Positions 1-64,000 of a stretch of 64,000 nucleotides of DNA are shown piece after piece. A program made the translations under genes and the position numbers. The notes beneath the pieces were generated by a model. The model did not search any database. It was not told where the DNA came from and worked only from the letters and a program-made list of their open reading frames with translations. Each line of letters begins with the position of its first letter. Within the stretch, counting starts at the first letter, position 1. The DNA comes from Christensenella minuta. Lineage in GTDB: Bacteria > Bacillota > Clostridia > Christensenellales > Christensenellaceae. The stretch is taken from contig NZ_CP029256.1 of the NCBI RefSeq assembly GCF_003628755.1, forward strand, positions 1,569,585-1,633,584. Direction: 5' to 3'.

Positions 1-1109
1 ACCGGATTTTTCATAGAGATCGTATCGACCACCTGGTTGTGCTCGAGAAGGTTGGAGCCGTACGGCAGCCGCTGCACCTGCTTGAGCATAATATAACTTT
101 CGGGGATCAGCCGCGCGTCAAACTCCGCCCCCGTGACTGCAAACGCCATAATATTCGGCGGATGCGCGATCGCTACCGCATTGATGTCCGGATGTTTTTC
201 GTAAATCGCTTGATGCATCTTTACGGCCCGGGAAGGATTCTTGCCCTGTTCCTTGCGTCCGTTGCGGATATTTACGATATCCTCGGGTTCAAGGTACATC
301 CTGTCTTTATTGTATGGCGTAATGATAAACGATCCGTCGGGCAGCCTGCGCGAAAAGGTGCCCTGTGTGGAAGTAAACAACTGCTGGTTATACGCCCGTC
401 GGATAAATTTACACATCACCGAACGGTAGTAGCGCTCGGCCGAACCGTATTCTCCCGGATAATAATCCCCGAGCTGCGGGAAAGACCGCATATAATACAG
501 GTTAAGCTCTTCCGGTGTAAGTATCCGCGGCTTTCCGAGCGGAGCGGCGTTGATCTCGATGCGCGCGCAATAATCCAGCGTCTCGAATTTCATAAATGCG
601 TCGAACAGATTTTGCGCGCCCACAACAACCCCGTGGCTGGCCATCATCACGATATCCGACCCATCCTCAAATTTCTGCGCAATCAGGTTGCCCAGCTTCT
701 TAGAGCCCGGCAACGCATAGCCCGCCGTCTGCACGTTGTTACAGATATAATTTACGCTTGCGATCATCTCTGTCTGCGGCCTCTTGTCGAGTGCGGAATA
801 TGCCACCAATGCCGGTGGGTGCGCGTGCAGCACCGCCTTCAGGTCCGGCCGTTTTTCGTACACCATCTTATGAAAAGGCAGCTCCACCGACGGCTTATGC
901 GGACCGATCACCGTACCGTCCGGCTTCACCTGCATAATATCCTCGCGCGTCAGCGTTCCCTTGTCAATTGAACCAGGTGTGATCCAGATATCCCCGTCCG
1001 AGTCTTTGATCGAAAGATTCCCACCCGAGGTCGTCGTCATGCCAAACGCATAAATGCGCTCCATCATCATACAGATCTGGTCTGCGGGATGCAGCAAATG
1101 AAAATTCAT
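1..1109 (-). CDS. Class II aldolase/adducin family protein, double-domain (3' end beyond window)
   Basis: The reading frame enters from ATG at 1109 with an AGGAG ribosome binding site just upstream and stays open to the left edge (about 369 codons seen). It holds two class II aldolase-like domains in tandem. The first has a conserved Glu in PSVELPFH, an HAHPP zinc-site motif and a later ASHG His. The second repeats the pattern with an IAHPPN motif. The family is Zn-dependent and includes L-fuculose-1-phosphate and rhamnulose-1-phosphate aldolases, which split deoxyketose phosphates into DHAP and L-lactaldehyde. FucO, the lactaldehyde reductase, lies directly upstream in the same direction (77 bp gap), which supports a deoxysugar role. 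The exact substrate cannot be read from the sequence. The C-terminus is missing because the window ends. Confidence 0.85.
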   Translation of the reverse strand, partial: MNFHLLHPADQICMMMERIYAFGMTTTSGGNLSIKDSDGDIWITPGSIDKGTLTREDIMQVKPDGTVIGPHKPSVELPFHKMVYEKRPDLKAVLHAHPPALVAYSALDKRPQTEMIASVNYICNNVQTAGYALPGSKKLGNLIAQKFEDGSDIVMMASHGVVVGAQNLFDAFMKFETLDYCARIEINAAPLGKPRILTPEELNLYYMRSFPQLGDYYPGEYGSAERYYRSVMCKFIRRAYNQQLFTSTQGTFSRRLPDGSFIITPYNKDRMYLEPEDIVNIRNGRKEQGKNPSRAVKMHQAIYEKHPDINAVAIAHPPNIMAFAVTGAEFDARLIPESYIMLKQVQRLPYGSNLLEHNQVVDTISMKNP

Positions 1110-1186
1110 CAGGATTCTCCTTTTTCAATCCCGCCGGGGCATCCCCCGCGGGAAGCATTCGCCCTTCTTACGCTTCCGTTTTCCTT

Positions 1187-2344
1187 TCACCCCTTAAGCG
1201 CCCAGCGGTACACGCCGAGGATGCTCTCTTCCGTCATATCCTTAGGGTTCCCGCCTGTACATACATCGCAGAAGGCCGACTTCGCCAGTTCCTCGAGGTC
1301 CTCCTCCTTCACGCCGATCTCGGCAAGCGTCTGCGGTATCTCCACCGAACGGGATAAAGCGCGTACCGCTTCAATTGCCGCCCTCCGGTATTCCTCCTGA
1401 CTCATGTTATCCACATTCGCAACGCCCATCGCCCGGGCGATTTCGCGGTATTTTTCGCCCGTCGCATCCTGGTTATGCTCCATCACATAGGGCAGCAGGA
1501 CCGCGTTGGCAACGCCATGCGGCGTATCGTAAAACGCCCCCAGCGGATGCGCCATCCCGTGCACCACGCCAAGACCCACGTTGGAAAAGCCCATACCTGC
1601 GATATATTGTGCGTTTGCCATCTCTTCCCTGGCTTTCATATCGCCGTTCACCGCATCCTTAAGGTTTTTCGCGATCATTTTGATCGCCTGCAGGTGAAAC
1701 ATATCCGTCATTTCCCATGCGCCTTTTGTAACATAGCCCTCAATGGCATGCGTCAGCGCGTCCATTCCCGTGGAGGCCGCAAGCCCGCGCGGCATGGAGG
1801 CCATCATTTCCGGATCGACAATGGCGATCTGCGGAATATCATGCACATCCACGCACACAAATTTCCGTTTTTTCTCTTCGTCCGTAATCACATAATTGAT
1901 CGTCACCTCCGCCGCCGTGCCGGCTGTCGTGGGAATGGCGATCGTCGGCGCCGCTTTTCTAAGCGTATTTGCCGTACCCTCGAGGCTCACAACATCGGAA
2001 AACTCCGGGTTGCCGGCGATGATTCCCACTGCCTTTGCCGTGTCGATCGAGGATCCCCCGCCGACTGCGATCAGGTAGTCCGCGCCGCTTACACGAAATG
2101 CGTTTACCCCCCGTTTAACGATCTCCACCGTAGGATTCGCCTTCGCCTGGGAAAAAATATTATATGGCATACCGTTGGCATCCAGAAGCTCCGTTACCTT
2201 GGCGGCAACACCAAACTTCACCAGGTCGGCATCCGTTATGATGAGCGCCTTGCGGAACCCCCGCCGGCTGATCTCTGCCGGCAGGTTCGCAAGCGCTCCC
2301 TGTCCAAAATACGACGTTTCATTCAAAATTACTCTTTGCGGCAT
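1187..2344 (-). CDS. fucO: Lactaldehyde reductase / 1,2-propanediol oxidoreductase
   Basis: This 385-residue group III (iron-containing) alcohol dehydrogenase resembles E. coli FucO from end to end as I recall it. It keeps the VILNE start, the GGGSSIDTAK nucleotide loop, the TTAGTAAEVTINYVITDEEK block, MDALTHAIEGY, and the VHGMAHPLGAFYDTPHG segment with the iron-binding His residues. FucO reduces L-lactaldehyde from fucose or rhamnose breakdown to (S)-1,2-propanediol with NADH in the cytoplasm. It has an AAGGAGG site and a good upstream promoter, and probably heads a transcript with the aldolase that follows. Length is normal for the family. The FucO name is safe; side activity on other short diols is possible. 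Confidence 0.95.
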   Translation of the reverse strand: MPQRVILNETSYFGQGALANLPAEISRRGFRKALIITDADLVKFGVAAKVTELLDANGMPYNIFSQAKANPTVEIVKRGVNAFRVSGADYLIAVGGGSSIDTAKAVGIIAGNPEFSDVVSLEGTANTLRKAAPTIAIPTTAGTAAEVTINYVITDEEKKRKFVCVDVHDIPQIAIVDPEMMASMPRGLAASTGMDALTHAIEGYVTKGAWEMTDMFHLQAIKMIAKNLKDAVNGDMKAREEMANAQYIAGMGFSNVGLGVVHGMAHPLGAFYDTPHGVANAVLLPYVMEHNQDATGEKYREIARAMGVANVDNMSQEEYRRAAIEAVRALSRSVEIPQTLAEIGVKEEDLEELAKSAFCDVCTGGNPKDMTEESILGVYRWALKG

Positions 2345-2397
2345 AATAGTAAACCTCCTTACGGTTGTACCGAGTCCAATCTTCCTTCTTTAACTTT

Positions 2398-2426
2398 ATT
2401 GTAACCCCTTTGCAGATACCCTACAA
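2398..2426 (-). promoter_or_regulatory. Predicted sigma-A promoter of fucO
   Basis: On the minus strand TTGTAG (2426-2421) and TACAAT (2403-2398) are separated by 17 bp, about 55-60 bp upstream of the fucO start. Confidence 0.6.
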
Positions 2427-2500
2427 TAAAATATTAAAGAGAAAACATCAAATATTCCCGCATAAATCGGCCGGCCGCGTCCGCCGCACAATCGTACTAT

Positions 2501-2533
2501 AAAAAACACCTCTGTTTCAAATAGAGGTGTTTA
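2501..2533 (-). terminator. Intrinsic terminator after the PHP-domain gene
   Basis: Read on the minus strand, an AACACCTCT/AGAGGTGTT stem with a short loop is followed by a run of T. It lies just past the stop codon of the PHP gene. Confidence 0.8.
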
Positions 2534-2546
2534 AGGTTCCGGAAAG

Positions 2547-3833
2547 CTACTTTTTGTATCTGATCCCAATTTCCTTGAAATGCGCCACACGGTCTTTGAG
2601 CTGCGGATATTCCCGCTTCATCTTATCCGAATAGATGCTTTCACTGGGATCGAGCGTCGCGGCGTTTTCATGTCCCACAAGCGCCCACGTATTATCCGAA
2701 AGGTGTTTGAACGCGTCATCCCGCTGCTTCATGCAAATAAAGCTCTGGCGCGGCTGATTGATATCTTCTCCGGAAATCTCAAAGAAATCAAGCTCCCTGC
2801 ATTTATCCATCACGCGCGCAAGCTGCTCCATCGTATTACGCGAAGGCATGTAGGAGAGCGCTTCAAAACCAAGTTCCTTTACATAAAGAAAGAGATCGTC
2901 CAGATATTCGTCTTCAAATTTCTGCGCTTTTTTGTCGCCCGTCGGGGACTCGGCGACATCTCCAAGGTAACAGTAGGTTGGGATCACTCCGAGCGCGCGG
3001 GCATAATCCACAACCTTTTTCACCGGGAAGCTGTCCTCGCCCTGCGCGATGAAGAACCTCGGCACAAGCTCTGATTTAAGCACGTTCAGCACATCGTATT
3101 CATAGGCAAAAAATTCTGTGTCTTCAAGCATCTTCTTCACATTCGGCTTGAGGGCGATGCCCATATCATTTTCCAGGAAACGGATCAGCTTTTCTCCCCG
3201 GCCATACTTTTCGATCAGTTTTTTCGTGAGGCCGAATAATATGTGCCGCTCCGTGATGCTTCCCCCATCGCGCGCCATGGAAAGGGGTTCCACATCGGTT
3301 TCAAAATCAAGCGCGAGGCCATAGGGTTTCATAATCTCATTAAGCTTTTCTACCTGTTTTTTGTTCCGCTCATTACGCTTTGCGCGTATCTGGGAAAGCA
3401 ACCCGTCCATCTCGCCGATCTTATTGTGCGGAAGGCCGTGAAGGGCAATATAGGCCACCGCCGGTTCGTCCGGGTTATTGAGAGTCCTCCCTTTGAACGG
3501 AGTGTCTGCAAAGCTCACGCGCACCTCGCAGCCAATGGTGGTGGTAATCCCCATGATCTCTCCCGCTTCGATAAACTCCCGTGCGCCGCTGATAGAATCG
3601 TGGTCAACGATACCCACCGTGCATAATCCGCTCATATAGGCATAATAAACTGCCGCTGCCGGCGAATAGGGTGAAAAGGAATACGTCGTATGGACGTGGT
3701 TATTGGTATCCGCAGTACGCCCGGGCTCTTCGATCTCCCCCGCATCGAGCATTGCTCGCAGCCCGCGCAGCGCCTCAAGGCGTATTTCTTTTTCCGGAGC
3801 GTTCAGTTCCTGCAATAATGTTTCCTTATTCAT
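2547..3833 (-). CDS. PHP-domain metal-dependent phosphoesterase-like protein
   Basis: 428 residues from ATG at 3833, chosen because GGGAGG sits 7 bases upstream; an in-frame ATG 11 codons earlier lacks a site. The N-terminal part carries PHP metal-ligand motifs: HVHTTYS, then IVDHDSISGA, then GCEVRVSF. PHP proteins hydrolyse phosphoesters or act as metal-dependent hydrolases in the cytoplasm, and many are uncharacterised. The remaining ~250 residues are charged with no motif I recognise apart from a late GHENAATLDPSES segment. It is divergent from a class II aldolase gene and lies beside fucO, so a role in sugar-phosphate or aldehyde metabolism is inferred. No specific substrate is assigned. 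Confidence 0.8.
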   Translation of the reverse strand: MNKETLLQELNAPEKEIRLEALRGLRAMLDAGEIEEPGRTADTNNHVHTTYSFSPYSPAAAVYYAYMSGLCTVGIVDHDSISGAREFIEAGEIMGITTTIGCEVRVSFADTPFKGRTLNNPDEPAVAYIALHGLPHNKIGEMDGLLSQIRAKRNERNKKQVEKLNEIMKPYGLALDFETDVEPLSMARDGGSITERHILFGLTKKLIEKYGRGEKLIRFLENDMGIALKPNVKKMLEDTEFFAYEYDVLNVLKSELVPRFFIAQGEDSFPVKKVVDYARALGVIPTYCYLGDVAESPTGDKKAQKFEDEYLDDLFLYVKELGFEALSYMPSRNTMEQLARVMDKCRELDFFEISGEDINQPRQSFICMKQRDDAFKHLSDNTWALVGHENAATLDPSESIYSDKMKREYPQLKDRVAHFKEIGIRYKK

Positions 3834-3893
3834 TGTTTTTCCTCCCTGTTTTGCTGCCCTCAACATTTTGTTATTTTTTCACATTATTTTTTG

Positions 3894-3922
3894 TTGAAAA
3901 GCACATATAAATCACATATAAT
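3894..3922 (+). promoter_or_regulatory. Predicted promoter of the second aldolase gene
   Basis: TTGAAA (3894-3899), 17 bp spacer and TATAAT (3917-3922). The spacer and -10 contain a direct repeat of CACATATAA. Transcription would start near 3929, leaving about 100 nt of leader before the chosen TTG start. Confidence 0.65.
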
Positions 3923-4027
3923 CAAGAAGTAGTGTACAATTTGTTCAAATTTATTTTTACTATACCATGTTTACTGCGATTTTCAAAGAAAAATCGAAAA
4001 CAAATTTCAGGAAAAGAGGTAGCGAAA

Positions 4028-5137
4028 TTGGATCTTACGGAACTGGTAAAATTGTCAAACGATTACGGCAGCAACGAGGACTATGTCCTGGCGGGCGGCG
4101 GCAACACTTCCCTAAAGGATGACAGTGAAATGTACATCAAGGGTTCGGGCACAACGCTTGCGACCATAACCGCCGACGGCTTTGTGGGAATGGACCGCGC
4201 CAAACTCGACGCCATGATGACCGCCGACTATCCGCAGGGCGATAAGGAACGCGAGGCGGCTTCGCTTGCAGACATGATGGCAGCACGGTTGCCCGGTTTT
4301 GAAGAAAAACGCCCCAGTGTGGAGACCACGCTGCACAATCTCTTTCCCTTCCGGCTTATCCTGCACGTCCATCCCGCGCTTGTAAACGGGCTTACCTGTG
4401 GGCAGGACGGCGAAAAGATCGCGGCCGAGCTGCTGCCCGGCGAGTATGTGTGGATTCCGCTCTCCCGCCCCGGTTATGTGCTTTCACTGCTCTGCCGTGA
4501 AAAGCTGGCGGACTATAAGGCAAAATATGGCCGGGATGCACAGATCCTGTTGCTCCAGAATCACGGTATTTTTATTGCCGCCGATACGCGTAAAGAGATC
4601 GACACGCTGATGGACCATGTAATGGAACGCCTGCGCGGTAAGCTTAAGCGCATGCCGGATTTCTCGGGGGCGTCCTGCGATGCGGAAAGGGCGGGAGCCT
4701 TAAAACGCGAACTTGCCGCGCTTTATTCCCCGGAGGGAAAAGCAGACCTGCTGTGCAATAAGGAAATTCTATCCTTCGTTTCTTCACGGCATGCGTTCGC
4801 GCCTCTTTCCGCCGCGTTCACGCCCGACCACATCGTATACTGCAAGGCGGAATTCCTGTACACGGAATCCCCGGAGCTGATGGATGTAAAATTCCAGGAA
4901 TTCATGGATAAAAAGGGATATGCGCCCAAGATAGTCTGCGTAAAAGGGTTCGGCGCTTTTGTTCTCGGGGATACGGAGAAGGAGATCGCCACCTCGAAGC
5001 TGTTATTCCTCGATGCGGTCAAGATTGCGGTCTATTCGGAAAGCTTCGGCGGGCCGCTTCATATGACCCCGGAGCTGATTGATTTCATTACCAACTGGGA
5101 AATGGAAGCATACCGCCAAAAGGTAAATAAGGCGTAG
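4028..5137 (+). CDS. Class II aldolase family protein, rhamnulose-1-phosphate aldolase-like
   Basis: I place the start at TTG 4028, seven bases after GAGGT. The frame extends back to a GTG at 3932, but that stretch reads as leader. The 369-residue product opens with a VLAGGGNTSLK...YIKGSG block typical of the aldolase part of bifunctional rhamnulose-phosphate aldolase/dehydrogenase proteins. It then has the LHVHPALVNG His pair and LQNHGIF, which are metal ligands in this family. A C-terminal half from about residue 220 looks like a second, degenerate aldolase-type domain. The alcohol dehydrogenase part of the bifunctional enzymes is absent, while separate FucO is encoded nearby. Likely role: retro-aldol cleavage of a deoxyketose 1-phosphate. 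The exact sugar is unknown. Confidence 0.8.
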   Translation: MDLTELVKLSNDYGSNEDYVLAGGGNTSLKDDSEMYIKGSGTTLATITADGFVGMDRAKLDAMMTADYPQGDKEREAASLADMMAARLPGFEEKRPSVETTLHNLFPFRLILHVHPALVNGLTCGQDGEKIAAELLPGEYVWIPLSRPGYVLSLLCREKLADYKAKYGRDAQILLLQNHGIFIAADTRKEIDTLMDHVMERLRGKLKRMPDFSGASCDAERAGALKRELAALYSPEGKADLLCNKEILSFVSSRHAFAPLSAAFTPDHIVYCKAEFLYTESPELMDVKFQEFMDKKGYAPKIVCVKGFGAFVLGDTEKEIATSKLLFLDAVKIAVYSESFGGPLHMTPELIDFITNWEMEAYRQKVNKA

Positions 5138-5143
5138 CGCCAG

Positions 5144-5178
5144 GAAGGGCCGGCCTCCCGCAGGGGACCGGCCTTTTT
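5144..5178 (+). terminator. Intrinsic terminator after the aldolase gene
   Basis: A GGCCGG/CCGGCC stem with inner CC/GG pairs is followed by TTTTT. Confidence 0.8.
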
Positions 5179-5205
5179 GATTTCACGGGTAAAAAGCAGT
5201 ATAAT
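5177..5205 (+). promoter_or_regulatory. Predicted promoter of the DUF815 ATPase gene
   Basis: TTGATT (5177-5182), 17 bp, TATAAT (5200-5205). The -35 overlaps the T-tract of the preceding terminator. Confidence 0.6.
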
Positions 5206-5237
5206 ATACGGGTATTTCAGCAGGGGAGGACAAAGTG

Positions 5238-6431
5238 ATGGAAAATCTACGGCAGCTTGTATTAAAATTACGCTCGCTCGTTTTATTCCGCGGGCTTCTG
5301 GAAGACCCGGCCATACAAAAATTCATGGCGCTTGCGGACGAAGCGGAACAGGGCGATCCCGAAAAATGTGTGGCAGCGTATTCGGATTTTTGCGCGCGGC
5401 TTTTCGCGTGCAGGGTCAATTTCAGCGATTACATCCTGAATACGTTGCTGGAGAGCGAAAACCTTTACGCCCTGAAAAAAGGACGCGGGGAAAATGTGGA
5501 GCCGCAGCTTGAAAAATGCCTGAAAAACGAGCTTGCCATTTTGCAGGAGCTTGCGGGCATCCCAGCCGCGCAAATAAAACGGCTGCTTCCTTATGACGGC
5601 TTCCTGCCCGAGTGGGAAATTTCAGATCATAATTTTACACAGGTCTACAGGGACCGCATAGCGCACATTGGCACCCACGGCTTTGGGCCGTTCGTAAAGT
5701 ATTATTTCTTTACGGTTGCGGAAGGCGGACTTGTCCCGGTAAAATATCCGGATGAAACACGGCTGTCCGAACTCTCCGGCTATGAATACGAACGCGGTTG
5801 CGTGGTCAAAAATACGCTCGCCCTGCTGAAGGGTAAACCCGCCGCCAACGTACTTTTGTATGGAGACAGCGGCACCGGGAAATCTTCCACCGTAAAGGCG
5901 GTGGTAAACGAATTTGCACAGCAGGGGCTCCGGCTGATTGAAATCAAAAAAAGCCAGCTGCGGATGATTCCAGCACTGATCGACAGCCTTGGAAAAAATC
6001 CGCTGAAATTCATACTATTTATCGACGACCTTTCCTTTACCCGAGACGACGACGATTTTGGCGCGCTCAAGGCAATTCTCGAGGGTTCCGTTTCTGCGCG
6101 CACCAAAAACCTTGCGGTCTACGCGACGAGCAACCGCCGCCACCTGGTACGCGAGACTTTTTCCGACCGCGAGGGCGACGAGGTGCACGCGAACGACACG
6201 GTCCAGCAGTTGACTTCCCTTTCCGACCGCTTCGGGCTGACGATCACTTTTTCCCGCCCGAACCGGGAGCAGTATTTTGGGATCGTCGACCACCTCGCGA
6301 AGCTTTACGGTGTTGTAATGGACACAGGCGAGCTGCACCGCCAGGCGGAAATTTACGCGCTCGAGCGGGGCGGACGTTCGCCGCGTGTGGCGAAGCAATT
6401 TTTGGAACAGGTACAGTCGTTGGGGGTCTAA
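5238..6431 (+). CDS. DUF815-type AAA+ ATPase
   Basis: 397 residues from ATG 5238, with GGGGAGG eight bases upstream; an adjacent GTG at 5235 is an equal alternative. Walker A is GDSGTGKSS near residue 210 and Walker B is FILFIDDLSF near 260. A later ATSNRRHLV segment and the SDRFGLTI/RSPRVAKQF region fit the C-terminal AAA+ sensor regions. This is the conserved DUF815 architecture: a variable helical N-terminal half of ~180 residues and a C-terminal ATPase. The family is common in Clostridia and its function is not established. It stands alone with its own promoter, so the neighbours give no hint. Confidence 0.85.
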   Translation: MENLRQLVLKLRSLVLFRGLLEDPAIQKFMALADEAEQGDPEKCVAAYSDFCARLFACRVNFSDYILNTLLESENLYALKKGRGENVEPQLEKCLKNELAILQELAGIPAAQIKRLLPYDGFLPEWEISDHNFTQVYRDRIAHIGTHGFGPFVKYYFFTVAEGGLVPVKYPDETRLSELSGYEYERGCVVKNTLALLKGKPAANVLLYGDSGTGKSSTVKAVVNEFAQQGLRLIEIKKSQLRMIPALIDSLGKNPLKFILFIDDLSFTRDDDDFGALKAILEGSVSARTKNLAVYATSNRRHLVRETFSDREGDEVHANDTVQQLTSLSDRFGLTITFSRPNREQYFGIVDHLAKLYGVVMDTGELHRQAEIYALERGGRSPRVAKQFLEQVQSLGV

Positions 6432-6668
6432 AGCACACTTTTTTGATACGAAGAACAGTGTATTATTCTATATAATACAGTTGTAAAACATCTCTGTTGA
6501 GCGGTTTTTGGTCGTAATGGATAAAAAGGGCCGGGACCGGCTGAATCCCTGCCAAGAGACAAAGGATGGACTGTACCGGGTGGACGGAGTGAGTTGGAAC
6601 GGCCGGGGAGAAATAAAACGGACGGAGCAGAGAGCAGGAGCGGCAAACAAAAAACATGTGGATTCGTA

Positions 6669-7592
6669 CTAACCGAAGACCTGGCTGCTTTTGAGAACGC
6701 CGGTGAGGTCAAAGGGAGGGATGAAGCTTTCGCCTGCCGCCTCCCCTTCCTGGAGGAATCCATTTTCTATGCCGAGGCCGACCGCAAAATCGACCAGCGC
6801 ATCATATTCCTCCGTCCGGACGTGCCTGCGCAATTCTTCCGGAAGCCGTTCTTTACATACGGGGGTATACTGGCTCATCAGGCTCAGCCAGATTTTGTTG
6901 CCATAGGTTTCATACAGATAGCGGACGACCGCCCGTGAATCTTCGAGGCAGCCAGGCAAAAGCAGATGCCGCACGATAACGCCCCGCCGCATCAAGCCCT
7001 TTTCATCAAATTCCGCCTCTCCCGCCTGGCGCACCATCTCGCGCAGGGCGCGTTTTGCCGCGAGCGGATAATCTGCCGCGCGGGAATACCGCCGGGCAAG
7101 GGATACGTCCATATATTTAAAATCCGTCAGGTAGATATCCACCAGTCCGTCCAAGCGGCGAAGCGCCTCCACACTTTCGTAGCCCGAACAATTATATACG
7201 ATGGGAAGGGCGAGGCCGCGTTCCGCGGCGCGCGCAAGCGCCTCCATGATATGCGGGATATAGTGGGTCGGCGTAACGAGGTTGATATTTGCCGCGCCCT
7301 GCCCCTGCAATTCCAAAAAGATATCCGCAAGCCTGCCCGTGGAGACCTCAGCCCCGGCCTGCCCGCCGCTGATCTCGGCGTTTTGGCAATAAACACAGTG
7401 AAGCGGGCAATAGGAAAAAAAGACCGTACCCGAACCGACCGTGCCCGAAATGCACGGTTCTTCCCAAAAATGGAGCGCCGCACGCGCCACTTTGAGCCGC
7501 GCGTCCGCCCCGCATATTCCCGTTTCACCCGCCGTCCTGTCTGCTCCGCAAGCGTGCGGGCACAAGCGGCAGCGTTTCAGCAATGGTTCCAT
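6669..7592 (-). CDS. PflX-like radical SAM protein (COG1313 type)
   Basis: 307 residues from ATG 7592. It starts with a CRLCPHACGADR cysteine block, then CGAD, then the radical SAM 4Fe-4S motif CPLHCVYC (CxxxCxxC). A GSGTVFFS segment before it and NINLVTPTHY after it match the PflX/COG1313 family, annotated as putative pyruvate formate-lyase activating enzyme-like but of unproven role. The frame continues upstream to 7715, but those residues do not look like the family. No ribosome site precedes 7592; an extended -10 promoter abuts it, so a leaderless mRNA is possible (see findings). No pyruvate formate-lyase gene is in the window, so the target protein is unknown. Confidence 0.85.
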   Translation of the reverse strand: MEPLLKRCRLCPHACGADRTAGETGICGADARLKVARAALHFWEEPCISGTVGSGTVFFSYCPLHCVYCQNAEISGGQAGAEVSTGRLADIFLELQGQGAANINLVTPTHYIPHIMEALARAAERGLALPIVYNCSGYESVEALRRLDGLVDIYLTDFKYMDVSLARRYSRAADYPLAAKRALREMVRQAGEAEFDEKGLMRRGVIVRHLLLPGCLEDSRAVVRYLYETYGNKIWLSLMSQYTPVCKERLPEELRRHVRTEEYDALVDFAVGLGIENGFLQEGEAAGESFIPPFDLTGVLKSSQVFG

Positions 7593-7598
7593 GAAACT

Positions 7599-7607
7599 AT
7601 TATAGCA
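7599..7607 (-). promoter_or_regulatory. Extended -10 promoter abutting the PflX-like start codon
   Basis: Minus-strand TGCTATAAT (7607-7599) is followed by six bases and then the ATG, so the predicted +1 falls on the start codon itself. Confidence 0.5.
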
Positions 7608-7715
7608 TTTTTCGCATCTAAAACCGAATGCGTAATACAATTTCCTCGGCACACGATCTCCTGCTGAAATCCGTTGTTTTGAGGGGGGCAGATTATCCTG
7701 CGTGCAATGCCGCAC

Positions 7716-8018
7716 AGGATGGGCTTCTATTCATTTTCCCACTGGATATACCGGGCGCAGTGCCCGCAAAATTTTTCCATAGCAGCCTCTTCTCTTCCGG
7801 CTGATTACTTTATTTTTTATTCCGGGACCAATAGTCCTATGCGTCAATAGTACATTATGTCCTGCCCTATAATAAAAGGAAAGTCTCCGAAAACAAGCAT
7901 CTGTTCCTTTATTACACAGAACATATTCTTGCTTTGGGCGGGAGAAACCCTATGCGTAAATACATGGGGACAAATAAGGTATTGCCCACCCAAAGGCCGA
8001 ATACTCTTTATTCATGTG
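7716..8018. other. Intergenic stretch without a recognised gene
   Basis: About 300 bases between the radical SAM gene and the NSS transporter promoter. I see no conserved riboswitch core, convincing ORF with a ribosome site, or tRNA. A short ATG-initiated frame from 7857 has no ribosome site and no recognisable product. Confidence 0.5.
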
Positions 8019-8048
8019 TTGGAGAAAAAGCGTCTTCTATGATATAAT
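8019..8048 (+). promoter_or_regulatory. Predicted promoter of the NSS transporter operon
   Basis: TTGGAG (8019-8024), 18 bp, TATAAT (8043-8048) with an upstream TGA giving an extended -10. AATAAT/ATTATT inverted arms lie over and just downstream of the -10. Confidence 0.55.
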
Positions 8049-8097
8049 AATGCTATTATTCATTTGAATTCATGATTGATTTATAGGAGAAGGATTT

Positions 8098-9594
8098 ATG
8101 AAACGTGAAACGTGGGGATCACGCTCCAACTTTATTTTTGCGGCGATCGGGTCCGCGGTGGGTCTTGGAAACGCGTGGCGGTTTGCCGGGCAGGTATACC
8201 AGAACGGCGGCGGCGCATTTTTACTGCCGTACATCATTGCAATTTTTGCAATCGGCATTCCCGTCCTGATGATGGAGCTTGCCATCGGTAAAAAATACCG
8301 TTTAGGCGCACCCTCCGCATTTGCGGCCATGAACAAAAAATTTGAATGGATCGGCTGGGCCGGCGTCATTATCGCTTTTATCGTCGCCGCATATTACTCG
8401 ACGCTGGTGGCTTGGGTCGTAAACTATATTTTCGCCTCTTTTACGATGGCATGGGGCGCCGACCCCGCTGGGTATTTCAACAACACCGTCCTCCAGCTGT
8501 CCGGAAGTCCAGGCCAGCTGGGCGGTTTTTCCCTGCCCGTGCTGATTGGCCTGCTGATTACATGGCTGGTGGTCATCTTCGCCATGCGCAAGGGCGTGGA
8601 AAAAATGGCGAAGCTTGTCAAATGGATCGTTATCATTCCCGTTATTATCCTTATCATTATGTGCATCCAGGCGGTGAGCATGCCCGGCGCGGCGGACGGC
8701 ATCCGCTATTATATCACCCCGGACTGGTCGGCGCTCGGCAACTTCGACGTATGGCGGGCGGCGTTCGGACAGGTCGCCTACAGCATGAGCATCCTGTTTG
8801 CCCTCATGATAACTTATGGCAGCTTCCTTGAGAAGGGAAGCGACATTCCCAAAGACAGCATCGTGATCGGCCTTTCAGATATGGGAATCAGCCTGCTTGC
8901 GGGATTTGTGGTATTTTCCACGCTCGGCTACCTCTCGTTCCAAAGCGGCGTACCGATCGATGAAATGAACTACCAGGGCGTGATGCTTGCGTTCGTCACC
9001 TATCCGCAGGCGCTTTCGGTATTCCCGGGAGGACAGATCGTGGGCGTGATCTTTTCCCTGTTGTTCTTCATCATGCTGTTTGCGCTTGCAATCGACTCCC
9101 TGTTCTCCATCGTACAGGCCGTTTCAACCGCATTCTCGGATAAATTCAGGCTTCCCCCGCGCAAGGCGCTGTACATCACATGCGCTGCGTGCGCCGCACT
9201 TTCCCTGTTGTTTGCAACCAACGCGGGGCTTTACTGGCTCGATATCGTCGACCACTTCGTGAACGACGGCAACCTGCTCTTTATGGGTATCTTTGAAACG
9301 ATTGCCATAGCATGGCTGTTTGGTATCAACAAGCTGCGCGAATTTATCAATTCCACAACCACAATCAAGATTGGCAGGTGGTGGAACGTACTGCTGAAAT
9401 ATGTTTGTCCTGTGGCGTTCCTTGTACTCGCCGCAAGCTTTCTGTATTCCAATATCAGGACTCCGTATGCCGGATACGAACAGCAATACCTGTTCATCGG
9501 CGGCTGGGTCCTGGTAATCGTGACCTTTGTGCTCGCGCTTATCATTCCCAAGCTGACAGGCCGGAAAAAAGAAACAGGTGAAGCGCTTTCATGA
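8098..9594 (+). CDS. Sodium-dependent transporter, NSS/SNF family
   Basis: 498 residues with AGGAG upstream. The N-terminus has the family hallmark: WGSRSNFIFAAIGSAVGLGNAWRF, the unwound TM1 region that binds Na+ and substrate in LeuT-type transporters, followed by QNGGGAFLLPY of TM2. Eleven to twelve hydrophobic segments are visible. NSS proteins import amino acids or related amines with Na+ across the plasma membrane; the substrate cannot be told here. The stop overlaps the start of the next gene (ATGA), so the two are probably translationally coupled. No glycine riboswitch is present upstream. Confidence 0.92.
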   Translation: MKRETWGSRSNFIFAAIGSAVGLGNAWRFAGQVYQNGGGAFLLPYIIAIFAIGIPVLMMELAIGKKYRLGAPSAFAAMNKKFEWIGWAGVIIAFIVAAYYSTLVAWVVNYIFASFTMAWGADPAGYFNNTVLQLSGSPGQLGGFSLPVLIGLLITWLVVIFAMRKGVEKMAKLVKWIVIIPVIILIIMCIQAVSMPGAADGIRYYITPDWSALGNFDVWRAAFGQVAYSMSILFALMITYGSFLEKGSDIPKDSIVIGLSDMGISLLAGFVVFSTLGYLSFQSGVPIDEMNYQGVMLAFVTYPQALSVFPGGQIVGVIFSLLFFIMLFALAIDSLFSIVQAVSTAFSDKFRLPPRKALYITCAACAALSLLFATNAGLYWLDIVDHFVNDGNLLFMGIFETIAIAWLFGINKLREFINSTTTIKIGRWWNVLLKYVCPVAFLVLAASFLYSNIRTPYAGYEQQYLFIGGWVLVIVTFVLALIIPKLTGRKKETGEALS

Positions 9595-10097
9595 TGACCA
9601 TACTGCAAGTCATCCTTGCCGCCGTGCTGGTCGCGGTGGCGGTCAATTTTGTCTTCTATACGGGAAAGAACGAGCGCGTGCTGGCTATCGATGCACACCA
9701 GGATTTCATCGTACGTTACCCGCGCGTATTCCTTTGGCTTGCAGTCGTGTTTTTCTGTTTCCTCTCCTGCGTTCTTTTGTTCCTGCTGGTCTGGCACAGG
9801 CTCGGCTGGATCAGCATCATCCTCCTGTCGGTGCTCACGGCATGCGGCGTTTATGTTCTGCTGCTGGCGCTCGTGTGGCGCATCAAGGTATTTGCGGAAT
9901 ATATTGTCACATACAGCGTGTTTGGTGTAAAAAAACAGGTTTATTATAAAGACATCAAGCGCGTCGCCGTGACGAAAAAGCTTTTCTTTCTGGAGACGGC
10001 GCTCAAAAAATACAGGTTCAGCGCAAACGTGGTCTATCGTGAGGAGCTATTGATCCGCCTGCGCGAAAACCATGTGAACATCGAGCGGTATCTTTAG
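9591..10097 (+). CDS. Small membrane protein of unknown function, coupled to the NSS transporter
   Basis: 168 residues beginning inside the transporter stop codon (ATGA overlap). It has one hydrophobic segment at about residues 4-22, a pair of strong membrane helices at about 46-98, and a basic cytosolic tail of about 70 residues with YYKDIKRVAVTKK and a run of alternating strands. The tail resembles the small PH-like modules found in some Firmicute membrane proteins (DUF6560-like); this is a weak, by-eye resemblance. The overlap suggests it is made together with the transporter and could modify or anchor it. Function unknown. Confidence 0.75.
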   Translation: MMTILQVILAAVLVAVAVNFVFYTGKNERVLAIDAHQDFIVRYPRVFLWLAVVFFCFLSCVLLFLLVWHRLGWISIILLSVLTACGVYVLLLALVWRIKVFAEYIVTYSVFGVKKQVYYKDIKRVAVTKKLFFLETALKKYRFSANVVYREELLIRLRENHVNIERYL

Positions 10098-10177
10098 CCC
10101 ACAGCGCCCCTTTCTTCATCCCGGTGACCGGAGGCCGCAAGGCGGGTTCGCCGCTGGTGTACGGAAGGGGTCTTTTT

Positions 10178-10975
10178 ATGGAATTCAATGACAAAAAAAT
10201 CGTAATCACCGGCGCTTCATCAGGCATCGGACTCGAGCTTTTAAAGGAGCTTGCAGCCGTACCCGGCACGCAGATCGCCGGCGTGGCGCGTCATACGGAC
10301 GCAATCGCGGAGCTTGGGCTTCCGGGCGTGACAGCTCTTTCCTACGATATGTCCGGCCCCGGACATATCGACGCAATGCTCGGCGAAGCCCTCCGGCTAT
10401 TGGGACGGATCGACGTATTTTTTGCCAACGCGGGCTTTGCCTATTACGGGGAAGCCAATACGGCCGACTGGACCCGTACGCAGGATATTTTTGCGGTAAA
10501 CACTTATGCGCCCATCTACACCCTGCAAAAGCTTGCCGCCCTGCAAAAAGGCATGTCCTTTTCTTATGTAGTGACCGATTCCGCGCTTGCTAAGGCGGCG
10601 ATCCCGGGGTTTGCTTATTATTCCGCAACAAAGTACGCGCTCGACGGTTTTTTTGAAGCGTACCGCTATGAGCAGCCGCACGATATCACGCTTTCCGTGG
10701 TCTATCCGGTGGCGACCAAAACAAATTTCTTCAAACGCGCCGCGGACGCCGCGCCCCTGCCCTTCCCCACGCAAACGCCCGTAGAGGTCGCGCGGGCAGT
10801 GATCCGTGGCGTCCGCAGGAAAAGAAAGAAAATCTATCCGTTCGCAAGTTTCGGCTTTTTCAACTGGCTGTGGAATTTTTTGCCTTTCCTGAAGAGCGGC
10901 TACCTTGCACTGGAAAACAATAAATTCCAGAAATGGAGAAAACGGCAACAAAATAAGCGGCGGGACCGTGAGTGA
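10178..10975 (+). CDS. Short-chain dehydrogenase/reductase
   Basis: 265 residues from ATG 10178, with a GGAAGGGG site before it; the frame runs back to 10124 without a good site. The classical SDR features are in order: TGASSGIG cofactor loop at about residue 12, NAG (ANAGFAYYG) near 88, catalytic Ser in TDSALA, and YYSATK as the YxxxK pair. A basic C-terminus (about 40 residues, ending KWRKRQQNKRRDRE) extends past the fold, with a FFNWLWNFLPF patch that could touch the membrane, as in DltE/YqjQ-like SDRs. The substrate is unknown. It follows the NSS pair by 80 bp and may share its transcript. Confidence 0.88.
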   Translation: MEFNDKKIVITGASSGIGLELLKELAAVPGTQIAGVARHTDAIAELGLPGVTALSYDMSGPGHIDAMLGEALRLLGRIDVFFANAGFAYYGEANTADWTRTQDIFAVNTYAPIYTLQKLAALQKGMSFSYVVTDSALAKAAIPGFAYYSATKYALDGFFEAYRYEQPHDITLSVVYPVATKTNFFKRAADAAPLPFPTQTPVEVARAVIRGVRRKRKKIYPFASFGFFNWLWNFLPFLKSGYLALENNKFQKWRKRQQNKRRDRE

Positions 10976-11038
10976 TTCCACCTGTAAGGCGGACCGGGCA
11001 AGCGGACGGGTTCATGGTTGGTACCTGCTTCATTAACA

Positions 11039-11067
11039 TTGACACCACAATTGAAAAAACATACAAT
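11039..11067 (+). promoter_or_regulatory. Predicted promoter of the truncated AraC-type regulator
   Basis: TTGACA (11039-11044), 17 bp, TACAAT (11062-11067), about 27 bases before the ATG. Confidence 0.65.
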
Positions 11068-11093
11068 GAAAGCATTGGAAAGAGACGTAAAAC

Positions 11094-11585
11094 ATGGACA
11101 GGAAAAAACTTGTCAATGAAAGTATTGACTATATTATGCAACATTTAGATGGGGAGTTATCATTTGATACCGTAGCAGCACACTTTTATATATCGAAATA
11201 CCATTTTAGCCGAATTTTCAAGGAAGAAACCGGTGAAAGCGTTTATTCATTTATTAAACGTTGCAAGGTTGACCAAAGTGCAATCGATATGAAATTAAAT
11301 CCAATGAAAGCAATCACAGACATTGGTTTAGATTACGGATATAGTGCATCCAATTATAGTTCAATATTTCGTAAACACCACAATACTTCTCCCAGTGTGT
11401 TCCGGCAATCAATACCAACGCAAAGTATGTCTGTTCCATTTACTCCGGAGAGAGTTGTTCACTTTAAAACTGCGGAAGAATATGACACTCATATAGAAGT
11501 TCAAGAACTAAACGACTTGTTTGTGCTATATGAACGGTTTATTGGGAACTATGTAGAGATAGAAAAACATTGGTATCAGTTATGA
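11094..11585 (+). CDS. AraC-family regulator, truncated (probable pseudogene or DNA-binding-only form)
   Basis: 163 residues. Residues 1-105 form a complete AraC pair of helix-turn-helix motifs (FDTVAAHFYISKYHFSRIFKEE and ITDIGLDYGYSASNYSSIFRKH regions). From about residue 110 it enters a GyrI-like effector-binding domain (VHFKTAEEYDTHIEV...YERFIGNYVEIEKHW) and stops abruptly. Full AraC-GyrI proteins are near 290 residues, so about 120 residues are missing. DNA after the stop does not continue the domain in any frame I checked, which points to a deletion. The gene is clearly more AT-rich than its neighbours, suggesting transfer. It may still bind DNA. Confidence 0.75.
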   Translation: MDRKKLVNESIDYIMQHLDGELSFDTVAAHFYISKYHFSRIFKEETGESVYSFIKRCKVDQSAIDMKLNPMKAITDIGLDYGYSASNYSSIFRKHHNTSPSVFRQSIPTQSMSVPFTPERVVHFKTAEEYDTHIEVQELNDLFVLYERFIGNYVEIEKHWYQL

Positions 11586-11664
11586 TATATGTCAAGAGTT
11601 CGGACGCTTCCTGTATGGAAGCCGCTGTTTACGGGCTGCGCCAACGATGAATTTCAGGGCATAA

Positions 11665-11703
11665 AAAAGACCGCGCCGGAGAGTGTCTCCGCGCGGCTTT
11701 TTC
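11665..11703. terminator. Bidirectional terminator
   Basis: A CCGCG...CGGAGA/TCTCCG...CGCGG stem is flanked by A-run and T-run on opposite sides. It can end both the plus-strand AraC transcript and the minus-strand acyl-CoA synthetase transcript. Confidence 0.8.
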
Positions 11704-11712
11704 CTTGCGGCT

Positions 11713-13368
11713 TTAAACTGTGAAACGCTTGATCGATTTTTTGGTCGTCTTTTCAAATTCCGTGTCGCGCACGTTGATTCTCTTAATTCGCTTGAAGACC
11801 GGCAGGGACCGGTTTACCGCGGCAAAATCCTGTTCGAGGCTCTCCTCGGCGCGCGTCCGCTCCGGTCCGTCGCCAAGGTAAACCTCGGCAACAAGACTCC
11901 TTTCATTCATCCCCTCTTCAAGCGGCGCATAGACCACGATTTCCAGGATATATGGAATATTCAGGCGGATAAAGTCTTCGATTTCCTCCGGGTAAATATT
12001 TTTTCCGTTGCTCAGGACGATCAGGTTCTTTTTTCTCCCCGTAATAAATAAATATCCCTCGCTGTCGATATGCCCGAGATCGCCGGTGCAAAACCATCCG
12101 TCCCGCATGACTTTCCCCGTCTCCGCTTCATTCTTGTAATACCCGAGCATCACATTATCTCCCCGCACAAGGATCTCGCCTTCCCCGTTTTCATCCTCGT
12201 CCACAATTTTAACCTCACAGCAAGGAATCGGCTTTCCGACCGAACCGTCCTTATAGGCATGGTTTCCGTTGACGGAAACAAGCGGGGAACATTCCGTGAT
12301 CCCGTAGCCTGTGACCAGTAATATTCCAATATCGCGGAAAAATTTCATCAAACGTTCTGGCAGCGGCGCACCGCCGCATAAAAGAAGACTCAGCCTGCCC
12401 CCGAAAAGCTCCTTTATAGCCGCAAAATATTCCCCGCGGCGGTCTTCGCCGCGCGCGAACTCTTCCCGGCTCTTTTGAAGCAGGGCCGTAAACGCCTCTT
12501 CCCCGCCGTTTTTTTGCTGCACCTCTTTGCGTATCATATACTCCAGGCGTTCAATAAAAAGCGGCACGAGAAATACCGCATCCGGCCGGAACAGCTTCAG
12601 GTTGTCGGCAAAGTACCGCAGGCTGTTGTTGATGCAGATGGTCGTCCCGTTTTCGATCATCATCACGATTCCGTGCGTACATTCAAACGAATGGTGTACC
12701 GGCAGGACGGAAAGGCATACTTCGCCGATCTCAAGGTAGGCGAGGCCGCCCTCGGCCGCCGCGAGGATACTTTTATGGGTGAGCATGACTCCCTTGCTTT
12801 TTCCGGTCGTCCCCGATGTGAACAGGAGCGCGCACATTTCCGTTTCGTCTATTTCGCGCTCTTCATAGCCGTTCCGCATTTTTTGGCCTGCAAGCTCGTA
12901 AAAACTCCGGGCGAACGATCCGGGCCTGCCCTTCATATCAATAAAACACCTTATCCCCGGCACGGAAGGTTTGATGTTTTTCATCGTATCGAAATACTCG
13001 TCCGCAAAGATGACGCATTCCGCTTCACTTTCCCGGAGGATCACCGCGATTTCGTCATCCTGCAATTCCTTATCGATCGGCACGGCTATGCCGACGCCGC
13101 ATACCACTGAAAAATAAGAAACCAACCATTCATAACTGGTCGGTCCGATCACGGCTACTTTTTTGCCGGCTAACCCCAGCCCCAGCAAGGCGTCGCCAAA
13201 CGCATTCATATCGCGCATAAACGCCTCGTGTTTGATTCCCTTTACCTGCCTGTCCTCCGTACGGACGCGCAGCATATCGCGGTCCCCATAAGAGTTCCGC
13301 GCATGGAGAAGCATTTCCCGCAGATTTTTTTCTTTTTTCAGCGGCGCAGCTTTTTGATGCATATCCAC
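11713..13368 (-). CDS. AMP-dependent acyl-CoA/acyl-acid synthetase
   Basis: 551 residues from GTG 13368, after a GGGGG site with good spacing; an in-frame ATG two codons on is an alternative. The ANL-superfamily motifs are complete: LLFTSGTTGKSKGVMLTH (phosphate loop), a VTGYGITE-type motif, GWFCTGDLG, GRKKNLIVLSNGKNIYPEE and the C-terminal Lys region (EKTTKKSIKRF). The family activates carboxylic acids to acyl adenylates and usually then to CoA esters. Family shape suggests a long-chain fatty acid ligase, but chain length is not determinable. It is monocistronic, with a terminator directly after it. Confidence 0.9.
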   Translation of the reverse strand: MDMHQKAAPLKKEKNLREMLLHARNSYGDRDMLRVRTEDRQVKGIKHEAFMRDMNAFGDALLGLGLAGKKVAVIGPTSYEWLVSYFSVVCGVGIAVPIDKELQDDEIAVILRESEAECVIFADEYFDTMKNIKPSVPGIRCFIDMKGRPGSFARSFYELAGQKMRNGYEEREIDETEMCALLFTSGTTGKSKGVMLTHKSILAAAEGGLAYLEIGEVCLSVLPVHHSFECTHGIVMMIENGTTICINNSLRYFADNLKLFRPDAVFLVPLFIERLEYMIRKEVQQKNGGEEAFTALLQKSREEFARGEDRRGEYFAAIKELFGGRLSLLLCGGAPLPERLMKFFRDIGILLVTGYGITECSPLVSVNGNHAYKDGSVGKPIPCCEVKIVDEDENGEGEILVRGDNVMLGYYKNEAETGKVMRDGWFCTGDLGHIDSEGYLFITGRKKNLIVLSNGKNIYPEEIEDFIRLNIPYILEIVVYAPLEEGMNERSLVAEVYLGDGPERTRAEESLEQDFAAVNRSLPVFKRIKRINVRDTEFEKTTKKSIKRFTV

Positions 13369-13487
13369 TTTAATTCCCCCGACTTTAAATGATTCATAAT
13401 TTTCTCCTATCTGTTTGTTACTTTTATTGTAACACTAATCGCCCGTAAATAATCCATTCCTGCAAAATAAATATTTTGCGGTTTTAT

Positions 13488-13516
13488 TTGACATTCTTAC
13501 GGCATTATGGTATAGT
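13488..13516 (+). promoter_or_regulatory. Strong promoter of the cold-shock gene
   Basis: TTGACA (13488-13493), exactly 17 bp, TATAGT (13511-13516). Transcription would begin near 13523, about 115 nt before the start codon. Confidence 0.75.
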
Positions 13517-13542
13517 AAGCAAATATTAATGTATTTGATTGA

Positions 13543-13603
13543 CCTCGTATTTGTGTAAATCGTCGTTCGTCATGGTTTACAGAAATATGAGGTTTTTCTT
13601 TTT
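13543..13603 (+). terminator. Terminator-like hairpin inside the csp leader (attenuator or small-RNA end)
   Basis: Two 17-nt arms (13543-13559 and 13576-13592) pair with one mismatch and one wobble, giving a stem that starts CCTC and ends GAGG. It is followed by TTTTTCTTTTT. It lies between the promoter and the cold-shock start codon, so transcripts should end here unless the stem is prevented from forming. Confidence 0.6.
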
Positions 13604-13638
13604 GCATTGGATATAATTTTATTTTGGGAGGTACCACA

Positions 13639-13848
13639 ATGAATAATGGTACAGTAAAATGGTTTAACGCAGAAAAAGGATATGGCTTCATCACAAACGA
13701 CAGCACCGGCGAGGACGTATTCGTACACTTTTCCTCAATCCAGACGGAAGGCTACAAGTCCTTGAATGACGGACAGCAGGTCACGTTTGATACGGAGATC
13801 GACGCGAGAAGCAACAAAGTAAGAGCCTGCAACGTCTGTGCACTCTAA
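13639..13848 (+). CDS. csp: Cold-shock domain protein
   Basis: 69 residues from ATG 13639 after GGGAGG. It has the entire CSD fold: [15 protein letters not shown] (RNP1), [10 protein letters not shown] (RNP2) and the acidic C-terminal strands, at the family's usual length. Such proteins bind single-stranded RNA or DNA and act as RNA chaperones and antiterminators. The C-terminal CNVCAL adds two Cys not typical of CspA and without an evident role. A strong promoter and a terminator-like leader hairpin precede it, consistent with control by RNA structure. It is flanked by its own terminator. Confidence 0.95.
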
Positions 13849-13860
13849 ACCAAAACAAAG

Positions 13861-13887
13861 CAGCCGGAAAATCCGGCTGTTTTTTTA
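13861..13887 (+). terminator. Intrinsic terminator of the csp gene
   Basis: A perfect CAGCCGGA/TCCGGCTG stem is followed by TTTTTTT. Confidence 0.9.
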
Positions 13888-13901
13888 TGTCCGGACATCA
13901 C

Positions 13902-13932
13902 AAAAGGCCATGGGCTTTTCCCATGGCCTTTT
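13902..13932 (-). terminator. Terminator of the gad operon
   Basis: AAAAGGCCATGGG/CCCATGGCCTTTT arms around a CTTTT loop, with T-tracts readable on both strands. It follows the gadC stop. Confidence 0.8.
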
Positions 13933-13965
13933 TCCGAACGGGAGGAGCCTCCTTTCGTCCGGATG

Positions 13966-15576
13966 CTATTTATTCTGTGGATTTTGCGGCCCCTTTGCAG
14001 CCCGGGCCGCATCCGCTGCCGCGTCCGCCCCTTTCGGCGCAGCACCCGCAGCGGCAGCTGCGGTTTTCGCCGTACCCGCAGCAGCCTGCGCCGCCTGCGT
14101 TCCGGCTTCCGCTTCACTGTCCTGTACCGGAGGCATTTTCATGCCCGGAGGAAGCGGATTTTTCTTCCTCATGAAGTGGTATATGATAAACGGTATGAAT
14201 ACCACTACGACAAAGCTTATAATAAGGATCGTCAGATACTCCGTGGATGCGTTCGCGCCCGTAAGCTGGGACGGGGGCACAAACGAGATCACCAGTGCAA
14301 AGACCGACATGATAAGCCCTACGACAGCCATCAGCAGTTTGACGGGCTTTTTCTTTGAAATTTCAAAAGCCCTCGGCAGATCACTGTGTTTTCTTGCCAG
14401 CTTGATATACGCCAGAAAGAAAATAATGTAGCCCACGATGTAGATGATGACCGTCAGCGAGATCGCCGTGAAGAACGAAACGTTGCTTCCGCCGCCGCCG
14501 AACGTCAGGACCGCCGCCCAGATCGTTACGATCACGCCCTGCAGAAGCAGGAACTTGGTGGGAACGCCGTGCTTGTTCGTTTCAGACAGCTTCTTCGGGA
14601 GAAGTCCGTTTTTACCGGCTTCGAGCATACCCCAGGAAGGACCGACCACCCACGCGGATACTTCCGCGATGACGCCGACCGCGATCAAGACCGCGATGAC
14701 GCTTACAATCCAGTCCATACCCGTTCCAAAGTGGTGCACAAGGCCTTCAAAGCCCTGAATAACGCCCGTGGAGAGGCCAAGCTGGCTTTCCGGTACGACT
14801 GCCGCAATAGATGTTCCGCCTATCGTATTGAGGATAATCGCAAGAATGACCAGTATGATGATCGCAAGGGGATAATCCTTCTTTACATTTTTCATTTCGT
14901 TGGCGTGCGTTGCCGATGCTTCAATACCGGCGTAGGCCAGGATGAAGGATACGAACACAACCAGCGTGTTGAGCTTAGTGAAATCCGGGATCAGCGCCTT
15001 TGCGTCAATCGGCACAAGACTCTTCCCTCCTGTCGTAAAGAAGCCTATCGCCAGGGCGAACAGCACGATGGCCGGGATCATAATACCGAATATAAAACCG
15101 ATTTTTGAGATCTTGGCGGTTAGTTTCGTCCCTTTGAACTGCGAGAACGTCAGCGCCCAGAAGATCACCAGTACACCGATGAATTTGATTGCGGGATTAT
15201 TGTTGAGCGCATCCCAGTGGAGCACATAGGAAAGGGCGCCGAGGATGAAATAGATCATCGTGACGAATCCTACCGTGATTTGGAACCACTGGAAGAATAT
15301 ATTTGCAAAGCCCCATTTTTCACCGAGCATGTTCCCCGACCAGGTGTAGACGCCGCCGGTGTCCCAGCCCTTGACTGTCGCCATTTCAGCGGACGACATT
15401 GCCACGGGCAGGAACCAGAGTATCCCTGCCAGAATCAGGAAAAATACCAGTGAGAAACCGGAGGATGCAAACGTCGGATATTCGTAGACGGTCATGACCA
15501 TAGAAGCCGTGATCGCAAAAAAACCGAATAGTGTCAAATGCTTCTTGCCGTTTGCGGCTGGTGCAGCACTTTTCAT
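13966..15576 (-). CDS. gadC: Glutamate/gamma-aminobutyrate antiporter
   Basis: 536 residues of the APC superfamily with about 12 membrane segments. The N-terminal LFGFFAITASMVMTVYEYPTFA block and the VAMSSAEMATVKGWDTGGVYTW region are characteristic of GadC-type antiporters. GadC imports glutamate and exports GABA across the plasma membrane; with the decarboxylase encoded upstream it removes protons from the cytoplasm under acid stress. The C-terminal tail (about 485-536) is unusual: alanine-rich low complexity with scattered Lys and Asp. In E. coli GadC the C-terminal segment plugs the pore at neutral pH, but this tail has a different composition. AAGGAGG precedes the start. Co-transcription with gadB is inferred from orientation. 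Confidence 0.92.
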   Translation of the reverse strand: MKSAAPAANGKKHLTLFGFFAITASMVMTVYEYPTFASSGFSLVFFLILAGILWFLPVAMSSAEMATVKGWDTGGVYTWSGNMLGEKWGFANIFFQWFQITVGFVTMIYFILGALSYVLHWDALNNNPAIKFIGVLVIFWALTFSQFKGTKLTAKISKIGFIFGIMIPAIVLFALAIGFFTTGGKSLVPIDAKALIPDFTKLNTLVVFVSFILAYAGIEASATHANEMKNVKKDYPLAIIILVILAIILNTIGGTSIAAVVPESQLGLSTGVIQGFEGLVHHFGTGMDWIVSVIAVLIAVGVIAEVSAWVVGPSWGMLEAGKNGLLPKKLSETNKHGVPTKFLLLQGVIVTIWAAVLTFGGGGSNVSFFTAISLTVIIYIVGYIIFFLAYIKLARKHSDLPRAFEISKKKPVKLLMAVVGLIMSVFALVISFVPPSQLTGANASTEYLTILIISFVVVVFIPFIIYHFMRKKNPLPPGMKMPPVQDSEAEAGTQAAQAAAGTAKTAAAAAGAAPKGADAAADAARAAKGPQNPQNK

Positions 15577-15637
15577 ATCGTTACCTCCTTGGGAAAAGAA
15601 ATCCTTTTCCGTATTCTTTCTCTTGATATGGAATCCT

Positions 15638-15663
15638 GCTCCGCGGCATTCCTGCCGCGGAGC
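15638..15663 (-). repeat. Perfect stem-loop between gadB and gadC
   Basis: GCTCCGCGGCA and TGCCGCGGAGC face each other with a 4-nt loop. No T-run follows on the minus strand, so it looks like an mRNA processing or stability element rather than a strong terminator. Confidence 0.65.
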
Positions 15664-15772
15664 AAAATCCTCAAAACTCGTTTTATGCTGGGAACAGACG
15701 CTTCTTTGCCATGAAACAAAAAGCGCCTGCTCCTTTTACCCTGCGAAGCCATACCCCGCAGGAATTCCCTGC

Positions 15773-17173
15773 TTAATGGGTGAAGCCCTGCGCGCCTGTC
15801 TTCTGCTTGCCGGGCGCTTCTTCCCGGGTGTTCTTTTCCAGATATTCGATCGCCATCTTCATATCCTGAATGAGCGAATCCGCCATATTATAGGAGAGGT
15901 CGGCACGGACAACATACCGCTGGATCAGAACGTTGGTCATGTTCTCGGGCAGCGTGTATGCCGGCACCTGCCAGCCCTTCATTGCGAGCCTGTCGGCCAA
16001 TTCATACAGAGTCCATTTATGCTTGCTCGGGTCTTTCAGTTTATAGCAGATGACCGGGATGTTGCTGCCGTCGTTGTATATCTCAAAGATACCGAAATCC
16101 TTGATGGCTTGCGTCAAATGCAGACCGACGTCCCTCGTATGGCCCTGAACGAGCCTGAGACCTTCGAGGCCATAACGCATAAAGATGTAATATTGGCCGA
16201 TGATCTGGCTTCCCGAACGGGAGAAGTTGATCGCCATTGTCGGTTGTTCGCCGCCTAAATAGTTAACATAGAAAATCAGGCGTTCCGGCAGGTATTCTTT
16301 GCTCTTCCACAGAACCCAGCCGATACCGGGATATACGAGGCCGTATTTATGACCGGACGTATTGATGGAGTGAACGTTCTTAAGACGGAAATCCCATTCG
16401 AGGGCTGGGTGGACAAACGGTACGAAGAGGCCGCCCGAAGCGCCGTCTACATGGATGCCGATCGGCACCTTTGCCGTTTTATTATGCTCTTCCACAAGCT
16501 GGTCGAGCTTTTTGATATCGTCGAATTTGCCGGTATAGGTGATGCCAAGAATCCCAACGATACCGATGGTATAATCGTCAACATAATCCATAACCGTATC
16601 CATATTCATGCTCATATGCTGTTCATCGAGAGGCACGAGGCGCATTTCGATATCCCAGTATACGCAGAATTTTTCCCAGCAGACCTGATAGCCGGAGGAA
16701 ATGACCAGGTTCGGTTTCTTTGCATTGATGTCGATCCCTGCTTTTTCAGCGAGGTCACGCCAGCGGAATTTCATTGCCATCCCGCCGAGCATACACGCTT
16801 CGGAGGAACCTACCGTCGAAGTGCCCATCGCCTGGCCTTCGGGAGCGTTCCAGATATCCGCAATAATGTTTACGCAGCGGTTTTCCACTTCCGTCATCTG
16901 CGGATATTCGGATTTATCAATGGCGTTTACGGCAAGCGTTTCCGCCATCAGCTTCGTTGCTTCGGGTTCCATATACGTCTGGCAGAACGTTGCGAGGTTC
17001 TGTCTTGCATTTCCTTCGTCGATCAGCTCGTCCTTGATTAGGCGGTACGCCACTTCGGCCGGTACCGATTTTTCATTCAGCGCGTTTTTGGGCATCGCTT
17101 CATCTGCCTCATATACCGCGAGATTGGGGGATACGATCTTATCTTCTTTCAAAGGCTTGTTGATGTGTAACAT
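15773..17173 (-). CDS. gadB: Glutamate decarboxylase
   Basis: 466 residues, the normal length for bacterial GAD. PLP-enzyme motifs are in order: GTSTVGSSEACMLGG, the NLVISSGYQVCWEKF segment, HVDGASGG with the PLP-ring Asp, and NTSGHKYG with the Schiff-base Lys near residue 278. The family converts L-glutamate plus H+ to GABA and CO2 in the cytoplasm. gadC follows 196 bp downstream, making a complete acid-resistance/GABA system. An AGGAG site is present with slightly long spacing. Two adjacent palindromes lie between the probable promoter and the start codon and are good operator candidates. Confidence 0.95.
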   Translation of the reverse strand: MLHINKPLKEDKIVSPNLAVYEADEAMPKNALNEKSVPAEVAYRLIKDELIDEGNARQNLATFCQTYMEPEATKLMAETLAVNAIDKSEYPQMTEVENRCVNIIADIWNAPEGQAMGTSTVGSSEACMLGGMAMKFRWRDLAEKAGIDINAKKPNLVISSGYQVCWEKFCVYWDIEMRLVPLDEQHMSMNMDTVMDYVDDYTIGIVGILGITYTGKFDDIKKLDQLVEEHNKTAKVPIGIHVDGASGGLFVPFVHPALEWDFRLKNVHSINTSGHKYGLVYPGIGWVLWKSKEYLPERLIFYVNYLGGEQPTMAINFSRSGSQIIGQYYIFMRYGLEGLRLVQGHTRDVGLHLTQAIKDFGIFEIYNDGSNIPVICYKLKDPSKHKWTLYELADRLAMKGWQVPAYTLPENMTNVLIQRYVVRADLSYNMADSLIQDMKMAIEYLEKNTREEAPGKQKTGAQGFTH

Positions 17174-17214
17174 TTTTTCATCACTCCTAAATTAGTAATA
17201 GATTTTGGACTGGC

Positions 17215-17241
17215 GTTCACATTGTGAACTGTTCATGAACA
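17215..17241. promoter_or_regulatory. Tandem palindromes upstream of gadB (putative operators)
   Basis: GTTCACATTGTGAAC (17215-17229), perfect around a central T, directly abuts TGTTCATGAACA (17230-17241), also perfect. Both share TTCA/TGAA half-sites. They lie 42-68 bases upstream of the gadB start. Confidence 0.6.
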
Positions 17242-17373
17242 ACTATGCTATATTTAACGCGCCCCCCGAAATTTAAACTGGCTTTGCAAAATTTTAATTT
17301 ATGACCGAAAAGGTTAGCCGTCACGATAATGCCTTGTTTTTCTTTCTTGCGCGAAAGGCTTCATTTTCAATTC

Positions 17374-17394
17374 ATAATAGTGCTATACTATTAT
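17374..17394 (+). promoter_or_regulatory. Extended -10 promoter inside a palindrome, upstream of the response regulator
   Basis: ATAATAGT (17374-17381) and ACTATTAT (17387-17394) are perfect inverted arms around GCTAT. TATACT (17384-17389), preceded by TGC, is the probable -10. Binding of a dimeric regulator here would cover the promoter. Confidence 0.5.
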
Positions 17395-17453
17395 AGGGAC
17401 GGTAGGCGGCCGGGCAGTACGGCAATAAAAATTTTACGATGCGGAGTGTTCTT

Positions 17454-18131
17454 ATGTTTCACATACTCGTTGCGGAAGACGACAAAAATTTAAGGCGGCT
17501 GATGGCCGCTTATCTGGAACAGAGCGGTTACGAGGTGTATCACGCCGAGGACGGCGAGGCCGCGCTTTCCATTCTCGATTCCACACATATCGACCTTATC
17601 ATCAGTGACATCATGATGCCGAATATGGACGGTTATGAACTCATCGAGGAGCTTCGCAACGCGGGGTTCACCCTGCCCGTGCTTATGGTGACGGCAAAAG
17701 AAACGTTTGAGGACAAGAAAAAAGGATTTTTGGTGGGCACGGACGATTACATGGTCAAGCCCATCGATATGGACGAAATGCTGCTGCGGGTGGCGGCGCT
17801 GCTGCGGCGGGCAAATATTGCCAACGAGCACAAGCTGCAACTTGGCGACGGCGTCCTGCTCGATTACGACAGCCTCACCGTACGCGCGCACGGCAAGCTT
17901 TTCGAGCTGCCCAAAAAGGAATTTTACCTGCTCTTCAAGCTGCTTTCCTACCCCAAAAAGATCTTTACGCGCCAGCAATTGATGGATGAAATTTGGGGAA
18001 TGGACGCTGAGGCGGACGAGCGCACAGTGGATGTGCACATCAAGCGCCTGCGCGAAAAATTCGAGAACCTCCCCGAATTCAAGATTATTACGATCCGGGG
18101 ACTCGGTTATAAGGCGGAACGGTACGTATGA
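17454..18131 (+). CDS. OmpR/PhoB-family response regulator
   Basis: 225 residues from ATG 17454 (GGAG eight bases upstream; an earlier in-frame ATG at 17439 has none). The receiver domain has the acidic pair ED (VAEDDK), phospho-acceptor Asp in LIISDIMMP near residue 51, Thr in MVTAKE and Lys in YMVKPID. The C-terminal winged helix ends with DERTVDVHIKRLREKFE...GLGYKAE, typical of OmpR proteins. The stop overlaps the start of the kinase gene by 4 bases. Target genes are unknown; divergent gadB and the palindrome in its own promoter are candidates. Confidence 0.93.
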   Translation: MFHILVAEDDKNLRRLMAAYLEQSGYEVYHAEDGEAALSILDSTHIDLIISDIMMPNMDGYELIEELRNAGFTLPVLMVTAKETFEDKKKGFLVGTDDYMVKPIDMDEMLLRVAALLRRANIANEHKLQLGDGVLLDYDSLTVRAHGKLFELPKKEFYLLFKLLSYPKKIFTRQQLMDEIWGMDAEADERTVDVHIKRLREKFENLPEFKIITIRGLGYKAERYV

Positions 18132-19459
18132 GGCATTTTCGCTCAATTCAGATGAAATTTATGTTCGTCTTTATCGGCATCCTGCTGATCGCGTGTATTG
18201 CCGCGATGCTGCTTGCGTCCGGTTTTGTGCAAAAATCTATTTTGAGCGAAATGAAAAGCCAGATCATGACGACCGCAAACAATATCGTAAGGCTGGCGGA
18301 CACCGACCTCGATATGAATGAGATCATTGAAACCGTATCCAATTCATTCTATTCCATCAGCGTTTACGATGCCAGTGAGACTACGCTTCCCAAGGGCGTG
18401 ACTCCCGAAACGCTTTCCACGCTGGAAGAGGATACGGTTTATTTTGCGCCGCAGGAGAAGAACATTTTTCCCTATGCGCTTCTTCGCGTACGCGATTCCT
18501 ATGTAATCATGACGCCGCACTCGGACAACAATGAACTGGTGAATTTCCGCAGCAGCGCGATCACGGCCCTGCTCTTTTGCGCGATGATAGGCGCGATGCT
18601 GATGTTGGTGGCAGTCATGCAGGTCACCAAGCCGGTAAAGCGGCTTACCCGGGCGACCAAGGAGGTTGCCAAGGGAAATTTTGACGTGACGGTCGACTAT
18701 GAATCGTGCGACGAGGTGGGGCAGCTTGCGCATCATTTCAACCTGATGACGCGCGAGCTTAAGAACATGGAATATCTGCGCAAGGACTTCGTGAGCAACG
18801 TATCGCACGAATTTAAAACGCCGATCGCTTCTATACAGGGTTTTGCGCGGCTGCTTAAATCCAAGGACCTCACGAAGGAAGAGTTTGACGAATATACGGA
18901 TGTAATTATCAGCGAGAGCGGGCGGCTCGCAAAATTATCTTCAAACCTGCTGCGGCTGTCACGCCTGGAAAACCAGGCCATTCCCGAACAGGAAACGGAA
19001 TTTTCACTCGACGAGCAAATCCGCAAGACGATCCTGCTGCTGGAAAACGATTGGAGCAAAAAGAACCTCGACCTTGACATCGATATGCAGGACGTAATGT
19101 ATCTGGGCAATGAGGAAATGCTCCAACAGGTATGGATTAACCTGATTTCCAACGCGATCAAATTTTCGCACGACGGCGGACTGCTGCGTGTGTGCCTCGA
19201 AAAGGACGGTGGCTTTGCGAACGTTGAAATTACAGACAACGGCGCGGGTATTTCCGAGGAAGCCCTGCCCCGTATTTTCGAGAAATTTTACCAGGGAGAT
19301 CCTTCCCATTCCAAGCAGGGAAACGGTCTTGGCCTTGCGATCGTAAAGCAGATCCTGCAAAGCTGCGGCGGCGAGATTTCCGTGGAAAGCGAAGTGGGAA
19401 AAGGCACGCGTTTCACCGTGCGTCTGCCCCTGCCGGAAAACCCAAAGAAAAAGGCATGA
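18128..19459 (+). CDS. Membrane sensor histidine kinase, partner of the upstream regulator
   Basis: 443 residues. TM1 at about 9-31 and TM2 at about 143-165 flank a roughly 110-residue extracytoplasmic sensor region. HAMP follows (VTKPVKRLTRATKEVAKGNFDV), then HisKA with FVSNVSHEFKTPIAS, then HATPase with NLISNAIKFS (N box), DNGAGIS (G1) and GNGLGLAIVKQI (G2). Start codon overlaps the regulator's stop (ATGA), so the two are translationally coupled. The signal is unknown; the extracytoplasmic part has no motif I recognise. Confidence 0.93.
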   Translation: MRHFRSIQMKFMFVFIGILLIACIAAMLLASGFVQKSILSEMKSQIMTTANNIVRLADTDLDMNEIIETVSNSFYSISVYDASETTLPKGVTPETLSTLEEDTVYFAPQEKNIFPYALLRVRDSYVIMTPHSDNNELVNFRSSAITALLFCAMIGAMLMLVAVMQVTKPVKRLTRATKEVAKGNFDVTVDYESCDEVGQLAHHFNLMTRELKNMEYLRKDFVSNVSHEFKTPIASIQGFARLLKSKDLTKEEFDEYTDVIISESGRLAKLSSNLLRLSRLENQAIPEQETEFSLDEQIRKTILLLENDWSKKNLDLDIDMQDVMYLGNEEMLQQVWINLISNAIKFSHDGGLLRVCLEKDGGFANVEITDNGAGISEEALPRIFEKFYQGDPSHSKQGNGLGLAIVKQILQSCGGEISVESEVGKGTRFTVRLPLPENPKKKA

Positions 19460-19481
19460 GCCTTTTTTCACAAATTCACCT

Positions 19482-19510
19482 TGCAATAGAGCCGTTTTTT
19501 TTGTATAATG
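19482..19510 (+). promoter_or_regulatory. Predicted promoter of the PfoR-like EIIC gene
   Basis: TTGCAA, 17 bp containing a T8 run, then TATAAT, in the gap after the kinase gene. It leaves a leader of about 135 nt holding inverted repeats ATCATGTG/CACATGAT and ATATTTG/CAAATAT. Confidence 0.55.
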
Positions 19511-19653
19511 AAACACGCTAATTGGTATCATGTGCAGTTCAAGACACATGATTTCCGAGTCGTGAAACATCGTTTCCGGTATACGTACCACTCGAGAAGT
19601 ACCGATATTTGCTGTTTGCAACAAATATTAAACTTTTTGGGAGGTATTTTTTT

Positions 19654-20688
19654 ATGCAAAACAATTCAAACGCAACGGCAACCATCAAAAAATATGCAAA
19701 GCGCTGGTTCATCGACGGAATGGGCGCGATGGCGCTCGGCCTGTTTTCAAGCCTGATTATAGGCCTGATTATCTCACAGCTGGCCACAATCCCCGGGCTT
19801 TCCGTGCTCAGCCAGTTCACCGAGGTGCTCGGCGCCCAGTCGCCCGTGGTAGGCGCCGCGATCGGCGTTGCAATCGCTTACGGCCTCAAAAACAAACCGC
19901 TCGTCATTTTCTCGTCCGCTGCGACAGGCGCGTTCGGATACGCGATGGGCGGCCCGGTCGGCGCGTATGTCGCCGCGCTTGTAGGGGCGGAGATCGGCCG
20001 GCTTGTTGCGGGCAAAACGCCTGTCGATATCATTATTTCGCCCATCGTGACGATCCTCGCGGGCGGTTTTATCGGCCTGCTGGTCGGCCCGCCGCTGAAC
20101 ATGTTTATGACATGGCTCGGCGAGGTCATCAATTCCGCGACCGTCCTTGCGCCCCTTCCGATGGGCATTATTGTTTCTGTGCTTGTGGGTATGGCGCTCA
20201 CTCTGCCCATCAGCAGCGCCGCGCTGTGCATCATGATGGGTCTGAGCGGACTCGCGGCAGGCGCCGCGGTGGCCGGATGCTGTGCCAATATGATCGGTTT
20301 TGCGGTGATGAGCTTTAAGGAAAACGGCTGGGGCGGCCTCCTGGCGCAGGGTCTCGGCACGTCTATGCTGCAGGTTCCGAATATCCTGCGGCGGCCGCAG
20401 ATATGGCTGCCGCCGATCATCGCGTCCGCCATTGTCGGTCCGATCTCAACCATAGTATTCCAGATGACGAATACGCCGACCGGCGCGGGCATGGGCACTT
20501 CCGGCCTTGTCGGGCAGTTCGGCGCGTGGGCGGCCATGAGCTCCACAACGCCCGCGCCCATGCTGATTTTTGAGATCATCCTGGTGCATTTTGTGCTTCC
20601 GGCTGTCATCACGCTGATTTTCGCTGCCATTTTACGCCGAGCCGGGTGGATTCGTCCACAGGACTTAAAACTTGAAATGATGAAGTGA
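19654..20688 (+). CDS. PTS_EIIC_2 family membrane protein (PfoR-like)
   Basis: 344 residues from ATG 19654 after GGGAGG; an in-frame ATG 15 codons upstream lies in the leader. About nine to ten hydrophobic, Gly/Ala-rich segments, with GLKNKPLVIFSSAATGAFGY and ALPLPMGIIVS-like blocks seen in the PTS_EIIC_2/PfoR family. These proteins resemble the membrane domain of sugar phosphotransferase permeases but lack EIIA and EIIB domains. The Clostridium perfringens namesake was described as a regulator of perfringolysin. No PTS partner is nearby, so the substrate and even transport activity are uncertain. Confidence 0.85.
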   Translation: MQNNSNATATIKKYAKRWFIDGMGAMALGLFSSLIIGLIISQLATIPGLSVLSQFTEVLGAQSPVVGAAIGVAIAYGLKNKPLVIFSSAATGAFGYAMGGPVGAYVAALVGAEIGRLVAGKTPVDIIISPIVTILAGGFIGLLVGPPLNMFMTWLGEVINSATVLAPLPMGIIVSVLVGMALTLPISSAALCIMMGLSGLAAGAAVAGCCANMIGFAVMSFKENGWGGLLAQGLGTSMLQVPNILRRPQIWLPPIIASAIVGPISTIVFQMTNTPTGAGMGTSGLVGQFGAWAAMSSTTPAPMLIFEIILVHFVLPAVITLIFAAILRRAGWIRPQDLKLEMMK

Positions 20689-20733
20689 ACAAAGCCGGAA
20701 ACAGGAACCCTTTTTAAGGCGGCGGCATAAGCA

Positions 20734-20759
20734 GGGAGCGCAGTTTTGCGCTCCCTTTT
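20734..20759 (+). terminator. Intrinsic terminator after the EIIC gene
   Basis: GGGAGCGCA/TGCGCTCCC stem followed by TTTT. Confidence 0.85.
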
Positions 20760-20856
20760 CACACCAAATTTTTCCATGTTAAGAAATATTTCAGAAAAAG
20801 CCCCGCAGATTTGTAAGAACCGGGTTTTATAATAACGAGAAAGCAGGGAGGTTTTT

Positions 20857-21255
20857 ATGAAAAAGCAGGTAACGCTCTTAGCGGCGGTTTTATTATGTAT
20901 CGTGACCATAGCGGGGTGCGGCGCATCCCCGGAAAATGAAATACGGATCTCTTTTTCCGGCGCTCCCGAAGTACACCAACAGAGGTTTGAAAGCGGCGGT
21001 GAAACGGTAAGCTTCCGCGGCACGCTTTCCGTGATCGGCAGCGCAGGAATAAAAGTCCTCTCCGCAGACGGCGGTGAGCTTTACATCGAGGTCTTCCAGG
21101 ATGTACGCGGCCGCGGCCTCTCCATGGAGATCGCCGGGCTTACGCCGGGCGGTGAATACACGCTGATCCTCGACGGAACGGACGCAATCTCATGCACGCT
21201 CACCCTTTCAACGGACCAGAAGCTTGTGGGGGACATTCACACGCCTCTGGGATAA
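20857..21255 (+). CDS. Small lipoprotein of unknown function
   Basis: 132 residues after AGGGAGG. A signal peptide (MKKQ, then a hydrophobic run) ends in the lipobox IAGC, with Cys near residue 21, so the mature protein should be lipid-anchored outside the cell membrane. The mature part (about 110 residues) alternates short beta-strand-like stretches (ETVSFRGTLSV, GELYIEVFQDV, GEYTLILDGTD), suggesting a single beta-sandwich domain. No known family recognised. It is flanked by terminators and a pseudogene, so it is probably transcribed alone. Confidence 0.8.
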   Translation: MKKQVTLLAAVLLCIVTIAGCGASPENEIRISFSGAPEVHQQRFESGGETVSFRGTLSVIGSAGIKVLSADGGELYIEVFQDVRGRGLSMEIAGLTPGGEYTLILDGTDAISCTLTLSTDQKLVGDIHTPLG

Positions 21256-21279
21256 CCGTGCGGCGCTCTTTCCTTTTGC

Positions 21280-21466
21280 TCATCTATCCTGATTCTCCTG
21301 CTTCATATCGCTGATTCGGCGATATTCGCTTGTTGTAACGCCTACATTTTTTTAAAAGCGGCAGCAAAATAATGCGGGTCGTTATACCCGACCTTCTCTG
21401 CAATTTCATAGGATTTCATCTCTGTATTCTTCAACATTTCCTTTGCCTTACCGATTTTGGAAGTAT
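21280..21466 (-). pseudogene. Remnant of an AraC-type regulator (C-terminal HTH, frameshifted)
   Basis: Read on the minus strand, the first frame gives GKAKEMLKNTEMKSYEIAEK followed by VGYNDPHYFAAAFKK and then a stop. Shifting by one base restores NVGVTTSEYRRISDMKQ up to a TGA at 21280. This is the last helix-turn-helix of an AraC or YesN-type protein. The shift falls in a T7 run on the plus strand (21347-21353), where one base appears lost. Everything upstream of the second HTH is missing, so the gene is dead. It fills most of the gap between the lipoprotein gene and mutM. Confidence 0.85.
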
Positions 21467-21565
21467 CGATGGAATACGGCAAAGCACGGGAAACCGTTAT
21501 GGGTACGGTGGATTCTCTGCGGCATTATGACGCGGTTATAACGTCCTGCGGCATTCTGGGATTTG

Positions 21566-22399
21566 TCAGCGCTTCTTCGCTTTCTGGCAATGCGGACAGA
21601 ACACGCTGCTCCGGCCTGCGATCACGACGCGCCGGAGGGGCGTGCCGCAATGCGGGCAGGGAGCGCCTTCGTGGCCGTACACCTGTAAAAAAGGCGTATT
21701 GCGGTATTCCGTTCCATTTCCCGCAAGATATTCCGCGGGGGCGACGGCATTTTTTTCGATGAAATAGCTCAAACGTTCGGGAATCGTTTCCGCGAGCCGT
21801 TTCCACTCGGCTGCGGTAAGGGAATTTGCCGCCCTGTCCGGACGGATTTTTGATGTAAACAGGATTTCGTCCGCATAAATATTGCCGATCCCGGCAAGCA
21901 CGCCCTGGTCGAGCAGGCACTCCTTGACGGCCCGCTTCCGTCCGCCGCACGAAGACTGCAAATAAGCCCCGTCGAGCGCGGGATCAAAGGGTTCCGGCCC
22001 CAGTTTGTGCACGCCGCTCTTCGTATCCTCTTCCCCGTTTCCAATCAACCAAAAACGCCCGAAACGGCGGGGATCGATAAAGCGCAATTCGGTTTTACCA
22101 TTCAGGCTGAATACGATATGCGTATGCTTTTCCTCCGGAAATCCGGAAGGAACGAGAAGCAGCCTGCCCGTCATGCGCAGATGAAGGACAATTCGCTTTC
22201 CGCCAAGGCAGATCAAGAGGAATTTGCCCCGCCGGTCCATACCGCTGATACGGGCGCCGGTGACGCCGCTTTGAAACAGCTCCGCGGACGGGTAACCGAT
22301 GATCTCCGGCCGGTTCAGGAACACTTCCCTGATCGTCCGGTCGAAGAGCTGCGGCTCTAAAACCCGTTTTATTGTTTCAACTTCCGGCAATTCCGGCAT
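21566..22399 (-). CDS. mutM: Formamidopyrimidine-DNA glycosylase
   Basis: 277 residues with the invariant MPELPEVETIKR start, whose Pro2 is the catalytic amine and Glu3 assists. LHLRMTGRL and the GIGNIYADEILF helix-two-turn-helix segment follow, and a C-terminal zinc finger (CPHCG...FCPHCQ) closes the protein. It removes oxidised purines such as 8-oxoguanine and nicks the abasic site. It is the last gene of an apparent nifS-like/thiI/mutM operon, 24 bp after thiI. Confidence 0.96.
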   Translation of the reverse strand: MPELPEVETIKRVLEPQLFDRTIREVFLNRPEIIGYPSAELFQSGVTGARISGMDRRGKFLLICLGGKRIVLHLRMTGRLLLVPSGFPEEKHTHIVFSLNGKTELRFIDPRRFGRFWLIGNGEEDTKSGVHKLGPEPFDPALDGAYLQSSCGGRKRAVKECLLDQGVLAGIGNIYADEILFTSKIRPDRAANSLTAAEWKRLAETIPERLSYFIEKNAVAPAEYLAGNGTEYRNTPFLQVYGHEGAPCPHCGTPLRRVVIAGRSSVFCPHCQKAKKR

Positions 22400-22423
22400 A
22401 ATTTAACCGTCCTTTTCCCGCGC

Positions 22424-23593
22424 TCAGCCGATGCTGATGCGTTCCGCGCTTTCCACAGCGGCGCCAACCAATGCGTCGATATCAAGTATGCTCTCCGCTT
22501 CCACGATGCGGTCGAGATGCGGACGCGTGAGCGGATGTTTGGGCACGAATACCGTGCAGCAATCCTCATACGGCAGGATCGAGGTCTCATAGGTACCGAT
22601 CTTTTCCGCGATATTGATGATATCGATCTTATCCATACCGATCAGCGGACGGAACACGGGCATGCTCGTCACACTGTTCGTGACGTAGATGCTCTCCATC
22701 GTCTGGCTCGCGACCTGGCCGATGCTCTCGCCCGTGACGATCGCCTGCGCGCCGCATTTCTCAGCGAGCTTCTGCGCAATGCGCATCATGAACCGGCGCA
22801 TGATAATAACCAGCATTTCATGCGGGCACTTCTCGTAAATCTGCATCTGGATGTCCGTGAAGCTTACGACGTTCAGGTGAATCTTCCCGGCATATTCCGA
22901 AACGGTCTTTGCAAGGTCAATCACTTTTTGCTTGGCGGCTTCGCTGGTATACGGAAAGCTGTGATAATGCACGGCATTGATCTCCACGCCGCGCTTAGCG
23001 ACCATATAGCCCGCAACCGGGCTGTCTATACCGCCCGACAGCAGGAGCATGGCGCGCCCGTTTGAATGCTGGGGCATGCCGCCCGCTCCGGGGATAACAT
23101 CCACATAACCATAGCACTGCTCGCGCACCTCGACATATACGTTAAAATCCGGGGTGTGCACGTCTACGGCAAGGCCGGGAACCGCTTCAAGGATTCGCCC
23201 GCCGAGTTCGGCCGCAAGCTGCATGGATGAAAGCGGGAAGCGTTTGTCCGCGCGCTTCGCCTGCACCTTGAATGTCGCCTTTTGGAGACCTTTTTTAGCC
23301 ATATAATCCCGTACAAGGCGAATCACCTCCTCACCCATAGCGCCGATATCCTTTTCCATCTCCACAGCGGGCGAGACGGAATGCAGACCGAACACCTTGA
23401 CGACCGCTTCAACCGCGCGCGGCATTTCTTCTTCCGTAAGGCCCGTCACATAAAAGCGGCCATAGCCCTTTTGCGTGACCGCGTTTGGGAACGCCTTCAG
23501 CGCACGCTTGATGGCTTTTAATTGCAGCGATTCAAAATGCGGCCTGTTCTGGCCTTTCAGGTGTATTTCTCCATATCGAACCAATAATATCAT
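22424..23593 (-). CDS. thiI: tRNA 4-thiouridine synthase
   Basis: 389 residues from ATG 23593 (GGAGA upstream; an in-frame ATG seven codons earlier lacks a site). The NFLD/THUMP region occupies the first ~170 residues, followed by the PP-loop LLSGGIDSPVAGYM and the YHSFPYTSEAAKQKV block. There is no C-terminal rhodanese domain, as in Firmicute ThiI, so sulfur must come directly from a cysteine desulfurase. Such an enzyme is encoded 28 bp upstream in the same transcript. Role: s4U8 in tRNA; involvement in thiazole synthesis is less certain in short forms. Confidence 0.95.
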   Translation of the reverse strand: MILLVRYGEIHLKGQNRPHFESLQLKAIKRALKAFPNAVTQKGYGRFYVTGLTEEEMPRAVEAVVKVFGLHSVSPAVEMEKDIGAMGEEVIRLVRDYMAKKGLQKATFKVQAKRADKRFPLSSMQLAAELGGRILEAVPGLAVDVHTPDFNVYVEVREQCYGYVDVIPGAGGMPQHSNGRAMLLLSGGIDSPVAGYMVAKRGVEINAVHYHSFPYTSEAAKQKVIDLAKTVSEYAGKIHLNVVSFTDIQMQIYEKCPHEMLVIIMRRFMMRIAQKLAEKCGAQAIVTGESIGQVASQTMESIYVTNSVTSMPVFRPLIGMDKIDIINIAEKIGTYETSILPYEDCCTVFVPKHPLTRPHLDRIVEAESILDIDALVGAAVESAERISIG

Positions 23594-23621
23594 ACTCTTT
23601 CTCCAGCCTGACATCAGTCAC

Positions 23622-24764
23622 TTATTTTCTCATAAATTTCCGCAAAACAGCGGTATTTTTTGCGATTTCCCGTGCGGCAACGCATACTTCCTCCTTCGTA
23701 TTGAAGGGCGAAAAGCTGATGCGCACAGCACCCGCCGCTTCCTCCTGCGAAAGCCCGAGCGCCGCGGCAATACGGCTCTTTCCTTTTTTGGAAGAGCACG
23801 CCGAGCCGGTCGATATATAGATCCCCGCCGCCTCCAGCGTGTGGAGAAGGGTCTCCCCGTTTACGCCCAGTACGGAAATATTCACAATATGTGCGCACGC
23901 ATCCTCCTCATTTTCCGGCGACAGCACCGCCACGTCCGGAATATTTGAACATTCGTTCAAAAAAGCATCCCTCAGAATACGCATATATCCCGGGTCGACC
24001 CTTTTTTCAAAATATTCCGCCGCCGCCGCAAAAGACAGTATCCCAAGCGTATTCTGCGTTCCCGACCGCAAGCCGTTTTCCTGTCCGCCGCCGAGGATAT
24101 AGGGCTTTATGGGCGTATGATCCTTATAAAAAACAGCGCCCGTTCCCTTATGCGCGTGCAGCTTATGCGCGCTGACCGTATAATAGTCGATATTCGACGT
24201 GTTTTGCAGGTGTTCCTTGCAAAAAGCCTGCACCCCGTCCGCATGGAACAGCGCCTGCGGATTTCTGGCTTTTACAAGCGCCGCAATCCGTTCTACGTCG
24301 TTTTTCGCCCCGGTCTCATTGTTTACGTGCATAACGCTGACAAGCGCGGTATTTTCGTTCACCGCCCCCGCGACCGCTTCCGGCGATACCACGCCGTTCT
24401 TGTTCGTTTGAACGAATGTGACGCCGCAGCCTACGCTTTGCAAAAATTTAAAGCTTTCCTCTACGCATGGATGCTCCGCCCCGGCGCACACATAATGCAT
24501 ATTTTTTTTCTGCTTTGCGCCGCGCAGGATGACCGTATTCGCGCTCTCCGATCCGCAGCTTGTAAAAAAACATTTATGGCCCTGTCCGCCGAAGGCATGC
24601 AGCAAGGTCTCTTTGGCCCCGTCGATTTGTTTCTGCACGCGCGTTGCGCACGCATACAGCGCGGAAGGATTCTGCCACGCCTCTTCGGCATAGGCCGCAT
24701 AAACTTCCTTTAGTTCCGCGAGCGGCCTCGTAGTCGCCGCGTTATCCAGATAAATTTCCCGCAT
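23622..24764 (-). CDS. Cysteine desulfurase, NifS/IscS class V aminotransferase fold
   Basis: 380 residues from ATG 24764. The start YLDNAATT is the family signature. The PLP Lys is in VSAHKLHAHKG, and the mobile-loop Cys in STGSACSSKKG. It takes sulfur from L-cysteine as an enzyme persulfide. Its place directly before thiI, and the absence of iscU nearby, argue for a dedicated tRNA-thiolation partner, as for the B. subtilis NifZ/ThiI pair. The ribosome site is weak (AGGC), and an upstream in-frame ATG exists nine codons earlier. Confidence 0.93.
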   Translation of the reverse strand: MREIYLDNAATTRPLAELKEVYAAYAEEAWQNPSALYACATRVQKQIDGAKETLLHAFGGQGHKCFFTSCGSESANTVILRGAKQKKNMHYVCAGAEHPCVEESFKFLQSVGCGVTFVQTNKNGVVSPEAVAGAVNENTALVSVMHVNNETGAKNDVERIAALVKARNPQALFHADGVQAFCKEHLQNTSNIDYYTVSAHKLHAHKGTGAVFYKDHTPIKPYILGGGQENGLRSGTQNTLGILSFAAAAEYFEKRVDPGYMRILRDAFLNECSNIPDVAVLSPENEEDACAHIVNISVLGVNGETLLHTLEAAGIYISTGSACSSKKGKSRIAAALGLSQEEAAGAVRISFSPFNTKEEVCVAAREIAKNTAVLRKFMRK

Positions 24765-24821
24765 ATCAAATAGCCTGCTATATCCATTCAAATTTTCGGG
24801 CCCTCCGGCCCATTACAAAAT

Positions 24822-24830
24822 ATTATAGCA
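24822..24830 (-). promoter_or_regulatory. Extended -10 promoter of the desulfurase-thiI-mutM operon
   Basis: Minus-strand TGCTATAAT; no convincing -35. The leader (~50 nt) contains a GGGCC-GGA-GGGCCC hairpin. Confidence 0.5.
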
Positions 24831-24898
24831 CACTTGCGCCCCAAATTCTTCACTGTTTCAGCTGAAAAATCCATGGACTGCAAGGCCCCTTTGCATGA

Positions 24899-24930
24899 AA
24901 AAACAAAAGGCACGGTTTCCCGCGCCTTGC
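24899..24930 (-). terminator. Intrinsic terminator of the HtrA gene
   Basis: Minus strand: AAGGC-CGG/CCG-GCCTT stem with a GAAA loop, then TTGTTTTTT. Confidence 0.8.
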
Positions 24931-24964
24931 TGTGTTTTACATTTTTAAAGCCGGCCGCCGTGCG

Positions 24965-26323
24965 TCAGCCAAGGTTGTTCATATCCGCAAGCGTAAACTC
25001 TACCGAATATTCCCGGCCCTCCCGCCATACCTTCGCAGCGATCTTTTCCCCGACCTCTTTCTGCGACAATACGGGCATGTCCGCACCTGTCGTCAAGTCT
25101 ACGCCGTCGATCTCCATAATTACGTCATTCTGCTGCAAGCCCGCCTGGTCCGCAGGGCCGCCCGTCGTAACATCTGCTACAAGCGCGCCGCGCGGCGTAT
25201 CCCACAGCTTCGCATCCACATCGGAAATCAGGCTGTAGGTGATGCCGATTCCCGCGCGCGGGATACTGCCGTTTTCGATCAGCTGTTGGGCCGTATCGAC
25301 CGCCTTATTGATCGGTATCGCATATCCAACGCCCTCAGAGGTAAGCAGGTTTCCGTTCGCGTCGATTCCGGAATAATATTTTTTAGCCGTATTGACGCCG
25401 ATCACCTCACCGTTTTCGCCGACAAGCGGTCCGCCGGAATTGCCCGCATTGATTGCAGCGTCCGTCTGGATCATCTGCATTTTGTTTCCGTCGAGCGAAA
25501 TCTCCTGCTGCGCAATGCTCACATGCCCGACCGTAACAGAATTATTGAAGGTCTCGCCGCGGATGTTACCGATCGCTACCGCAAGCTCACCCGCCTTCAC
25601 GGAATCGCTGTCGCCGATCGGCACCGCCTTGATCCCAAGGTTTTCCACCTTGATAACCGCGATATCCGTCGTAGCGTCGCCGCCGACCTTTTCCGCGATA
25701 TGCTCTTCCCCGTCCGGCGTCGTCACCTTAATGAGGTTGCCATTCGCAACGACGTGGTTGTTGGTAAGGATATAGCCCTCCGCTTCGGAAATAACGAAGC
25801 CCGTTCCTGCGTCAAGCGCCTGCTCCACAGGCTCCTGCCCGGAGACAAGCTGTTTATTGTAGGCCGTGATCCCTACCACGCTGCCCGAAATATTTTCCGC
25901 GATTTCTACCGCCGGGTTCTGTACGTTTTGGATCGACTGCGCTTCGCCTCCAAGAGACGGCGTTTCACCGGTTCCCTGCTCCTGCGTTTGTTCTTCCCGG
26001 GTGGGGAGCTGCTGCGCGGGGAGGGCGGCCTGTCCGCCGGCCGCCGGCATGATAACAAATGCCGTTAAAAGGCCGCCTGCAACCACACCGGCAACCGCCG
26101 ACACGAATGCCTTGGGAAATTTCCGTTTCTTTTTCGGCGGCTTCGGCGCTTCGCCTTGTTGTCCGTCCATATTCGGCTGCTGCATATCCGGCTGCGGGGC
26201 CGGCTGGTAGCCGTATGGCGGCGTTTGCTGCGTACCCGGCTGGTTCGGCTGGTTATTTTGCCCGCTGAAATGATTCGGCCGGCCTTCCTGCCCGCCAAAA
26301 TTGTTGAATCCATTTTCGTTCAT
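24965..26323 (-). CDS. htrA: HtrA/DegP-type serine protease, membrane-anchored
   Basis: 452 residues after GGGAGG. A cytosolic Asn/Gln/Pro-rich N-terminus (~65 residues) and a KKKRK patch precede one transmembrane helix at about 73-93. A Gln/Glu-rich linker leads to the trypsin-like domain with LTNNHVV (His), TTDIAVIK (Asp) and GNSGGPLV (Ser). A single C-terminal PDZ domain ends the protein (GLQQNDVIMEIDGV). This is the Firmicute HtrA layout: an extracytoplasmic quality-control protease and chaperone. In Bacillus such genes respond to CssRS; no such regulator is adjacent here. It is monocistronic with its own terminator. Confidence 0.94.
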   Translation of the reverse strand: MNENGFNNFGGQEGRPNHFSGQNNQPNQPGTQQTPPYGYQPAPQPDMQQPNMDGQQGEAPKPPKKKRKFPKAFVSAVAGVVAGGLLTAFVIMPAAGGQAALPAQQLPTREEQTQEQGTGETPSLGGEAQSIQNVQNPAVEIAENISGSVVGITAYNKQLVSGQEPVEQALDAGTGFVISEAEGYILTNNHVVANGNLIKVTTPDGEEHIAEKVGGDATTDIAVIKVENLGIKAVPIGDSDSVKAGELAVAIGNIRGETFNNSVTVGHVSIAQQEISLDGNKMQMIQTDAAINAGNSGGPLVGENGEVIGVNTAKKYYSGIDANGNLLTSEGVGYAIPINKAVDTAQQLIENGSIPRAGIGITYSLISDVDAKLWDTPRGALVADVTTGGPADQAGLQQNDVIMEIDGVDLTTGADMPVLSQKEVGEKIAAKVWREGREYSVEFTLADMNNLG

Positions 26324-26501
26324 GAGCGTTCTATCCTCCCTGTGAAATTACCATTAGAAATAATACCGAATGATTTGTTCGATCTTTATTCATTATGGTA
26401 CGCGAATTATGTGAAAAATATATGAACAAATTTTGAAAAAACATCAAAACCTCGCTTTTCGCACCAAATACCATCATATCATAATTTTTACGGTTTTTAT
26501 A

Positions 26502-26536
26502 CAGACAAAAGCCCTCGTTATGAGGGCTTTTGTCTG
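26502..26536. terminator. 15-bp perfect inverted repeat at the end of the sugar operon
   Basis: Arms CAGACAAAAGCCCTC and GAGGGCTTTTGTCTG surround GTTAT. The inner AAAAGCCCTC/GAGGGCTTTT stem can terminate both strands. It lies between htrA and the 3' end of the epimerase gene. Confidence 0.7.
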
Positions 26537-26612
26537 GAAAGCTATTTTCCGTGTTATGATGAGAGAGTGTTATGAGCCGTGTTGTCTTTCGTAGGAGGAA
26601 AGCGCCGCCCGC

Positions 26613-27482
26613 TCATTCCACAAACTGTTTTTTTACAAACCGCAGCGCTTCCCGGATGTCCTCGTCCATCTGCTCCACGCTCGCCCCTTCCGACAGGTCC
26701 CGCCATACCTTGATATCGCTTCCTACCGTCCCGCCCATCTTCACGAACGGCTCCATCACCACCGCCCCATCGTACCCGGCCTCCCGCAGCGCCGCGCCCA
26801 TTTCCGCCCACGGCATGTGCCCTTTCCCCGGCACCTTACGGTTCCCTTCCCCAATGTGGAAATGCCCCAGGCTGTTCCCCGTCCTGCGGATCGCCTCCCC
26901 GAGCCCGTCTTCCTCGATGTTCATATGGAAGCTGTCCAGCATTACCTTTGCATTCTCTTTCCCGATCTCTTTTACGAACTCCACCGCCTCTTCCGCGCTG
27001 TTGATGATGTATTGCTCGAAGCGGTTCACCGTTTCCATCGCCAGCACGATGTCAAGGCTCTCCGCCGTATCCGCAGCCTCCCGCATGCTCCTCACCGCAG
27101 CCTCCCGCGCGCGCTCCTTATCCACCGGCTGATTGTAATCGCACGGCCAGTAGGCATAGATGATCCCTCCTAAGATATGCGAATCCACCTTGTACATCGC
27201 GTCCATGATGCGCTTCAAATACTCTACCCCCGCCCGGCGGACTCCCTCGTCCGCCGACGCGGTGTTATACTGCGGCGGAAGGCCGATACAGGCGGTGATT
27301 TCGACCCCGTTTTCCTGCGCCGCACGTTTGATATCGAAAAGCTCTGCGTCCGTTCTCTGCGCAAGGCCCCCCGCCGCCACCTCGAGGACGTCGAACCCCA
27401 GCCCCGCCGCCTTTTCGCAGTAGGATGCGTAATCTGCGTCCCACTCCCGTTCCCAATATGCGAAATATGTACCGAATTTCAT
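26613..27482 (-). CDS. D-psicose (allulose)/D-tagatose 3-epimerase family enzyme
   Basis: 289 residues of the AP-endonuclease-2 TIM-barrel family. It closely tracks characterised D-psicose 3-epimerases as I recall them: KFGTYFAYWEREW start, LGFDVLEVAA, YWPCDYNQPVDK, the catalytic Glu in AMETVNRFE, metal ligands in VMLDSFHMNIEED and GHFHIGEGNRKVPGKG, and the second catalytic Glu in VVMEPFVKMGG. These enzymes epimerise free ketohexoses at C3, for example D-fructose/D-allulose, with Mn2+ or Co2+. It is the last gene of the ABC-transporter operon, after a polyol dehydrogenase, which suggests conversion of an imported rare ketose. Exact substrate is inferred. Confidence 0.9.
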   Translation of the reverse strand: MKFGTYFAYWEREWDADYASYCEKAAGLGFDVLEVAAGGLAQRTDAELFDIKRAAQENGVEITACIGLPPQYNTASADEGVRRAGVEYLKRIMDAMYKVDSHILGGIIYAYWPCDYNQPVDKERAREAAVRSMREAADTAESLDIVLAMETVNRFEQYIINSAEEAVEFVKEIGKENAKVMLDSFHMNIEEDGLGEAIRRTGNSLGHFHIGEGNRKVPGKGHMPWAEMGAALREAGYDGAVVMEPFVKMGGTVGSDIKVWRDLSEGASVEQMDEDIREALRFVKKQFVE

Positions 27483-27493
27483 TCCTCTTCTCC

Positions 27494-28525
27494 TTACTGC
27501 GCCGTTACGTTCAGGATTACCTTCTGTACGTCGTCCTTATGTTCTTCGATGTATTGATACGCCTCCGCTGTTTGCTCCAGAGGGAACTCTTTGCTGATAA
27601 GGGCCTTCAGGTCCACCTTCCCGCCGCGTACAAGCCCAATCGCCTCAAGGTAGTCTTCCTCTGTATACATCAGCGTTCCGACCAGGGAATATTCCCGATC
27701 CTGCACGTTCGCCAGATTGACTGCCGCACGGTTCCCATACACACCCACGATGACGATATTGATCCCTTTTCTCACAATATCCAGGGCTTGGTTAAGCGCC
27801 TTTTCGTTCGCGCTGCATTCGTAGACCACATCCGCCCCGTCTTCGCCAAATTTCTCGCGCATCACCTGCGCGGCATCTTCATTTTTAATGTTCACAGGAT
27901 AGTCGAGCCCGCACTTCTTAGCCATTTCAAGCTTATAATCCGATACATCCGTAACCATGACGGCGGCGGCTCCAAGGCCTTTTGCACTCTGCGCGACCAC
28001 ATTTCCGATGGTCCCTGCCCCTATGACCCAGACCTTTTTTCCTTTCACGCCGCTGACCCCGCGTTTTACCGCATGTACGCCCACCGCGAGCGGCTCTATG
28101 ATGGTACCTTCGCCATATCCGGTATGGTCCGGTATTTTATAGACCAGCTCTTTTTCTACCGCATAATACTCCGAGCTTGCCCCGGTATCCTGACAGCCCC
28201 ATACTTCCAGCTTCTTGCACACATTGTACCTTCCTTCCCGGCACAGGCTGCATTCGCCGCAAATTTTTTGCGGGCGGTAGATCACACGGTCGCCCGGCTG
28301 GATATTCTCAACTTTTTTGCCTGTTTTTACGACTTCGCCCGTCGCCTCATGTCCCAACACGACCGGGCACGTGATGAATGGGTGCTCGCCATAGTATGCG
28401 TGGATATCCGATCCGCAGATTCCGACCGCGCGCACCCGGATCAGCACCTGTGTTTCCGTGATTTCAGGCACGGGCACTTCCCGCACTTCAAACTGTTTCG
28501 GCGCAGTCAATACTACTTGTCTCAT
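27494..28525 (-). CDS. Zinc-dependent medium-chain alcohol/polyol dehydrogenase
   Basis: 343 residues. The catalytic zinc site is seen in GICGSDIHAYYGEHP and GHEATGEVV, and the structural zinc site in a CGECSLCREGRYNVC four-Cys lobe. The Rossmann loop is VIGAGTIGNVV, followed by VTDVSDYKLEMAKKCG, where the Asp fits NAD preference. The family includes sorbitol, L-iditol, threonine and galactitol-phosphate dehydrogenases. Its position between the binding protein and the 3-epimerase suggests it interconverts a sugar alcohol and a ketose before or after epimerisation. It is separated from the epimerase gene by only 11 bp. Confidence 0.88.
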   Translation of the reverse strand: MRQVVLTAPKQFEVREVPVPEITETQVLIRVRAVGICGSDIHAYYGEHPFITCPVVLGHEATGEVVKTGKKVENIQPGDRVIYRPQKICGECSLCREGRYNVCKKLEVWGCQDTGASSEYYAVEKELVYKIPDHTGYGEGTIIEPLAVGVHAVKRGVSGVKGKKVWVIGAGTIGNVVAQSAKGLGAAAVMVTDVSDYKLEMAKKCGLDYPVNIKNEDAAQVMREKFGEDGADVVYECSANEKALNQALDIVRKGINIVIVGVYGNRAAVNLANVQDREYSLVGTLMYTEEDYLEAIGLVRGGKVDLKALISKEFPLEQTAEAYQYIEEHKDDVQKVILNVTAQ

Positions 28526-28550
28526 TTTCTGTATCCCCTCTCATTTTTAT

Positions 28551-28583
28551 CCGAAGGCTCCCCGCTGTTCGGGAAGCCTTCGG
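28551..28583 (-). repeat. Intercistronic stem-loop after the binding-protein gene
   Basis: CCGAAGGCT...CCC and GGG...AGCCTTCGG arms. On the minus strand no T-run follows. Such hairpins downstream of binding-protein genes often protect that mRNA and lower expression of distal genes; that role is inferred here. Confidence 0.6.
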
Positions 28584-28606
28584 ACCGACGACAATCCGTC
28601 TTGGTT

Positions 28607-29962
28607 TTATTGATTCTCCGCTTTCAGCTCCGGGATGGACTGTGGAAACTGGAATTCCTGCGTCTTATAAAATCCGATGCTTTCGTCATACATTTCGTCT
28701 ACATTTTCCTTACTGATAACGCCGGGGGTAAACAGGGATTCAAGCGGAAGGTCGGAACAGTCTTTGCCTTCCTCGAAAATCGCGTGGATAAAATCGATCG
28801 CCCATTCGCCCTGCTCGATGCCGGAATTGAGGCCTGTGCACAGAAGGTCGCCGCTTTTGATAAGGTCGAGGCCCTCGCGCGTGCCGTCCGCAACCGAACC
28901 GATCTTTACCTGGTCTTTCATATTTGCGGAAGTAAGCGCTTTAAGGGCGCCTGCCGCCATAAAGTCGTTTTCAGAGATCATCAGGTTCATACCCGCGTTT
29001 GCCGTGCAAAGGTCTTCTGCCGCCGCGAGGCCGCCTTCGATCGTCCAGTCGCCGGTTCCGTAGCCCGTTACCTGGAAGCCGGCTTCGTCGCTGCCGCCTT
29101 TGCCGTTCGATTTGATTTCTTCAAACAGGTTATAGCCGGCCAGCCACGCATCTTCATCTGAAGCGTAGGGCGTTCCCTTTGCTTCCATCCTTTGCTTTAA
29201 AATACCGGATACCGCGCCGCACAGGCGGCTTTCCGTACAGGAGCTTCCCATAACGCCGACGATCATCGTTGCGCTGATCTCTTCGTCCGCCGCGAACTGT
29301 TCCGCCATATACTGCCCCGTCAGGTAGCCGTTCATGAACGTATTGGAGCAAAGCGTGGTGAGAGCCGCGCAGTTTTCCGGAACCGCGCCGACACAGAGCA
29401 CCGGGATGCCAGCCTCCACCGCGCGGTTGATATCCGCTACCGGAGCGCTGGAGTTGACCGGATCGACAACGATGATATCAACGCCCTGCGTAATAAACGT
29501 ATCGATGTGCTGGCTCTGCGTCTGCGGATCGTCTTCCGCGATCAGGAATTCGAGCTCATAGCCATATTCCTTTGCTTTTTCTTCCGCACTGTTCTTGACT
29601 GCGATAAACCAATCGCTGGACTGGTTAATTTCGGTCCAGCCAATTTTGAGCGTTCCTTCCGCCGCGGGCTCTTTGGGCCATGCCTTATCGAGATCCGCAC
29701 GGTCTTCCACATACGGGTTGACGATGCCCGCGAGGGAAAGCTTAGGCATAAGCTGGTAGATTTCATGCACCTCGCCCGCCGCAGCCTCGGTTGAAGCGGA
29801 TGCGGGGGCCGATTCCTCGCCGCTTGCTTCCGTGCTTGCTTGCGCTTCAGTGGATGCGGAAGCCGATTCCGTCGCCGTTGTTTCAGCCGGCGTGCACGCC
29901 GTGAACAGGAGCAGCGCTATCACCACAACCGCCAGAAGAGAATACCATTTTTTCTTTTTCAT
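28607..29962 (-). CDS. Sugar ABC transporter substrate-binding lipoprotein (RbsB-like fold)
   Basis: 451 residues. Signal peptide MKKKKWYSLLAVVVIALLLF with lipobox FTAC (Cys near 23), then a Ser/Ala/Thr/Glu-rich linker to about residue 63 that spaces the domain from the membrane. The mature part has the periplasmic-binding-protein type 1 pattern: LKIGWTEINQSSDWF, ITQGVDIIVVDPVNSSA, AGIPVLCVGA, and a late GEWAIDFIHAIF. It is about 100 residues longer than RbsB, with insertions around residues 235-275. It should deliver a sugar or sugar alcohol to the permease encoded just upstream. Specificity unknown. Confidence 0.9.
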   Translation of the reverse strand: MKKKKWYSLLAVVVIALLLFTACTPAETTATESASASTEAQASTEASGEESAPASASTEAAAGEVHEIYQLMPKLSLAGIVNPYVEDRADLDKAWPKEPAAEGTLKIGWTEINQSSDWFIAVKNSAEEKAKEYGYELEFLIAEDDPQTQSQHIDTFITQGVDIIVVDPVNSSAPVADINRAVEAGIPVLCVGAVPENCAALTTLCSNTFMNGYLTGQYMAEQFAADEEISATMIVGVMGSSCTESRLCGAVSGILKQRMEAKGTPYASDEDAWLAGYNLFEEIKSNGKGGSDEAGFQVTGYGTGDWTIEGGLAAAEDLCTANAGMNLMISENDFMAAGALKALTSANMKDQVKIGSVADGTREGLDLIKSGDLLCTGLNSGIEQGEWAIDFIHAIFEEGKDCSDLPLESLFTPGVISKENVDEMYDESIGFYKTQEFQFPQSIPELKAENQ

Positions 29963-30003
29963 TTCTTTTCCTCCATTTATTTTTATTCTTCGTAAAGAAA
30001 TGT

Positions 30004-31011
30004 TTAATCCTGATTTTTAGTGCTGACACTCTGCACGAATACAGAGGCAAGGATGATGATCCCTTTCACGATCTGCTGCGGATAGGCCGGAACGCTTAAG
30101 AGGTTCATGATGTTCGTGATGAGCGCGAGAATCAGCACACCGATGATCGTTCCGCCCACGGAGCCGCGTCCGCCCGAGAGGCTCGCGCCGCCGATCACGC
30201 AGGCCGCGATCGCGTCAAGCTCATAGCCCTCTCCGGAGATTGGGGTGCCCGTCCCGGAGCGGCATGTCATGACAATGCCCGCGAGCGCGCACATGAGTCC
30301 GCTGATTGCATAGACCGCAAATTTATATTTTTTGGCGTTGATGCCCGCAAGGGTGACCGCATCCTGATTGGAGCCCGTTGCGATCACGAGCCGTCCAAAC
30401 ACCGTATATTTGGAAAGCAGCCAGAACACGGCCAGCACCGCGGCGCCGAGAATGACCGGCCACGGAACGACGCCCACGCCTTTGCTTCCGAAGTCCAGCA
30501 GCGCCTGCGCGCCCGTTCCCTCCGGCCAGCGGATCGGCTGCCCGTTGGTAACCAGATAGGCGATGCCGCGGCCGATCGTCATCATCGCCAGCGTTACGAT
30601 AAAGGCCGGCATCCGCAAAAAAGCGATGAATGCGCCGTTGACCGCCCCAAGCGCGAGGCCGATGACAAGCGTCAGGGCAATTCCCATAAAGATTCCAAAG
30701 CCTGTCGTCCAGTTCCAGGATACGATACTGACGGAAATCATCATGCCTGCAACGGCCGCAATAGAGCCGACCGACAAGTCGATCCCGCCTGTGAGGACCA
30801 CGAGGAGCATTCCCATCGCAATCAGCATGATCGGCGTATTTTGCCGGAGAAGGTTAAAGATGTTCTGTGTGCTCAGGAATACCGGAGACAGGATCGCCGA
30901 GATGATGATAAGCGCCGCCAAAATCAATATGGCGTTATACTTAATCAGGAATTCCTTCACAGTCAGTTTCTTCTTGATTTGCATCATTTCCGTATTGCCC
31001 GTTGTGTTCAT
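30004..31011 (-). CDS. Sugar ABC transporter permease (RbsC-like)
   Basis: 335 residues with about eight to ten membrane segments. The MLLVVLTGGIDLSVGSIAAVAG block and the C-terminal GGASLSGGRGSVGGTIIG loop, the coupling helix that contacts the ATPase, are hallmarks of ribose/xylose-type permeases (BPD_transp_2 family). It would form a homodimer in the plasma membrane. Its start overlaps the stop of the ATPase gene by 4 bases (31008-31011), showing translational coupling, and the binding-protein gene follows after 41 bp. Confidence 0.93.
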   Translation of the reverse strand: MNTTGNTEMMQIKKKLTVKEFLIKYNAILILAALIIISAILSPVFLSTQNIFNLLRQNTPIMLIAMGMLLVVLTGGIDLSVGSIAAVAGMMISVSIVSWNWTTGFGIFMGIALTLVIGLALGAVNGAFIAFLRMPAFIVTLAMMTIGRGIAYLVTNGQPIRWPEGTGAQALLDFGSKGVGVVPWPVILGAAVLAVFWLLSKYTVFGRLVIATGSNQDAVTLAGINAKKYKFAVYAISGLMCALAGIVMTCRSGTGTPISGEGYELDAIAACVIGGASLSGGRGSVGGTIIGVLILALITNIMNLLSVPAYPQQIVKGIIILASVFVQSVSTKNQD

Positions 31012-32510
31012 ATATTTTCTACCCCCATTGACAGTTTAATCAGATTTTCTTCGCTGATCTCATTTTTATTGAGCTCTCCCATGACCTTTCCTTCCCTCAT
31101 CACGAGGACCCGGTCGCTCATCCCGATAATTTCGGGCATTTCCGACGAGATCATGATGATGCTCGCGCCTTCCTCGGCCAGCTGGTTGATGATCCGGTAG
31201 ATTTCGACCTTGGCGCCTACGTCCACGCCCCGGGTGGGTTCGTCAAAAATCAATATCTTACAGTTGCTTCCGAGCCACTTGGCGAGCGCCACCTTTTGCT
31301 GGTTGCCCCCCGAAAGGCTGGAAGCATCGTTCTCAATACTTCCGATCTTGATCCTGAGCTTATCGACGAGATCGTCGATCACCTCGTCTTCTTTTTTCTT
31401 GTTGATCCATCCGAATGCCCCGGACAGCTCTTTCAGGCTCGCAAGCGTCATATTTACGCGGATCGGCTGATTGATGAGCACTCCGTGCTTTTTCCTATCC
31501 TCGGGCAGCATCCCGATCCCGAGCGATACCGCTTTTTTTGACGAAGTGATCTGGACGGGCGTTCCGCCGAGGATGACGCTCCCGGAGTCTTTCTTATCCG
31601 CTCCGAACACCGCACGCAGCGTTTCTGTCCGCCCTGCGCCGACGAGGCCGTTGATTCCGAGGACTTCCCCTTCCCTTACTTCAAAGGAAACGTCCTGCAC
31701 TTTTTTCCCGCAGCAAAGATGTTCCACCTTCATCGTAACGCCGCCGATCCTGGCGTTCCTTGGCGGGAACATCTCGGTGAGGTCGCGGCCGACCATCATT
31801 TTTACCAGCTGTTCCTCCGTAATATCCTTGGTGGTCACAGTGTCCACGTTTTTCCCGTCCTTCAGGACGGTGATCTTGTCGCACACCGCAAAAATCTCGC
31901 TGAGGCGGTGGGAAATATAAATGATACAGACGCCCTGTTCTTTTAAAGTCTCGATGATCTTGAAGAGCTGTTTTTCTTCGCTCGACGCAAGCACCGCCGT
32001 CGGTTCGTCGAACACCAGCACGCTGGAATTGCGTGAGAGCGCTTTGCTGATCTCCACCACCTGCTGGTAAGCAACGGAAAGGTTCTCGACCTTTTCACGT
32101 ACGTCGATATGCCCAAAGCCAAGCCAGTCCAGTATCTTCCGGGCCTGCCGGTTCAGCTGGTTCCAGTCGATTACCGGTTTCCCTTCGCCCAGGTTGTCGA
32201 TCAGTATATTCTCCGCGACAGTTAGATGCGGCGCCAGTGCGAATTCCTGATAGATAACGGAAATCCCGGCATCGCGCCCGTCCTTTGTGCTGCTGATCTC
32301 CTTTTTTTCCCCGCCTATCCTGATTTCCCCGTGGTCACGCGAATATGCGCCCGCGAGTATTTTCATCAGGGTCGATTTTCCCGCCCCGTTTTCTCCCATC
32401 AGCGCATGCACCTCTCCGCGGTCCGCACAGAAATCCACATGCTCCAGGGCGGCGATCCCGCCAAAACTTTTGCATATATCAGTCATTTCAACTTCATGCG
32501 TATATGCCAT
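31008..32510 (-). CDS. Sugar ABC transporter ATP-binding protein (RbsA-like, double NBD)
   Basis: 500 residues with two nucleotide-binding domains. NBD1 has GENGAGKST, an IYQE Q-loop, LSVAYQQVVEI in the signature place, VLVFDEPTA and the H-loop ISHR. NBD2 has the family's usual altered Walker A GLVGAGRTE, PEDRKKHG, LSGGNQQKVALAKWL and LIFDEPTRGVD. All catalytic motifs expected of carbohydrate-uptake CUT2 ATPases are intact, in contrast to the divergent paralogue at 32883. It is the first gene of the uptake operon. Confidence 0.95.
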   Translation of the reverse strand: MAYTHEVEMTDICKSFGGIAALEHVDFCADRGEVHALMGENGAGKSTLMKILAGAYSRDHGEIRIGGEKKEISSTKDGRDAGISVIYQEFALAPHLTVAENILIDNLGEGKPVIDWNQLNRQARKILDWLGFGHIDVREKVENLSVAYQQVVEISKALSRNSSVLVFDEPTAVLASSEEKQLFKIIETLKEQGVCIIYISHRLSEIFAVCDKITVLKDGKNVDTVTTKDITEEQLVKMMVGRDLTEMFPPRNARIGGVTMKVEHLCCGKKVQDVSFEVREGEVLGINGLVGAGRTETLRAVFGADKKDSGSVILGGTPVQITSSKKAVSLGIGMLPEDRKKHGVLINQPIRVNMTLASLKELSGAFGWINKKKEDEVIDDLVDKLRIKIGSIENDASSLSGGNQQKVALAKWLGSNCKILIFDEPTRGVDVGAKVEIYRIINQLAEEGASIIMISSEMPEIIGMSDRVLVMREGKVMGELNKNEISEENLIKLSMGVENI

Positions 32511-32572
32511 ATTTACACCTCTTTATTCATTTTGTTTTCGGCAATTTTAATTTGTGGAATTTGATTAAGTGC

Positions 32573-32600
32573 ATTATACTAAGTATCCGCACACGGACAA
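32573..32600 (-). promoter_or_regulatory. Predicted promoter of the sugar ABC operon
   Basis: Minus strand: TTGTCC (32600-32595), 16 bp, TATAAT (32578-32573), 63 bases before the ATG. Confidence 0.6.
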
Positions 32601-32712
32601 AGGAGCGCCGGGTCAGAAAAAGGGGGGATATCTCCCGTACTTTTCCGCGGGGCCACGGAGCTTCGGTCCATAAATGAGATGGATTTTTTCTCCCTTTCGG
32701 GCTTCCATCTGG

Positions 32713-32774
32713 AATCAGACCCCCCGAATCCATAATTAGACCCCTACTTTTCCCCGGGGGATATCAGTTATAAT
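32713..32774 (+). promoter_or_regulatory. Promoter of the regulatory operon with two direct repeats
   Basis: TATAAT (32769-32774) lacks a recognisable -35. Instead AATCAGACCCC (32713-32723) and AATTAGACCCC (32734-32744) repeat with 21-bp periodicity, the second ending 24 bp before the -10. A looser pair, TCCATAAATGAGA (32667) and TCCATAATTAGA (32729), is also present. This layout is typical for an activator such as an AraC-type protein. Confidence 0.5.
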
Positions 32775-32882
32775 GGGACGAAGAAAACATTACTTTTCGC
32801 GTCTTTTTGAAAGCCATATGTATTTCCGGTTTGTCTAATAGAATGCCCGCTTGCCGCAGAATTTTTGAAGGAGGTCTTCCGC

Positions 32883-34358
32883 TTGAAAACTGAATTGCTT
32901 CGCGTTGAGTTTTTATGCAAATTTTTTCACCAGGATATGATCCTCGACCATGTTACATTCAATGTGTTTGAAGGCGAAACGCTCGCAATCCTCGGCGCGA
33001 ACGGCGCGGGAAAGACGCCGCTCGTGAGAATCCTCGGCGGGATCCTTCAAAAGGATACGGGCGAGCTTTTTTTCCGTGAAGAGCCTCTTTTCGACTATTC
33101 GCTCGAAAAAGCGCAGGCCCTCGGCATTCATATCGTGCAGCATTGCGGACGGATCGCCGATTCCCTTACGGTCGCCGAAAATATATGTATCCCCGCACGG
33201 CCCCGGGGCTGGATCAACCACCGTAAAATTGCCGCCCGGGCAAAAGCGCTGATGGGGCTTGTCGGCCTTGCGCGAAGCCCCTATGCACTGACCGGGGACC
33301 TGTGCGCTTCTGAAAAATCGCTCGTTGAGCTGGCGGCGGTTTTGAATCTTGGGCCGCGCCTGTTGATTTTTGACGAACCGCCCCTGCCTTATTCCGGTTC
33401 TCTGGGCCAAAAAATCCTTAATGTGATCGCCCACCTGAAGGCAAAGGGCTCTTCCGTCATCTATGTTACGGATAACATCCGAGACGCTCTGCAGGTCGCC
33501 GACAGGATCCTTGTGCTGCGCGACGGGATCGCCGCGGGGATTTTTGACAGGCAGAGCCCTTATTTTAATCCCCGGGACCTTTTGACCGTAATGGCAGGCA
33601 AAGGCGGAGGAACGCAGGCATACGAACCCGCGCGCCGGGACGACGTGATTATGGAGGTCAGGGACCTTTCCTGCCGCGTCCTCCATGATATCAATTTTCA
33701 TATTTACCGCGGCGAGATCCTTGGCATCGTGGGGCCAATGGATTCCAACAAAAGCATGCTGCTCCAACTGCTTTACGGATTTGTCCGCAGGACCAGGGGA
33801 ACCATCCTGATCGACGGTGAGGCCGTCCATATCCGTTCTCCCAAAGACGCCGTACGGCTGGGCATTTCTTACTTTACTTCGATGAAGGAAAAATCACACC
33901 TGTTGCCCGGTCTGACCGTAATGGAAAACATTACCCTTGCCGCGGCAAGGCGCGTCAGCAGCCTGGGGTGGATCAAACCGCACATCGAAAAGCATTATGC
34001 CGCAAGCCTGCTGGAGGCGTTCTCCATCCCCCCTTCCCTGCTTTCCGTCGTGACCGGCAGGCTGAGCAGCGGACTGCGCCAGAAGATACAGTTTATCCAG
34101 TGCCTGGCCGCAAAGCCGCGCATCATGCTTCTCTATGAGCCGACCAACGGGATCGATTTGGAAACGAAAAAGGAAATCCGCGAAGGGATCAAGCGGATGG
34201 CAGCCGAGGGCTGTACATTCGTCGTCGTATCCTCCAACATGCAGGAAAGCCTCGGAATATGCGACCGCTTCCTGGTACTGAGCGGAGGAGCGATCAAGGG
34301 TGAGCTTTCAAAGCCCGAAGCGGAACAGAGCAAGATCATCGAATTGATGCAAAAATAA
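32883..34358 (+). CDS. RbsA-like double ABC ATPase with degenerate motifs, next to a two-component system
   Basis: 491 residues from TTG 32883 (GGAGG eight bases upstream). It is homologous along its length to CUT2 sugar ATPases but several motifs are lost. NBD1 keeps Walker A GANGAGKT (38-45, followed by Pro) and Walker B LLIFDEP, but its signature region reads LCASEKSLVE and the H-loop His is Asp (VTDN, residue 197). NBD2 has GPMDSNKS (284-291) for Walker A, FTSMKEKS where PEDRK is expected, signature LSSGL, and LLYEP for Walker B. No permease gene accompanies it; the response-regulator gene follows after 16 bp. I infer a regulatory or nucleotide-binding role rather than transport. It may still form a mixed ATPase with the divergent transporter. 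Confidence 0.85.
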   Translation: MKTELLRVEFLCKFFHQDMILDHVTFNVFEGETLAILGANGAGKTPLVRILGGILQKDTGELFFREEPLFDYSLEKAQALGIHIVQHCGRIADSLTVAENICIPARPRGWINHRKIAARAKALMGLVGLARSPYALTGDLCASEKSLVELAAVLNLGPRLLIFDEPPLPYSGSLGQKILNVIAHLKAKGSSVIYVTDNIRDALQVADRILVLRDGIAAGIFDRQSPYFNPRDLLTVMAGKGGGTQAYEPARRDDVIMEVRDLSCRVLHDINFHIYRGEILGIVGPMDSNKSMLLQLLYGFVRRTRGTILIDGEAVHIRSPKDAVRLGISYFTSMKEKSHLLPGLTVMENITLAAARRVSSLGWIKPHIEKHYAASLLEAFSIPPSLLSVVTGRLSSGLRQKIQFIQCLAAKPRIMLLYEPTNGIDLETKKEIREGIKRMAAEGCTFVVVSSNMQESLGICDRFLVLSGGAIKGELSKPEAEQSKIIELMQK

Positions 34359-34374
34359 GCAAAGGAGCACATAA

Positions 34375-35976
34375 ATGATAAAAACAATCATTGTGGACGA
34401 CGAGGTTTGGGTATGCAAACTGATTTGCAATATTGTGGATTGGGGGAGTTACGGCTATGAAGTTGTAAGACAGGTATACAGCGGAACGGAGGCTCTCGAG
34501 GTGATCGCCGCGGAAAAGCCGGACCTCGTGTTTACCGACATCCGTATGCCCGGTATCGACGGCCTGAGCCTGATACGCGAGGCCGGGAAGATCAATCCAG
34601 GCACCAAATTCGTAATCATCAGCGGATACAGTGATTTTGAATACGCCAAAACCGCAATCGACCTCAATGTGCTCGGTTACCTTTTAAAACCGGTGGAACC
34701 GGAGGACCTTTCTTCCCTGCTTATGCGCCTGGAAGACGGTGTTTTCGGCAGCGCGGCGGAGAATTCCAATTCCCTTCACGAGGAGCTGAAAAAAAGCAAG
34801 CGGCAGTTCCGTGAGCAATTCATGTACAATTTCCTGATGGTCAACCCCCAGCCCGCTTATTTTTCTCTCGAACAGTTCAACAGGGAATCGGGGCTTGCCT
34901 GCCGCGAGGGGTGTTTCCAGGTATTCCAGATGATGCTGGACGAAAAAAACGGGGCCGCGCCCACTGCAAGTTCCGCCATTTTCCAGGCAATCACGGAATA
35001 TTGCTACCGTCTTTTAAAACCATGCTGCTTTGACGTATGCGTGATCCGGGTCAATCTTTCCGCCGTATGCGCCGTCAATTTCTCTCCGGCGGACGAAAGC
35101 AGGATCCGCGTCACGATGGAAGAGGTCTTCCATCAATGCCGCAACTATATCCCGGATATTTCGCGCTACAGCGTAACGCTTGGCGTGGGCGGCGCAGCGC
35201 GCTGCTTTTCCGGGCTTTCCGAATCCTTCCACTCCGCGCAGGACGCGGTGCGGGCGCGGATGATCCTCGGAACGGACCGCATCATCAGCCTCGGCGGGCA
35301 GGCGGCATCCCCGGAAATCAAGGAATTGTTCCCGCCGAGCTATAAAAACCTGATCCTGCGTTACCTCAACCATACCTGCGAATACAGCGCGCCGCAGGCG
35401 ACGGCGCTCATCTTTGAAAAGTTCGACAAAAACAAACTGACGGACAACCCGGGCATGCTCTTCCGCTTCGCCCTCGAATTTATCGACTCCCTCTATGCCG
35501 CCCTTGCGGGCTGCGGTGTGTCTCTTGCCGGGATGCAGCCGCAGGAAGCGGCAAAGCAAAAAATAGAGTCCCTGAACTCGATCGGGCAATTGAAACAATA
35601 CCTGACGGAATTGCTTGAAGCGGGCCGCCAGCTGTGCGATTCGCAAAAAAACAAAACAGTATCCACCATCGAGATCCTCAAAAATTATATCGGGGAACAT
35701 TTTAACGAAGACATCAGCCTAAGCGATCTTTCCTCACAGGTATACCTCAACCCCAAATATATCAGCGAATTGTTCAAAAAGGAAACGGGCGTCAATTTCA
35801 GCGACTACCTCTCCGCCGTACGTATCGAAAAGGCTAAGGGTTACCTGATCGATCCGCGCTGCCGTATCAGCGAGATCGCTTCTCGGGTCGGTTACAGCGA
35901 CATCAAATATTTCAGCAAGCTGTTCAAGAAGATCGTTGGGGTGACTCCTTCCGAATTCAGGAAGCTGCATTGCTAA
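34375..35976 (+). CDS. YesN-type response regulator (receiver plus AraC HTH)
   Basis: 533 residues after AAAGGAGC. The receiver domain holds the acidic pair VDDE, phospho-acceptor Asp in VFTDIRMPGIDG near residue 55 and Lys in YLLKPVEPED. A ~300-residue linker domain with no clear motif follows. The C-terminal ~100 residues are an AraC helix-turn-helix pair (ISLSDLSSQVYLNPKYISELFKKE and ISEIASRVGYSDIKYFSKLF regions). Such regulators, paired with LytS/YesM kinases, activate carbohydrate-uptake genes. It sits between the degenerate ATPase and its kinase, divergent from the sugar ABC operon, the presumed target. Confidence 0.93.
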   Translation: MIKTIIVDDEVWVCKLICNIVDWGSYGYEVVRQVYSGTEALEVIAAEKPDLVFTDIRMPGIDGLSLIREAGKINPGTKFVIISGYSDFEYAKTAIDLNVLGYLLKPVEPEDLSSLLMRLEDGVFGSAAENSNSLHEELKKSKRQFREQFMYNFLMVNPQPAYFSLEQFNRESGLACREGCFQVFQMMLDEKNGAAPTASSAIFQAITEYCYRLLKPCCFDVCVIRVNLSAVCAVNFSPADESRIRVTMEEVFHQCRNYIPDISRYSVTLGVGGAARCFSGLSESFHSAQDAVRARMILGTDRIISLGGQAASPEIKELFPPSYKNLILRYLNHTCEYSAPQATALIFEKFDKNKLTDNPGMLFRFALEFIDSLYAALAGCGVSLAGMQPQEAAKQKIESLNSIGQLKQYLTELLEAGRQLCDSQKNKTVSTIEILKNYIGEHFNEDISLSDLSSQVYLNPKYISELFKKETGVNFSDYLSAVRIEKAKGYLIDPRCRISEIASRVGYSDIKYFSKLFKKIVGVTPSEFRKLHC

Positions 35977-35989
35977 TTAAGGAGCGCAC

Positions 35990-37324
35990 ATGCCGAAATT
36001 ATTTACTTCATTTAAAAAGCGCATAGACAAAATTGTTTTAAGAATGAACAATCACAAAATCGGGACGGGACTTACCATCCTGCTGACCGCCTGCGCCGCA
36101 ATTTTCGTCGCCCTGCCCGTCGCATATACGCTTTATTCCTCTGAACTCCTGCACAACCAGCGGCTGGCCCTCGGCCGGGCCGAGGCCAACCTTGCCTTTC
36201 AGGAGCTTGACTTTGTGTGGGGAGGCCTTCCGCCGGAGGACGGATTCAACGACTATTCCGGGCACCTGGTCCTCGTGGACCAGGCGGGGGACGTTATTTT
36301 TTCCACTGTGCCGGGTCCGGAAAAACAGGCCGTGCGGCCGGACGCGAAAGAAGACAGCATCGTCTTCACCCATTCCCTTGCAAGCGGTATGACCGCTTAT
36401 TACTTGTATCCTTCCTACCGCATGGATACGGTAGCGGCGGTGTGGATCAGTATTGCCTATGTCGCTGTTTTTATCTGTATCCTTTTCATTATCAAGCGCA
36501 AAATGTACGACCCGATCACAAAGGTGGAGCGCATCCTTCACGGCGTGATCGAAGGGGAAACCGATTTTACATTTGACGCCGCCAAAAGAAGCGACCTGTT
36601 CTCCCCGATCTTTTCCGACCTGCACGCCTTGTTTGAAAACATGAAGGCCCTGACCCTGCGCGAATCGAACGCCCAGCTAATGAAAAAGCAGGCGGAGCTC
36701 GACGCCCTCCAAAGCCAGATTAACCCGCATTTCCTATATAATACCCTGGAGGCGATCCGCGGGCAGGCAATCGAGTATGGGCTGCAGGATATCGAGATGA
36801 TGACCCGTTCGCTTTCCAAGCTCTTCCGTTACAGTATCAGCAACCATAACACGCTGGTGACGCTGAGAGAGGAGCTTGACAATGTGGATAATTATTTATA
36901 TATCCAGCATCTTCGCTTCAACAACAAATTTACAAAAATCAGCCGTATCGACGAAGACGCCCTCGATTATATGGTCCCCAAGCTGATTATCCAGCCGATC
37001 GTGGAAAACGCGATCTATCACGGGCTCGAGATGAAGATCGGCCAGGGACAGATTATCATCAGCGCATACATCACTGAGACAAGACTGATTATCGATATCC
37101 AAGACGACGGACTTGGGATCAGCGAAGAAAGCCTGCGGAGGCTGAACGCTACCCTTTCGGAAGGAAACACACAGATCAAGCCGCATACGAAAGGCTCGTC
37201 CATCGGCCTGCGGAACGTGAACGCGCGCATCCGCCTGACCTTCGGCAAGGGTTACGGAATCAGCGTATACAGCACCGAAGGCGCAGGTACGGACGTCCAG
37301 CTGAAGCTTCCCCTGACTAAATAA
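35990..37324 (+). CDS. YesM-type sensor histidine kinase
   Basis: 444 residues, AAGGAGC upstream, 13 bp after the regulator gene. TM1 at about 26-47 and TM2 near 147-167 enclose a ~100-residue extracytoplasmic region. A HAMP-like linker follows, then the His_kinase motif QINPHFLYNTLEAIRGQA with the phosphorylated His, then the ATPase domain (QPIVENAIYHGLE N-box, IQDDGLGIS, SIGLRNVNARI). The sensor loop is short for direct sugar binding, so the signal may come through a partner protein such as the transporter or its binding protein. That is inference. Confidence 0.93.
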   Translation: MPKLFTSFKKRIDKIVLRMNNHKIGTGLTILLTACAAIFVALPVAYTLYSSELLHNQRLALGRAEANLAFQELDFVWGGLPPEDGFNDYSGHLVLVDQAGDVIFSTVPGPEKQAVRPDAKEDSIVFTHSLASGMTAYYLYPSYRMDTVAAVWISIAYVAVFICILFIIKRKMYDPITKVERILHGVIEGETDFTFDAAKRSDLFSPIFSDLHALFENMKALTLRESNAQLMKKQAELDALQSQINPHFLYNTLEAIRGQAIEYGLQDIEMMTRSLSKLFRYSISNHNTLVTLREELDNVDNYLYIQHLRFNNKFTKISRIDEDALDYMVPKLIIQPIVENAIYHGLEMKIGQGQIIISAYITETRLIIDIQDDGLGISEESLRRLNATLSEGNTQIKPHTKGSSIGLRNVNARIRLTFGKGYGISVYSTEGAGTDVQLKLPLTK

Positions 37325-37334
37325 ACGAAGGCAG

Positions 37335-37369
37335 AAAAGCCCGGAAGAAAATTTTTCTTCCGGGCTTTT
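37335..37369. terminator. Bidirectional terminator between convergent kinase genes
   Basis: AAAAGCCCGGAAGAAA and TTTCTTCCGGGCTTTT arms; T-tracts serve both strands. Confidence 0.85.
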
Positions 37370-37383
37370 ACGTATCGGCAAAA

Positions 37384-38808
37384 TCAATCCGCTTTTTTGA
37401 GCGTAAACGTGAAGGTCGTTCCGTCCTGCGCGTTCGACGTTACCCATATCTTCTGGCCGTGTGCCTTGAGGATATTTTTGACGATAGAAAGGCCGATGCC
37501 CGTCCCCTCCTTTTCCCGCGTATGGGATTTGTCGATCTTGTAGAAGCGGTCAAAAATATAGGGGATGTCCTCTTCCGGGATCGCGTCGCCGGAATTGTTG
37601 ATGCTCACCCACACGGAATCGCCGTGCATCTCGTTCGACACGCGCAGCCGTCCGCCCTCCGGCGCAAACTTGATAGCGTTTTCCATAATGTTATGCAGCA
37701 CTTGGGTAAGGCGGTTCATATCCGCGAGGACATAGACCTTGCCGTCCTTAAGGTCTGCCTCCACTCCGAGGCCTTTCGCGTTTATTTTGCTTTCAAAGGA
37801 GACCAGCACGCGGCGTATGAGTTCGCCGATGTCTACATGCTCCACTTGCATGGGGAATTGCCCCGACTCGATCTTGGCGAGGTCGAGCATATCGGTAATC
37901 AGCAGGTTCAGGCGTTTGGATTCACCCAGCACGACTTCGAGGTAATGGCCGATCTCATCCTTGGGGATCGTACCGTCGAGCGCGGCCTGCACCAGTCCCT
38001 GTATAGATGTGAGCGGGCTTCTAAGCTCGTGGGACACGTTCGCAATCAGGCTTTCGCGCGACGCCTCATATTTTTTGAGATCCCGCGCCACGCTGTTGAA
38101 CGTATCGGCCAGCTGTCCGATCTCATCCTTTGAACTGACCCGCAAATGAATGTCGAAATCCCCTTTTGCGAGCTGGCGTGCGCCGAGGGTAACGACGGAA
38201 AGCGGCCGCAGCATGCTTTTGGAGAAAATATAGGTCAGCACGATACCGAGCGCCGCAGATATCCCCGCCGCAAGCACGATCTGGCGGTACATGGCCATGA
38301 GAGACTGCTCCATCTCATAGATTTGTTTATGTACAAACACATAACCGACGATCTGACCGTCGCTCACGACGGGCGTGGCAACGGTGAGCACGGGTGTGTT
38401 GAACACATTATTCGCTTCAGTGATTTTGCGTACGGTATTTCCTTTATTCAATTCGGCGATCATATCGTCGTAATAGGTTTGGATTTCTTTCTGCGTGACG
38501 CTGGTGCGTCCGCTGGGGTCTTTCATCAGCCACCCTGCGAGGTCGCTGTTGATGATCCAGATGGCGTTGTTGTTCGCTTTTGCCTTGGCGGCGATCTGGT
38601 CGTTGAGCTGGTAATAGGACAAGGCCCCGTTGGCGTAGAGGTTGACCAGGTTTTCCACGTCGTCCGCGGTGGCGGTCATCTGCTGCTTACTGTCGTCGAG
38701 GTAGGCGTTACGGACCACCTGGCTCATCATGAGACCGGACAAAAGCAGGGCGATCATAATGATCGCCATGAAAAGCAGCATTATTTTACCAAAAATGGTT
38801 TTAATCAT
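37384..38808 (-). CDS. Membrane sensor histidine kinase
   Basis: 474 residues. TM1 at about 7-30, an extracytoplasmic region of ~140 residues, TM2 at about 172-195, HAMP (SMLRPLSVVTLGARQLAKGDFDI), HisKA with LIANVSHELRSPLTSIQG, and HATPase with NIMENAIKFA, a NSGDAIPEEDIP G1 region and GTGIGLSIVKNIL. It pairs with the OmpR-type regulator encoded upstream on the same strand. A 219-bp gap between them contains a separate TATAAT box near 38840, so the kinase may also be expressed independently. The sensed signal is unknown. Confidence 0.93.
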   Translation of the reverse strand: MIKTIFGKIMLLFMAIIMIALLLSGLMMSQVVRNAYLDDSKQQMTATADDVENLVNLYANGALSYYQLNDQIAAKAKANNNAIWIINSDLAGWLMKDPSGRTSVTQKEIQTYYDDMIAELNKGNTVRKITEANNVFNTPVLTVATPVVSDGQIVGYVFVHKQIYEMEQSLMAMYRQIVLAAGISAALGIVLTYIFSKSMLRPLSVVTLGARQLAKGDFDIHLRVSSKDEIGQLADTFNSVARDLKKYEASRESLIANVSHELRSPLTSIQGLVQAALDGTIPKDEIGHYLEVVLGESKRLNLLITDMLDLAKIESGQFPMQVEHVDIGELIRRVLVSFESKINAKGLGVEADLKDGKVYVLADMNRLTQVLHNIMENAIKFAPEGGRLRVSNEMHGDSVWVSINNSGDAIPEEDIPYIFDRFYKIDKSHTREKEGTGIGLSIVKNILKAHGQKIWVTSNAQDGTTFTFTLKKAD

Positions 38809-39027
38809 CCGTTTTCCCCGTCTCTTTGCTTCTTATGGGATTATTATACTCATTTTTTATGACAAAAGTGTAAATAAATATTAAATAAATCCCACGTATA
38901 GCGCCATACGGGGAGCCAACGCGGTAAATTCCGCTTCCCCGCTTCCGCGGGGCATACCCGGGGCAGGCACCTTTTGCCGGGAACGCAGGATCAAAATACA
39001 GGAAAGCCTCATCTGGCCGCCCGTGCA
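38809..39027. other. Gap between response regulator and kinase genes
   Basis: No gene. On the minus strand it has a CCCCGC-GGAA-GCGGGG hairpin near 38937-38953 and a TATAAT box about 30 bases before the kinase start, without a clear -35 at normal spacing. Confidence 0.45.
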
Positions 39028-39699
39028 TTATACCTCGAATTTATATCCCACGCCCCATACCGTTTTGATCTGCCACGGTTCGTCGTCTTTGAATTTCTCG
39101 CGCAGGCGTTTGATGTGTACGTCCACCGTGCGGGAATCGCCGAAGTATTCAAAGCCCCATACCTGCTCTAAAAGCTGGTCGCGCGTGAATACTTTATTGG
39201 GCCGGGACGCGAGGAAATACAGCAGCTCGATTTCCTTGGGAGGCATTTGTACCTCCCTGCCTTCGTAAATCACTTGGTAATTCTGCATATCAATCTTGAG
39301 GTTTGGATATTCGAGGATATCTGATTTATCTTCCTGTGTACTGCGCCGGATGACTGCCTTAACGCGCGCGACAAGCTCCTTCGGATCGAAGGGTTTTACG
39401 ATGTAGTCGTCCGCGCCGAGCTCGAGCGCAAGCACCTTATCGAACGTTTCCCCTTTGGCCGTAAGCATGATAACCGGGACATTCGATTTTGCCCTGATCT
39501 GCTTGATCGTCTCGATTCCGTCCTGCACGGGCATCATGATGTCGAGGATCACAAGATCGTACTGTTTACCGAAAAACAGGTCGACGCCGATCGCGCCGTC
39601 CGCCGCTTCCGTGACCTCGTAGCCCTCCTTGCGCAAATACAGTTTGACAACCTCGCGGATGTTTTTATCGTCATCTATGACCAGAATGTTCTGCTTCAT
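39028..39699 (-). CDS. OmpR/PhoB-family response regulator
   Basis: 223 residues after AAGGAG. Receiver: IDDDKN acidic pair, Asp in VILDIMMPVQDG near residue 53, MLTAKG, and YIVKPFDPKEL. The winged helix domain has FTRDQLLEQVWGFEYFGDSRTVDVHIKRLREKF and a final VWGVGYKFEV. It is the cognate regulator of the kinase that follows on the same strand. It lies 37 bp after DUF523 and could be part of the mutS2-DUF523 transcript. No target can be assigned. Confidence 0.94.
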   Translation of the reverse strand: MKQNILVIDDDKNIREVVKLYLRKEGYEVTEAADGAIGVDLFFGKQYDLVILDIMMPVQDGIETIKQIRAKSNVPVIMLTAKGETFDKVLALELGADDYIVKPFDPKELVARVKAVIRRSTQEDKSDILEYPNLKIDMQNYQVIYEGREVQMPPKEIELLYFLASRPNKVFTRDQLLEQVWGFEYFGDSRTVDVHIKRLREKFKDDEPWQIKTVWGVGYKFEV

Positions 39700-39736
39700 C
39701 AGTTTTTCTCCTTTTTATCCGAAACGGTTCCCCGTT

Positions 39737-40177
39737 TCATGAATGAATCTCCACTACTTTTATACCACTTTTGAGGAGCAATGCGCAAGTCACGCCGCAG
39801 CCTTCGCGCAGGACCCCCTCGAACGTTCCGTCGTAAATTCTCCCTGCCCCGCACGACGGACTCTTAGACTTGAGCCACACCTCATCTGCGCCGTTTTTCC
39901 GGACATATGCAAGAAATTTACGCGCGCCGTTCAGGAATTCCTGTGTAACGCATTTTCCCTCTTTATTATAAACACCGGCTCTGCCGCATAAAACGTCAAA
40001 ACCGTCGCCCCCGCGTATTTCCGCCGGAGGGCGCGGTATTTTGAGGCCGCCCATCGCCTCCGGACAGGCGCATACGGCTTTTCCCTCGCGCACAAGCCGC
40101 ATGACTTCACCGTTCGTCTTTGCGCTCCCGTCGTACCTGCATTTTTTCCCCGCAAGACACGCGCTCACTACGATCAT
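39737..40177 (-). CDS. DUF523 family protein
   Basis: 146 residues after AGGAG. It has the invariant VSACLAGKKCRYDG start, CPEAMGGL in the middle, and a WLKSKSPSCGAGRIYDG block; the Cys residues probably bind metal or a cluster. DUF523 is found widely in Firmicutes and proteobacteria, also fused to DUF1722; its function is unproven. It lies 51 bp after mutS2 in the same direction. Confidence 0.92.
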   Translation of the reverse strand: MIVVSACLAGKKCRYDGSAKTNGEVMRLVREGKAVCACPEAMGGLKIPRPPAEIRGGDGFDVLCGRAGVYNKEGKCVTQEFLNGARKFLAYVRKNGADEVWLKSKSPSCGAGRIYDGTFEGVLREGCGVTCALLLKSGIKVVEIHS

Positions 40178-40228
40178 TTCACATCTCCTTTTACAGGCAA
40201 TACCGCCTCTGTTCCCGGCGCATGAGGA

Positions 40229-42598
40229 TCACCTCAGCGTTACCACCGTGACGCCGATTCCGCCCTCGCCGTATTCTCCCAGCCGCTGCTTTGCAACATG
40301 AGGATGCGTGCGCAAATACTGCTGGACGCCGTTTCGTAGCGTACCCGTTCCCCGTCCGTGCACGATGCGCACCTCGGCATATCCCGCAAGGAACGCGTCG
40401 TCGAGATATTTATCCAGCACGATCAACGCGTCGTCCACTGCCTGTCCGTGCAGGTCAAGCTCCATCGGTACTGCCTTGCCGCGGTTCAAGGTAATATGCG
40501 GCACGTTCTCCCGGGCGCGCTTTGCTTCCGGTTCCTTTCCTGCCGCAAGCTCCGTATAATGCAGTTCCACCGTCATGATGCCTGCCTTGAGGCGCACCAT
40601 TCCTTTCCCGTTCGGCGGCTCCTGGACTGTCGCGGGCGCGTCCATGGAAACGATCGTCACCGTATCGCCCGCATGGATATCTTCGGGCCGTAATGTTTTA
40701 ACCTTCTTTTGCAGCTTCTTATGTTTTTCAATAGATTGCTTTTTATGGTCGAGCTTTTCGCGTACCTTCTGGACTGTTTTCGTCCGCTGCGACTCGTCTT
40801 GTTTTTTCAGCTTCCGCGTCTCCTTGATGACCTCTTCCGCCGTGTCTTTCGCACCGCTTATGATCTCGAGCGCTTTTTCATTTGCCTGTTCCAGCATTTT
40901 TTTACGCTTTTCGTTCAGACGCTGTGCTTCTTCCTCGGCACGGCGGCGCTGCTTTTTCGCTTCCTCGAGCGCCTGGTAGGCCTGATTCATCATCCGGTCT
41001 GCGCGTGACTGCGCCTTCTCTGCATTTTCGATCAGGCGGCTGTATTCCACATGCTCTTCGTCCATATACTGCCGCGCGCTTTGCAGGACATGCTTTGGAA
41101 GCCCCAGCTTCTGTGAAATAGACAATGCGTTGGAACGCCCGGCCACACCCATCAGCAGACGATAGGTCGGCGTAAGGGTGGCCGCGTCAAATTCCATACT
41201 GGCGTTTTCAAAACCCTCGCGCTCCCCGGCGAACACCTTCAGTTCGCCGATATGCGTCGTCGCGATTACAGTGCATCCCTTGCTGTCGAGTTCCGCAAGG
41301 ATGGCCTGTGCAAGCGCGCTTCCCTCCTGCGGATCCGTGCCCGCGCCAAGCTCGTCCAGAAGCACAAGGGAATCCCCGTGCGCATGCTTCAAGGCAAAAA
41401 TGATACTTTTCATATGCGCGGAGAAGGTCGAGAGCGATTGTTCAATGCTTTGCTCGTCCCCAATATCCGCAAAAATCCCATCGAAGACCGGCATCCGCAC
41501 CGGCGGCTTTGCCGGCAGGAAGAAGCCGGACTGCGCCATTGCCGCAAACAGGCCGACAAGCTTCAGCGTAACCGTTTTCCCCCCCGTATTTGGACCGGTG
41601 ACCACCAGTGCATGCACCCCGTTTTTCATATGCAGGGAAACAGGGACCACTTTTTTCGGATCAATCAGCGGGTGCCGTCCTTCGCTTAACTCAAGCGTTC
41701 CCTTTTCCGTAAATGTGACGGGGACCGCTTTCATTTCAAGCCCAAGCGCCGCTTTGGCAAAGAGCACGTCAAGCTCCGTCAGTATTTCAATATCCTCCCG
41801 CAGCTCCTTTTGGTATGGATACAGCATAGATGTGAGTTCCGCAAGGATACGCGAGACCTCGCGGGCTTCTTCGCCCTCCAGTTCGCGGATACGGTTGTTC
41901 GATTCGACGACGCATGCCGGCTCCACAAAGAGCGTTGCGCCTGACGCGCTTTTCTCATGGACAATGCCGGGGACGCTGCCCTTATATTCCGCTTTTACGG
42001 GCACCACAAACCGCCCGTTCCTTTGCGTGACGATCGTATCCTGCAAATATTTGGACTCGCTCTGCGAGCGGATCATCGATTGCAGCTTTTCACGGATCGA
42101 TTCGTTCTCCTTGCGCATCGCCCGGCGGATGCGGGCAAGCTCCGGCGAAGCGTCGTCCGCGACTTCATCCTCCGACAAGATACAGTCCGATATCCGCTTT
42201 AAGGCCACGCCGTCATAGGTAAGGGCGCGCGCCATTTCGGGAATCAGCTTTGCATTTTCATCCTTGGCGGGCTTCGCAAGGGGACCGGCTGTTTTAGCGG
42301 CGCGGAACACCCCCGCCACGCGCAGCAGCTCGCCGCACGAAAGGGACGCCCCCGTTTTCAGCCGTTTGAGCTCCGCCTCGATATTCGAGAAGGCGCGAAC
42401 GGGATAGCCCGGGCGCTTGTTGAGCAGCGTTTCCGCTTCCATGGTCTTTTCCATGGAGAGCCTGGCCGCCTCCCGCGTGCATTCCGGCAAAACCTTTTTT
42501 GCCGCTTCCGTTCCCGGCGCGGATACCGTCTTTTCCGCAAGGCGTTCCAGTATCCGATCAAATTCCAACGATTTCGGTAAGTTCATTTCATTTGCCAT
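40229..42598 (-). CDS. mutS2: Endonuclease MutS2
   Basis: 789 residues. The core and clamp region is followed by the ATPase with Walker A GPNTGGKTVTLK and Walker B LVLLDELGAGTDPQEGS. A long Lys/Glu/Arg-rich coiled coil spans about 510-620, and a C-terminal Smr nuclease domain ends the protein (LDLHGQAVDDAL and IVHGRGTGTLR). MutS2 lacks the mismatch-recognition domain and acts on recombination intermediates and on collided ribosomes in Bacillus. There is no ribosome site; an extended -10 lies 9 bases before the ATG, so the mRNA may be nearly leaderless. An alternative ATG is four codons downstream. Confidence 0.96.
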   Translation of the reverse strand: MANEMNLPKSLEFDRILERLAEKTVSAPGTEAAKKVLPECTREAARLSMEKTMEAETLLNKRPGYPVRAFSNIEAELKRLKTGASLSCGELLRVAGVFRAAKTAGPLAKPAKDENAKLIPEMARALTYDGVALKRISDCILSEDEVADDASPELARIRRAMRKENESIREKLQSMIRSQSESKYLQDTIVTQRNGRFVVPVKAEYKGSVPGIVHEKSASGATLFVEPACVVESNNRIRELEGEEAREVSRILAELTSMLYPYQKELREDIEILTELDVLFAKAALGLEMKAVPVTFTEKGTLELSEGRHPLIDPKKVVPVSLHMKNGVHALVVTGPNTGGKTVTLKLVGLFAAMAQSGFFLPAKPPVRMPVFDGIFADIGDEQSIEQSLSTFSAHMKSIIFALKHAHGDSLVLLDELGAGTDPQEGSALAQAILAELDSKGCTVIATTHIGELKVFAGEREGFENASMEFDAATLTPTYRLLMGVAGRSNALSISQKLGLPKHVLQSARQYMDEEHVEYSRLIENAEKAQSRADRMMNQAYQALEEAKKQRRRAEEEAQRLNEKRKKMLEQANEKALEIISGAKDTAEEVIKETRKLKKQDESQRTKTVQKVREKLDHKKQSIEKHKKLQKKVKTLRPEDIHAGDTVTIVSMDAPATVQEPPNGKGMVRLKAGIMTVELHYTELAAGKEPEAKRARENVPHITLNRGKAVPMELDLHGQAVDDALIVLDKYLDDAFLAGYAEVRIVHGRGTGTLRNGVQQYLRTHPHVAKQRLGEYGEGGIGVTVVTLR

Positions 42599-42607
42599 AA
42601 CAGAGAT

Positions 42608-42616
42608 ATTATATCA
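42608..42616 (-). promoter_or_regulatory. Extended -10 promoter abutting mutS2
   Basis: Minus-strand TGATATAAT is followed by ATCTCTGTT and then the ATG, so the predicted transcript has about 3 nt before the start codon. Confidence 0.5.
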
Positions 42617-42638
42617 CACTTTTCCTTTTGAAAGCACA

Positions 42639-42667
42639 AAAAAGCGGGAACACTCCGCTCCCGCTTA
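42639..42667 (-). terminator. Intrinsic terminator of zapA
   Basis: Minus strand: AAGCGGGA/TCCCGCTT stem followed by TTTT. Confidence 0.85.
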
Positions 42668-42675
42668 AAGTCCGT

Positions 42676-42990
42676 TTACCGTTTGTTGAATGGAGTAGTA
42701 CGGTTTGTTGTCCCCGCGCCCTTTTCAAGCCTCTCGACCTCTTTTTGCGTCCGCTCGAGCTCCTTTTTCGCCGCCGCGAGTTCGTCGCTTGTTTTCATAT
42801 ACTCGTCCGCGATATTAAGGGAGGTAAGCATTGCAAGCTGAATATTATTGAGGTCGGGGTTGGCCTTTTTGAGCTCAGTCAGCTTCTTATTGACATGAAG
42901 CGCAACCCGGTGGATATATTCCGCACTGTCCGTCCCGCAAATGGTGTATTCTTTGCCACCAATACTGACGACTGTTTTTGTTTTTTCCAT
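42676..42990 (-). CDS. zapA: Cell division protein ZapA
   Basis: 104 residues. The start KTVVSIGGKEYTI and the YIHRVALHVNKKLTEL helix match the ZapA head. A C-terminal coiled coil of about 45 residues (AAAKKELERTQKEVERLEKG) follows, at the usual length for the family. ZapA bundles FtsZ filaments at the division ring in the cytoplasm. It has its own promoter, a structured leader and a terminator, directly upstream of mutS2, a common pairing in Firmicutes. Confidence 0.93.
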   Translation of the reverse strand: MEKTKTVVSIGGKEYTICGTDSAEYIHRVALHVNKKLTELKKANPDLNNIQLAMLTSLNIADEYMKTSDELAAAKKELERTQKEVERLEKGAGTTNRTTPFNKR

Positions 42991-43160
42991 GCCCTGCCCC
43001 CTTAACGTAATGCGCCCTGCGGCGCTTCGGGATTATCACAATAGCGCCCCGCCTTCGGCAAAATGCGCTTCCGGCGGAAAAACCGCTGATCCACCGTGGC
43101 CTGCCCAATCTCACCGGGTCTCCCATTACCTTCCCGGCAATCTTCTCTCCGGAGAGATAT
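42991..43160 (-). other. Hairpin-rich leader of zapA
   Basis: About 170 nt between the predicted start of transcription and zapA. Visible stems: CTCTCCGGAGAG, CCGGG/CCCGG around 14 nt, GCGG-TTTTT-CCGC, AGCGC/GCGCT enclosing GCC-GAA-GGC, and GCGCC/GGCGC. It matches no RNA class I recognise. Confidence 0.35.
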
Positions 43161-43166
43161 ATTATA

Positions 43167-43195
43167 ATTATACAACATGCCCTGTTTTTGCACAA
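43167..43195 (-). promoter_or_regulatory. Predicted promoter of zapA
   Basis: TTGTGC (43195-43190), 17 bp, TATAAT (43172-43167), directly after the pheT stop. Confidence 0.65.
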
Positions 43196-43201
43196 GCCGC
43201 A

Positions 43202-45574
43202 TTATTGGCGAAGCTGCGCGCCAAAATCCTTCTCCAGCACTTTCAGTATCTTTTTCATGACCGCATCCACTTCCTCGTCGCGCATCGTTCCCTCCGGGCT
43301 GCGCATCGTAATGGCATAGGCTACGCTCTTTTTGCCCGCACCGGTCTGCGCTCCGCTGAACACATCGAACAGCTCTACCTTTTCCACACGCTTGCCGCCC
43401 GCTTCCTTCATCGCCGCCATAAGGTCGCCCGCGCCGATATCCGTATCCACGATGACGGCAAGGTCGCGCGTTGCCGCCGGGAATTTGGGCAGCGCTTTGA
43501 ATTTCGTTTCCGGCTTTGCCAGCGCATACAGTTTTTCCAGATCGACCTGCGCAATCACCGCGCGTTCCGGCATGCCGAACACCTTCATGGTATCCGGATG
43601 CACGCTGCCCATCACGCCGATTTTTTCTGCCCCCACAAAAATATCGGCCGAGATGCCCGGGTGCAGCCATGGTTCGTCCGCCCGCCCACAGCGGATCTCC
43701 GCACCCGCCGTTAATCTTACGATATTTTCGAGGATGCCCTTCATGTCAAAGAAATCCTTGCTTCCCGTCTGTGCCAGCACGATCATCGGCACTTCGTGCG
43801 GAAGCGGCTCCCCTTCCTGCGGGAAATAACCGCGCGATACCTCGAAGAGCTGCACGTTTTCGTTCTTCCGGTTCTGGTTCAGTGCTACGGCCGAGAGCAT
43901 GTGCGGCACAAGCGTGGTGCGCATAAGCGAGGAATCGTCCCCCAGCGGATTGATAATCTTTACGCTTTCCGGCACATCTGCGCCGATCTTTGCATAATCC
44001 TGCGGGCCGGTGAACGAATAGGTCACACATTCAAGGAAGCCCATGTCCTTCAGGTAGTCCTTCAGGACATCTGTCTTTGCCTCGAACTCCGATACTCTCC
44101 CGCGGCGCAGGCTGGTCAGCGCATCTGTCTCCGGGATATTGTCGTAGCCGTAAATGCGCGCCACCTCTTCGGCAATATCGGCCGTACCATAGATATCGCT
44201 GCGGAACGCGGGAATGGTGCATACCAGCTCGTCGCCAATGATGCCCGTCTGGATAAACACGCGGTTCAAGTACTGCTGCATTTCCTTTGCCGGAATATCC
44301 GTTCCAAGCTTTGCATTGATACGCGCCGCGTTGACCTTGATTACCTTCTGCTTGAGGTCCTCATTCAGCACGTCGATCATGCCGTTTGCCACTTTGCCCG
44401 CCCCAAGCTCACTTACAAGCGTGAGCGCACGCTGCATGGCAAACATCGTCGTGACCGCATCCACTCCCTTGGAAAAGCGCATGGAGCTTTCCGTAGAAAG
44501 GCCCAGGCCGCGCGAGGTCTGGCGGATATTTCCATACATGAATTTGGCGGATTCAAATACGACCGTTTTCGTCTCGTCCGTAATTTCCGAATCGAGGCCG
44601 CCCATCACGCCCGCAACGCCGATCGGTCCTTCCTGATCGCAAATGAGCAGCATATTTTCCGTAAAGGTGCGCTCTTTATCGTCGAGCGTCTTCATTTTTT
44701 CGCCATTCTCCGCACGGCGGACGATGATCTCGCCGCCGCGGATTTTGGAGGCGTCGAACGCGTGCATCGGTTGTCCCGTTTCGAGCATGACAAAGTTTGT
44801 GATATCCACGATATTGTTGATCGGACGTATGCCCGCTTCGCGCAGGCGCAGCTTGATCCACTCGGGGGAAGGTTCGATCTTAACGTCCGTTACTGCCGCC
44901 GCAATGTAGCGCGTACACAGGTCCGGCGCCTTGATCTTGACACTGACCAGTTCCTCTGTTTTGGTTTCGTGTTCTTCGTATTTCACTTCCGGCAGGCGGA
45001 ACGCCACCTGGTCGGCGGCGGACGCCTCGCGCGCCGTGCCGATCATCGAAAGGCAGTCGGGCCGGTTCGCGCCGACTTCAAAATCAATGACCGTCCCCGA
45101 TAGGTGCAGCAGCTCGCGGATATCCATCCCCACCGCCGGCTCTCCTGCGAGGATCATGATACCGTTCACGCCTGCGCCCGGGTAGTCCTCTTCCTTTAAA
45201 TTCAACTCCCCGCCCGAACACAGCATCCCAAACGATTCCACGCCCCGCAGCCTGCCCTTCTTGATCGGCCCCGCGGGAAGCATGGCCGGCGCTTTTGCAA
45301 CCGGGACGCAGGCGCCTTCGAACACATTATCCGCGCCCGTAACGATTTGCAGGAGATCTTCGTCTCCCACGTCGATCATGCAAATCTGTAGCTTATCCGC
45401 ATCCGGGTGCTTGGTGATCTTTTCGATCCTGCCAACTACCACGTTCCGGATATTCCCGCCAAGCTCGACAACCTCTTCCACGCCGTTTCCGGTCATAACC
45501 ATTTTATCCGCCAATGTATACGGGTCTGATTTTACGTCTGCGTAATCGCAGATCCATCTATATGGTGCTAACAT
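43202..45574 (-). CDS. pheT: Phenylalanine-tRNA ligase beta subunit
   Basis: 790 residues from ATG 45574 (MLAPYRWICDY; the frame extends 18 codons further without a good site). The N-terminal tRNA-binding EMAP-like domain (VGRIEKITKHPDADKLQICMIDVG) is followed by the B3/B4 editing domain (VGANRPDCLSMIGTAREASA), B5, the catalytic-like core and the C-terminal anticodon-binding FDX-ACB domain (PKFPAATRDLAVIVD). It forms the alpha2beta2 enzyme with PheS, encoded 79 bp upstream. No T-box leader is seen ahead of the operon. Confidence 0.97.
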   Translation of the reverse strand: MLAPYRWICDYADVKSDPYTLADKMVMTGNGVEEVVELGGNIRNVVVGRIEKITKHPDADKLQICMIDVGDEDLLQIVTGADNVFEGACVPVAKAPAMLPAGPIKKGRLRGVESFGMLCSGGELNLKEEDYPGAGVNGIMILAGEPAVGMDIRELLHLSGTVIDFEVGANRPDCLSMIGTAREASAADQVAFRLPEVKYEEHETKTEELVSVKIKAPDLCTRYIAAAVTDVKIEPSPEWIKLRLREAGIRPINNIVDITNFVMLETGQPMHAFDASKIRGGEIIVRRAENGEKMKTLDDKERTFTENMLLICDQEGPIGVAGVMGGLDSEITDETKTVVFESAKFMYGNIRQTSRGLGLSTESSMRFSKGVDAVTTMFAMQRALTLVSELGAGKVANGMIDVLNEDLKQKVIKVNAARINAKLGTDIPAKEMQQYLNRVFIQTGIIGDELVCTIPAFRSDIYGTADIAEEVARIYGYDNIPETDALTSLRRGRVSEFEAKTDVLKDYLKDMGFLECVTYSFTGPQDYAKIGADVPESVKIINPLGDDSSLMRTTLVPHMLSAVALNQNRKNENVQLFEVSRGYFPQEGEPLPHEVPMIVLAQTGSKDFFDMKGILENIVRLTAGAEIRCGRADEPWLHPGISADIFVGAEKIGVMGSVHPDTMKVFGMPERAVIAQVDLEKLYALAKPETKFKALPKFPAATRDLAVIVDTDIGAGDLMAAMKEAGGKRVEKVELFDVFSGAQTGAGKKSVAYAITMRSPEGTMRDEEVDAVMKKILKVLEKDFGAQLRQ

Positions 45575-45653
45575 ATACCTAATCCTCTTTCTATGGGTCT
45601 CGATACGGAAGCAGTCCGTGCGTTCCATATCGTCTCAAATCGATTCCCTACAC

Positions 45654-46670
45654 TTAAACAAACTGCCCTAAAAACCGCGCGTCATTTTCGTACAACAGGC
45701 GGATATCCGTAATGCCATACTTTGTATTTGCCAGGCGGTCAATCCCGAGCCCAAAGGCAAATCCCGAATATTCATTTGCATCGAGGCCGCAGTTTTCAAG
45801 GACGACCGGATTCACAAGCCCGCATCCCAGAACCTCGATCATTCCCGCGCCCTTGCACGCGCCGCAGCCCTTGCCGCCGCACACCGTACACGTTACGTCC
45901 ACCTCTGCGGACGGCTCGGTGAAGGGGAAAAAGCCGGGCCGGAATTTTGTCTTCACATGCTCGCCATAGAAATTGCGGATAAATGTGTTGATCGTCCCCT
46001 TAAGATCGGAAAAACGGATATTTTTATCTACAACGAGCCCTTCCATCTGCATAAAAACAGGCGAGTGCGTCGCATCTACATCGTCCGTCCGGAATACGCG
46101 GCCTGGGCACACCATGCGGATCGGCGGCTTTTGAGAAAGCATCGTGCGTACCTGTACCGGGGAAGTGTGCGTTCGCAGCACCACGTCCTCACTGACATAA
46201 AACGTATCCTGCATATCGCGGGCAGGATGGTTTTTGGGGATATTCAGCAGCTCGAAATTATATTCGTCAAGCTCTACCTCCGGTCCCTCGTTTACGTCAA
46301 AGCCCATACTGAGGAAGATATCCCGCACCTCGCGGTACACCTGCGTCAGCGGATGAAGAGCGCCAAGCGCCTGCTTTCTGCCGGGCAGCGTAATATCCAC
46401 ACGCTCCGCCGCCAGCTTTTCCGCGCTCTCTTCTTTAGAAATTTTCTCCATTGCCTGCGCCAGCGATTCTTCTACGGCCTTCCTTGCCACGTTGACCGCC
46501 TGCCCGAACGCCGGACGCTCTTCCTTTGGGAGCGTGCCCATTTGCTTCATCAGCATCGTGATCTCGCCTTTTTTACCGAGATACTTCACGCGAATGCCGT
46601 CAAGCTGTGCGCTCGACTGCGCCGAAGCCGTCTCGTCCTGCGCTTTTGCTACGATTTGCTCACATTCCAT
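45654..46670 (-). CDS. pheS: Phenylalanine-tRNA ligase alpha subunit
   Basis: 338 residues. An N-terminal coiled-coil arm of ~90 residues contacts tRNA. Class II motifs follow: HPARDMQDTFYV (motif 1 region), VRTMLSQKPPIRMVCPGRVFRTDDVDATHSP (motif 2) and SGFAFGLGIDRLANTKYG (motif 3). A CTVCGGKGCGACKGAG segment is a Cys-rich insertion known in many Firmicute PheS proteins. It lies 44 bp after the SpoU methyltransferase gene. Confidence 0.97.
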   Translation of the reverse strand: MECEQIVAKAQDETASAQSSAQLDGIRVKYLGKKGEITMLMKQMGTLPKEERPAFGQAVNVARKAVEESLAQAMEKISKEESAEKLAAERVDITLPGRKQALGALHPLTQVYREVRDIFLSMGFDVNEGPEVELDEYNFELLNIPKNHPARDMQDTFYVSEDVVLRTHTSPVQVRTMLSQKPPIRMVCPGRVFRTDDVDATHSPVFMQMEGLVVDKNIRFSDLKGTINTFIRNFYGEHVKTKFRPGFFPFTEPSAEVDVTCTVCGGKGCGACKGAGMIEVLGCGLVNPVVLENCGLDANEYSGFAFGLGIDRLANTKYGITDIRLLYENDARFLGQFV

Positions 46671-46714
46671 GTTTGTTTCCTCTCAAATTCAGAATACTAT
46701 ATAAATTGAATGAT

Positions 46715-47479
46715 TTATCCTTTCAGTGCACGACGCACGTCATACATCATTATACCTGCCGCGACGCTTGCGTTCAAGCTTTCCGCCTGACCGTAAATGC
46801 GGATTTTGTAGAGTACGTCGCTTAAAACGGCCACCTCGTCCGATATCCCGCGCGCTTCATTGCCCACGACCACGCAGGCCGCCGTAATATCTTTGGGAAG
46901 CGCATCACCGCCCTGGAGCGAACCCGAGACGACCAGGACCCCCTCGTCTTTGAGCTCCGCGAGACGCTTTTTCAGGCCGCAAACTTCGATGGGCACATGA
47001 AAGGTGCTGCCCATGGCCGCACGCTGCGCCTTGGGGCCATAGAAATCCGCGCTGGTTTCCGAGATGAATACACCGTCCGCGCCCGCCGCATCCGCTGTGC
47101 GGATAATCGTACCCAGATTTTTAGGGTCGTTCACATCGTCCATCGCCACATAGAACTTTCCACTGAAATCGGGCAGGTTCTCCTGCTTTTTGAGGCAGGC
47201 AAGCTCTTTCGGCGGCGATTTTGTATCCGCAATTTGCTGTACTATTTCATATGGTACAGCTATTATTTTGGCATTATGCTGCTTCGCAAACCGCATAACA
47301 GCGCTGTTTTTATCCGAACTGACGATGCACTCGATCTCCTGTCCGGAGGAAATCGCCTCTTCGATGGTTTTCATGCCTTCGACGATATACAACCCCTGCT
47401 CATCCCGCGATTTTTTGCGTTTCAGGGACTTCAGCATCTTGACGTACTCATTGGAATGGCTCGTAATCTCTTTCACCAC
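46715..47479 (-). CDS. TrmH/SpoU-family RNA 2'-O-methyltransferase
   Basis: 254 residues after GGAGG. An N-terminal substrate-binding domain (EYVKMLKSLKRKKSRDEQGLYIVEG) is followed by a SPOUT knot domain with DDVNDPKNLGTIIRTADAAG, VVGNEARGIS and IRIYGQAESLNASVAAGI, the three SpoU motifs. It methylates a ribose in tRNA or 23S rRNA using SAM; the exact site is unknown. Genes of this type often precede pheST in Firmicutes, as here. Confidence 0.93.
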   Translation of the reverse strand: MVKEITSHSNEYVKMLKSLKRKKSRDEQGLYIVEGMKTIEEAISSGQEIECIVSSDKNSAVMRFAKQHNAKIIAVPYEIVQQIADTKSPPKELACLKKQENLPDFSGKFYVAMDDVNDPKNLGTIIRTADAAGADGVFISETSADFYGPKAQRAAMGSTFHVPIEVCGLKKRLAELKDEGVLVVSGSLQGGDALPKDITAACVVVGNEARGISDEVAVLSDVLYKIRIYGQAESLNASVAAGIMMYDVRRALKG

Positions 47480-47590
47480 GCATTTCCTCCTGTTCCGAAA
47501 TCAAATCCCATTAAAAGCCGCGCCCCACGACGGCAAGTCCCCGGCCGTGGGCCAGCACGGCAGCGGGCGCCGCTATAATCGCGCGGTAAT

Positions 47591-47624
47591 AAAAGGGGGG
47601 ATAGTACTTTAGCTTACTATCCCC
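47591..47624 (-). terminator. Intrinsic terminator of the infC-rpmI-rplT operon
   Basis: Minus strand: GGGGATAGTA/TACTATCCCC stem, then CCTTTTATT. Confidence 0.85.
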
Positions 47625-47641
47625 ATAACGCGCCTCTTTGT

Positions 47642-48001
47642 TTACGCCTGCACTTTTTTCTTTGCCGTTTCAGCAAGCTGCTTAAATGCAGGTTTGTCGT
47701 TGACAGCCATATCAGCCAGTACTTTTCTATTGAGATCGATCCCGTTTTGTCTGAGACCGTTCATAAACTGGGAATAGCTGATTCCGTTCTGCCGTGCTTC
47801 CGCATTGATCCGCACGATCCACAGCCGGCGCATGTCCCGCTTTTTGAGCTTGCGGCCGGTGTACGCATAGTGCATGGATTTCATAACCTGCTGTTTTGCG
47901 GATTTATATTGTTTGGATTTTGCTCCAAAATAACCTTTTGCGAGTTTAAATACTTTTCTGCGCTTTTTATGTGAGCTTACTGCCCTTTTTACTCTTGCCA
48001 T
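47642..48001 (-). CDS. rplT: Ribosomal protein L20
   Basis: 119 residues, the standard length. It starts [26 protein letters not shown] and carries [26 protein letters not shown], both conserved L20 blocks. It binds 23S rRNA early in 50S assembly and represses its own operon in Bacillus by acting on the leader. It is the last gene of infC-rpmI-rplT. Confidence 0.98.
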
Positions 48002-48028
48002 TTCTAAAACCTCCTCGTTTCTTTCCGA

Positions 48029-48226
48029 TTACTTATACGGGATCAGAACTCTTACGTTCTTCTGCTCTGCCGTGCTGATATAAGTACCCTTGCGGAGATT
48101 TCTCTTCCTCTTGGAGGATTTCTTATTCAATATGTGGCTTTTGTACGCTTTGGCTCTCTTAACTTTTCCCGATTTTGTGAGGCTGAATCTTTTTGCCGCG
48201 CCTCTGTGTGTCTTCATCTTAGGCAT
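48029..48226 (-). CDS. rpmI: Ribosomal protein L35
   Basis: 65 residues with the family pattern [13 protein letters not shown]...[18 protein letters not shown]...RNLRKGTY. A small basic 50S protein, in the conserved position between infC and rplT, 27 bp upstream of rplT. Confidence 0.98.
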
Positions 48227-48271
48227 CTTGACGCCCTCCTTCTGTATAGAAACTTTTCGTTTGGCACTTTA

Positions 48272-48784
48272 TTACTGCGCTTTTGGGGACAGGATCATAA
48301 ACATACTCCGTCCTTCCATCTTCGCATTCTTTTCGACCGTGGCAACATCGCCGAGCATTTCAAGGAATAATGCCATCACCTGACGTCCCTGGTCCGTATG
48401 GGAAAGCTGACGGCCACGGAAACGGATGGAGATTTTTACTTTATCTCCCGCTTCCAAAAACTTTTTGACATTCTTGGCTTTGACTTCCATATCATGCTTG
48501 TCGATCGTGGCGGAAAGGCGCATTTCCTTTAAGGTGATAACCTTCTGGTTTTTCTTCGCTTCCTTCTGCCGTTTATTCTGTTCAAAGCGGTATTTGCCGT
48601 AATCCATGAGCTTGCACACGGGCGGCTTTGCCTTGGGCGAAATGTTGACAAGGTCAAGATCGGCCTCATCCGCCAGCTTCTGTGCTTCCCTCGAAGACAT
48701 CACGCCAAGCTGGCTTCCATCTTCGGCAACTAACCTTACTTCCGGTTCTCTAATCTGCTCGTTGATGAGCGGTTCGTTTGCGAT
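48272..48784 (-). CDS. infC: Translation initiation factor IF-3 with an AUC start codon
   Basis: The conserved N-terminal domain (INEQIREPEVRLVAEDGSQLG) begins only three to four codons after an ATC at 48784, which lies eight bases downstream of a perfect AGGAGG. An in-frame TAG lies five codons upstream of this ATC, and the first ATG in frame (48703) would cut off about 27 residues of the N-domain. I therefore set the start at ATC, giving 170 residues, the normal IF-3 length. Non-AUG starts (AUU, AUC, AUA) are known for infC and let IF-3 repress its own translation. The linker and C-domain (KAKNVKKFLEAGDKVKISIRFRGR region) are intact. Confidence 0.93.
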   Translation of the reverse strand: MANEPLINEQIREPEVRLVAEDGSQLGVMSSREAQKLADEADLDLVNISPKAKPPVCKLMDYGKYRFEQNKRQKEAKKNQKVITLKEMRLSATIDKHDMEVKAKNVKKFLEAGDKVKISIRFRGRQLSHTDQGRQVMALFLEMLGDVATVEKNAKMEGRSMFMILSPKAQ

Positions 48785-49112
48785 TGGTTTTCCCTCCTAT
48801 CGTCGCAACCCGCCTTACTGGCGTTTGCTCCTCTTCCCCACAAACCCCACAGCCCTGCATAGCTTCAGTCGGCCGACCGCACTTCGGTTTTGCCTGCGCT
48901 CTTGGAACTTCACCTATTCGTTCGGGTTTTGCAGGGGTCCTTTTTCCCGGCTTTGTACTCCGGCGCCCCATTTGTCTTCTTATCCGCCAGTAAAAAAGCG
49001 GGCAGCATACGCTACCCGCAAAAATACCAACAAATACGCTATTTGCTCGTTATTTGACCATGCACACCCTTGCGTGCAGGTGAGAAGCGGGCAGCTTCTG
49101 CTTTGTTTTAGC
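48785..49112 (-). ncRNA. infC operon leader with attenuator (L20-leader-like)
   Basis: On the minus strand the leader begins near 49112. It has an AGAAGC/GCTTCT hairpin containing GCTGCCCGC (near 49087-49095), a CACC/GGGTG hairpin, and then a terminator with GCGGGTAGC/GCTGCCCGC arms and T6 (48992-49019). The terminator's 3' arm GCTGCCCGC is an exact copy of the upstream segment, so the 5' arm can pair with either, which is antiterminator logic. About 200 nt follow before infC with no gene I accept. Confidence 0.75.
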
Positions 49113-49118
49113 TCTATT

Positions 49119-49148
49119 AATATACCACGCCTGTCCGTGCTGTGTCAA
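49119..49148 (-). promoter_or_regulatory. Promoter of the infC operon
   Basis: TTGACA (49148-49143), 18 bp, TATATT (49124-49119), in the gap downstream of thrS. Confidence 0.75.
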
Positions 49149-49188
49149 GCAATTTCTGGCAGTATGAACGGCTTTCCATGCCCGGCGG

Positions 49189-51126
49189 TCAGAAAATCAC
49201 CTTGTCGCGGTCCTGCTGCACCGCCATCCCAAGAAAATCGTCCTGCGACATATTTCCGATCTCGCCTTCGCCGCGGCGGCGCACCGCAAAGGTTCCGTCC
49301 GCAATTTCCTTTTCCCCGGCAACCAGCATATAGGGAATACGTTCGTTCCTCGCTTCACGGATCTTGTAGCCGATCTTTTCCTGACGGTCGTCCACCGTAA
49401 CGCGCAGGCCGGCGCTCCGGAGGCGCTGTGCGTATTCGTGGCAATAAGCCGCGGCCGCTTCCGTGATGTTTAAGAGCCGCACTTCCTCGCTCATCATCCA
49501 CATCGGCAGCGCGCCCGCATATTTCTCAATCAGCATGGCAAGCGTACGCTCGTAACAGCCGATCGACGAACGGTGGATGATATACGGCGTTTTCTTCCGG
49601 CCGTCCTTATCCACATAAGTCATCTGGAACCGCTCCGCCAGCGAGAAATCGATTTGGATCGTAAAAAGAGTATCCTCCTTGCCGAACACATTTCTGAACT
49701 GGATATCGAGCTTTGGCCCATAAAACGCGGCCTCGCCTTCCTCTTCTGTATATTCGAGGCCGGTATGGTCGAGTATCTTTCTCATCGCGTCCTGTACGCG
49801 CTCCCATTCTTCCGCGTCGCCTACATATTTATCACGGTTGTTCGGATCCCACTTCGAGAAACGATAGGAAATATCATTTTCGATGCCAAGCACCTTCATA
49901 TTATATTTAATCAGATCGAGGACGCCCATAAACTCGTCCTCAAGCTGTTCGGGCATACAGATGATGTGCCCTTCCGCAAGCGTGAACTGGCGCACCCGAA
50001 TCAGGCCGTGCATTTCGCCCGACGCTTCGTTGCGGAATAATGTGGACGTCTCCCCATAGCGGATGGGAAGGTCTTTATACGAATGATGCTCCGCATTGTA
50101 GATCGTGTACTGGAACGGACAGGTCATCGGCCTCAACGCAAGTACTTCGTCGCCGCGTTCCTCGTCTCCCAGGATAAACATGCCGTCCTGATAGTGGTCC
50201 CAGTGTCCGGAAATCTTATAGAGGTCGCTTTTTGCCATGTATGGCGTTTTGGTCAGCACATAGCCGCGGCGTTCTTCTTCATCCTCTACAAAGCGCTGCA
50301 AAAGCTGGATCGTTTTCGCGCCCTTGGGCATCAAAAGCGGCAAGCCCTGACCCACAATTGGGCTGGTAGTGAAGTAATGGAGCTCGCGGCCAAGCTTGTT
50401 ATGGTCTCGTTCTTCCGCCTCTTTTTGCTGCTTTAAATATGCGTCAAGCTCCTGTACGGACGGGAACGCGGTTCCATAAATGCGGTGCAGCATCTTGTTT
50501 TTTTCATTGCCGCGCCAATACGCCCCAGCCGTCCGCAGGAGCTTTGGGACCTTGACCTTGCCCGTGCTGACCGCATGCGGGCCTGCGCACAGGTCGGTAA
50601 AATCTCCCTGCCCGTAAAAGCTCAGCACCGCGTCCTCCGGGAGGTCCCCGATAAGTTCGACTTTATACGGCTCGTCTGCATCCTTCATCTTTTGGATCGC
50701 TTCCGCGCGCGGAAGGGTATATTTCTTGAGCGGTATATTCTCCGCCACGATCTTTTTCATTTCCTTTTCGATCTTGGCAAGGTCCTCGTTCGTGAACGGT
50801 TTTTCCGTATCAAAATCGTAATAGAAGCCGTTATCCGTCGCCGGTCCGATCGCAAGTTTTGCGTCCGGATACAGGCGTTTCACCGCCTGCGCGAGTACAT
50901 GGGATGCCGTATGCCAAACTGCCTTCCTGCCTTCTTCGTCATCGAACGTCAGGATTTCGAGCGTCGTGCCGTCCGTCGGAACCGTGGTGAGTTCCGTTAC
51001 CGTACCGTCCACTTTTGCCGCAACCGCGGTTTTGCCCAGTTTCTGACTCAGCTCTTTTGCAATCTCAAGAGCAGTCATTCCATCCTTGAATTCTTTGACG
51101 TTGCCGTCAGCCAGTTTGATTTTCAT
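49189..51126 (-). CDS. thrS: Threonine-tRNA ligase
   Basis: 645 residues, full length. TGS domain (residues ~1-62), editing domain with HTASHVLAQAVKRLYP and the zinc-type TDLCAGPHAVSTGKV motif, class II catalytic core (MTCPFQYTIYNAEHHSYKDLPIRYGE region), and the C-terminal anticodon domain ending in GEIGNMSQDDF. It attaches threonine to tRNA-Thr. No T-box leader fits the 66-bp gap upstream, so it probably belongs to the transcript that starts before the AraD-like gene. Confidence 0.98.
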   Translation of the reverse strand: MKIKLADGNVKEFKDGMTALEIAKELSQKLGKTAVAAKVDGTVTELTTVPTDGTTLEILTFDDEEGRKAVWHTASHVLAQAVKRLYPDAKLAIGPATDNGFYYDFDTEKPFTNEDLAKIEKEMKKIVAENIPLKKYTLPRAEAIQKMKDADEPYKVELIGDLPEDAVLSFYGQGDFTDLCAGPHAVSTGKVKVPKLLRTAGAYWRGNEKNKMLHRIYGTAFPSVQELDAYLKQQKEAEERDHNKLGRELHYFTTSPIVGQGLPLLMPKGAKTIQLLQRFVEDEEERRGYVLTKTPYMAKSDLYKISGHWDHYQDGMFILGDEERGDEVLALRPMTCPFQYTIYNAEHHSYKDLPIRYGETSTLFRNEASGEMHGLIRVRQFTLAEGHIICMPEQLEDEFMGVLDLIKYNMKVLGIENDISYRFSKWDPNNRDKYVGDAEEWERVQDAMRKILDHTGLEYTEEEGEAAFYGPKLDIQFRNVFGKEDTLFTIQIDFSLAERFQMTYVDKDGRKKTPYIIHRSSIGCYERTLAMLIEKYAGALPMWMMSEEVRLLNITEAAAAYCHEYAQRLRSAGLRVTVDDRQEKIGYKIREARNERIPYMLVAGEKEIADGTFAVRRRGEGEIGNMSQDDFLGMAVQQDRDKVIF

Positions 51127-51192
51127 TGCCTTTCTGTCCTCTTTTTCTAATAATTATTATTCTTACATCTTACTTCCACCGGGGTGCTTTTG

Positions 51193-52569
51193 TCAATTTC
51201 GCGTTTCCAGGTTGACGCTGTTGTTGAGATACAGGAAATAGATGGATTTTTCCTTGTTCCAGTCCGGATTGTCCTTGATGATGTTGGCCACCGTCTTTTT
51301 AAGTGCGCGCGTCATTTCTATGATTCCCTCCTCGTGCAGCAGCGTGATGTCCGCATGGCGGCGGAACACATAACCCATTTCGCAGAGCAGGTCCGCTTTG
51401 ATCTTCTTTGCCGTTTCCGCCGGGAACACCTCTTCGAGGCGGTGCAGCTGCGAATTTGCCGTCAGGCGGCCTTTATAATAGCGGATAAACGTCTCGAGCG
51501 CATCGATTTTGCTGCCGCGCTCGAGCTCGAACAAAATCATGCAGTAAAGGTGCCAATTGAAATCAACGTTCATCAGCTTCTGGATCGTCGTGCCCACCGT
51601 ATCGATGAAGGGATCGCCCGTATTAAACTGATGCTCCAGCTGAAGCGATTCGCGAAAACTCAATTCCTCGCCGCTCATCGTCCCCGTGATATAGAACATT
51701 TCCGTCATGACGCGCCCGTAATCCTCCATCTGCGCAGCGTTATTGACGATAAAGATGTAATCCACGATGCTGTCGCAGCTGTCCTTGAACTGTACGACAA
51801 AGCCGAGGTCGTTTTTCATCTTCCGCGCTATGGTATCGTGGATCAGCTTGCTGATGATGTTCTGGATATTCTCCTTGCGGTAATGCAGCTTGGAGCTGTT
51901 GTCGCGTTTATAACGCTTATAGAGCACATGCAGCTGGTGGTCGACGAGGTTCAGGTTTTCCTTAATTGACACCATGTTCTCGATCACCTGCTGCTCCACC
52001 ATAAAATAAGATGGGTTTTTGTAGATGATCTTATGCTCGATATCGCCCCAGAACATGTTGACCATAGACTTGATCTGCACCTCGAAATTGACGCGGATTT
52101 CTTCTTCCTCTCCCTTGTGGTCTTCATAGCGTGCGTCGATCTTATAGATGTCAAAGCCATTTTTCTGCTTGGCGGGCTGCTTTTCATTCAGCTTGAAGCG
52201 CATCTTGGGGAATTTTTCATTGTAATAAAAAATCTGGTCGTCCGTCTTGTTGAAAAGCTTGAGCATCAGCGAATAAACATAGGCCTCGTCGTCGTTGAAT
52301 TTGCATTCGACGCGCAGGCCGATGATATCCTGGATATTGGCGACGATCTCCTCTTTTGTGGTGTGCAGCCGGTAATAGCTGTTGCGGATCAGTTTTTCAC
52401 GCACGCTTTCCGGCTCTTTCACGCGGTAGGAAACGTTCAGCGTATATTCCGAATTTTTACACACGACTTCCTCCATCATGTGCTTTAAGTCGTGCGCAAT
52501 ATTCTTGTACTTGTATTGGATGGTCTCGTAATAACCGACCACTCCGTCCACATATTTAAAAATATCCAT
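51193..52569 (-). CDS. RelA/SpoT-domain protein with long unknown C-terminal region
   Basis: 458 residues. Residues ~40-190 show the nucleotidyltransferase fold of (p)ppGpp synthetases: SYRVKEPESVREKL (48-60), DIIGLRVECKF (81-91), NGFDIYKIDARY (137-148), NFEVQIKSMVNMFWGDIEHKIIYK (161-184). The G-loop has Phe where a guanine-stacking Tyr is usual, so activity or substrate may differ. There is no HD hydrolase, TGS or ACT domain. Residues ~190-458 are helical, with an aromatic FYITGTMSGEELSFRESLQLEHQF section I do not recognise. It sits between nadE and thrS. It could make an alarmone or be a toxin-like nucleotide modifier; this is inference. Confidence 0.75.
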   Translation of the reverse strand: MDIFKYVDGVVGYYETIQYKYKNIAHDLKHMMEEVVCKNSEYTLNVSYRVKEPESVREKLIRNSYYRLHTTKEEIVANIQDIIGLRVECKFNDDEAYVYSLMLKLFNKTDDQIFYYNEKFPKMRFKLNEKQPAKQKNGFDIYKIDARYEDHKGEEEEIRVNFEVQIKSMVNMFWGDIEHKIIYKNPSYFMVEQQVIENMVSIKENLNLVDHQLHVLYKRYKRDNSSKLHYRKENIQNIISKLIHDTIARKMKNDLGFVVQFKDSCDSIVDYIFIVNNAAQMEDYGRVMTEMFYITGTMSGEELSFRESLQLEHQFNTGDPFIDTVGTTIQKLMNVDFNWHLYCMILFELERGSKIDALETFIRYYKGRLTANSQLHRLEEVFPAETAKKIKADLLCEMGYVFRRHADITLLHEEGIIEMTRALKKTVANIIKDNPDWNKEKSIYFLYLNNSVNLETRN

Positions 52570-52623
52570 AGCTTACCCCTTTATCATAGAGCGTAAGAAC
52601 CTCCGTGCCGCACACGGATACGC

Positions 52624-53808
52624 CTATTTTTTTATTTTTGTCAGGCAGTCTTTCAGGAGCGTCACCTGGAACCTGCTGTTCATCAGGTGCAGGAGAATGC
52701 GCTGGAAGGTTTCGTCCACCCGGCCTGAAACGACCACATCCATTTCAAGGTTGTGCGCAAGCCTGCCGTACGCTTCATTTACGCCGCCATCGCCCTCGGG
52801 CGCAAAGCGGTTGTACCGGGATATGGGCGTGTTGACCGTTTTTTTGATATCTTCGTAAAACGTATCCGCAAGGGCTCCGTCCGTCACGTAAAGCACATCC
52901 TGCTCCGGATGCGCGTTGATATAGCCGACCGTGGAACTCAGGACGCGCTCTTCCTCCACGCGCCCGATATGGATATGCGTGACCGGCTTCCTGCAGGAAT
53001 ATTCGTCCTTCAGGGACGCTGCCAGCGCGCGTTTGTGCATAGAGCAGGCATACGCCGCTTCGAGTTTTTCGCGCACTCCGTCCGGGATAATATATCCTTT
53101 CAGGTACGCGCAGATGTCCGCATAACGGATACCGAGCTCTTCCTCGTCCGTAGCTGAAATGCCCAGCCCCGCGGCAGGCTGTTTCATGAGGACCGCCTGC
53201 GGCGCGCCGTATGTCCTTGACATTTCATAAATATCGTCTTTTACAAGCTCCTGCAACGGATTGAAGTCGCTGCCCCCGTCGCCGTATTTGGTATAAAACC
53301 CGGTGATCGCCTCTGTCGCGTGATCCGTCCCCGCAACAAGCATGCCCTTCGCGAGCGCGTACTGGTACATCATCCGCAGCCGTGGCTGGAGATTCCCCAG
53401 CGTGTAAGCATCCTGCGAAAAGCCCTGTGCGCCTTTGAGGTCGCTGAGCGCGCCCGCATAGCCTCCCGCAATGGAGACCGTATCGCACATCGTCTGCGGA
53501 TTCAGCCGCATGACCTGCCGCGCGCAGTCCTCAGCGTCCTTAAAATCGCTCTGTACGCCGTTCGGCAGGAGCACGATATACATCTGTTTGCTTTCCGCAG
53601 CGCACGCTTCCGCACACAGGGAAGCGCAAAGAAAGCTGTCTACCCCGCCGGACACGCCAAGCACCACGCCTTTTGCGTTCGCGCGGCTTAGGTACCGCCG
53701 GATGAAGTCCACCGTCTGAGCTTTCTTTGCCGCGATATATTCTTCCTGTTGCTGATGGTCCCGTTTGAAATCAGGAGAGATATCATTTAAAATCCGCCGC
53801 TGTTTCAT
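52624..53808 (-). CDS. nadE: NAD synthetase with an extra C-terminal domain
   Basis: 394 residues. Residues 1-268 are an ammonia-dependent NAD+ synthetase: GVSGGVDS P-loop at 51-58, LGNLQPRLRMMYQYALAKGMLVAGTDHATEAITGFYTKYGDGG (137-179) and KQPAAGLGISATDEEELG. It adenylates and amidates nicotinate adenine dinucleotide. Stand-alone NadE proteins end near 275 residues; this one continues ~120 residues (275-394) with VTHIHIGRVEEERVL, INAHPEQDVLYVTDG and LEMDVVVSGRVDETFQRILLHLM. I do not recognise the tail. There is no glutaminase domain. It begins 3 bases after the WYL regulator stop, so it is tightly coupled. Confidence 0.9.
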   Translation of the reverse strand: MKQRRILNDISPDFKRDHQQQEEYIAAKKAQTVDFIRRYLSRANAKGVVLGVSGGVDSFLCASLCAEACAAESKQMYIVLLPNGVQSDFKDAEDCARQVMRLNPQTMCDTVSIAGGYAGALSDLKGAQGFSQDAYTLGNLQPRLRMMYQYALAKGMLVAGTDHATEAITGFYTKYGDGGSDFNPLQELVKDDIYEMSRTYGAPQAVLMKQPAAGLGISATDEEELGIRYADICAYLKGYIIPDGVREKLEAAYACSMHKRALAASLKDEYSCRKPVTHIHIGRVEEERVLSSTVGYINAHPEQDVLYVTDGALADTFYEDIKKTVNTPISRYNRFAPEGDGGVNEAYGRLAHNLEMDVVVSGRVDETFQRILLHLMNSRFQVTLLKDCLTKIKK

Positions 53809-53811
53809 CGC

Positions 53812-54807
53812 CTATTGTTCCTCCCTGTAAAGCGCGCTCATGCGCCTTATTTCCTCTTTCAGGTTCTGTTTCAGCCCTTCCGGCGCAAGCACCTCTGCCT
53901 GCGCGCCGAACGAAAGCAGCCAGCTTTTGATGTCCGGCGTAATAGCCGCCTTTTTTTCAAACAGCACCGCGCCGTTTTCATCCGCCAGCCGGTCGGCTTT
54001 GCGGGCATGATATTCCTTCACAAGCCGCGCCGCATCCCCCGTGAATCTGACCCGGATATCCGTGAGTTCCTCACCGGCAAGCTTATCGAACCTCGTTTTG
54101 CGGTAATCCTCATAAAAACGCCGGGGCACAGTGAACGTCTCCCCGAGCAGTTCCGCATCCTCGATCCGCGATACGCGCAGGTCGCGCACCGCACCCCGCA
54201 GGTGACAGAATCCAATGGTATGCCAGCACCCTTCACGCACCTCGAGCACATATGGGTCGAAGACCCGTTCCGCCGTCTCGCCCGAGGAAAAAGAATGATA
54301 GCGGAGCCGGAGGCTGCGCGACGTTTCGAGCGCTTCCTGCACAAGTGCAAGGATTTCCTCGTCCGTTTCGCTGTCTGCCGCAGCCTCGGGAACGATCTTT
54401 ATCATCTTTTCCACATTCTCCATCGCGCTGCGCGAAAGCTCGGGCAGTTTGCCCAATATCCGCCGCACGATCTTCAGGGCATCCTTTGCCATGCCGAGAG
54501 ACTCGTAGGTTTGCAGCACCTGCTGCGTAAAATACAGCGACACAACCTCAGCCATAGAAAAATCCATATCTGAAAGGGCATATTTATCCGCTTTGTACAC
54601 GAGTTTTCCGTCATGCTCTTCCTCGTACACAAAAAAATTCTGCGAGATGTAGTCCATATCGCGCGCGACCATGCGCCGCGTTGCGTCGATATCCGCCATG
54701 CGCTTCAGGCTGTCGATGATCTCGTTTATGGTATATCCGCTCTTTCGCTGGGAGAGCAGCGAAAGGATGAAAAGCTGGCGTTCCGTGGAAGTGGATTTAT
54801 TGCTCAT
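53812..54807 (-). CDS. WYL-domain transcriptional regulator
   Basis: 331 residues. The N-terminal winged helix (ERQLFILSLLSQRKSGYTINEIIDSL) is followed by a helical linker and a WYL domain (RLRYHSFSSGETAERVFDPYVLEVREGCWHTIGFCHLRGAVRDLRVSRI), then a WCX C-terminal part. WYL domains bind nucleic acid or nucleotides and control stress, DNA-damage and phage-defence genes. It overlaps the AraD-like stop by 11 bases and nadE follows at once, so it is inside an operon rather than divergent from a target. Confidence 0.9.
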   Translation of the reverse strand: MSNKSTSTERQLFILSLLSQRKSGYTINEIIDSLKRMADIDATRRMVARDMDYISQNFFVYEEEHDGKLVYKADKYALSDMDFSMAEVVSLYFTQQVLQTYESLGMAKDALKIVRRILGKLPELSRSAMENVEKMIKIVPEAAADSETDEEILALVQEALETSRSLRLRYHSFSSGETAERVFDPYVLEVREGCWHTIGFCHLRGAVRDLRVSRIEDAELLGETFTVPRRFYEDYRKTRFDKLAGEELTDIRVRFTGDAARLVKEYHARKADRLADENGAVLFEKKAAITPDIKSWLLSFGAQAEVLAPEGLKQNLKEEIRRMSALYREEQ

Positions 54808-55474
54808 TCTTCCCTCCCTGTTTTCTCTGGACGTGCTTATCGATCAGGTATTTGTTCATATCGGCGTCCGTGTTGAGGCGAAGCGTGTAGAATGCCATTT
54901 CCGCCACATACTCGAGGGCGACGGCATTGTCCACCGCGTCTGGGATATCCCTGCCCCACACGAAGGGGCCGTGGCTTTTGACGAGAACCGCAGGCGTTGT
55001 CATCGGATCCTTCAGGGTGAAGGCGTCCGCAATGATGCGCCCCGTATTTTTTTCATAATCCCTGGCGATCTCTTCCGGACGCATGGTGCGTGTGACAGGG
55101 ATGTCATATTTAAAGTAGTCCGCATGCGTGGTGCCGAGGTTGGGAATGCTTTCCCCCGCCTGCGCAAACACCGTCGCCCACTTGGAGTGGGTGTGCGCGA
55201 CGCTCATAACCTGCGGGAACGCCTTATAGATCTCAAGGTGCGTAAACAGGTCCGAAGAAGGCGTATGCGAGCCTTCGAGTATCTTTCCTTCCATATCGCA
55301 CACGATAAGGTCGTCCGGCTTGATCTGCGCACTTGCGATACGGCGGGGTTTGATGACAATATAACCCGTGCGCTCGTCCTTGGCGGAAATATTTCCCCAG
55401 CGCAGGGTTACAAGGCCGTGCTTTGCCAGCTCCTGGTTTGCCTTGTATACTTCTATTTTAAGTCCTTCCAGCAT
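54797..55474 (-). CDS. araD: L-ribulose-5-phosphate 4-epimerase (AraD family)
   Basis: 225 residues. HGLVTLRWGNISAKDERTGYIVIKPR opens the fold; TPSSDLFTHLEIYKAFP, the VAHTHSKWATVFAQAGESIPNLGTTHADYF zinc-site block and SHGPFVWGRD follow, as in AraD/UlaF/SgbE epimerases. It interconverts L-ribulose 5-phosphate and D-xylulose 5-phosphate by retro-aldol and aldol steps. No araA or araB is nearby, so ribulose could come from arabinose or ascorbate routes elsewhere. It is the first gene of the operon running through WYL, nadE and the RelA-like gene. Confidence 0.92.
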   Translation of the reverse strand: MLEGLKIEVYKANQELAKHGLVTLRWGNISAKDERTGYIVIKPRRIASAQIKPDDLIVCDMEGKILEGSHTPSSDLFTHLEIYKAFPQVMSVAHTHSKWATVFAQAGESIPNLGTTHADYFKYDIPVTRTMRPEEIARDYEKNTGRIIADAFTLKDPMTTPAVLVKSHGPFVWGRDIPDAVDNAVALEYVAEMAFYTLRLNTDADMNKYLIDKHVQRKQGGKNEQ

Positions 55475-55547
55475 TTTGTTTCTTATCCTCTTTCACAAAG
55501 CGGCTGTATTTTACGGCCATCCGGGAAACGGCCGCCGCCTCACACCT

Positions 55548-55576
55548 ATTTTACATCCTGCCGTCAAAATCCACAA
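55548..55576 (-). promoter_or_regulatory. Predicted promoter of the araD-WYL-nadE operon
   Basis: TTGTGG (55576-55571), 17 bp, TAAAAT (55553-55548), about 75 bases before the start. It is back to back with the OFA transporter promoter. Confidence 0.55.
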
Positions 55577-55584
55577 GTACAGCG

Positions 55585-55611
55585 TTGATTTTCGCAGTGA
55601 AATCGTATACT
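55585..55611 (+). promoter_or_regulatory. Predicted promoter of the OFA transporter
   Basis: TTGATT (55585-55590), short 15-bp spacer, TATACT (55606-55611). Confidence 0.45.
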
Positions 55612-55653
55612 ATTATGTTAATACATTAAAATCCGGTTTGGAGGACGTTTCCT

Positions 55654-56862
55654 ATGGTAAAAAAACAGAATAAGGCATTGCCGCTCGTCGCGGGGGCGGT
55701 CATTCAGCTGTGCATCGGAATCATTTACATTTGGAGTATTTTCCAGCCTTCCGTCATGGAGTATTATGCGTGGAGCGCGGCGGACGCATCGGTCACTTTT
55801 TCCATCATGCTTGCCACCTTTGTGCTCGGCATCGTGTTCGGCGGACGGTTAGGCGACAAAAAAGGGCCCCGGCCCGTCGTATTCCTCGGCGGCCTCCTGT
55901 TTTGCGCGGGTATTTTTCTGTCCTCCCTCGTGCCGCAGGATATGCCCCAGTTGATCTGGCTGTTTTACGGCGGACTCGCGGGCTTTGGCGTAGGCGCGGC
56001 TTACACGTCTACCATATCATGCGCGCAAAAGTGGTTCATGGATAAAAAAGGCTTTGCAACAGGCGTGATCGTGTGTGCGTTCGGTGCGTCCACCGTCGTG
56101 TTCACTCCGGTCGCGAATACGCTCTTAAAAAGCGTAGGGGTCTCGCAGACCTTCCTCACGCTGTCCCTTATTTTCCTTGCCGTGATCCTGATTTTCGGGT
56201 GGTTTGTCAAAAATCCTTCCAAGGAATATATGGACCAGTTTGAAACGCGCCTTCCCGACCTTTCCGCACAAAAACAATACACGCCCGGCGAGGTCCTCAA
56301 AACGAAATATTATTACTTCATTTTCCTCAGCATGCTGCTTCTGACTCCCGCGTATTTCATCATCAATCCGCTGCTGAAATCACTGGGAGAACTGCGGAGC
56401 CTTACCGAGACTGCGGCCCTTGCCGGGGTCATGGCTACGGGTATGGCGTCCGCCGCGGGAAGACTGCTCGCCCCGTGGCTTTCCGACCGCCTCGGGCGCA
56501 GGAACGTGCTTTTCCTGCTTTATGGGATCACCCTCGTGAGCATCCTGCTGCTGACGTTTGCACAGAGTTATTTCTTTATTATATTGATCGCGCTCGTTTC
56601 CTTTGCCTTTGGCGGGAGTGCGGGCGTATACCCGGCTGTGACCGCCGATTATTTCGGTATCAGGAACAACGGTGTGAATTACGGGCTTGTGATGATCGCC
56701 TTTGCGGTCTCCGGGCTGCTTTTCCCCGCGATTGCAAAGGTGGTAACGCCGGACGGTATCCCCACGGCATGGACATTCCTCGTCCCCGCCATTGCCGCCG
56801 TAGCGGGTATTTTGGTAACGGTAGCCCTCAAGAAGGACAACGCCGGAAAATTGAAAGCCTGA
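55654..56862 (+). CDS. MFS transporter, oxalate/formate antiporter (OFA) family
   Basis: 402 residues with 12 membrane segments. AGAVIQLCIGIIYIWSIFQPSV in TM1, a GGRLGDKKGPRPVVFLGG cytosolic loop, YGGLAGFGVGAAYTSTISCAQKWFMDKKGFATG, and GRLLAPWLSDRLGRRN between the halves are typical of OFA members. OxlT exchanges oxalate for formate; others move different small carboxylates, so the substrate is open. A GGAGG site lies 9 bases before the ATG. Monocistronic with its own terminator. Confidence 0.92.
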   Translation: MVKKQNKALPLVAGAVIQLCIGIIYIWSIFQPSVMEYYAWSAADASVTFSIMLATFVLGIVFGGRLGDKKGPRPVVFLGGLLFCAGIFLSSLVPQDMPQLIWLFYGGLAGFGVGAAYTSTISCAQKWFMDKKGFATGVIVCAFGASTVVFTPVANTLLKSVGVSQTFLTLSLIFLAVILIFGWFVKNPSKEYMDQFETRLPDLSAQKQYTPGEVLKTKYYYFIFLSMLLLTPAYFIINPLLKSLGELRSLTETAALAGVMATGMASAAGRLLAPWLSDRLGRRNVLFLLYGITLVSILLLTFAQSYFFIILIALVSFAFGGSAGVYPAVTADYFGIRNNGVNYGLVMIAFAVSGLLFPAIAKVVTPDGIPTAWTFLVPAIAAVAGILVTVALKKDNAGKLKA

Positions 56863-56874
56863 GCCAGAAAATTG

Positions 56875-56914
56875 CCAAAAAAGGCAGGAAGCTATTTCTT
56901 CCTGCCTTTTTTGG
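56875..56914. terminator. Bidirectional terminator
   Basis: CCAAAAAAGGCAGGAAG and CTTCCTGCCTTTTTTGG are perfect arms around CTATTT. It separates the convergent OFA and thioesterase genes. Confidence 0.9.
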
Positions 56915-56927
56915 CCGCAAATCAGGC

Positions 56928-57332
56928 TCAGAGCCCAAGGCTGCCGTTCTTGATAAAGCCCGAAACCGTCATGAAGGCCACCGGCGTGCCCAGGTCGTCC
57001 GTAATCTCGACCTCGTAAAGGCATGTTTTCCGCGTAAACGCGGTTTCCCTTGCCCGCGCGATCAGCGTCTTGCCCTTCGGGGGCCGCACATACGTGATAT
57101 TATTGTTCAGGGACACCACGTTTCCGTGCTTGCAGTTCGCCGCGACTGCAAACGTAAAATCCGCAATGGTAAAAATCATCCCGCCCTGCACCACGTTGCC
57201 CGCATTGAGATGCTGCTCCACAATTTCCGCCGTACATTCGCAGGTTCCTGCATCTGCGCTTTTGATTTCAATCCCGAGCGCCTGCACGAACCTGTCCTGC
57301 CTGAAAAAACCTTTTACCCGTTCAATGTCCAT
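56928..57332 (-). CDS. Hotdog-fold thioesterase (PaaI family)
   Basis: 134 residues from ATG 57332 (GAGGTGG five bases upstream). The strand-helix pattern with NAGNVVQGGMIFTIADFTFAVAAN, the PaaI-type catalytic helix with an Asp, and VSLNNNITYVRPPKGKTLIARA are the family marks. It hydrolyses acyl- or aryl-CoA thioesters, usually as a tetramer in the cytoplasm. The substrate is unknown; the distant acyl-CoA synthetase is the only related gene in the window. Confidence 0.88.
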   Translation of the reverse strand: MDIERVKGFFRQDRFVQALGIEIKSADAGTCECTAEIVEQHLNAGNVVQGGMIFTIADFTFAVAANCKHGNVVSLNNNITYVRPPKGKTLIARARETAFTRKTCLYEVEITDDLGTPVAFMTVSGFIKNGSLGL

Positions 57333-57407
57333 AGCTGCCACCTCATTTTGATTATTCACACAAAAAAATTATACAACAAAATATCGAAAAATTCTTCTAT
57401 TTATTCA

Positions 57408-57437
57408 TTGACAATACATCGCTTCCCGGTCTATGAT
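57408..57437 (+). promoter_or_regulatory. Predicted promoter of the DeoC-like gene
   Basis: TTGACA (57408-57413), 18 bp, TATGAT (57432-57437). The leader to the start codon is about 175 nt. Confidence 0.6.
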
Positions 57438-57461
57438 AATACTGTTTTACAACAGCCCAAC

Positions 57462-57577
57462 GATATTTCGCAGACGGCGGACCGGTGCCGGGCGGGGCTT
57501 ACGCAGAACATCCTATGGGGAACGGCGGTTTTCCGCAGCAGGTTCGTGCCGGGCCGTGCGGCAGGCTGCGAAATATC
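57462..57577 (+). ncRNA. Possible structured RNA in the deoC leader
   Basis: GATATTTCGCAG (57462-57473) and CTGCGAAATATC (57566-57577) are perfect 12-bp complementary arms closing a 92-nt GC-rich interior. The interior contains GCGG-TTTT-CCGC and two copies of GTGCCGGGC. No terminator follows. It is unlike riboswitch classes whose cores I know. Confidence 0.4.
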
Positions 57578-57618
57578 ATCAAAAAATAAAACTGTTTGAA
57601 TCATCGGAGGTTCACATT

Positions 57619-58326
57619 ATGGTTTCTTTGGAGACGCTATCGGACATGATCGATATCACGGCAGTCGCCGCGGATACGCGCCTTGCGGACGTCGACCGCA
57701 TTTGTGATATCGCGAAGGCGTATCACTGCGCTTCCACAATCACGCTGCCGTGCTATCTTGCGCGCACTATGAAAAATACGATCGGCTACGAGCTTCTTCA
57801 CGGGTCTGTGACGGGATTCCCTTACGGCGGGGAGCTTACGTCCACAAAGGTTTATGAAGCAAAGCAGCTGGAGCTTTTGGGCGCCCAGGAGATCGATATG
57901 GTCATGAACATAGGAGCATTCCTTTCCGGAAACCTGAAATATACCAAGCAGGATATCACGGCGGTATGCGAGGCTGTGAAGGTTCCTGTTAAAGTCATTA
58001 TCGAGACGGCCCTGCTTGACAATACTCAGATCGCCAAGGCATCCGAACTTGTCGCGGGCGCGGGCGCGCCCTGGGTTAAGAGCAGCACCGGCTTCCACGG
58101 CAAGCCTACGACGGCGGAAATCGTCCGTATCATGAAGGATGCGGCCGGGGAAGCTGTGAAAGTGAAGGCGGCAGGCGGTATCCGCGACCTCGATACGATG
58201 CTGGAAATGGCGGAAGCCGGTGCCGAACGGTTCGGCCTTGGCGTACGCAGCTGCGAAAGTATTTTTCTCGAGCTCGATAAACGGCTCGGGCGTGAAAACC
58301 TGATGGAATATATTACGGCCAGCTGA
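57619..58326 (+). CDS. deoC: Deoxyribose-phosphate aldolase-like protein (DeoC family)
   Basis: 235 residues from ATG 57619 (GGAGG eight bases upstream). TIM-barrel class I aldolase with EIDMVMNIGAFLSG, VKVIIETALL and the Schiff-base Lys in WVKSSTGFHG near 155, then VKAAGGIRDLDTMLEMAEAGAERFG. It cleaves 2-deoxyribose 5-phosphate to glyceraldehyde 3-phosphate and acetaldehyde. The N-terminus is divergent from the canonical IDHT pattern (MIDITAVAADTRL), so substrate drift is possible. No other deoxynucleoside genes are adjacent. A long structured leader precedes it. Confidence 0.85.
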   Translation: MVSLETLSDMIDITAVAADTRLADVDRICDIAKAYHCASTITLPCYLARTMKNTIGYELLHGSVTGFPYGGELTSTKVYEAKQLELLGAQEIDMVMNIGAFLSGNLKYTKQDITAVCEAVKVPVKVIIETALLDNTQIAKASELVAGAGAPWVKSSTGFHGKPTTAEIVRIMKDAAGEAVKVKAAGGIRDLDTMLEMAEAGAERFGLGVRSCESIFLELDKRLGRENLMEYITAS

Positions 58327-58392
58327 CCGGGCCGGCGCACGTGCCCGCAGCCCCCCGCGTAAACGGCGGCTAATGCGGCTAATAATGAAGCG

Positions 58393-58427
58393 AAAAAAAT
58401 GACCGGCCCTGTGCCGGTCATTTTTTT
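58393..58427. terminator. Bidirectional terminator between deoC and metY
   Basis: AAAAAAATGACCGGC and GCCGGTCATTTTTTT around CCTGT. Confidence 0.9.
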
Positions 58428-58437
58428 ATTGCTTTTT

Positions 58438-59700
58438 TTACCGAATCGACGCAAAGCCCTTTGACAGGTCTTCGATGATATCGTCAATGTCTTCGATCCC
58501 CACCGAAAGGCGGATCATTCCCGGCGTGATGCCCGCGTTTGCAAGCTGTTCGTCCGAAAGCTGGCGGTGCGTTTCGCTCGCCGGATGCAGTACGCATGTT
58601 TTCACAGTCGCCACATGCACCACGTTGGAAGCCATCTCAAGGCTGTCCATAAACTTCACGGCCGCGTCCCTGCCCCCTTTCAGCGAGAAGGAAATAACGC
58701 CGCTCGCACCGTCAGGCAGGTACTTTTGCCCGAGGCTGTAATACTTGTCCCCTTTGAGGCCCGGATAATTCACAAATTCCACTTCCGGCTGTTCTGCGAG
58801 GAATTCCGCCGTTTCCTGCGCGTTTGCGCTGTGGCGCTCCATTCGCAGCGCAAGCGTTTCCAGCCCGAGGTTCAGGAGGAAAGCGGCATGTGCCGTGGGG
58901 CTCGCGCCGATATCACGCATGAGCTGTGTGCGCGCCTTGGTGATATAGGCCTGTCTGCCGAAGGTTTCCGTATACACAACGCCATGATAGCTCTCGTCCG
59001 GTTCGGTAAGACCCGGGTAGTCCTTCCAGTCAAAGGTGCCGCCGTCAATCAACACGCCGCCGAGCTGCACCGCATGTCCATCCATATATTTCGAGGTCGA
59101 ATGCGTGACGATATCCGCACCAAACTCAAACGGCCTGCACAAAACCGGCGTTGCAAAAGTGTTGTCCACAACCAGCGGAACGCCGTGCCTGTGCGCAAGG
59201 TTTGCAAAGCGTTCGATATCGAACACGGAAATCGCCGGATTGGCGACCGTCTCACCGAAAACCAGTTTGGTGTTCGGGCGGAACGCTTTCTCGATTTCGT
59301 CATCCGGCGCATCCTGGTTCACGAACGTGCACTCGATCCCCAGTTTCTCCATCGTTACGCCGAACAGGTTGATCGTCCCGCCGTACACCTCGGAAGCGCA
59401 CACCATATGATCGCCCGCGCCCATAATGTTGAGTACCGCGATCATATTCGCGGCCTGCCCGGAAGACGTGCACATTGCGCCCACGCCGCCTTCGAGCGCG
59501 GCCAGCTTTTCTTCCACATAGCCTGCCGTCGGGTTTGCGAGCCGCGTATAGAAATATCCCGCGGCCTTGAGGTCAAAAAGGTCCCCAATGTGCTCCGTGG
59601 AATCGTAGTTAAAGGTCGTGCTCTGGTAGATCGGGAGCGCGTGCGGTTCCCCGTCCTTTGGTTTCCAGCCTTCATGCAGGCATTTGGTCTTTATCTTCAT
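58438..59700 (-). CDS. metY: O-acetylhomoserine sulfhydrylase
   Basis: 420 residues of the Cys/Met-metabolism PLP family, in the longer MetY size class (~425). Landmarks: YTRLANPTAGYVEEKLAALEGG, TSSGQAANMIAVLNIM, FVNQDAPDD, VVDNTFATPVLCRPFEFGADIVTHSTSKYMDGHA with the PLP Lys, and LHPASETHRQLSDEQLANAGITPGMIRLSVGIED. It makes homocysteine from O-acetylhomoserine and sulfide. Homoserine dehydrogenase is encoded a few genes upstream on the same strand, so both ends of the homoserine-to-homocysteine route are near. Confidence 0.95.
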   Translation of the reverse strand: MKIKTKCLHEGWKPKDGEPHALPIYQSTTFNYDSTEHIGDLFDLKAAGYFYTRLANPTAGYVEEKLAALEGGVGAMCTSSGQAANMIAVLNIMGAGDHMVCASEVYGGTINLFGVTMEKLGIECTFVNQDAPDDEIEKAFRPNTKLVFGETVANPAISVFDIERFANLAHRHGVPLVVDNTFATPVLCRPFEFGADIVTHSTSKYMDGHAVQLGGVLIDGGTFDWKDYPGLTEPDESYHGVVYTETFGRQAYITKARTQLMRDIGASPTAHAAFLLNLGLETLALRMERHSANAQETAEFLAEQPEVEFVNYPGLKGDKYYSLGQKYLPDGASGVISFSLKGGRDAAVKFMDSLEMASNVVHVATVKTCVLHPASETHRQLSDEQLANAGITPGMIRLSVGIEDIDDIIEDLSKGFASIR

Positions 59701-59798
59701 GCTGTCCTACCTCCCAATAGCTAAAATATAAATGCTTATGGATAACGTGCGTCCGGCATGCCTCAGGGCCGTACGGAAGACACGTTTTCCTTTTTATC

Positions 59799-60533
59799 CT
59801 AGATGATGATCCCGCCGTTCGGGCTTATTACCTGTCCGGTGATAAAGCGTCCCCCCTCTCCCGCGAGGAACAGGACGGCACGGGCAATATCCTCCGGCGT
59901 CCCGATGCATCCGAGCGGCGCCTCTTCCGCCAGCTCCCGGCGCGCATTCCCGTCAACCCCTGCGATCATATCCGTTTCGACCACGCCGGGCGCGATGCAG
60001 TTGACCCGCACGCCGGAAGGCCCCACCTCCTTTGCCAGAGCTTTCGTGAAGCCGATCACCGCCGCTTTCGAGGCGGAATAGGGAACCTCGCATGATGCGC
60101 CCGCCATTCCCCAGATGGAGGAAAGGTTGACGATACATCCGCGTTTCGCGCTGATCATGCCTGGAAGCACGGCGCGCGTGCACAGGAACATGCTTTTCAC
60201 ATTGACGTCAAACATACGCTGCCATTCCGCTTCCGTAACGTCTGTAAATAACTTTTGCTGTGCGATGCCCGCATTGTTCACAAGCGCGGTCACACTGCCA
60301 AAGCGAGCCTCGGCTTTCCCGAGCATCTCCGAAACCTGCGCCGCATCCGATACGTCCGCACGGAAAACGTCCGCGCTTACGTGCATCCGGCGCAGTTCAT
60401 CCAGAAGCCTCTCCGCTTCCTGCCCGCTCTTGTTATAATTTGCCGCAACGCACCAGCCCGCCTTGCCAAACGCGAGCGCACACGCCCTGCCGATCCCGCG
60501 CGACGCGCCGGTGATGAGCACAGTTCCGTTCAT
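59799..60533 (-). CDS. SDR-family oxidoreductase (FabG-like)
   Basis: 244 residues. TGASRGIGRACALAF cofactor loop with downstream NYNKSGQEA (NADP type), NNAGIA, catalytic Ser in NLSSIWG, YSASK, and the C-terminal SPNGGIII tail of the FabG subgroup. It looks like a 3-oxoacyl-ACP reductase, but no fab genes are near, so another keto substrate is possible. It lies 76 bp after the DUF2207 gene and 98 bp before metY. Confidence 0.88.
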   Translation of the reverse strand: MNGTVLITGASRGIGRACALAFGKAGWCVAANYNKSGQEAERLLDELRRMHVSADVFRADVSDAAQVSEMLGKAEARFGSVTALVNNAGIAQQKLFTDVTEAEWQRMFDVNVKSMFLCTRAVLPGMISAKRGCIVNLSSIWGMAGASCEVPYSASKAAVIGFTKALAKEVGPSGVRVNCIAPGVVETDMIAGVDGNARRELAEEAPLGCIGTPEDIARAVLFLAGEGGRFITGQVISPNGGIII

Positions 60534-60609
60534 ACCGCCACTCCAGAGTTATGATTATTTGTTTGCCGCAGCAGCCAGCGCGGCAAAGCGAGCCAAAAAG
60601 CGGATCGCG

Positions 60610-62505
60610 TCACCAGCTTCCGCCTCCTCCGCCAAAACCGCCGCCGGAAAAACCGCCGCCGGAGAAACCGCCGCCCCCGCCGATTCCGCCCCCGCCAAAA
60701 CCGCTGCCGCCGGAGCTTTTGGTCGCCATCATATTTTGCTGCGTATAATACAGGCTGTTAGAGATCATGCTGGCGAACCATATTGTCGTAAATACGGAAC
60801 CGTCGTAGCCATAATACCAGCTTGGCGGCTCGACGGCGATGCTTTCAAACTGCTTCGCCCACTTGTCCGTTACGCCCAGCACATACGCATAGGGCAGGAT
60901 ACTGTAAAAATATTTAGGATCGCTTTCTACCAGCATCTTAAGCTTGTCCGCCTCCACCGTTTCGATGAAATGCTTGAGGCCGAGTATCCTCCCCGACCAC
61001 TGCGCGCCGCGTGCCGTCCGCCGGCGTATTTGCGTGGCAAGGATCACCATTACGACCGACGCCGCAATGGGCACGACGGTCCACATCCCGAAGCTGTCCA
61101 TGCTGAACAGCGCCGTCACCCCGAAAAACAGTGCAAACAGGCTCACGTTCACGATCATCGAGCCTGTCTTGGTCGAGAGTTTCTCCGACTTCCATTTATT
61201 GACGTTCACGCACAGCATCAACGTAAACATGCCGCCGAACACCCATGCAACCGCTCCGGAAAAAACCGCCGCGAACCAATCGTAAGATTCGAGGTAATTG
61301 CTGAACGAGAACATCAGGACAGCGGGGAGCACGGCCGCTATGCTGGCAAATTTCTGCCGCCTCGTGGATTTTTTGGTGAAGACCAGGTTCTGTTCCATCT
61401 GATACTTATCCTTGATGCGGTCTTCCACAGCGGATATCGTGGCCGCAAACTTATACTGCATATCTTTGATACGCACGCTGTCCCTGCCCGCAAACATCTT
61501 ATCGAACAGGATACGCTCGTAATCGTTTGCCGTATCCGGAAGGTCCTTCAGTTTCTGGAACAGTAGATTATTTTTATCCTCCTGATGAATCTCGAGGTTG
61601 CCCTGGTCCGCCCAGTAGATAAGCAGGGAGACCGCATCCTTATCTTCCACGACGCCGTCCACGATATAGCCTACATCCGCAGAGTTCATGCCCTCGGGCG
61701 GATAGAATTCAACGGTTTGTATCTCCTGCTTTCTTTTCCCTGCGGTCAAATACAGCACAATGACAACGGCAAGCACCGCAAGGCCGCCAGTAATCCACGG
61801 GAAAATCTCGCTGTGCGGGTCGCGCGCCCCCACGTAATATCCGTCCGGGAGTTCGAGGCGGATATTGACGCCTTCGTATGGGGCGATCTGCTGATCGATT
61901 TCTCCCGTGATCGTCGTCCCGTCCACCTGGTATTTGAGCGCGTCCATATTATATCCGGAGGTTCCGTAGGAACCCGTGGAAAAGCCTACGTTTGCCGCGT
62001 CGAATTCCTTTGGCATATTGATGGTAAAGGAAAAGTGCTCGATCGGGGCGGCCCAGGACGGCGCAATGAGGTTGAAGTAGAATTCATCGAATTCCGGGCG
62101 CCCATCGTCTCCCGGGTCGAACAGGTAGCTAAATCTATACACCTGCTTCCCCGTTAAATAAATGTCCGGATCGCCGAGCTTGATTATAAAGGTATCGCCG
62201 TCTTTTTTCGTGTCGTACTGCCCGTCCGCAAAGACGCCGCTGACGACCACCTGGTAGGTATCGTTATAAACTTCCCCGTTGTGCCTGCGGGAAATTTCCG
62301 CGCGTGTCGGGATATCAACGCGCAGGCCGTGCGCCGGGGTCAGCCAGTCGACGGTCATCGTATCTTCCACACTGTAGGTGTTGTTTTCGTGCACCGTGAT
62401 CTCCCGGCGGTAGTCTTCGATGACATAATCCGCATCGGCGGCAAAGCCCGCCGCGGGAATCAGGAGGACCGTCAGGGCAACCAGGAGCAATAGAAATTTT
62501 TTCAT
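60610..62505 (-). CDS. DUF2207 membrane protein with Gly-rich tail
   Basis: 631 residues. Signal peptide of ~22, an extracytoplasmic beta-rich DUF2207 domain (YRREITVHENNTYSVEDTM start) to about 235, TM at ~240-260, a cytosolic region with YIVDGVVEDKDAVSLLIYWADQGNLEI (winged-helix-like), two more membrane pairs at about 400-445 and 455-500, and a terminal tail from about 600 made of FGGGG/FSGGG repeats ending GGGGSW. This is the normal family architecture. It is encoded right after lemA, a frequent pairing. Function unknown. Confidence 0.92.
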   Translation of the reverse strand: MKKFLLLLVALTVLLIPAAGFAADADYVIEDYRREITVHENNTYSVEDTMTVDWLTPAHGLRVDIPTRAEISRRHNGEVYNDTYQVVVSGVFADGQYDTKKDGDTFIIKLGDPDIYLTGKQVYRFSYLFDPGDDGRPEFDEFYFNLIAPSWAAPIEHFSFTINMPKEFDAANVGFSTGSYGTSGYNMDALKYQVDGTTITGEIDQQIAPYEGVNIRLELPDGYYVGARDPHSEIFPWITGGLAVLAVVIVLYLTAGKRKQEIQTVEFYPPEGMNSADVGYIVDGVVEDKDAVSLLIYWADQGNLEIHQEDKNNLLFQKLKDLPDTANDYERILFDKMFAGRDSVRIKDMQYKFAATISAVEDRIKDKYQMEQNLVFTKKSTRRQKFASIAAVLPAVLMFSFSNYLESYDWFAAVFSGAVAWVFGGMFTLMLCVNVNKWKSEKLSTKTGSMIVNVSLFALFFGVTALFSMDSFGMWTVVPIAASVVMVILATQIRRRTARGAQWSGRILGLKHFIETVEADKLKMLVESDPKYFYSILPYAYVLGVTDKWAKQFESIAVEPPSWYYGYDGSVFTTIWFASMISNSLYYTQQNMMATKSSGGSGFGGGGIGGGGGFSGGGFSGGGFGGGGGSW

Positions 62506-62524
62506 AATCCCTCTTTAGCAAAAT

Positions 62525-62546
62525 CGCAGCCGCTTAAGCGGCTGCG
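62525..62546 (-). terminator. Perfect 22-bp palindrome between lemA and DUF2207
   Basis: CGCAGCCGCTT/AAGCGGCTGCG, followed on the minus strand by ATTTTG. A partial terminator or mRNA-stability hairpin. Confidence 0.6.
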
Positions 62547-62565
62547 TATTTTGTTTCTGTTTTGT

Positions 62566-63138
62566 TTAGAACTGCACCTTTACGTTTTCGCGCTCCGCTG
62601 CGTTTTCCACCTCGTACATCGGCTGTTTCGTGAAGTTGAACTTCTTGGCGATCAGCCGCGTCGGGAAGGTCTCCAGCTTGGTGTTGAACATCCTCACGTT
62701 GGCGTTATAATATTTGCGCGCGTTTGCAAGGTCTGTTTCCACCATATTGAGCTGGTTCTGCAGGTCGAGGAAGTTCGTGTTTGCCTTCAGGTCCGGATAT
62801 GCTTCCGCTACCGCGAACAAGCTGCGGAGCGTTCCGGAAAGGATGTTTTCATTCGCGAGGCGTTCTTCCGTCGTGGAGGAATTCGCCACGCTGTTGCGGG
62901 CCGCCGTTACCTCGTCGAGCGTGCCGCGCTCATGCGCCGCATAGCCCTTGACCGTCTCCACAAGGTTCGGAATCAGGTCAAACCTCTTTTTGAGGTATAC
63001 ATCGATTGTCGCAAACGCTTCTTCGATACTGTTCTTCATTTTGATAAAGTTATTGTAAGCAACAATGTACCAGATGACAATAATGACGGCGATCGCCGCC
63101 ACAATACCGATCAAAATCCAAAGCCATGTCAGATCCAT
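62566..63138 (-). CDS. lemA: LemA family protein
   Basis: 190 residues after AGGAG. One N-terminal membrane helix (about 5-27) is followed by a helical bundle with FATIDVYLKKRFDLIPNLVETVKGYAAHE, the LemA hallmark, and later NVRMFNTKLETFPTRLIAKKFNF. LemA proteins face the outside or periplasm; their biochemical role is unsettled. The pairing with DUF2207 here matches many Firmicutes. Confidence 0.95.
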   Translation of the reverse strand: MDLTWLWILIGIVAAIAVIIVIWYIVAYNNFIKMKNSIEEAFATIDVYLKKRFDLIPNLVETVKGYAAHERGTLDEVTAARNSVANSSTTEERLANENILSGTLRSLFAVAEAYPDLKANTNFLDLQNQLNMVETDLANARKYYNANVRMFNTKLETFPTRLIAKKFNFTKQPMYEVENAAERENVKVQF

Positions 63139-63174
63139 CAGATTTCTCCTTTCGGGAAAGTTCCCATGTGAGCG

Positions 63175-63519
63175 TTAACCTTTTACAATAATCGCGTGGA
63201 ACACCAGTTCTCCGTCCCCCGTATTCCTGAGCCCGTGCATTTCCCCGTCGTAGCAAACCGTTACGTCGCCCGCTTTTACGGGCACGGCCCTTCCGTTGTC
63301 GTTATAATCTCCGCTGCCCTGCGTCAGGCAATATATCTCCGCCTCACCGTGGTGTGGATGGTCGCTTACCGTTGCGCCCGGCTCGAGTGTGATCGTCGTG
63401 AGCAGGGAAAGGTTGGGGCACAACTCCGCATCGCCCAGCCAAGACATAAGCTGCGCGCTGCCTTCGCCGTTTCCGCCGAGCTTATCCGCCTGTACCGCTT
63501 CATGTTTTCCAATAACCAT
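63175..63519 (-). CDS. Cupin-domain protein
   Basis: 114 residues, a single cupin barrel. Motif 1: VSDHPHHGEAEIYCLTQGSG, giving two His and a Glu; motif 2: VKAGDVTVCYDGEMHGLRNTG with the last His. It probably binds one divalent metal. Such small cupins act as sugar isomerases, dioxygenases or sensors; nothing here picks one. It lies 23 bp after the homoserine dehydrogenase stop and 36 bp before lemA. Confidence 0.88.
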   Translation of the reverse strand: MVIGKHEAVQADKLGGNGEGSAQLMSWLGDAELCPNLSLLTTITLEPGATVSDHPHHGEAEIYCLTQGSGDYNDNGRAVPVKAGDVTVCYDGEMHGLRNTGDGELVFHAIIVKG

Positions 63520-63542
63520 TCTTTTTCCCCCTATGCTTAAAA

Positions 63543-64000
63543 TTATTTTTCAACGCGGATGCAGTTCGGAACGCCGACCACCGCGTCAAGCTCCTTGATT
63601 TCTTCAATCGCCTGGCGCAGGTCTTTTTCATGCGCCTGGTGCGTCACCAGGATCAACGGAGCGCTCATGTCGCCCGGCTTCGCGCCTTTCTGGATCACGC
63701 TCTCGATGCTTACGCCGTGTTTGCCGAAAATTCCCGCGATTTTCGCGAGAACGCCCGGTTTATCCTGCACGTCCGTGCGGATAAAATATTCCGTGAGCCA
63801 GTTGTCATTGAATTTGACCCCGTCAGCCCCGTAGGTGTTCTCAAACGTCGCATAACGCGGATAATCTGCATTGTGCACCGCATATACCATATCCGATACG
63901 AGCGCGCTCGCCGTCGGGAAGTCGCCCGCTCCCTTGCCGTACCACATCATTTCGCCTACGGCGCTGCCATTGATAAAAATGGCGTTGAACGAGCCCTTGA
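63543..64000 (-). CDS. hom: Homoserine dehydrogenase, C-terminal part (5' end beyond window)
   Basis: About 152 codons are visible. The segment FNAIFINGSAVGEMMWYGKGAGDFPTASALVSDM is the end of the catalytic domain, and the ACT domain follows (YFIRTDVQDKPGVLAKIAGIFGKHGVSIESVIQKG...ILVTHQAHEKDLRQAI), which gives threonine feedback control in the family. It reduces aspartate semialdehyde to homoserine, feeding methionine (metY nearby) and threonine. Truncated only by the window edge. Confidence 0.95.
   Translation of the reverse strand, partial: KGSFNAIFINGSAVGEMMWYGKGAGDFPTASALVSDMVYAVHNADYPRYATFENTYGADGVKFNDNWLTEYFIRTDVQDKPGVLAKIAGIFGKHGVSIESVIQKGAKPGDMSAPLILVTHQAHEKDLRQAIEEIKELDAVVGVPNCIRVEK

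Follow-up and report, generated by a model that had tools for sequence, protein, structure and literature searches.

An eroded sugar-importer ATPase recurs with YesMN two-component systems beside CUT2 importers and may serve in signalling

What does a transporter-type ATPase do at the head of a two-component operon? The question is raised by a divergent pair of operons in the window (the whole stretch of 64,000 nucleotides of Christensenella DNA that was analyzed). Each of the eight genes of the pair has an open frame, in agreement with the gene content given in the initial annotation. The importer-catabolism operon, on the minus strand, encodes an intact RbsA-type tandem ATPase (31008..32510), an RbsC-type permease (30004..31011), an RbsB-type sugar-binding protein (28607..29962), a zinc-dependent polyol/sugar dehydrogenase (27494..28525), and a ketose 3-epimerase (26613..27482). 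The epimerase scores 427.9 bits against the NCBIfam D-psicose (allulose) 3-epimerase model, above the cut-off of 300. The permease is a 335-residue BPD_transp_2 protein, and not a BceB-like one with an outer loop of 200–250 residues. The regulatory operon, on the plus strand, holds only a CUT2/RbsA-like ATPase with eroded motifs (32883..34358), a YesN-type response regulator (34375..35976, with the Pfam domains Response_reg and AraC HTH) and a YesM-type histidine kinase of 444 residues (35990..37324, His_kinase and HATPase_c); the reported lack of a permease in this arm is thus correct. The kinase (PF06580) directly adjoins the receiver-AraC regulator, which is the YesM/YesN pairing. Pfam finds ABC_tran twice in the product of the first gene, so the extra member of the two-component operon is an ATPase rather than a solute-binding protein.

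The mechanical reading frame of this orphan ATPase begins at TTG 32865. A second TTG, at 32883, is preceded by the Shine-Dalgarno sequence AAGGAGG and gives the N-terminus of the family, MKTELLRVE. The protein is therefore assigned 491 residues, and the control region shared by the two operons (32511..32882) is exactly 372 bp, the length claimed earlier. An operator-like block on the plus strand (32713..32751) consists of AATCAGACCCC and AATTAGACCCC with a spacing of 21 bp, continuing into CCCCTACTTTT. It is nearly identical in an 88%-identical relative, and is located immediately 5' of the TATAAT of the ATPase operon. A second copy of the box (CCCGTACTTTTCC, 32634..32648, plus strand) lies upstream of the importer promoter, and CCCNTACTTTT is present just twice in the whole window, in these two boxes. 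The importer promoter itself (TTGTCC-16-TATAAT, 32573..32600, minus strand) is a consensus match only, as one sigma-70-like promoter was found against 0.8 expected; it is kept in the relative. The repeats may act as operators.

The orphan ATPase is homologous to RbsA over its full length, with both nucleotide-binding domains (NBDs). The RbsA model covers residues 10–492 with 297.6 bits, short of the equivalog cut-off of 745. The protein had been described as degenerate, and it fails six of eight motif checks; 35 of the 46 RbsA-type ATPases of the same genome fail none or one (the importer RbsA of the window was scored in a separate motif table). NBD1 retains its Walker A motif, GANGAGKT, and its Walker B motif, FDE. 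The Q-loop Gln, the H-loop His and the NBD1 signature are missing. In NBD2, the Walker A motif (GPMDSNKS), the Walker B Asp (LLYEP) and the strict signature (LSSGLRQ) are lost.

This arrangement is not confined to the window genome, which disposes of the idea of a unique triplet. The search proposed in the initial annotation, for ATPase-YesN-YesM elsewhere beside CUT2 importers, was positive in eleven families when both gene orders are counted. Of six Christensenella genomes, five have the order ATPase-YesN-YesM (G001, G002, G004, G005 and that of the window), as do two other families (G195 and G175). The order YesN-short YesM-pseudo-ATPase (type II) occurs in nine families (f1, f40, f44, f26, f67, f23, f9, f173 and f106). 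G175 (f65) has a short kinase with the ATPase placed first. Including this genome, 23 of the 24 loci with a short kinase carry the ATPase within the cassette. The last one, in G356, was at first taken for an exception, which was withdrawn once a core-family pseudo-ATPase was located at a separate locus of that genome (E 2.5e-206), as if kept in trans. CUT2 importer genes are near all 22 short-kinase loci that have enough flank in the fetched neighborhood. Type II cassettes often continue into importer genes, own RbsA included, and YesN, YesM, pseudo-ATPase and RbsA follow one another on one strand at 14 loci, with RbsA truncated at the end of the contig or region in two of them. Of 18 type II cassettes examined, 17 have an ATPase start with the family motif between −38 and +23 nt of the YesM stop.

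A model of the core pseudo-ATPases finds seven full matches in 196 genomes of the class (6.5e-189 or better) and one more cut by a contig end. All eight adjoin a short YesM, and the next matches begin at 9.9e-78. Among 23 further loci, one is the ATPase-YesN-YesM cassette of G195, 21 are RbsA with an adjoining permease gene, and one has no labeled permease. A 161-residue RbsA fragment beside a 490-residue YesM (G102, L200) was rejected as a piece of an ordinary RbsA, adjoining two permease genes. No description of such a system was found in the literature searched, a result of little weight as preprints and most subscription papers were outside its scope.

The partner kinases differ from other YesM proteins in their outer region. 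YesM kinases typically have a large outer sensor of the Cache type. It is reduced in the window kinase, whose two membrane helices are separated by about 95 residues as compared to roughly 230–270 in a sample of long YesM proteins, and is missing from every one of the 24 short relatives (332–368 residues), in which two adjacent membrane helices leave practically no outer segment. None of 17 contexts with a long kinase (YesM of at least 587 residues) has an orphan CUT2 ATPase beside YesN/YesM. Two kinases of another clade, in G102 and G038 (489–490 residues), have shortened outer regions as well, and no orphan ATPase was seen with them, the G038 contig ending 330 bp after YesM. Intramembrane-sensing kinases have two helices and an outer loop of under about 25 residues. 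The short YesM proteins of the sister cassettes, but not the window YesM, have such a BceS-like loop; with its remaining outer residues, the window kinase could sense unaided. The association between kinase and ATPase mostly reflects one kinase lineage, amounting to one independent contrast on supported branches and four on the best tree (this tree omitted the fast-evolving Own44; another kinase tree dropped 3 of 66 rows).

The pairing, in a range of Firmicutes, of a worn ATPase with a kinase largely or wholly deprived of its sensing domain suggests that the old motor reports on the importer to the kinase. With modest confidence, the orphan ATPase is therefore regarded as a CUT2 importer ATPase that was captured by YesMN as a third, signaling component. 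It would keep its tandem-NBD fold and dock on the RbsC-type permease or the importer complex, no longer powering transport. Binding of sugar-loaded RbsB would change the importer, and this change would be passed through the orphan ATPase to YesM. YesM would then phosphorylate YesN, which would act at the shared control region to switch both the importer-catabolism operon and the operon that encodes YesN itself. The Walker A and B motifs left in NBD1 of the window protein may allow ATP binding without turnover. The commonest sister form, with neither nucleotide site complete, would be a pure pseudo-ATPase. The inducer may be D-allulose or a related sugar. A relay from ATPase to kinase had been proposed in the initial annotation; the reduced sensors of the partner kinases are a new argument for it, and the physical relay, like the docking, is what we infer from sequence. 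The other model suggested there, in which the orphan and RbsA form a mixed ATPase, is less likely. Each of these proteins carries two NBDs on a single chain, and one chain should fill the permease dimer, an argument from general knowledge of ABC importers.

A broader reading is plausible and is put forward tentatively. The cassettes may represent an undescribed family of importer-derived (pseudo-)ATPases that are obligatory signal-transmitting subunits of sugar-sensing two-component systems, the kinases having shed their sensor and the permease and binding protein serving as the receptor. The steps would be visible in living genomes, from the nearly intact ATPase of G004 to a pure signaling scaffold in core type II.

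Alternatively, the pseudo-ATPase could be a decoy or brake. By competing for the permease against RbsA it would shut off uptake, and it would share the YesMN operon only as a member of the regulatory arm. Its fold is kept (470 columns of the core pseudo-ATPases align with RbsA, at a probability of 99.9%) while catalytic motifs are lost, and many cassettes are in line with importer genes, as such a role would have it. This explanation is unlikely, however, as it does not account for the partner kinases losing their sensor and keeping the ATPase, for the ATPase start at the YesM stop, or for the in-trans ATPase that accompanies the short YesM of G356.

The old nucleotide sites could instead bind a metabolite (a sugar, sugar phosphate or nucleotide), which the protein would report to YesM without a permease. 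In the core pseudo-ATPases, which are more eroded than the window protein, the old catalytic sites indeed carry new residues that are at least 90% conserved (Q405Y, T426F, K434R and G288D, in the numbering of the window RbsA). On the other hand, conserved RbsA residues are better retained after the Q-loops than in the P-loops, 53% against 26% (Walker A1) in NBD1 and 33% against 10% in NBD2. Counting against the signaling reading, the stretch after the NBD1 Q-loop, presumed to be the permease contact, is kept only moderately, and the non-catalytic stretch from the signature to Walker B of NBD1 retains 65%. These figures are based on 11 of 15 core pseudo-ATPases, leaving out four near-duplicates, and the reference of conserved columns excludes the own-genome ATPases 2745939 and 258461 (divergent, with low-scoring permeases). 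Moreover, a purely cytoplasmic sensor would need none of the CUT2 importer genes found near every locus with enough flank. It is also an improbable explanation.

An ordinary transport ATPase, a spare or shared subunit powering another permease, is very unlikely. It finds some agreement in the G004 and G195 members, which retain most motifs (that of G004 is almost intact, so its signaling role is inferred from position alone), and in shared ATPases such as MsmK, known for CUT1 importers in the text available of PMC8579813. However, none of the 15 core pseudo-ATPases compared retains the NBD1 Walker B Asp, nor does that of G356, and the plus arm of the window offers no permease. In addition, all four Walker motifs (A and B of each NBD) are retained in 21 of 22 importer RbsA rows, the exception being that of G175, with changes in those of NBD2; the importers thus come with a motor of their own.

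A decaying, functionless duplicate carried along by linkage, to which the motif loss and an evolution faster than that of RbsA might point, is scarcely credible given dN/dS values of 0.061–0.109 in three close-relative pairs (a fourth is saturated), frames of full length in nine of ten short-kinase families (in the other, G040, the gene runs off its contig) and residues conserved solely within the ATPase family; the pseudogene reading was rejected on the first two grounds. The window ATPase is under purifying selection, with a dN/dS of 0.075, close to those of YesN (0.074) and YesM (0.098); RbsA and RbsC have 0.020 and 0.018.

The signaling reading has partial precedents. MalK of the maltose importer acts on MalT. 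PstSCAB-PhoU-PhoR is described, in the portion available of PMC6978683, as an importer that signals its transport state to a regulator. As in both systems, an importer or its ATPase would here inform a regulator of transport, but through a dedicated paralogue in place of a working ATPase or importer. In BceAB-BceRS and other Firmicutes modules of ABC transporter and intramembrane-sensing kinase, the kinase lacks an outer sensing domain and takes its signal from the transporter, according to the available parts of PMC7828314 and PMC6978683. The likeness lies in such a kinase relying on an ABC transporter, with transporter and two-component genes together. The same excerpts present a working transporter of the antibiotic-resistance type as the sensor, whereas the present case has a sugar importer with a separate, eroded ATPase paralogue and a kinase of the His_kinase type.

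CuaDSR of Ruminiclostridium cellulolyticum and XylFII-LytS have an extra importer subunit in the two-component operon, giving three-component control of the importer, and CuaR is of the YesN/AraC type, as far as the available text of PMC10384115 goes. That subunit is a solute-binding protein, bound to the kinase's large outer domain (PMC10384115, same portion). In the present cassettes, the extra subunit is instead a cytoplasmic ATPase, and no outer domain is available for binding on short kinases. GxgABC/GxgRS of Caldicellulosiruptor bescii also combines a CUT2 monosaccharide importer with a local two-component system; the available part of PMC8579813 gives each CUT2 system a dedicated ATPase and describes no second one in the regulatory operon.

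Transporters that double as sensors are thus known, and here a motor was seemingly duplicated, stripped of its activity and given to a kinase, after which the kinase lost its sensor. If true, the cassettes would provide a natural degeneration series from enzyme to signaling part, and a handle on how signals are kept separate in Firmicutes with dozens of similar importers. Annotators should then not name the cassette ATPase genes sugar-transport ATPases.

Of 23 cassette ATPases, 22 carry the N-terminal motif [ED]-h-h-R. It occurs in 2 of 61 RbsA proteins and in none of four other orphans; three ordinary RbsA among the core-model search loci have it too. Separate origins of the cassette ATPases, indicated by a first quick tree, were not upheld, as placing all 23 together gains 33 likelihood units (p-AU 0.819). 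With six more members, 31 RbsA rows and two AraC-side orphans fall on one side of a starred branch (eight near-duplicates and most own-genome RbsA were omitted, with 10 kept); long branches are in play, and the tree is no proof of a single origin. One type II cassette, that of G054, G082 and G109, adjoins myo-inositol genes, which makes the signaling reading directly testable.

The window carries two divergent operons, as the initial annotation had proposed, and this layout is borne out by the open reading frames and by domain and family models. The shared control region is 372 bp long, matching the earlier figure, because the ATPase starts at TTG 32883, the start that agrees with both the Shine-Dalgarno sequence and the family N-terminus. 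The orphan ATPase is 88% identical to that of C. intestinihominis, the nearest named relative. The epimerase scores above the NCBIfam D-psicose 3-epimerase cut-off, and D-allulose or a related ketose is therefore a plausible substrate. In the control region, two blocks (~32704-32751 and ~32606-32648) are almost unchanged compared to the 88% relative, while their surroundings have drifted. They hold AATCAGACCCC/AATTAGACCCC, spaced by 21 bp, and the two copies of CCC[GC]TACTTTT that they contain are unique to them within the window. Lying beside both promoters, these blocks look like candidate YesN operators for both arms. A similar box, TCTCCCTACTGCTCC, is seen by eye upstream of TATAAT in another genome of the genus (G001).

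The ATPase-YesN-YesM order (type I), proposed as a triplet to be sought in other genomes, is present within the genus in G002, G001, G004 and G005 and, in other families, in G195 and G175. The ATPases of G002 and G001 are 88% and 50% identical to the window orphan, respectively. A CUT2 importer lies divergently beside the cassette in the window, G001, G002 and G005; in G004 the cassette reads directly on into RbsB-RbsA-RbsC, and in G195 and G175 importer genes are at most a few kilobases away. The genes on the importer side vary, the window having a D-psicose epimerase and G001 a gene of the alpha-galactosidase family, and the module is therefore not bound to a single sugar. Only G003, among the six genomes of the genus including that of the window, lacks type I; it has a second arrangement, YesN-short YesM-pseudo-ATPase (type II).

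With the window YesM as query, the top matches after itself are unusually short kinases directly adjoined by an ATPase. Nine short kinases were combined into a profile, which was searched against 391 class genomes (best five candidates per genome scored), 299 phylum genomes, 32 genomes of family f9 and six genus genomes. The profile gives at least 24 short kinases (332-368 residues): at least 17 from the class run, three more from the phylum run, one more from the f9 run and a further three from the genus run (G002). An ATPase is part of the cassette at 23 of these 24 listed loci, 22 with the order YesN-YesM-ATPase (the ATPase being convergent at the G003 locus and its G002 counterpart) and one, in G175, with the ATPase first. 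The ATPase of G040 is visible for 169 residues before the contig ends. The exception is G356, where no ATPase lies beside the short YesM; a core-family pseudo-ATPase, 56% identical to that of G602, is found at another locus. This protein (L246, 9115-10569) is encoded apart from the short YesM and its importer, at an unrelated locus, yet is full-length. CUT2 importer genes are located in the neighborhood of all 22 short-kinase loci with sufficient flank; in G040 and G114 the sequence stops short. YesN, YesM, pseudo-ATPase and RbsA follow on a single strand at 14 loci, the order is YesN-YesM-ATPase-SBP-RbsA-RbsC in G303 and one G002 locus, and intervening genes or opposite strands separate cassette and importer at the own-genome, G003 and two G002 loci.

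Long kinases from the same profile runs serve as the control. At least 17 were found (587-646 residues; at least 13 class, two phylum and two f9). With all 17 surroundings fetched (655 bp upstream of YesN in L191), none has an orphan CUT2 ATPase adjoining YesN/YesM, and three (L190, L192 and L193) have CUT2 importer genes close by. Permease-like and RbsA-like frames lie farther away in L170. For two further long kinases from the genus run (L237 and L238), no ATPase was found within 1.5-kb flanks. By hydropathy, the two membrane helices are practically end to end in all 24 short kinases, about 90-125 residues apart in the type I kinases of 441-485 residues (ATPase in six of six), and about 230-270 residues apart in the long kinases, except in L109, where one helix is called. 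Two kinases of a distant clade (489-490 residues; L107/L200 and L108/L201), with an outer region of about 135 residues, were seen without an orphan ATPase, L201 ending 330 bp past YesM; they count against a strict rule linking sensor loss to the ATPase. In the kinase tree, the reduced-sensor kinases cluster in a 35-row group that includes six long kinases. There is only one independent kinase-ATPase contrast on supported branches, and the association therefore cannot be called significant on phylogeny.

In the converse direction, a model of eleven core (the commonest type II) pseudo-ATPases was searched against 196 class genomes, with the best eight candidates per genome scored. At least seven full matches at 6.5e-189 or better and the truncated G040 match all adjoin a short YesM, and every other listed match is at 9.9e-78 or weaker. 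Among the listed matches returned with a locus, the 23 other loci comprise the G195 ATPase-YesN-YesM cassette, 21 RbsA with an adjacent permease gene and one (L215) without a labelled permease; weaker matches lie outside this count. At the threshold used, the model missed the diverged members Own2 and the cassette ATPases of G003 and G175.

The cassette ATPases form a gradient in their Walker, Q-loop, H-loop and signature motifs. The G004 protein is nearly intact. G195 has lost the P-loop Arg/Lys of the second nucleotide-binding half (NBD2) and one Walker B Asp. In G175 both halves retain Walker A and B, and both lack the signature. One plausible ATP site, formed by Walker A and B of NBD1, is kept by the proteins of the window, G002, G001 and G005. 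In core type II proteins neither site is complete; a P-loop Lys persists in some, and the NBD1 Walker B Asp is lost in all 15 core members of the motif comparison and in G356. Diverged type II members differ, NBD1 Walker A being kept in one G002 protein. All eleven core members nevertheless match Pfam ABC_tran (E up to 0.1), and core members align to RbsA across 470 columns. Of the residues conserved in 59 ordinary RbsA, 27% are retained at catalytic motifs in the eleven core members, compared to 37% elsewhere, the reverse of the pattern expected of a working ATPase. Retention is 53% in the stretch after the NBD1 Q-loop, which presumably faces the permease, going by other ABC importers, and 33% in the matching NBD2 stretch. 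The NBD2 catalytic residues are replaced by new conserved ones. A sequence search of the PDB with the window RbsA found no solved chain at E 1e-40 or better, and this CUT2 tandem ATPase therefore seems to be without a close solved relative.

In the comparison of the window with the 88% relative, the ATPase has a dN/dS of 0.075, YesN of 0.074 and YesM of 0.098, compared to 0.020, 0.018 and 0.042 for RbsA, RbsC and RbsB; the evolution of the ATPase resembles that of its YesN and YesM partners. For type II ATPases it is 0.109 (G054/G082) and 0.061 (G181/G298), both above YesN and YesM, and is saturated for G288/G392. For 17 of the 18 type II cassettes inspected, a start could be assigned, picked by the family motif itself; these starts range from 38 nt upstream to 23 nt downstream of the YesM stop, a spacing like that of translationally coupled genes. 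This N-terminal motif, [ED]-h-h-R, is found in 22 of the 23 cassette ATPases, in 2 of 61 RbsA and in none of four other orphans; it also occurs in four of six later cassette members (by eye) and in three ordinary RbsA of the core-model search. The tree of the 23 cassette ATPases has several long-branched groups, and a tree constrained to unite all 23 has a higher likelihood than the unconstrained quick tree. In the enlarged tree (six more members), a starred branch divides the 31 RbsA rows and two AraC-side orphans from the others, with G195 and G004 adjoining them.

A kinase with neither an outer domain nor a recognized cytoplasmic sensor needs a partner. The pseudo-ATPase is the gene supplied with the short kinase, and the CUT2 importer is the constant neighbor of the pair. 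We judge the most economical reading to be that a signal would pass from the importer through the pseudo-ATPase to YesM. The pseudo-ATPase might instead act as a metabolite sensor or as a brake on transport or, less probably, as a spare transport ATPase. A transporter-coupled kinase (BceAB-BceS) and captured importer subunits (CuaD and XylFII) are already in print; no description of a captured importer ATPase was found in the literature searched, which covered few subscription papers and no bioRxiv preprints. The type II cassettes of L153, L154 and L155 (YesN-YesM-pseudo-ATPase-RbsA-RbsC-SBP) adjoin a myo-inositol cluster and offer a good test bed. In L153 the iolG, iolD, iolE and MMSDH models score above cut-off and iolB below; the assignment for L154, cut within RbsA, and L155 is by sequence likeness.

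The phenomenon recurs inside the window genome (2.97 Mb, single contig), where 47 full-length RbsA-type ATPases match the orphan in a search, counting the orphan itself and the importer RbsA of the window, a remarkable number of CUT2 systems. Among the 46 scored for eight motif checks (the window importer RbsA left out), 15 pass all and 20 fail one, the strict NBD1 signature in 18 of these. The four most eroded are all orphans near a CUT2 importer, with no permease in their own transcription unit: the ATPase of a YesN-YesM (351 residues)-ATPase cassette (2722662-2724152, L047/L058; eight checks failed), a lone ATPase (2792563-2794290, 6064-7791 in L046; seven), the window orphan (six), and one behind a DeoR-family regulator (2503451-2504944, L037; four). 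The L046 protein is divergent from the importer closest to that of the window, whose RbsA is the top scorer against the window RbsA. In L037 (6452-8733; 2503451-2505732 of the genome), the regulator and the ATPase, whose NBD2 has changes in both Walker motifs and the signature, are divergent from RbsB-RbsA-RbsC; here a one-component regulator would take the place of the two-component pair in the same scheme. L040 (8993-11497) and L051 (4574-7172) each hold an additional CUT2 ATPase, mostly intact and divergent from a regulator of the AraC type; the two are sisters in both ATPase trees.
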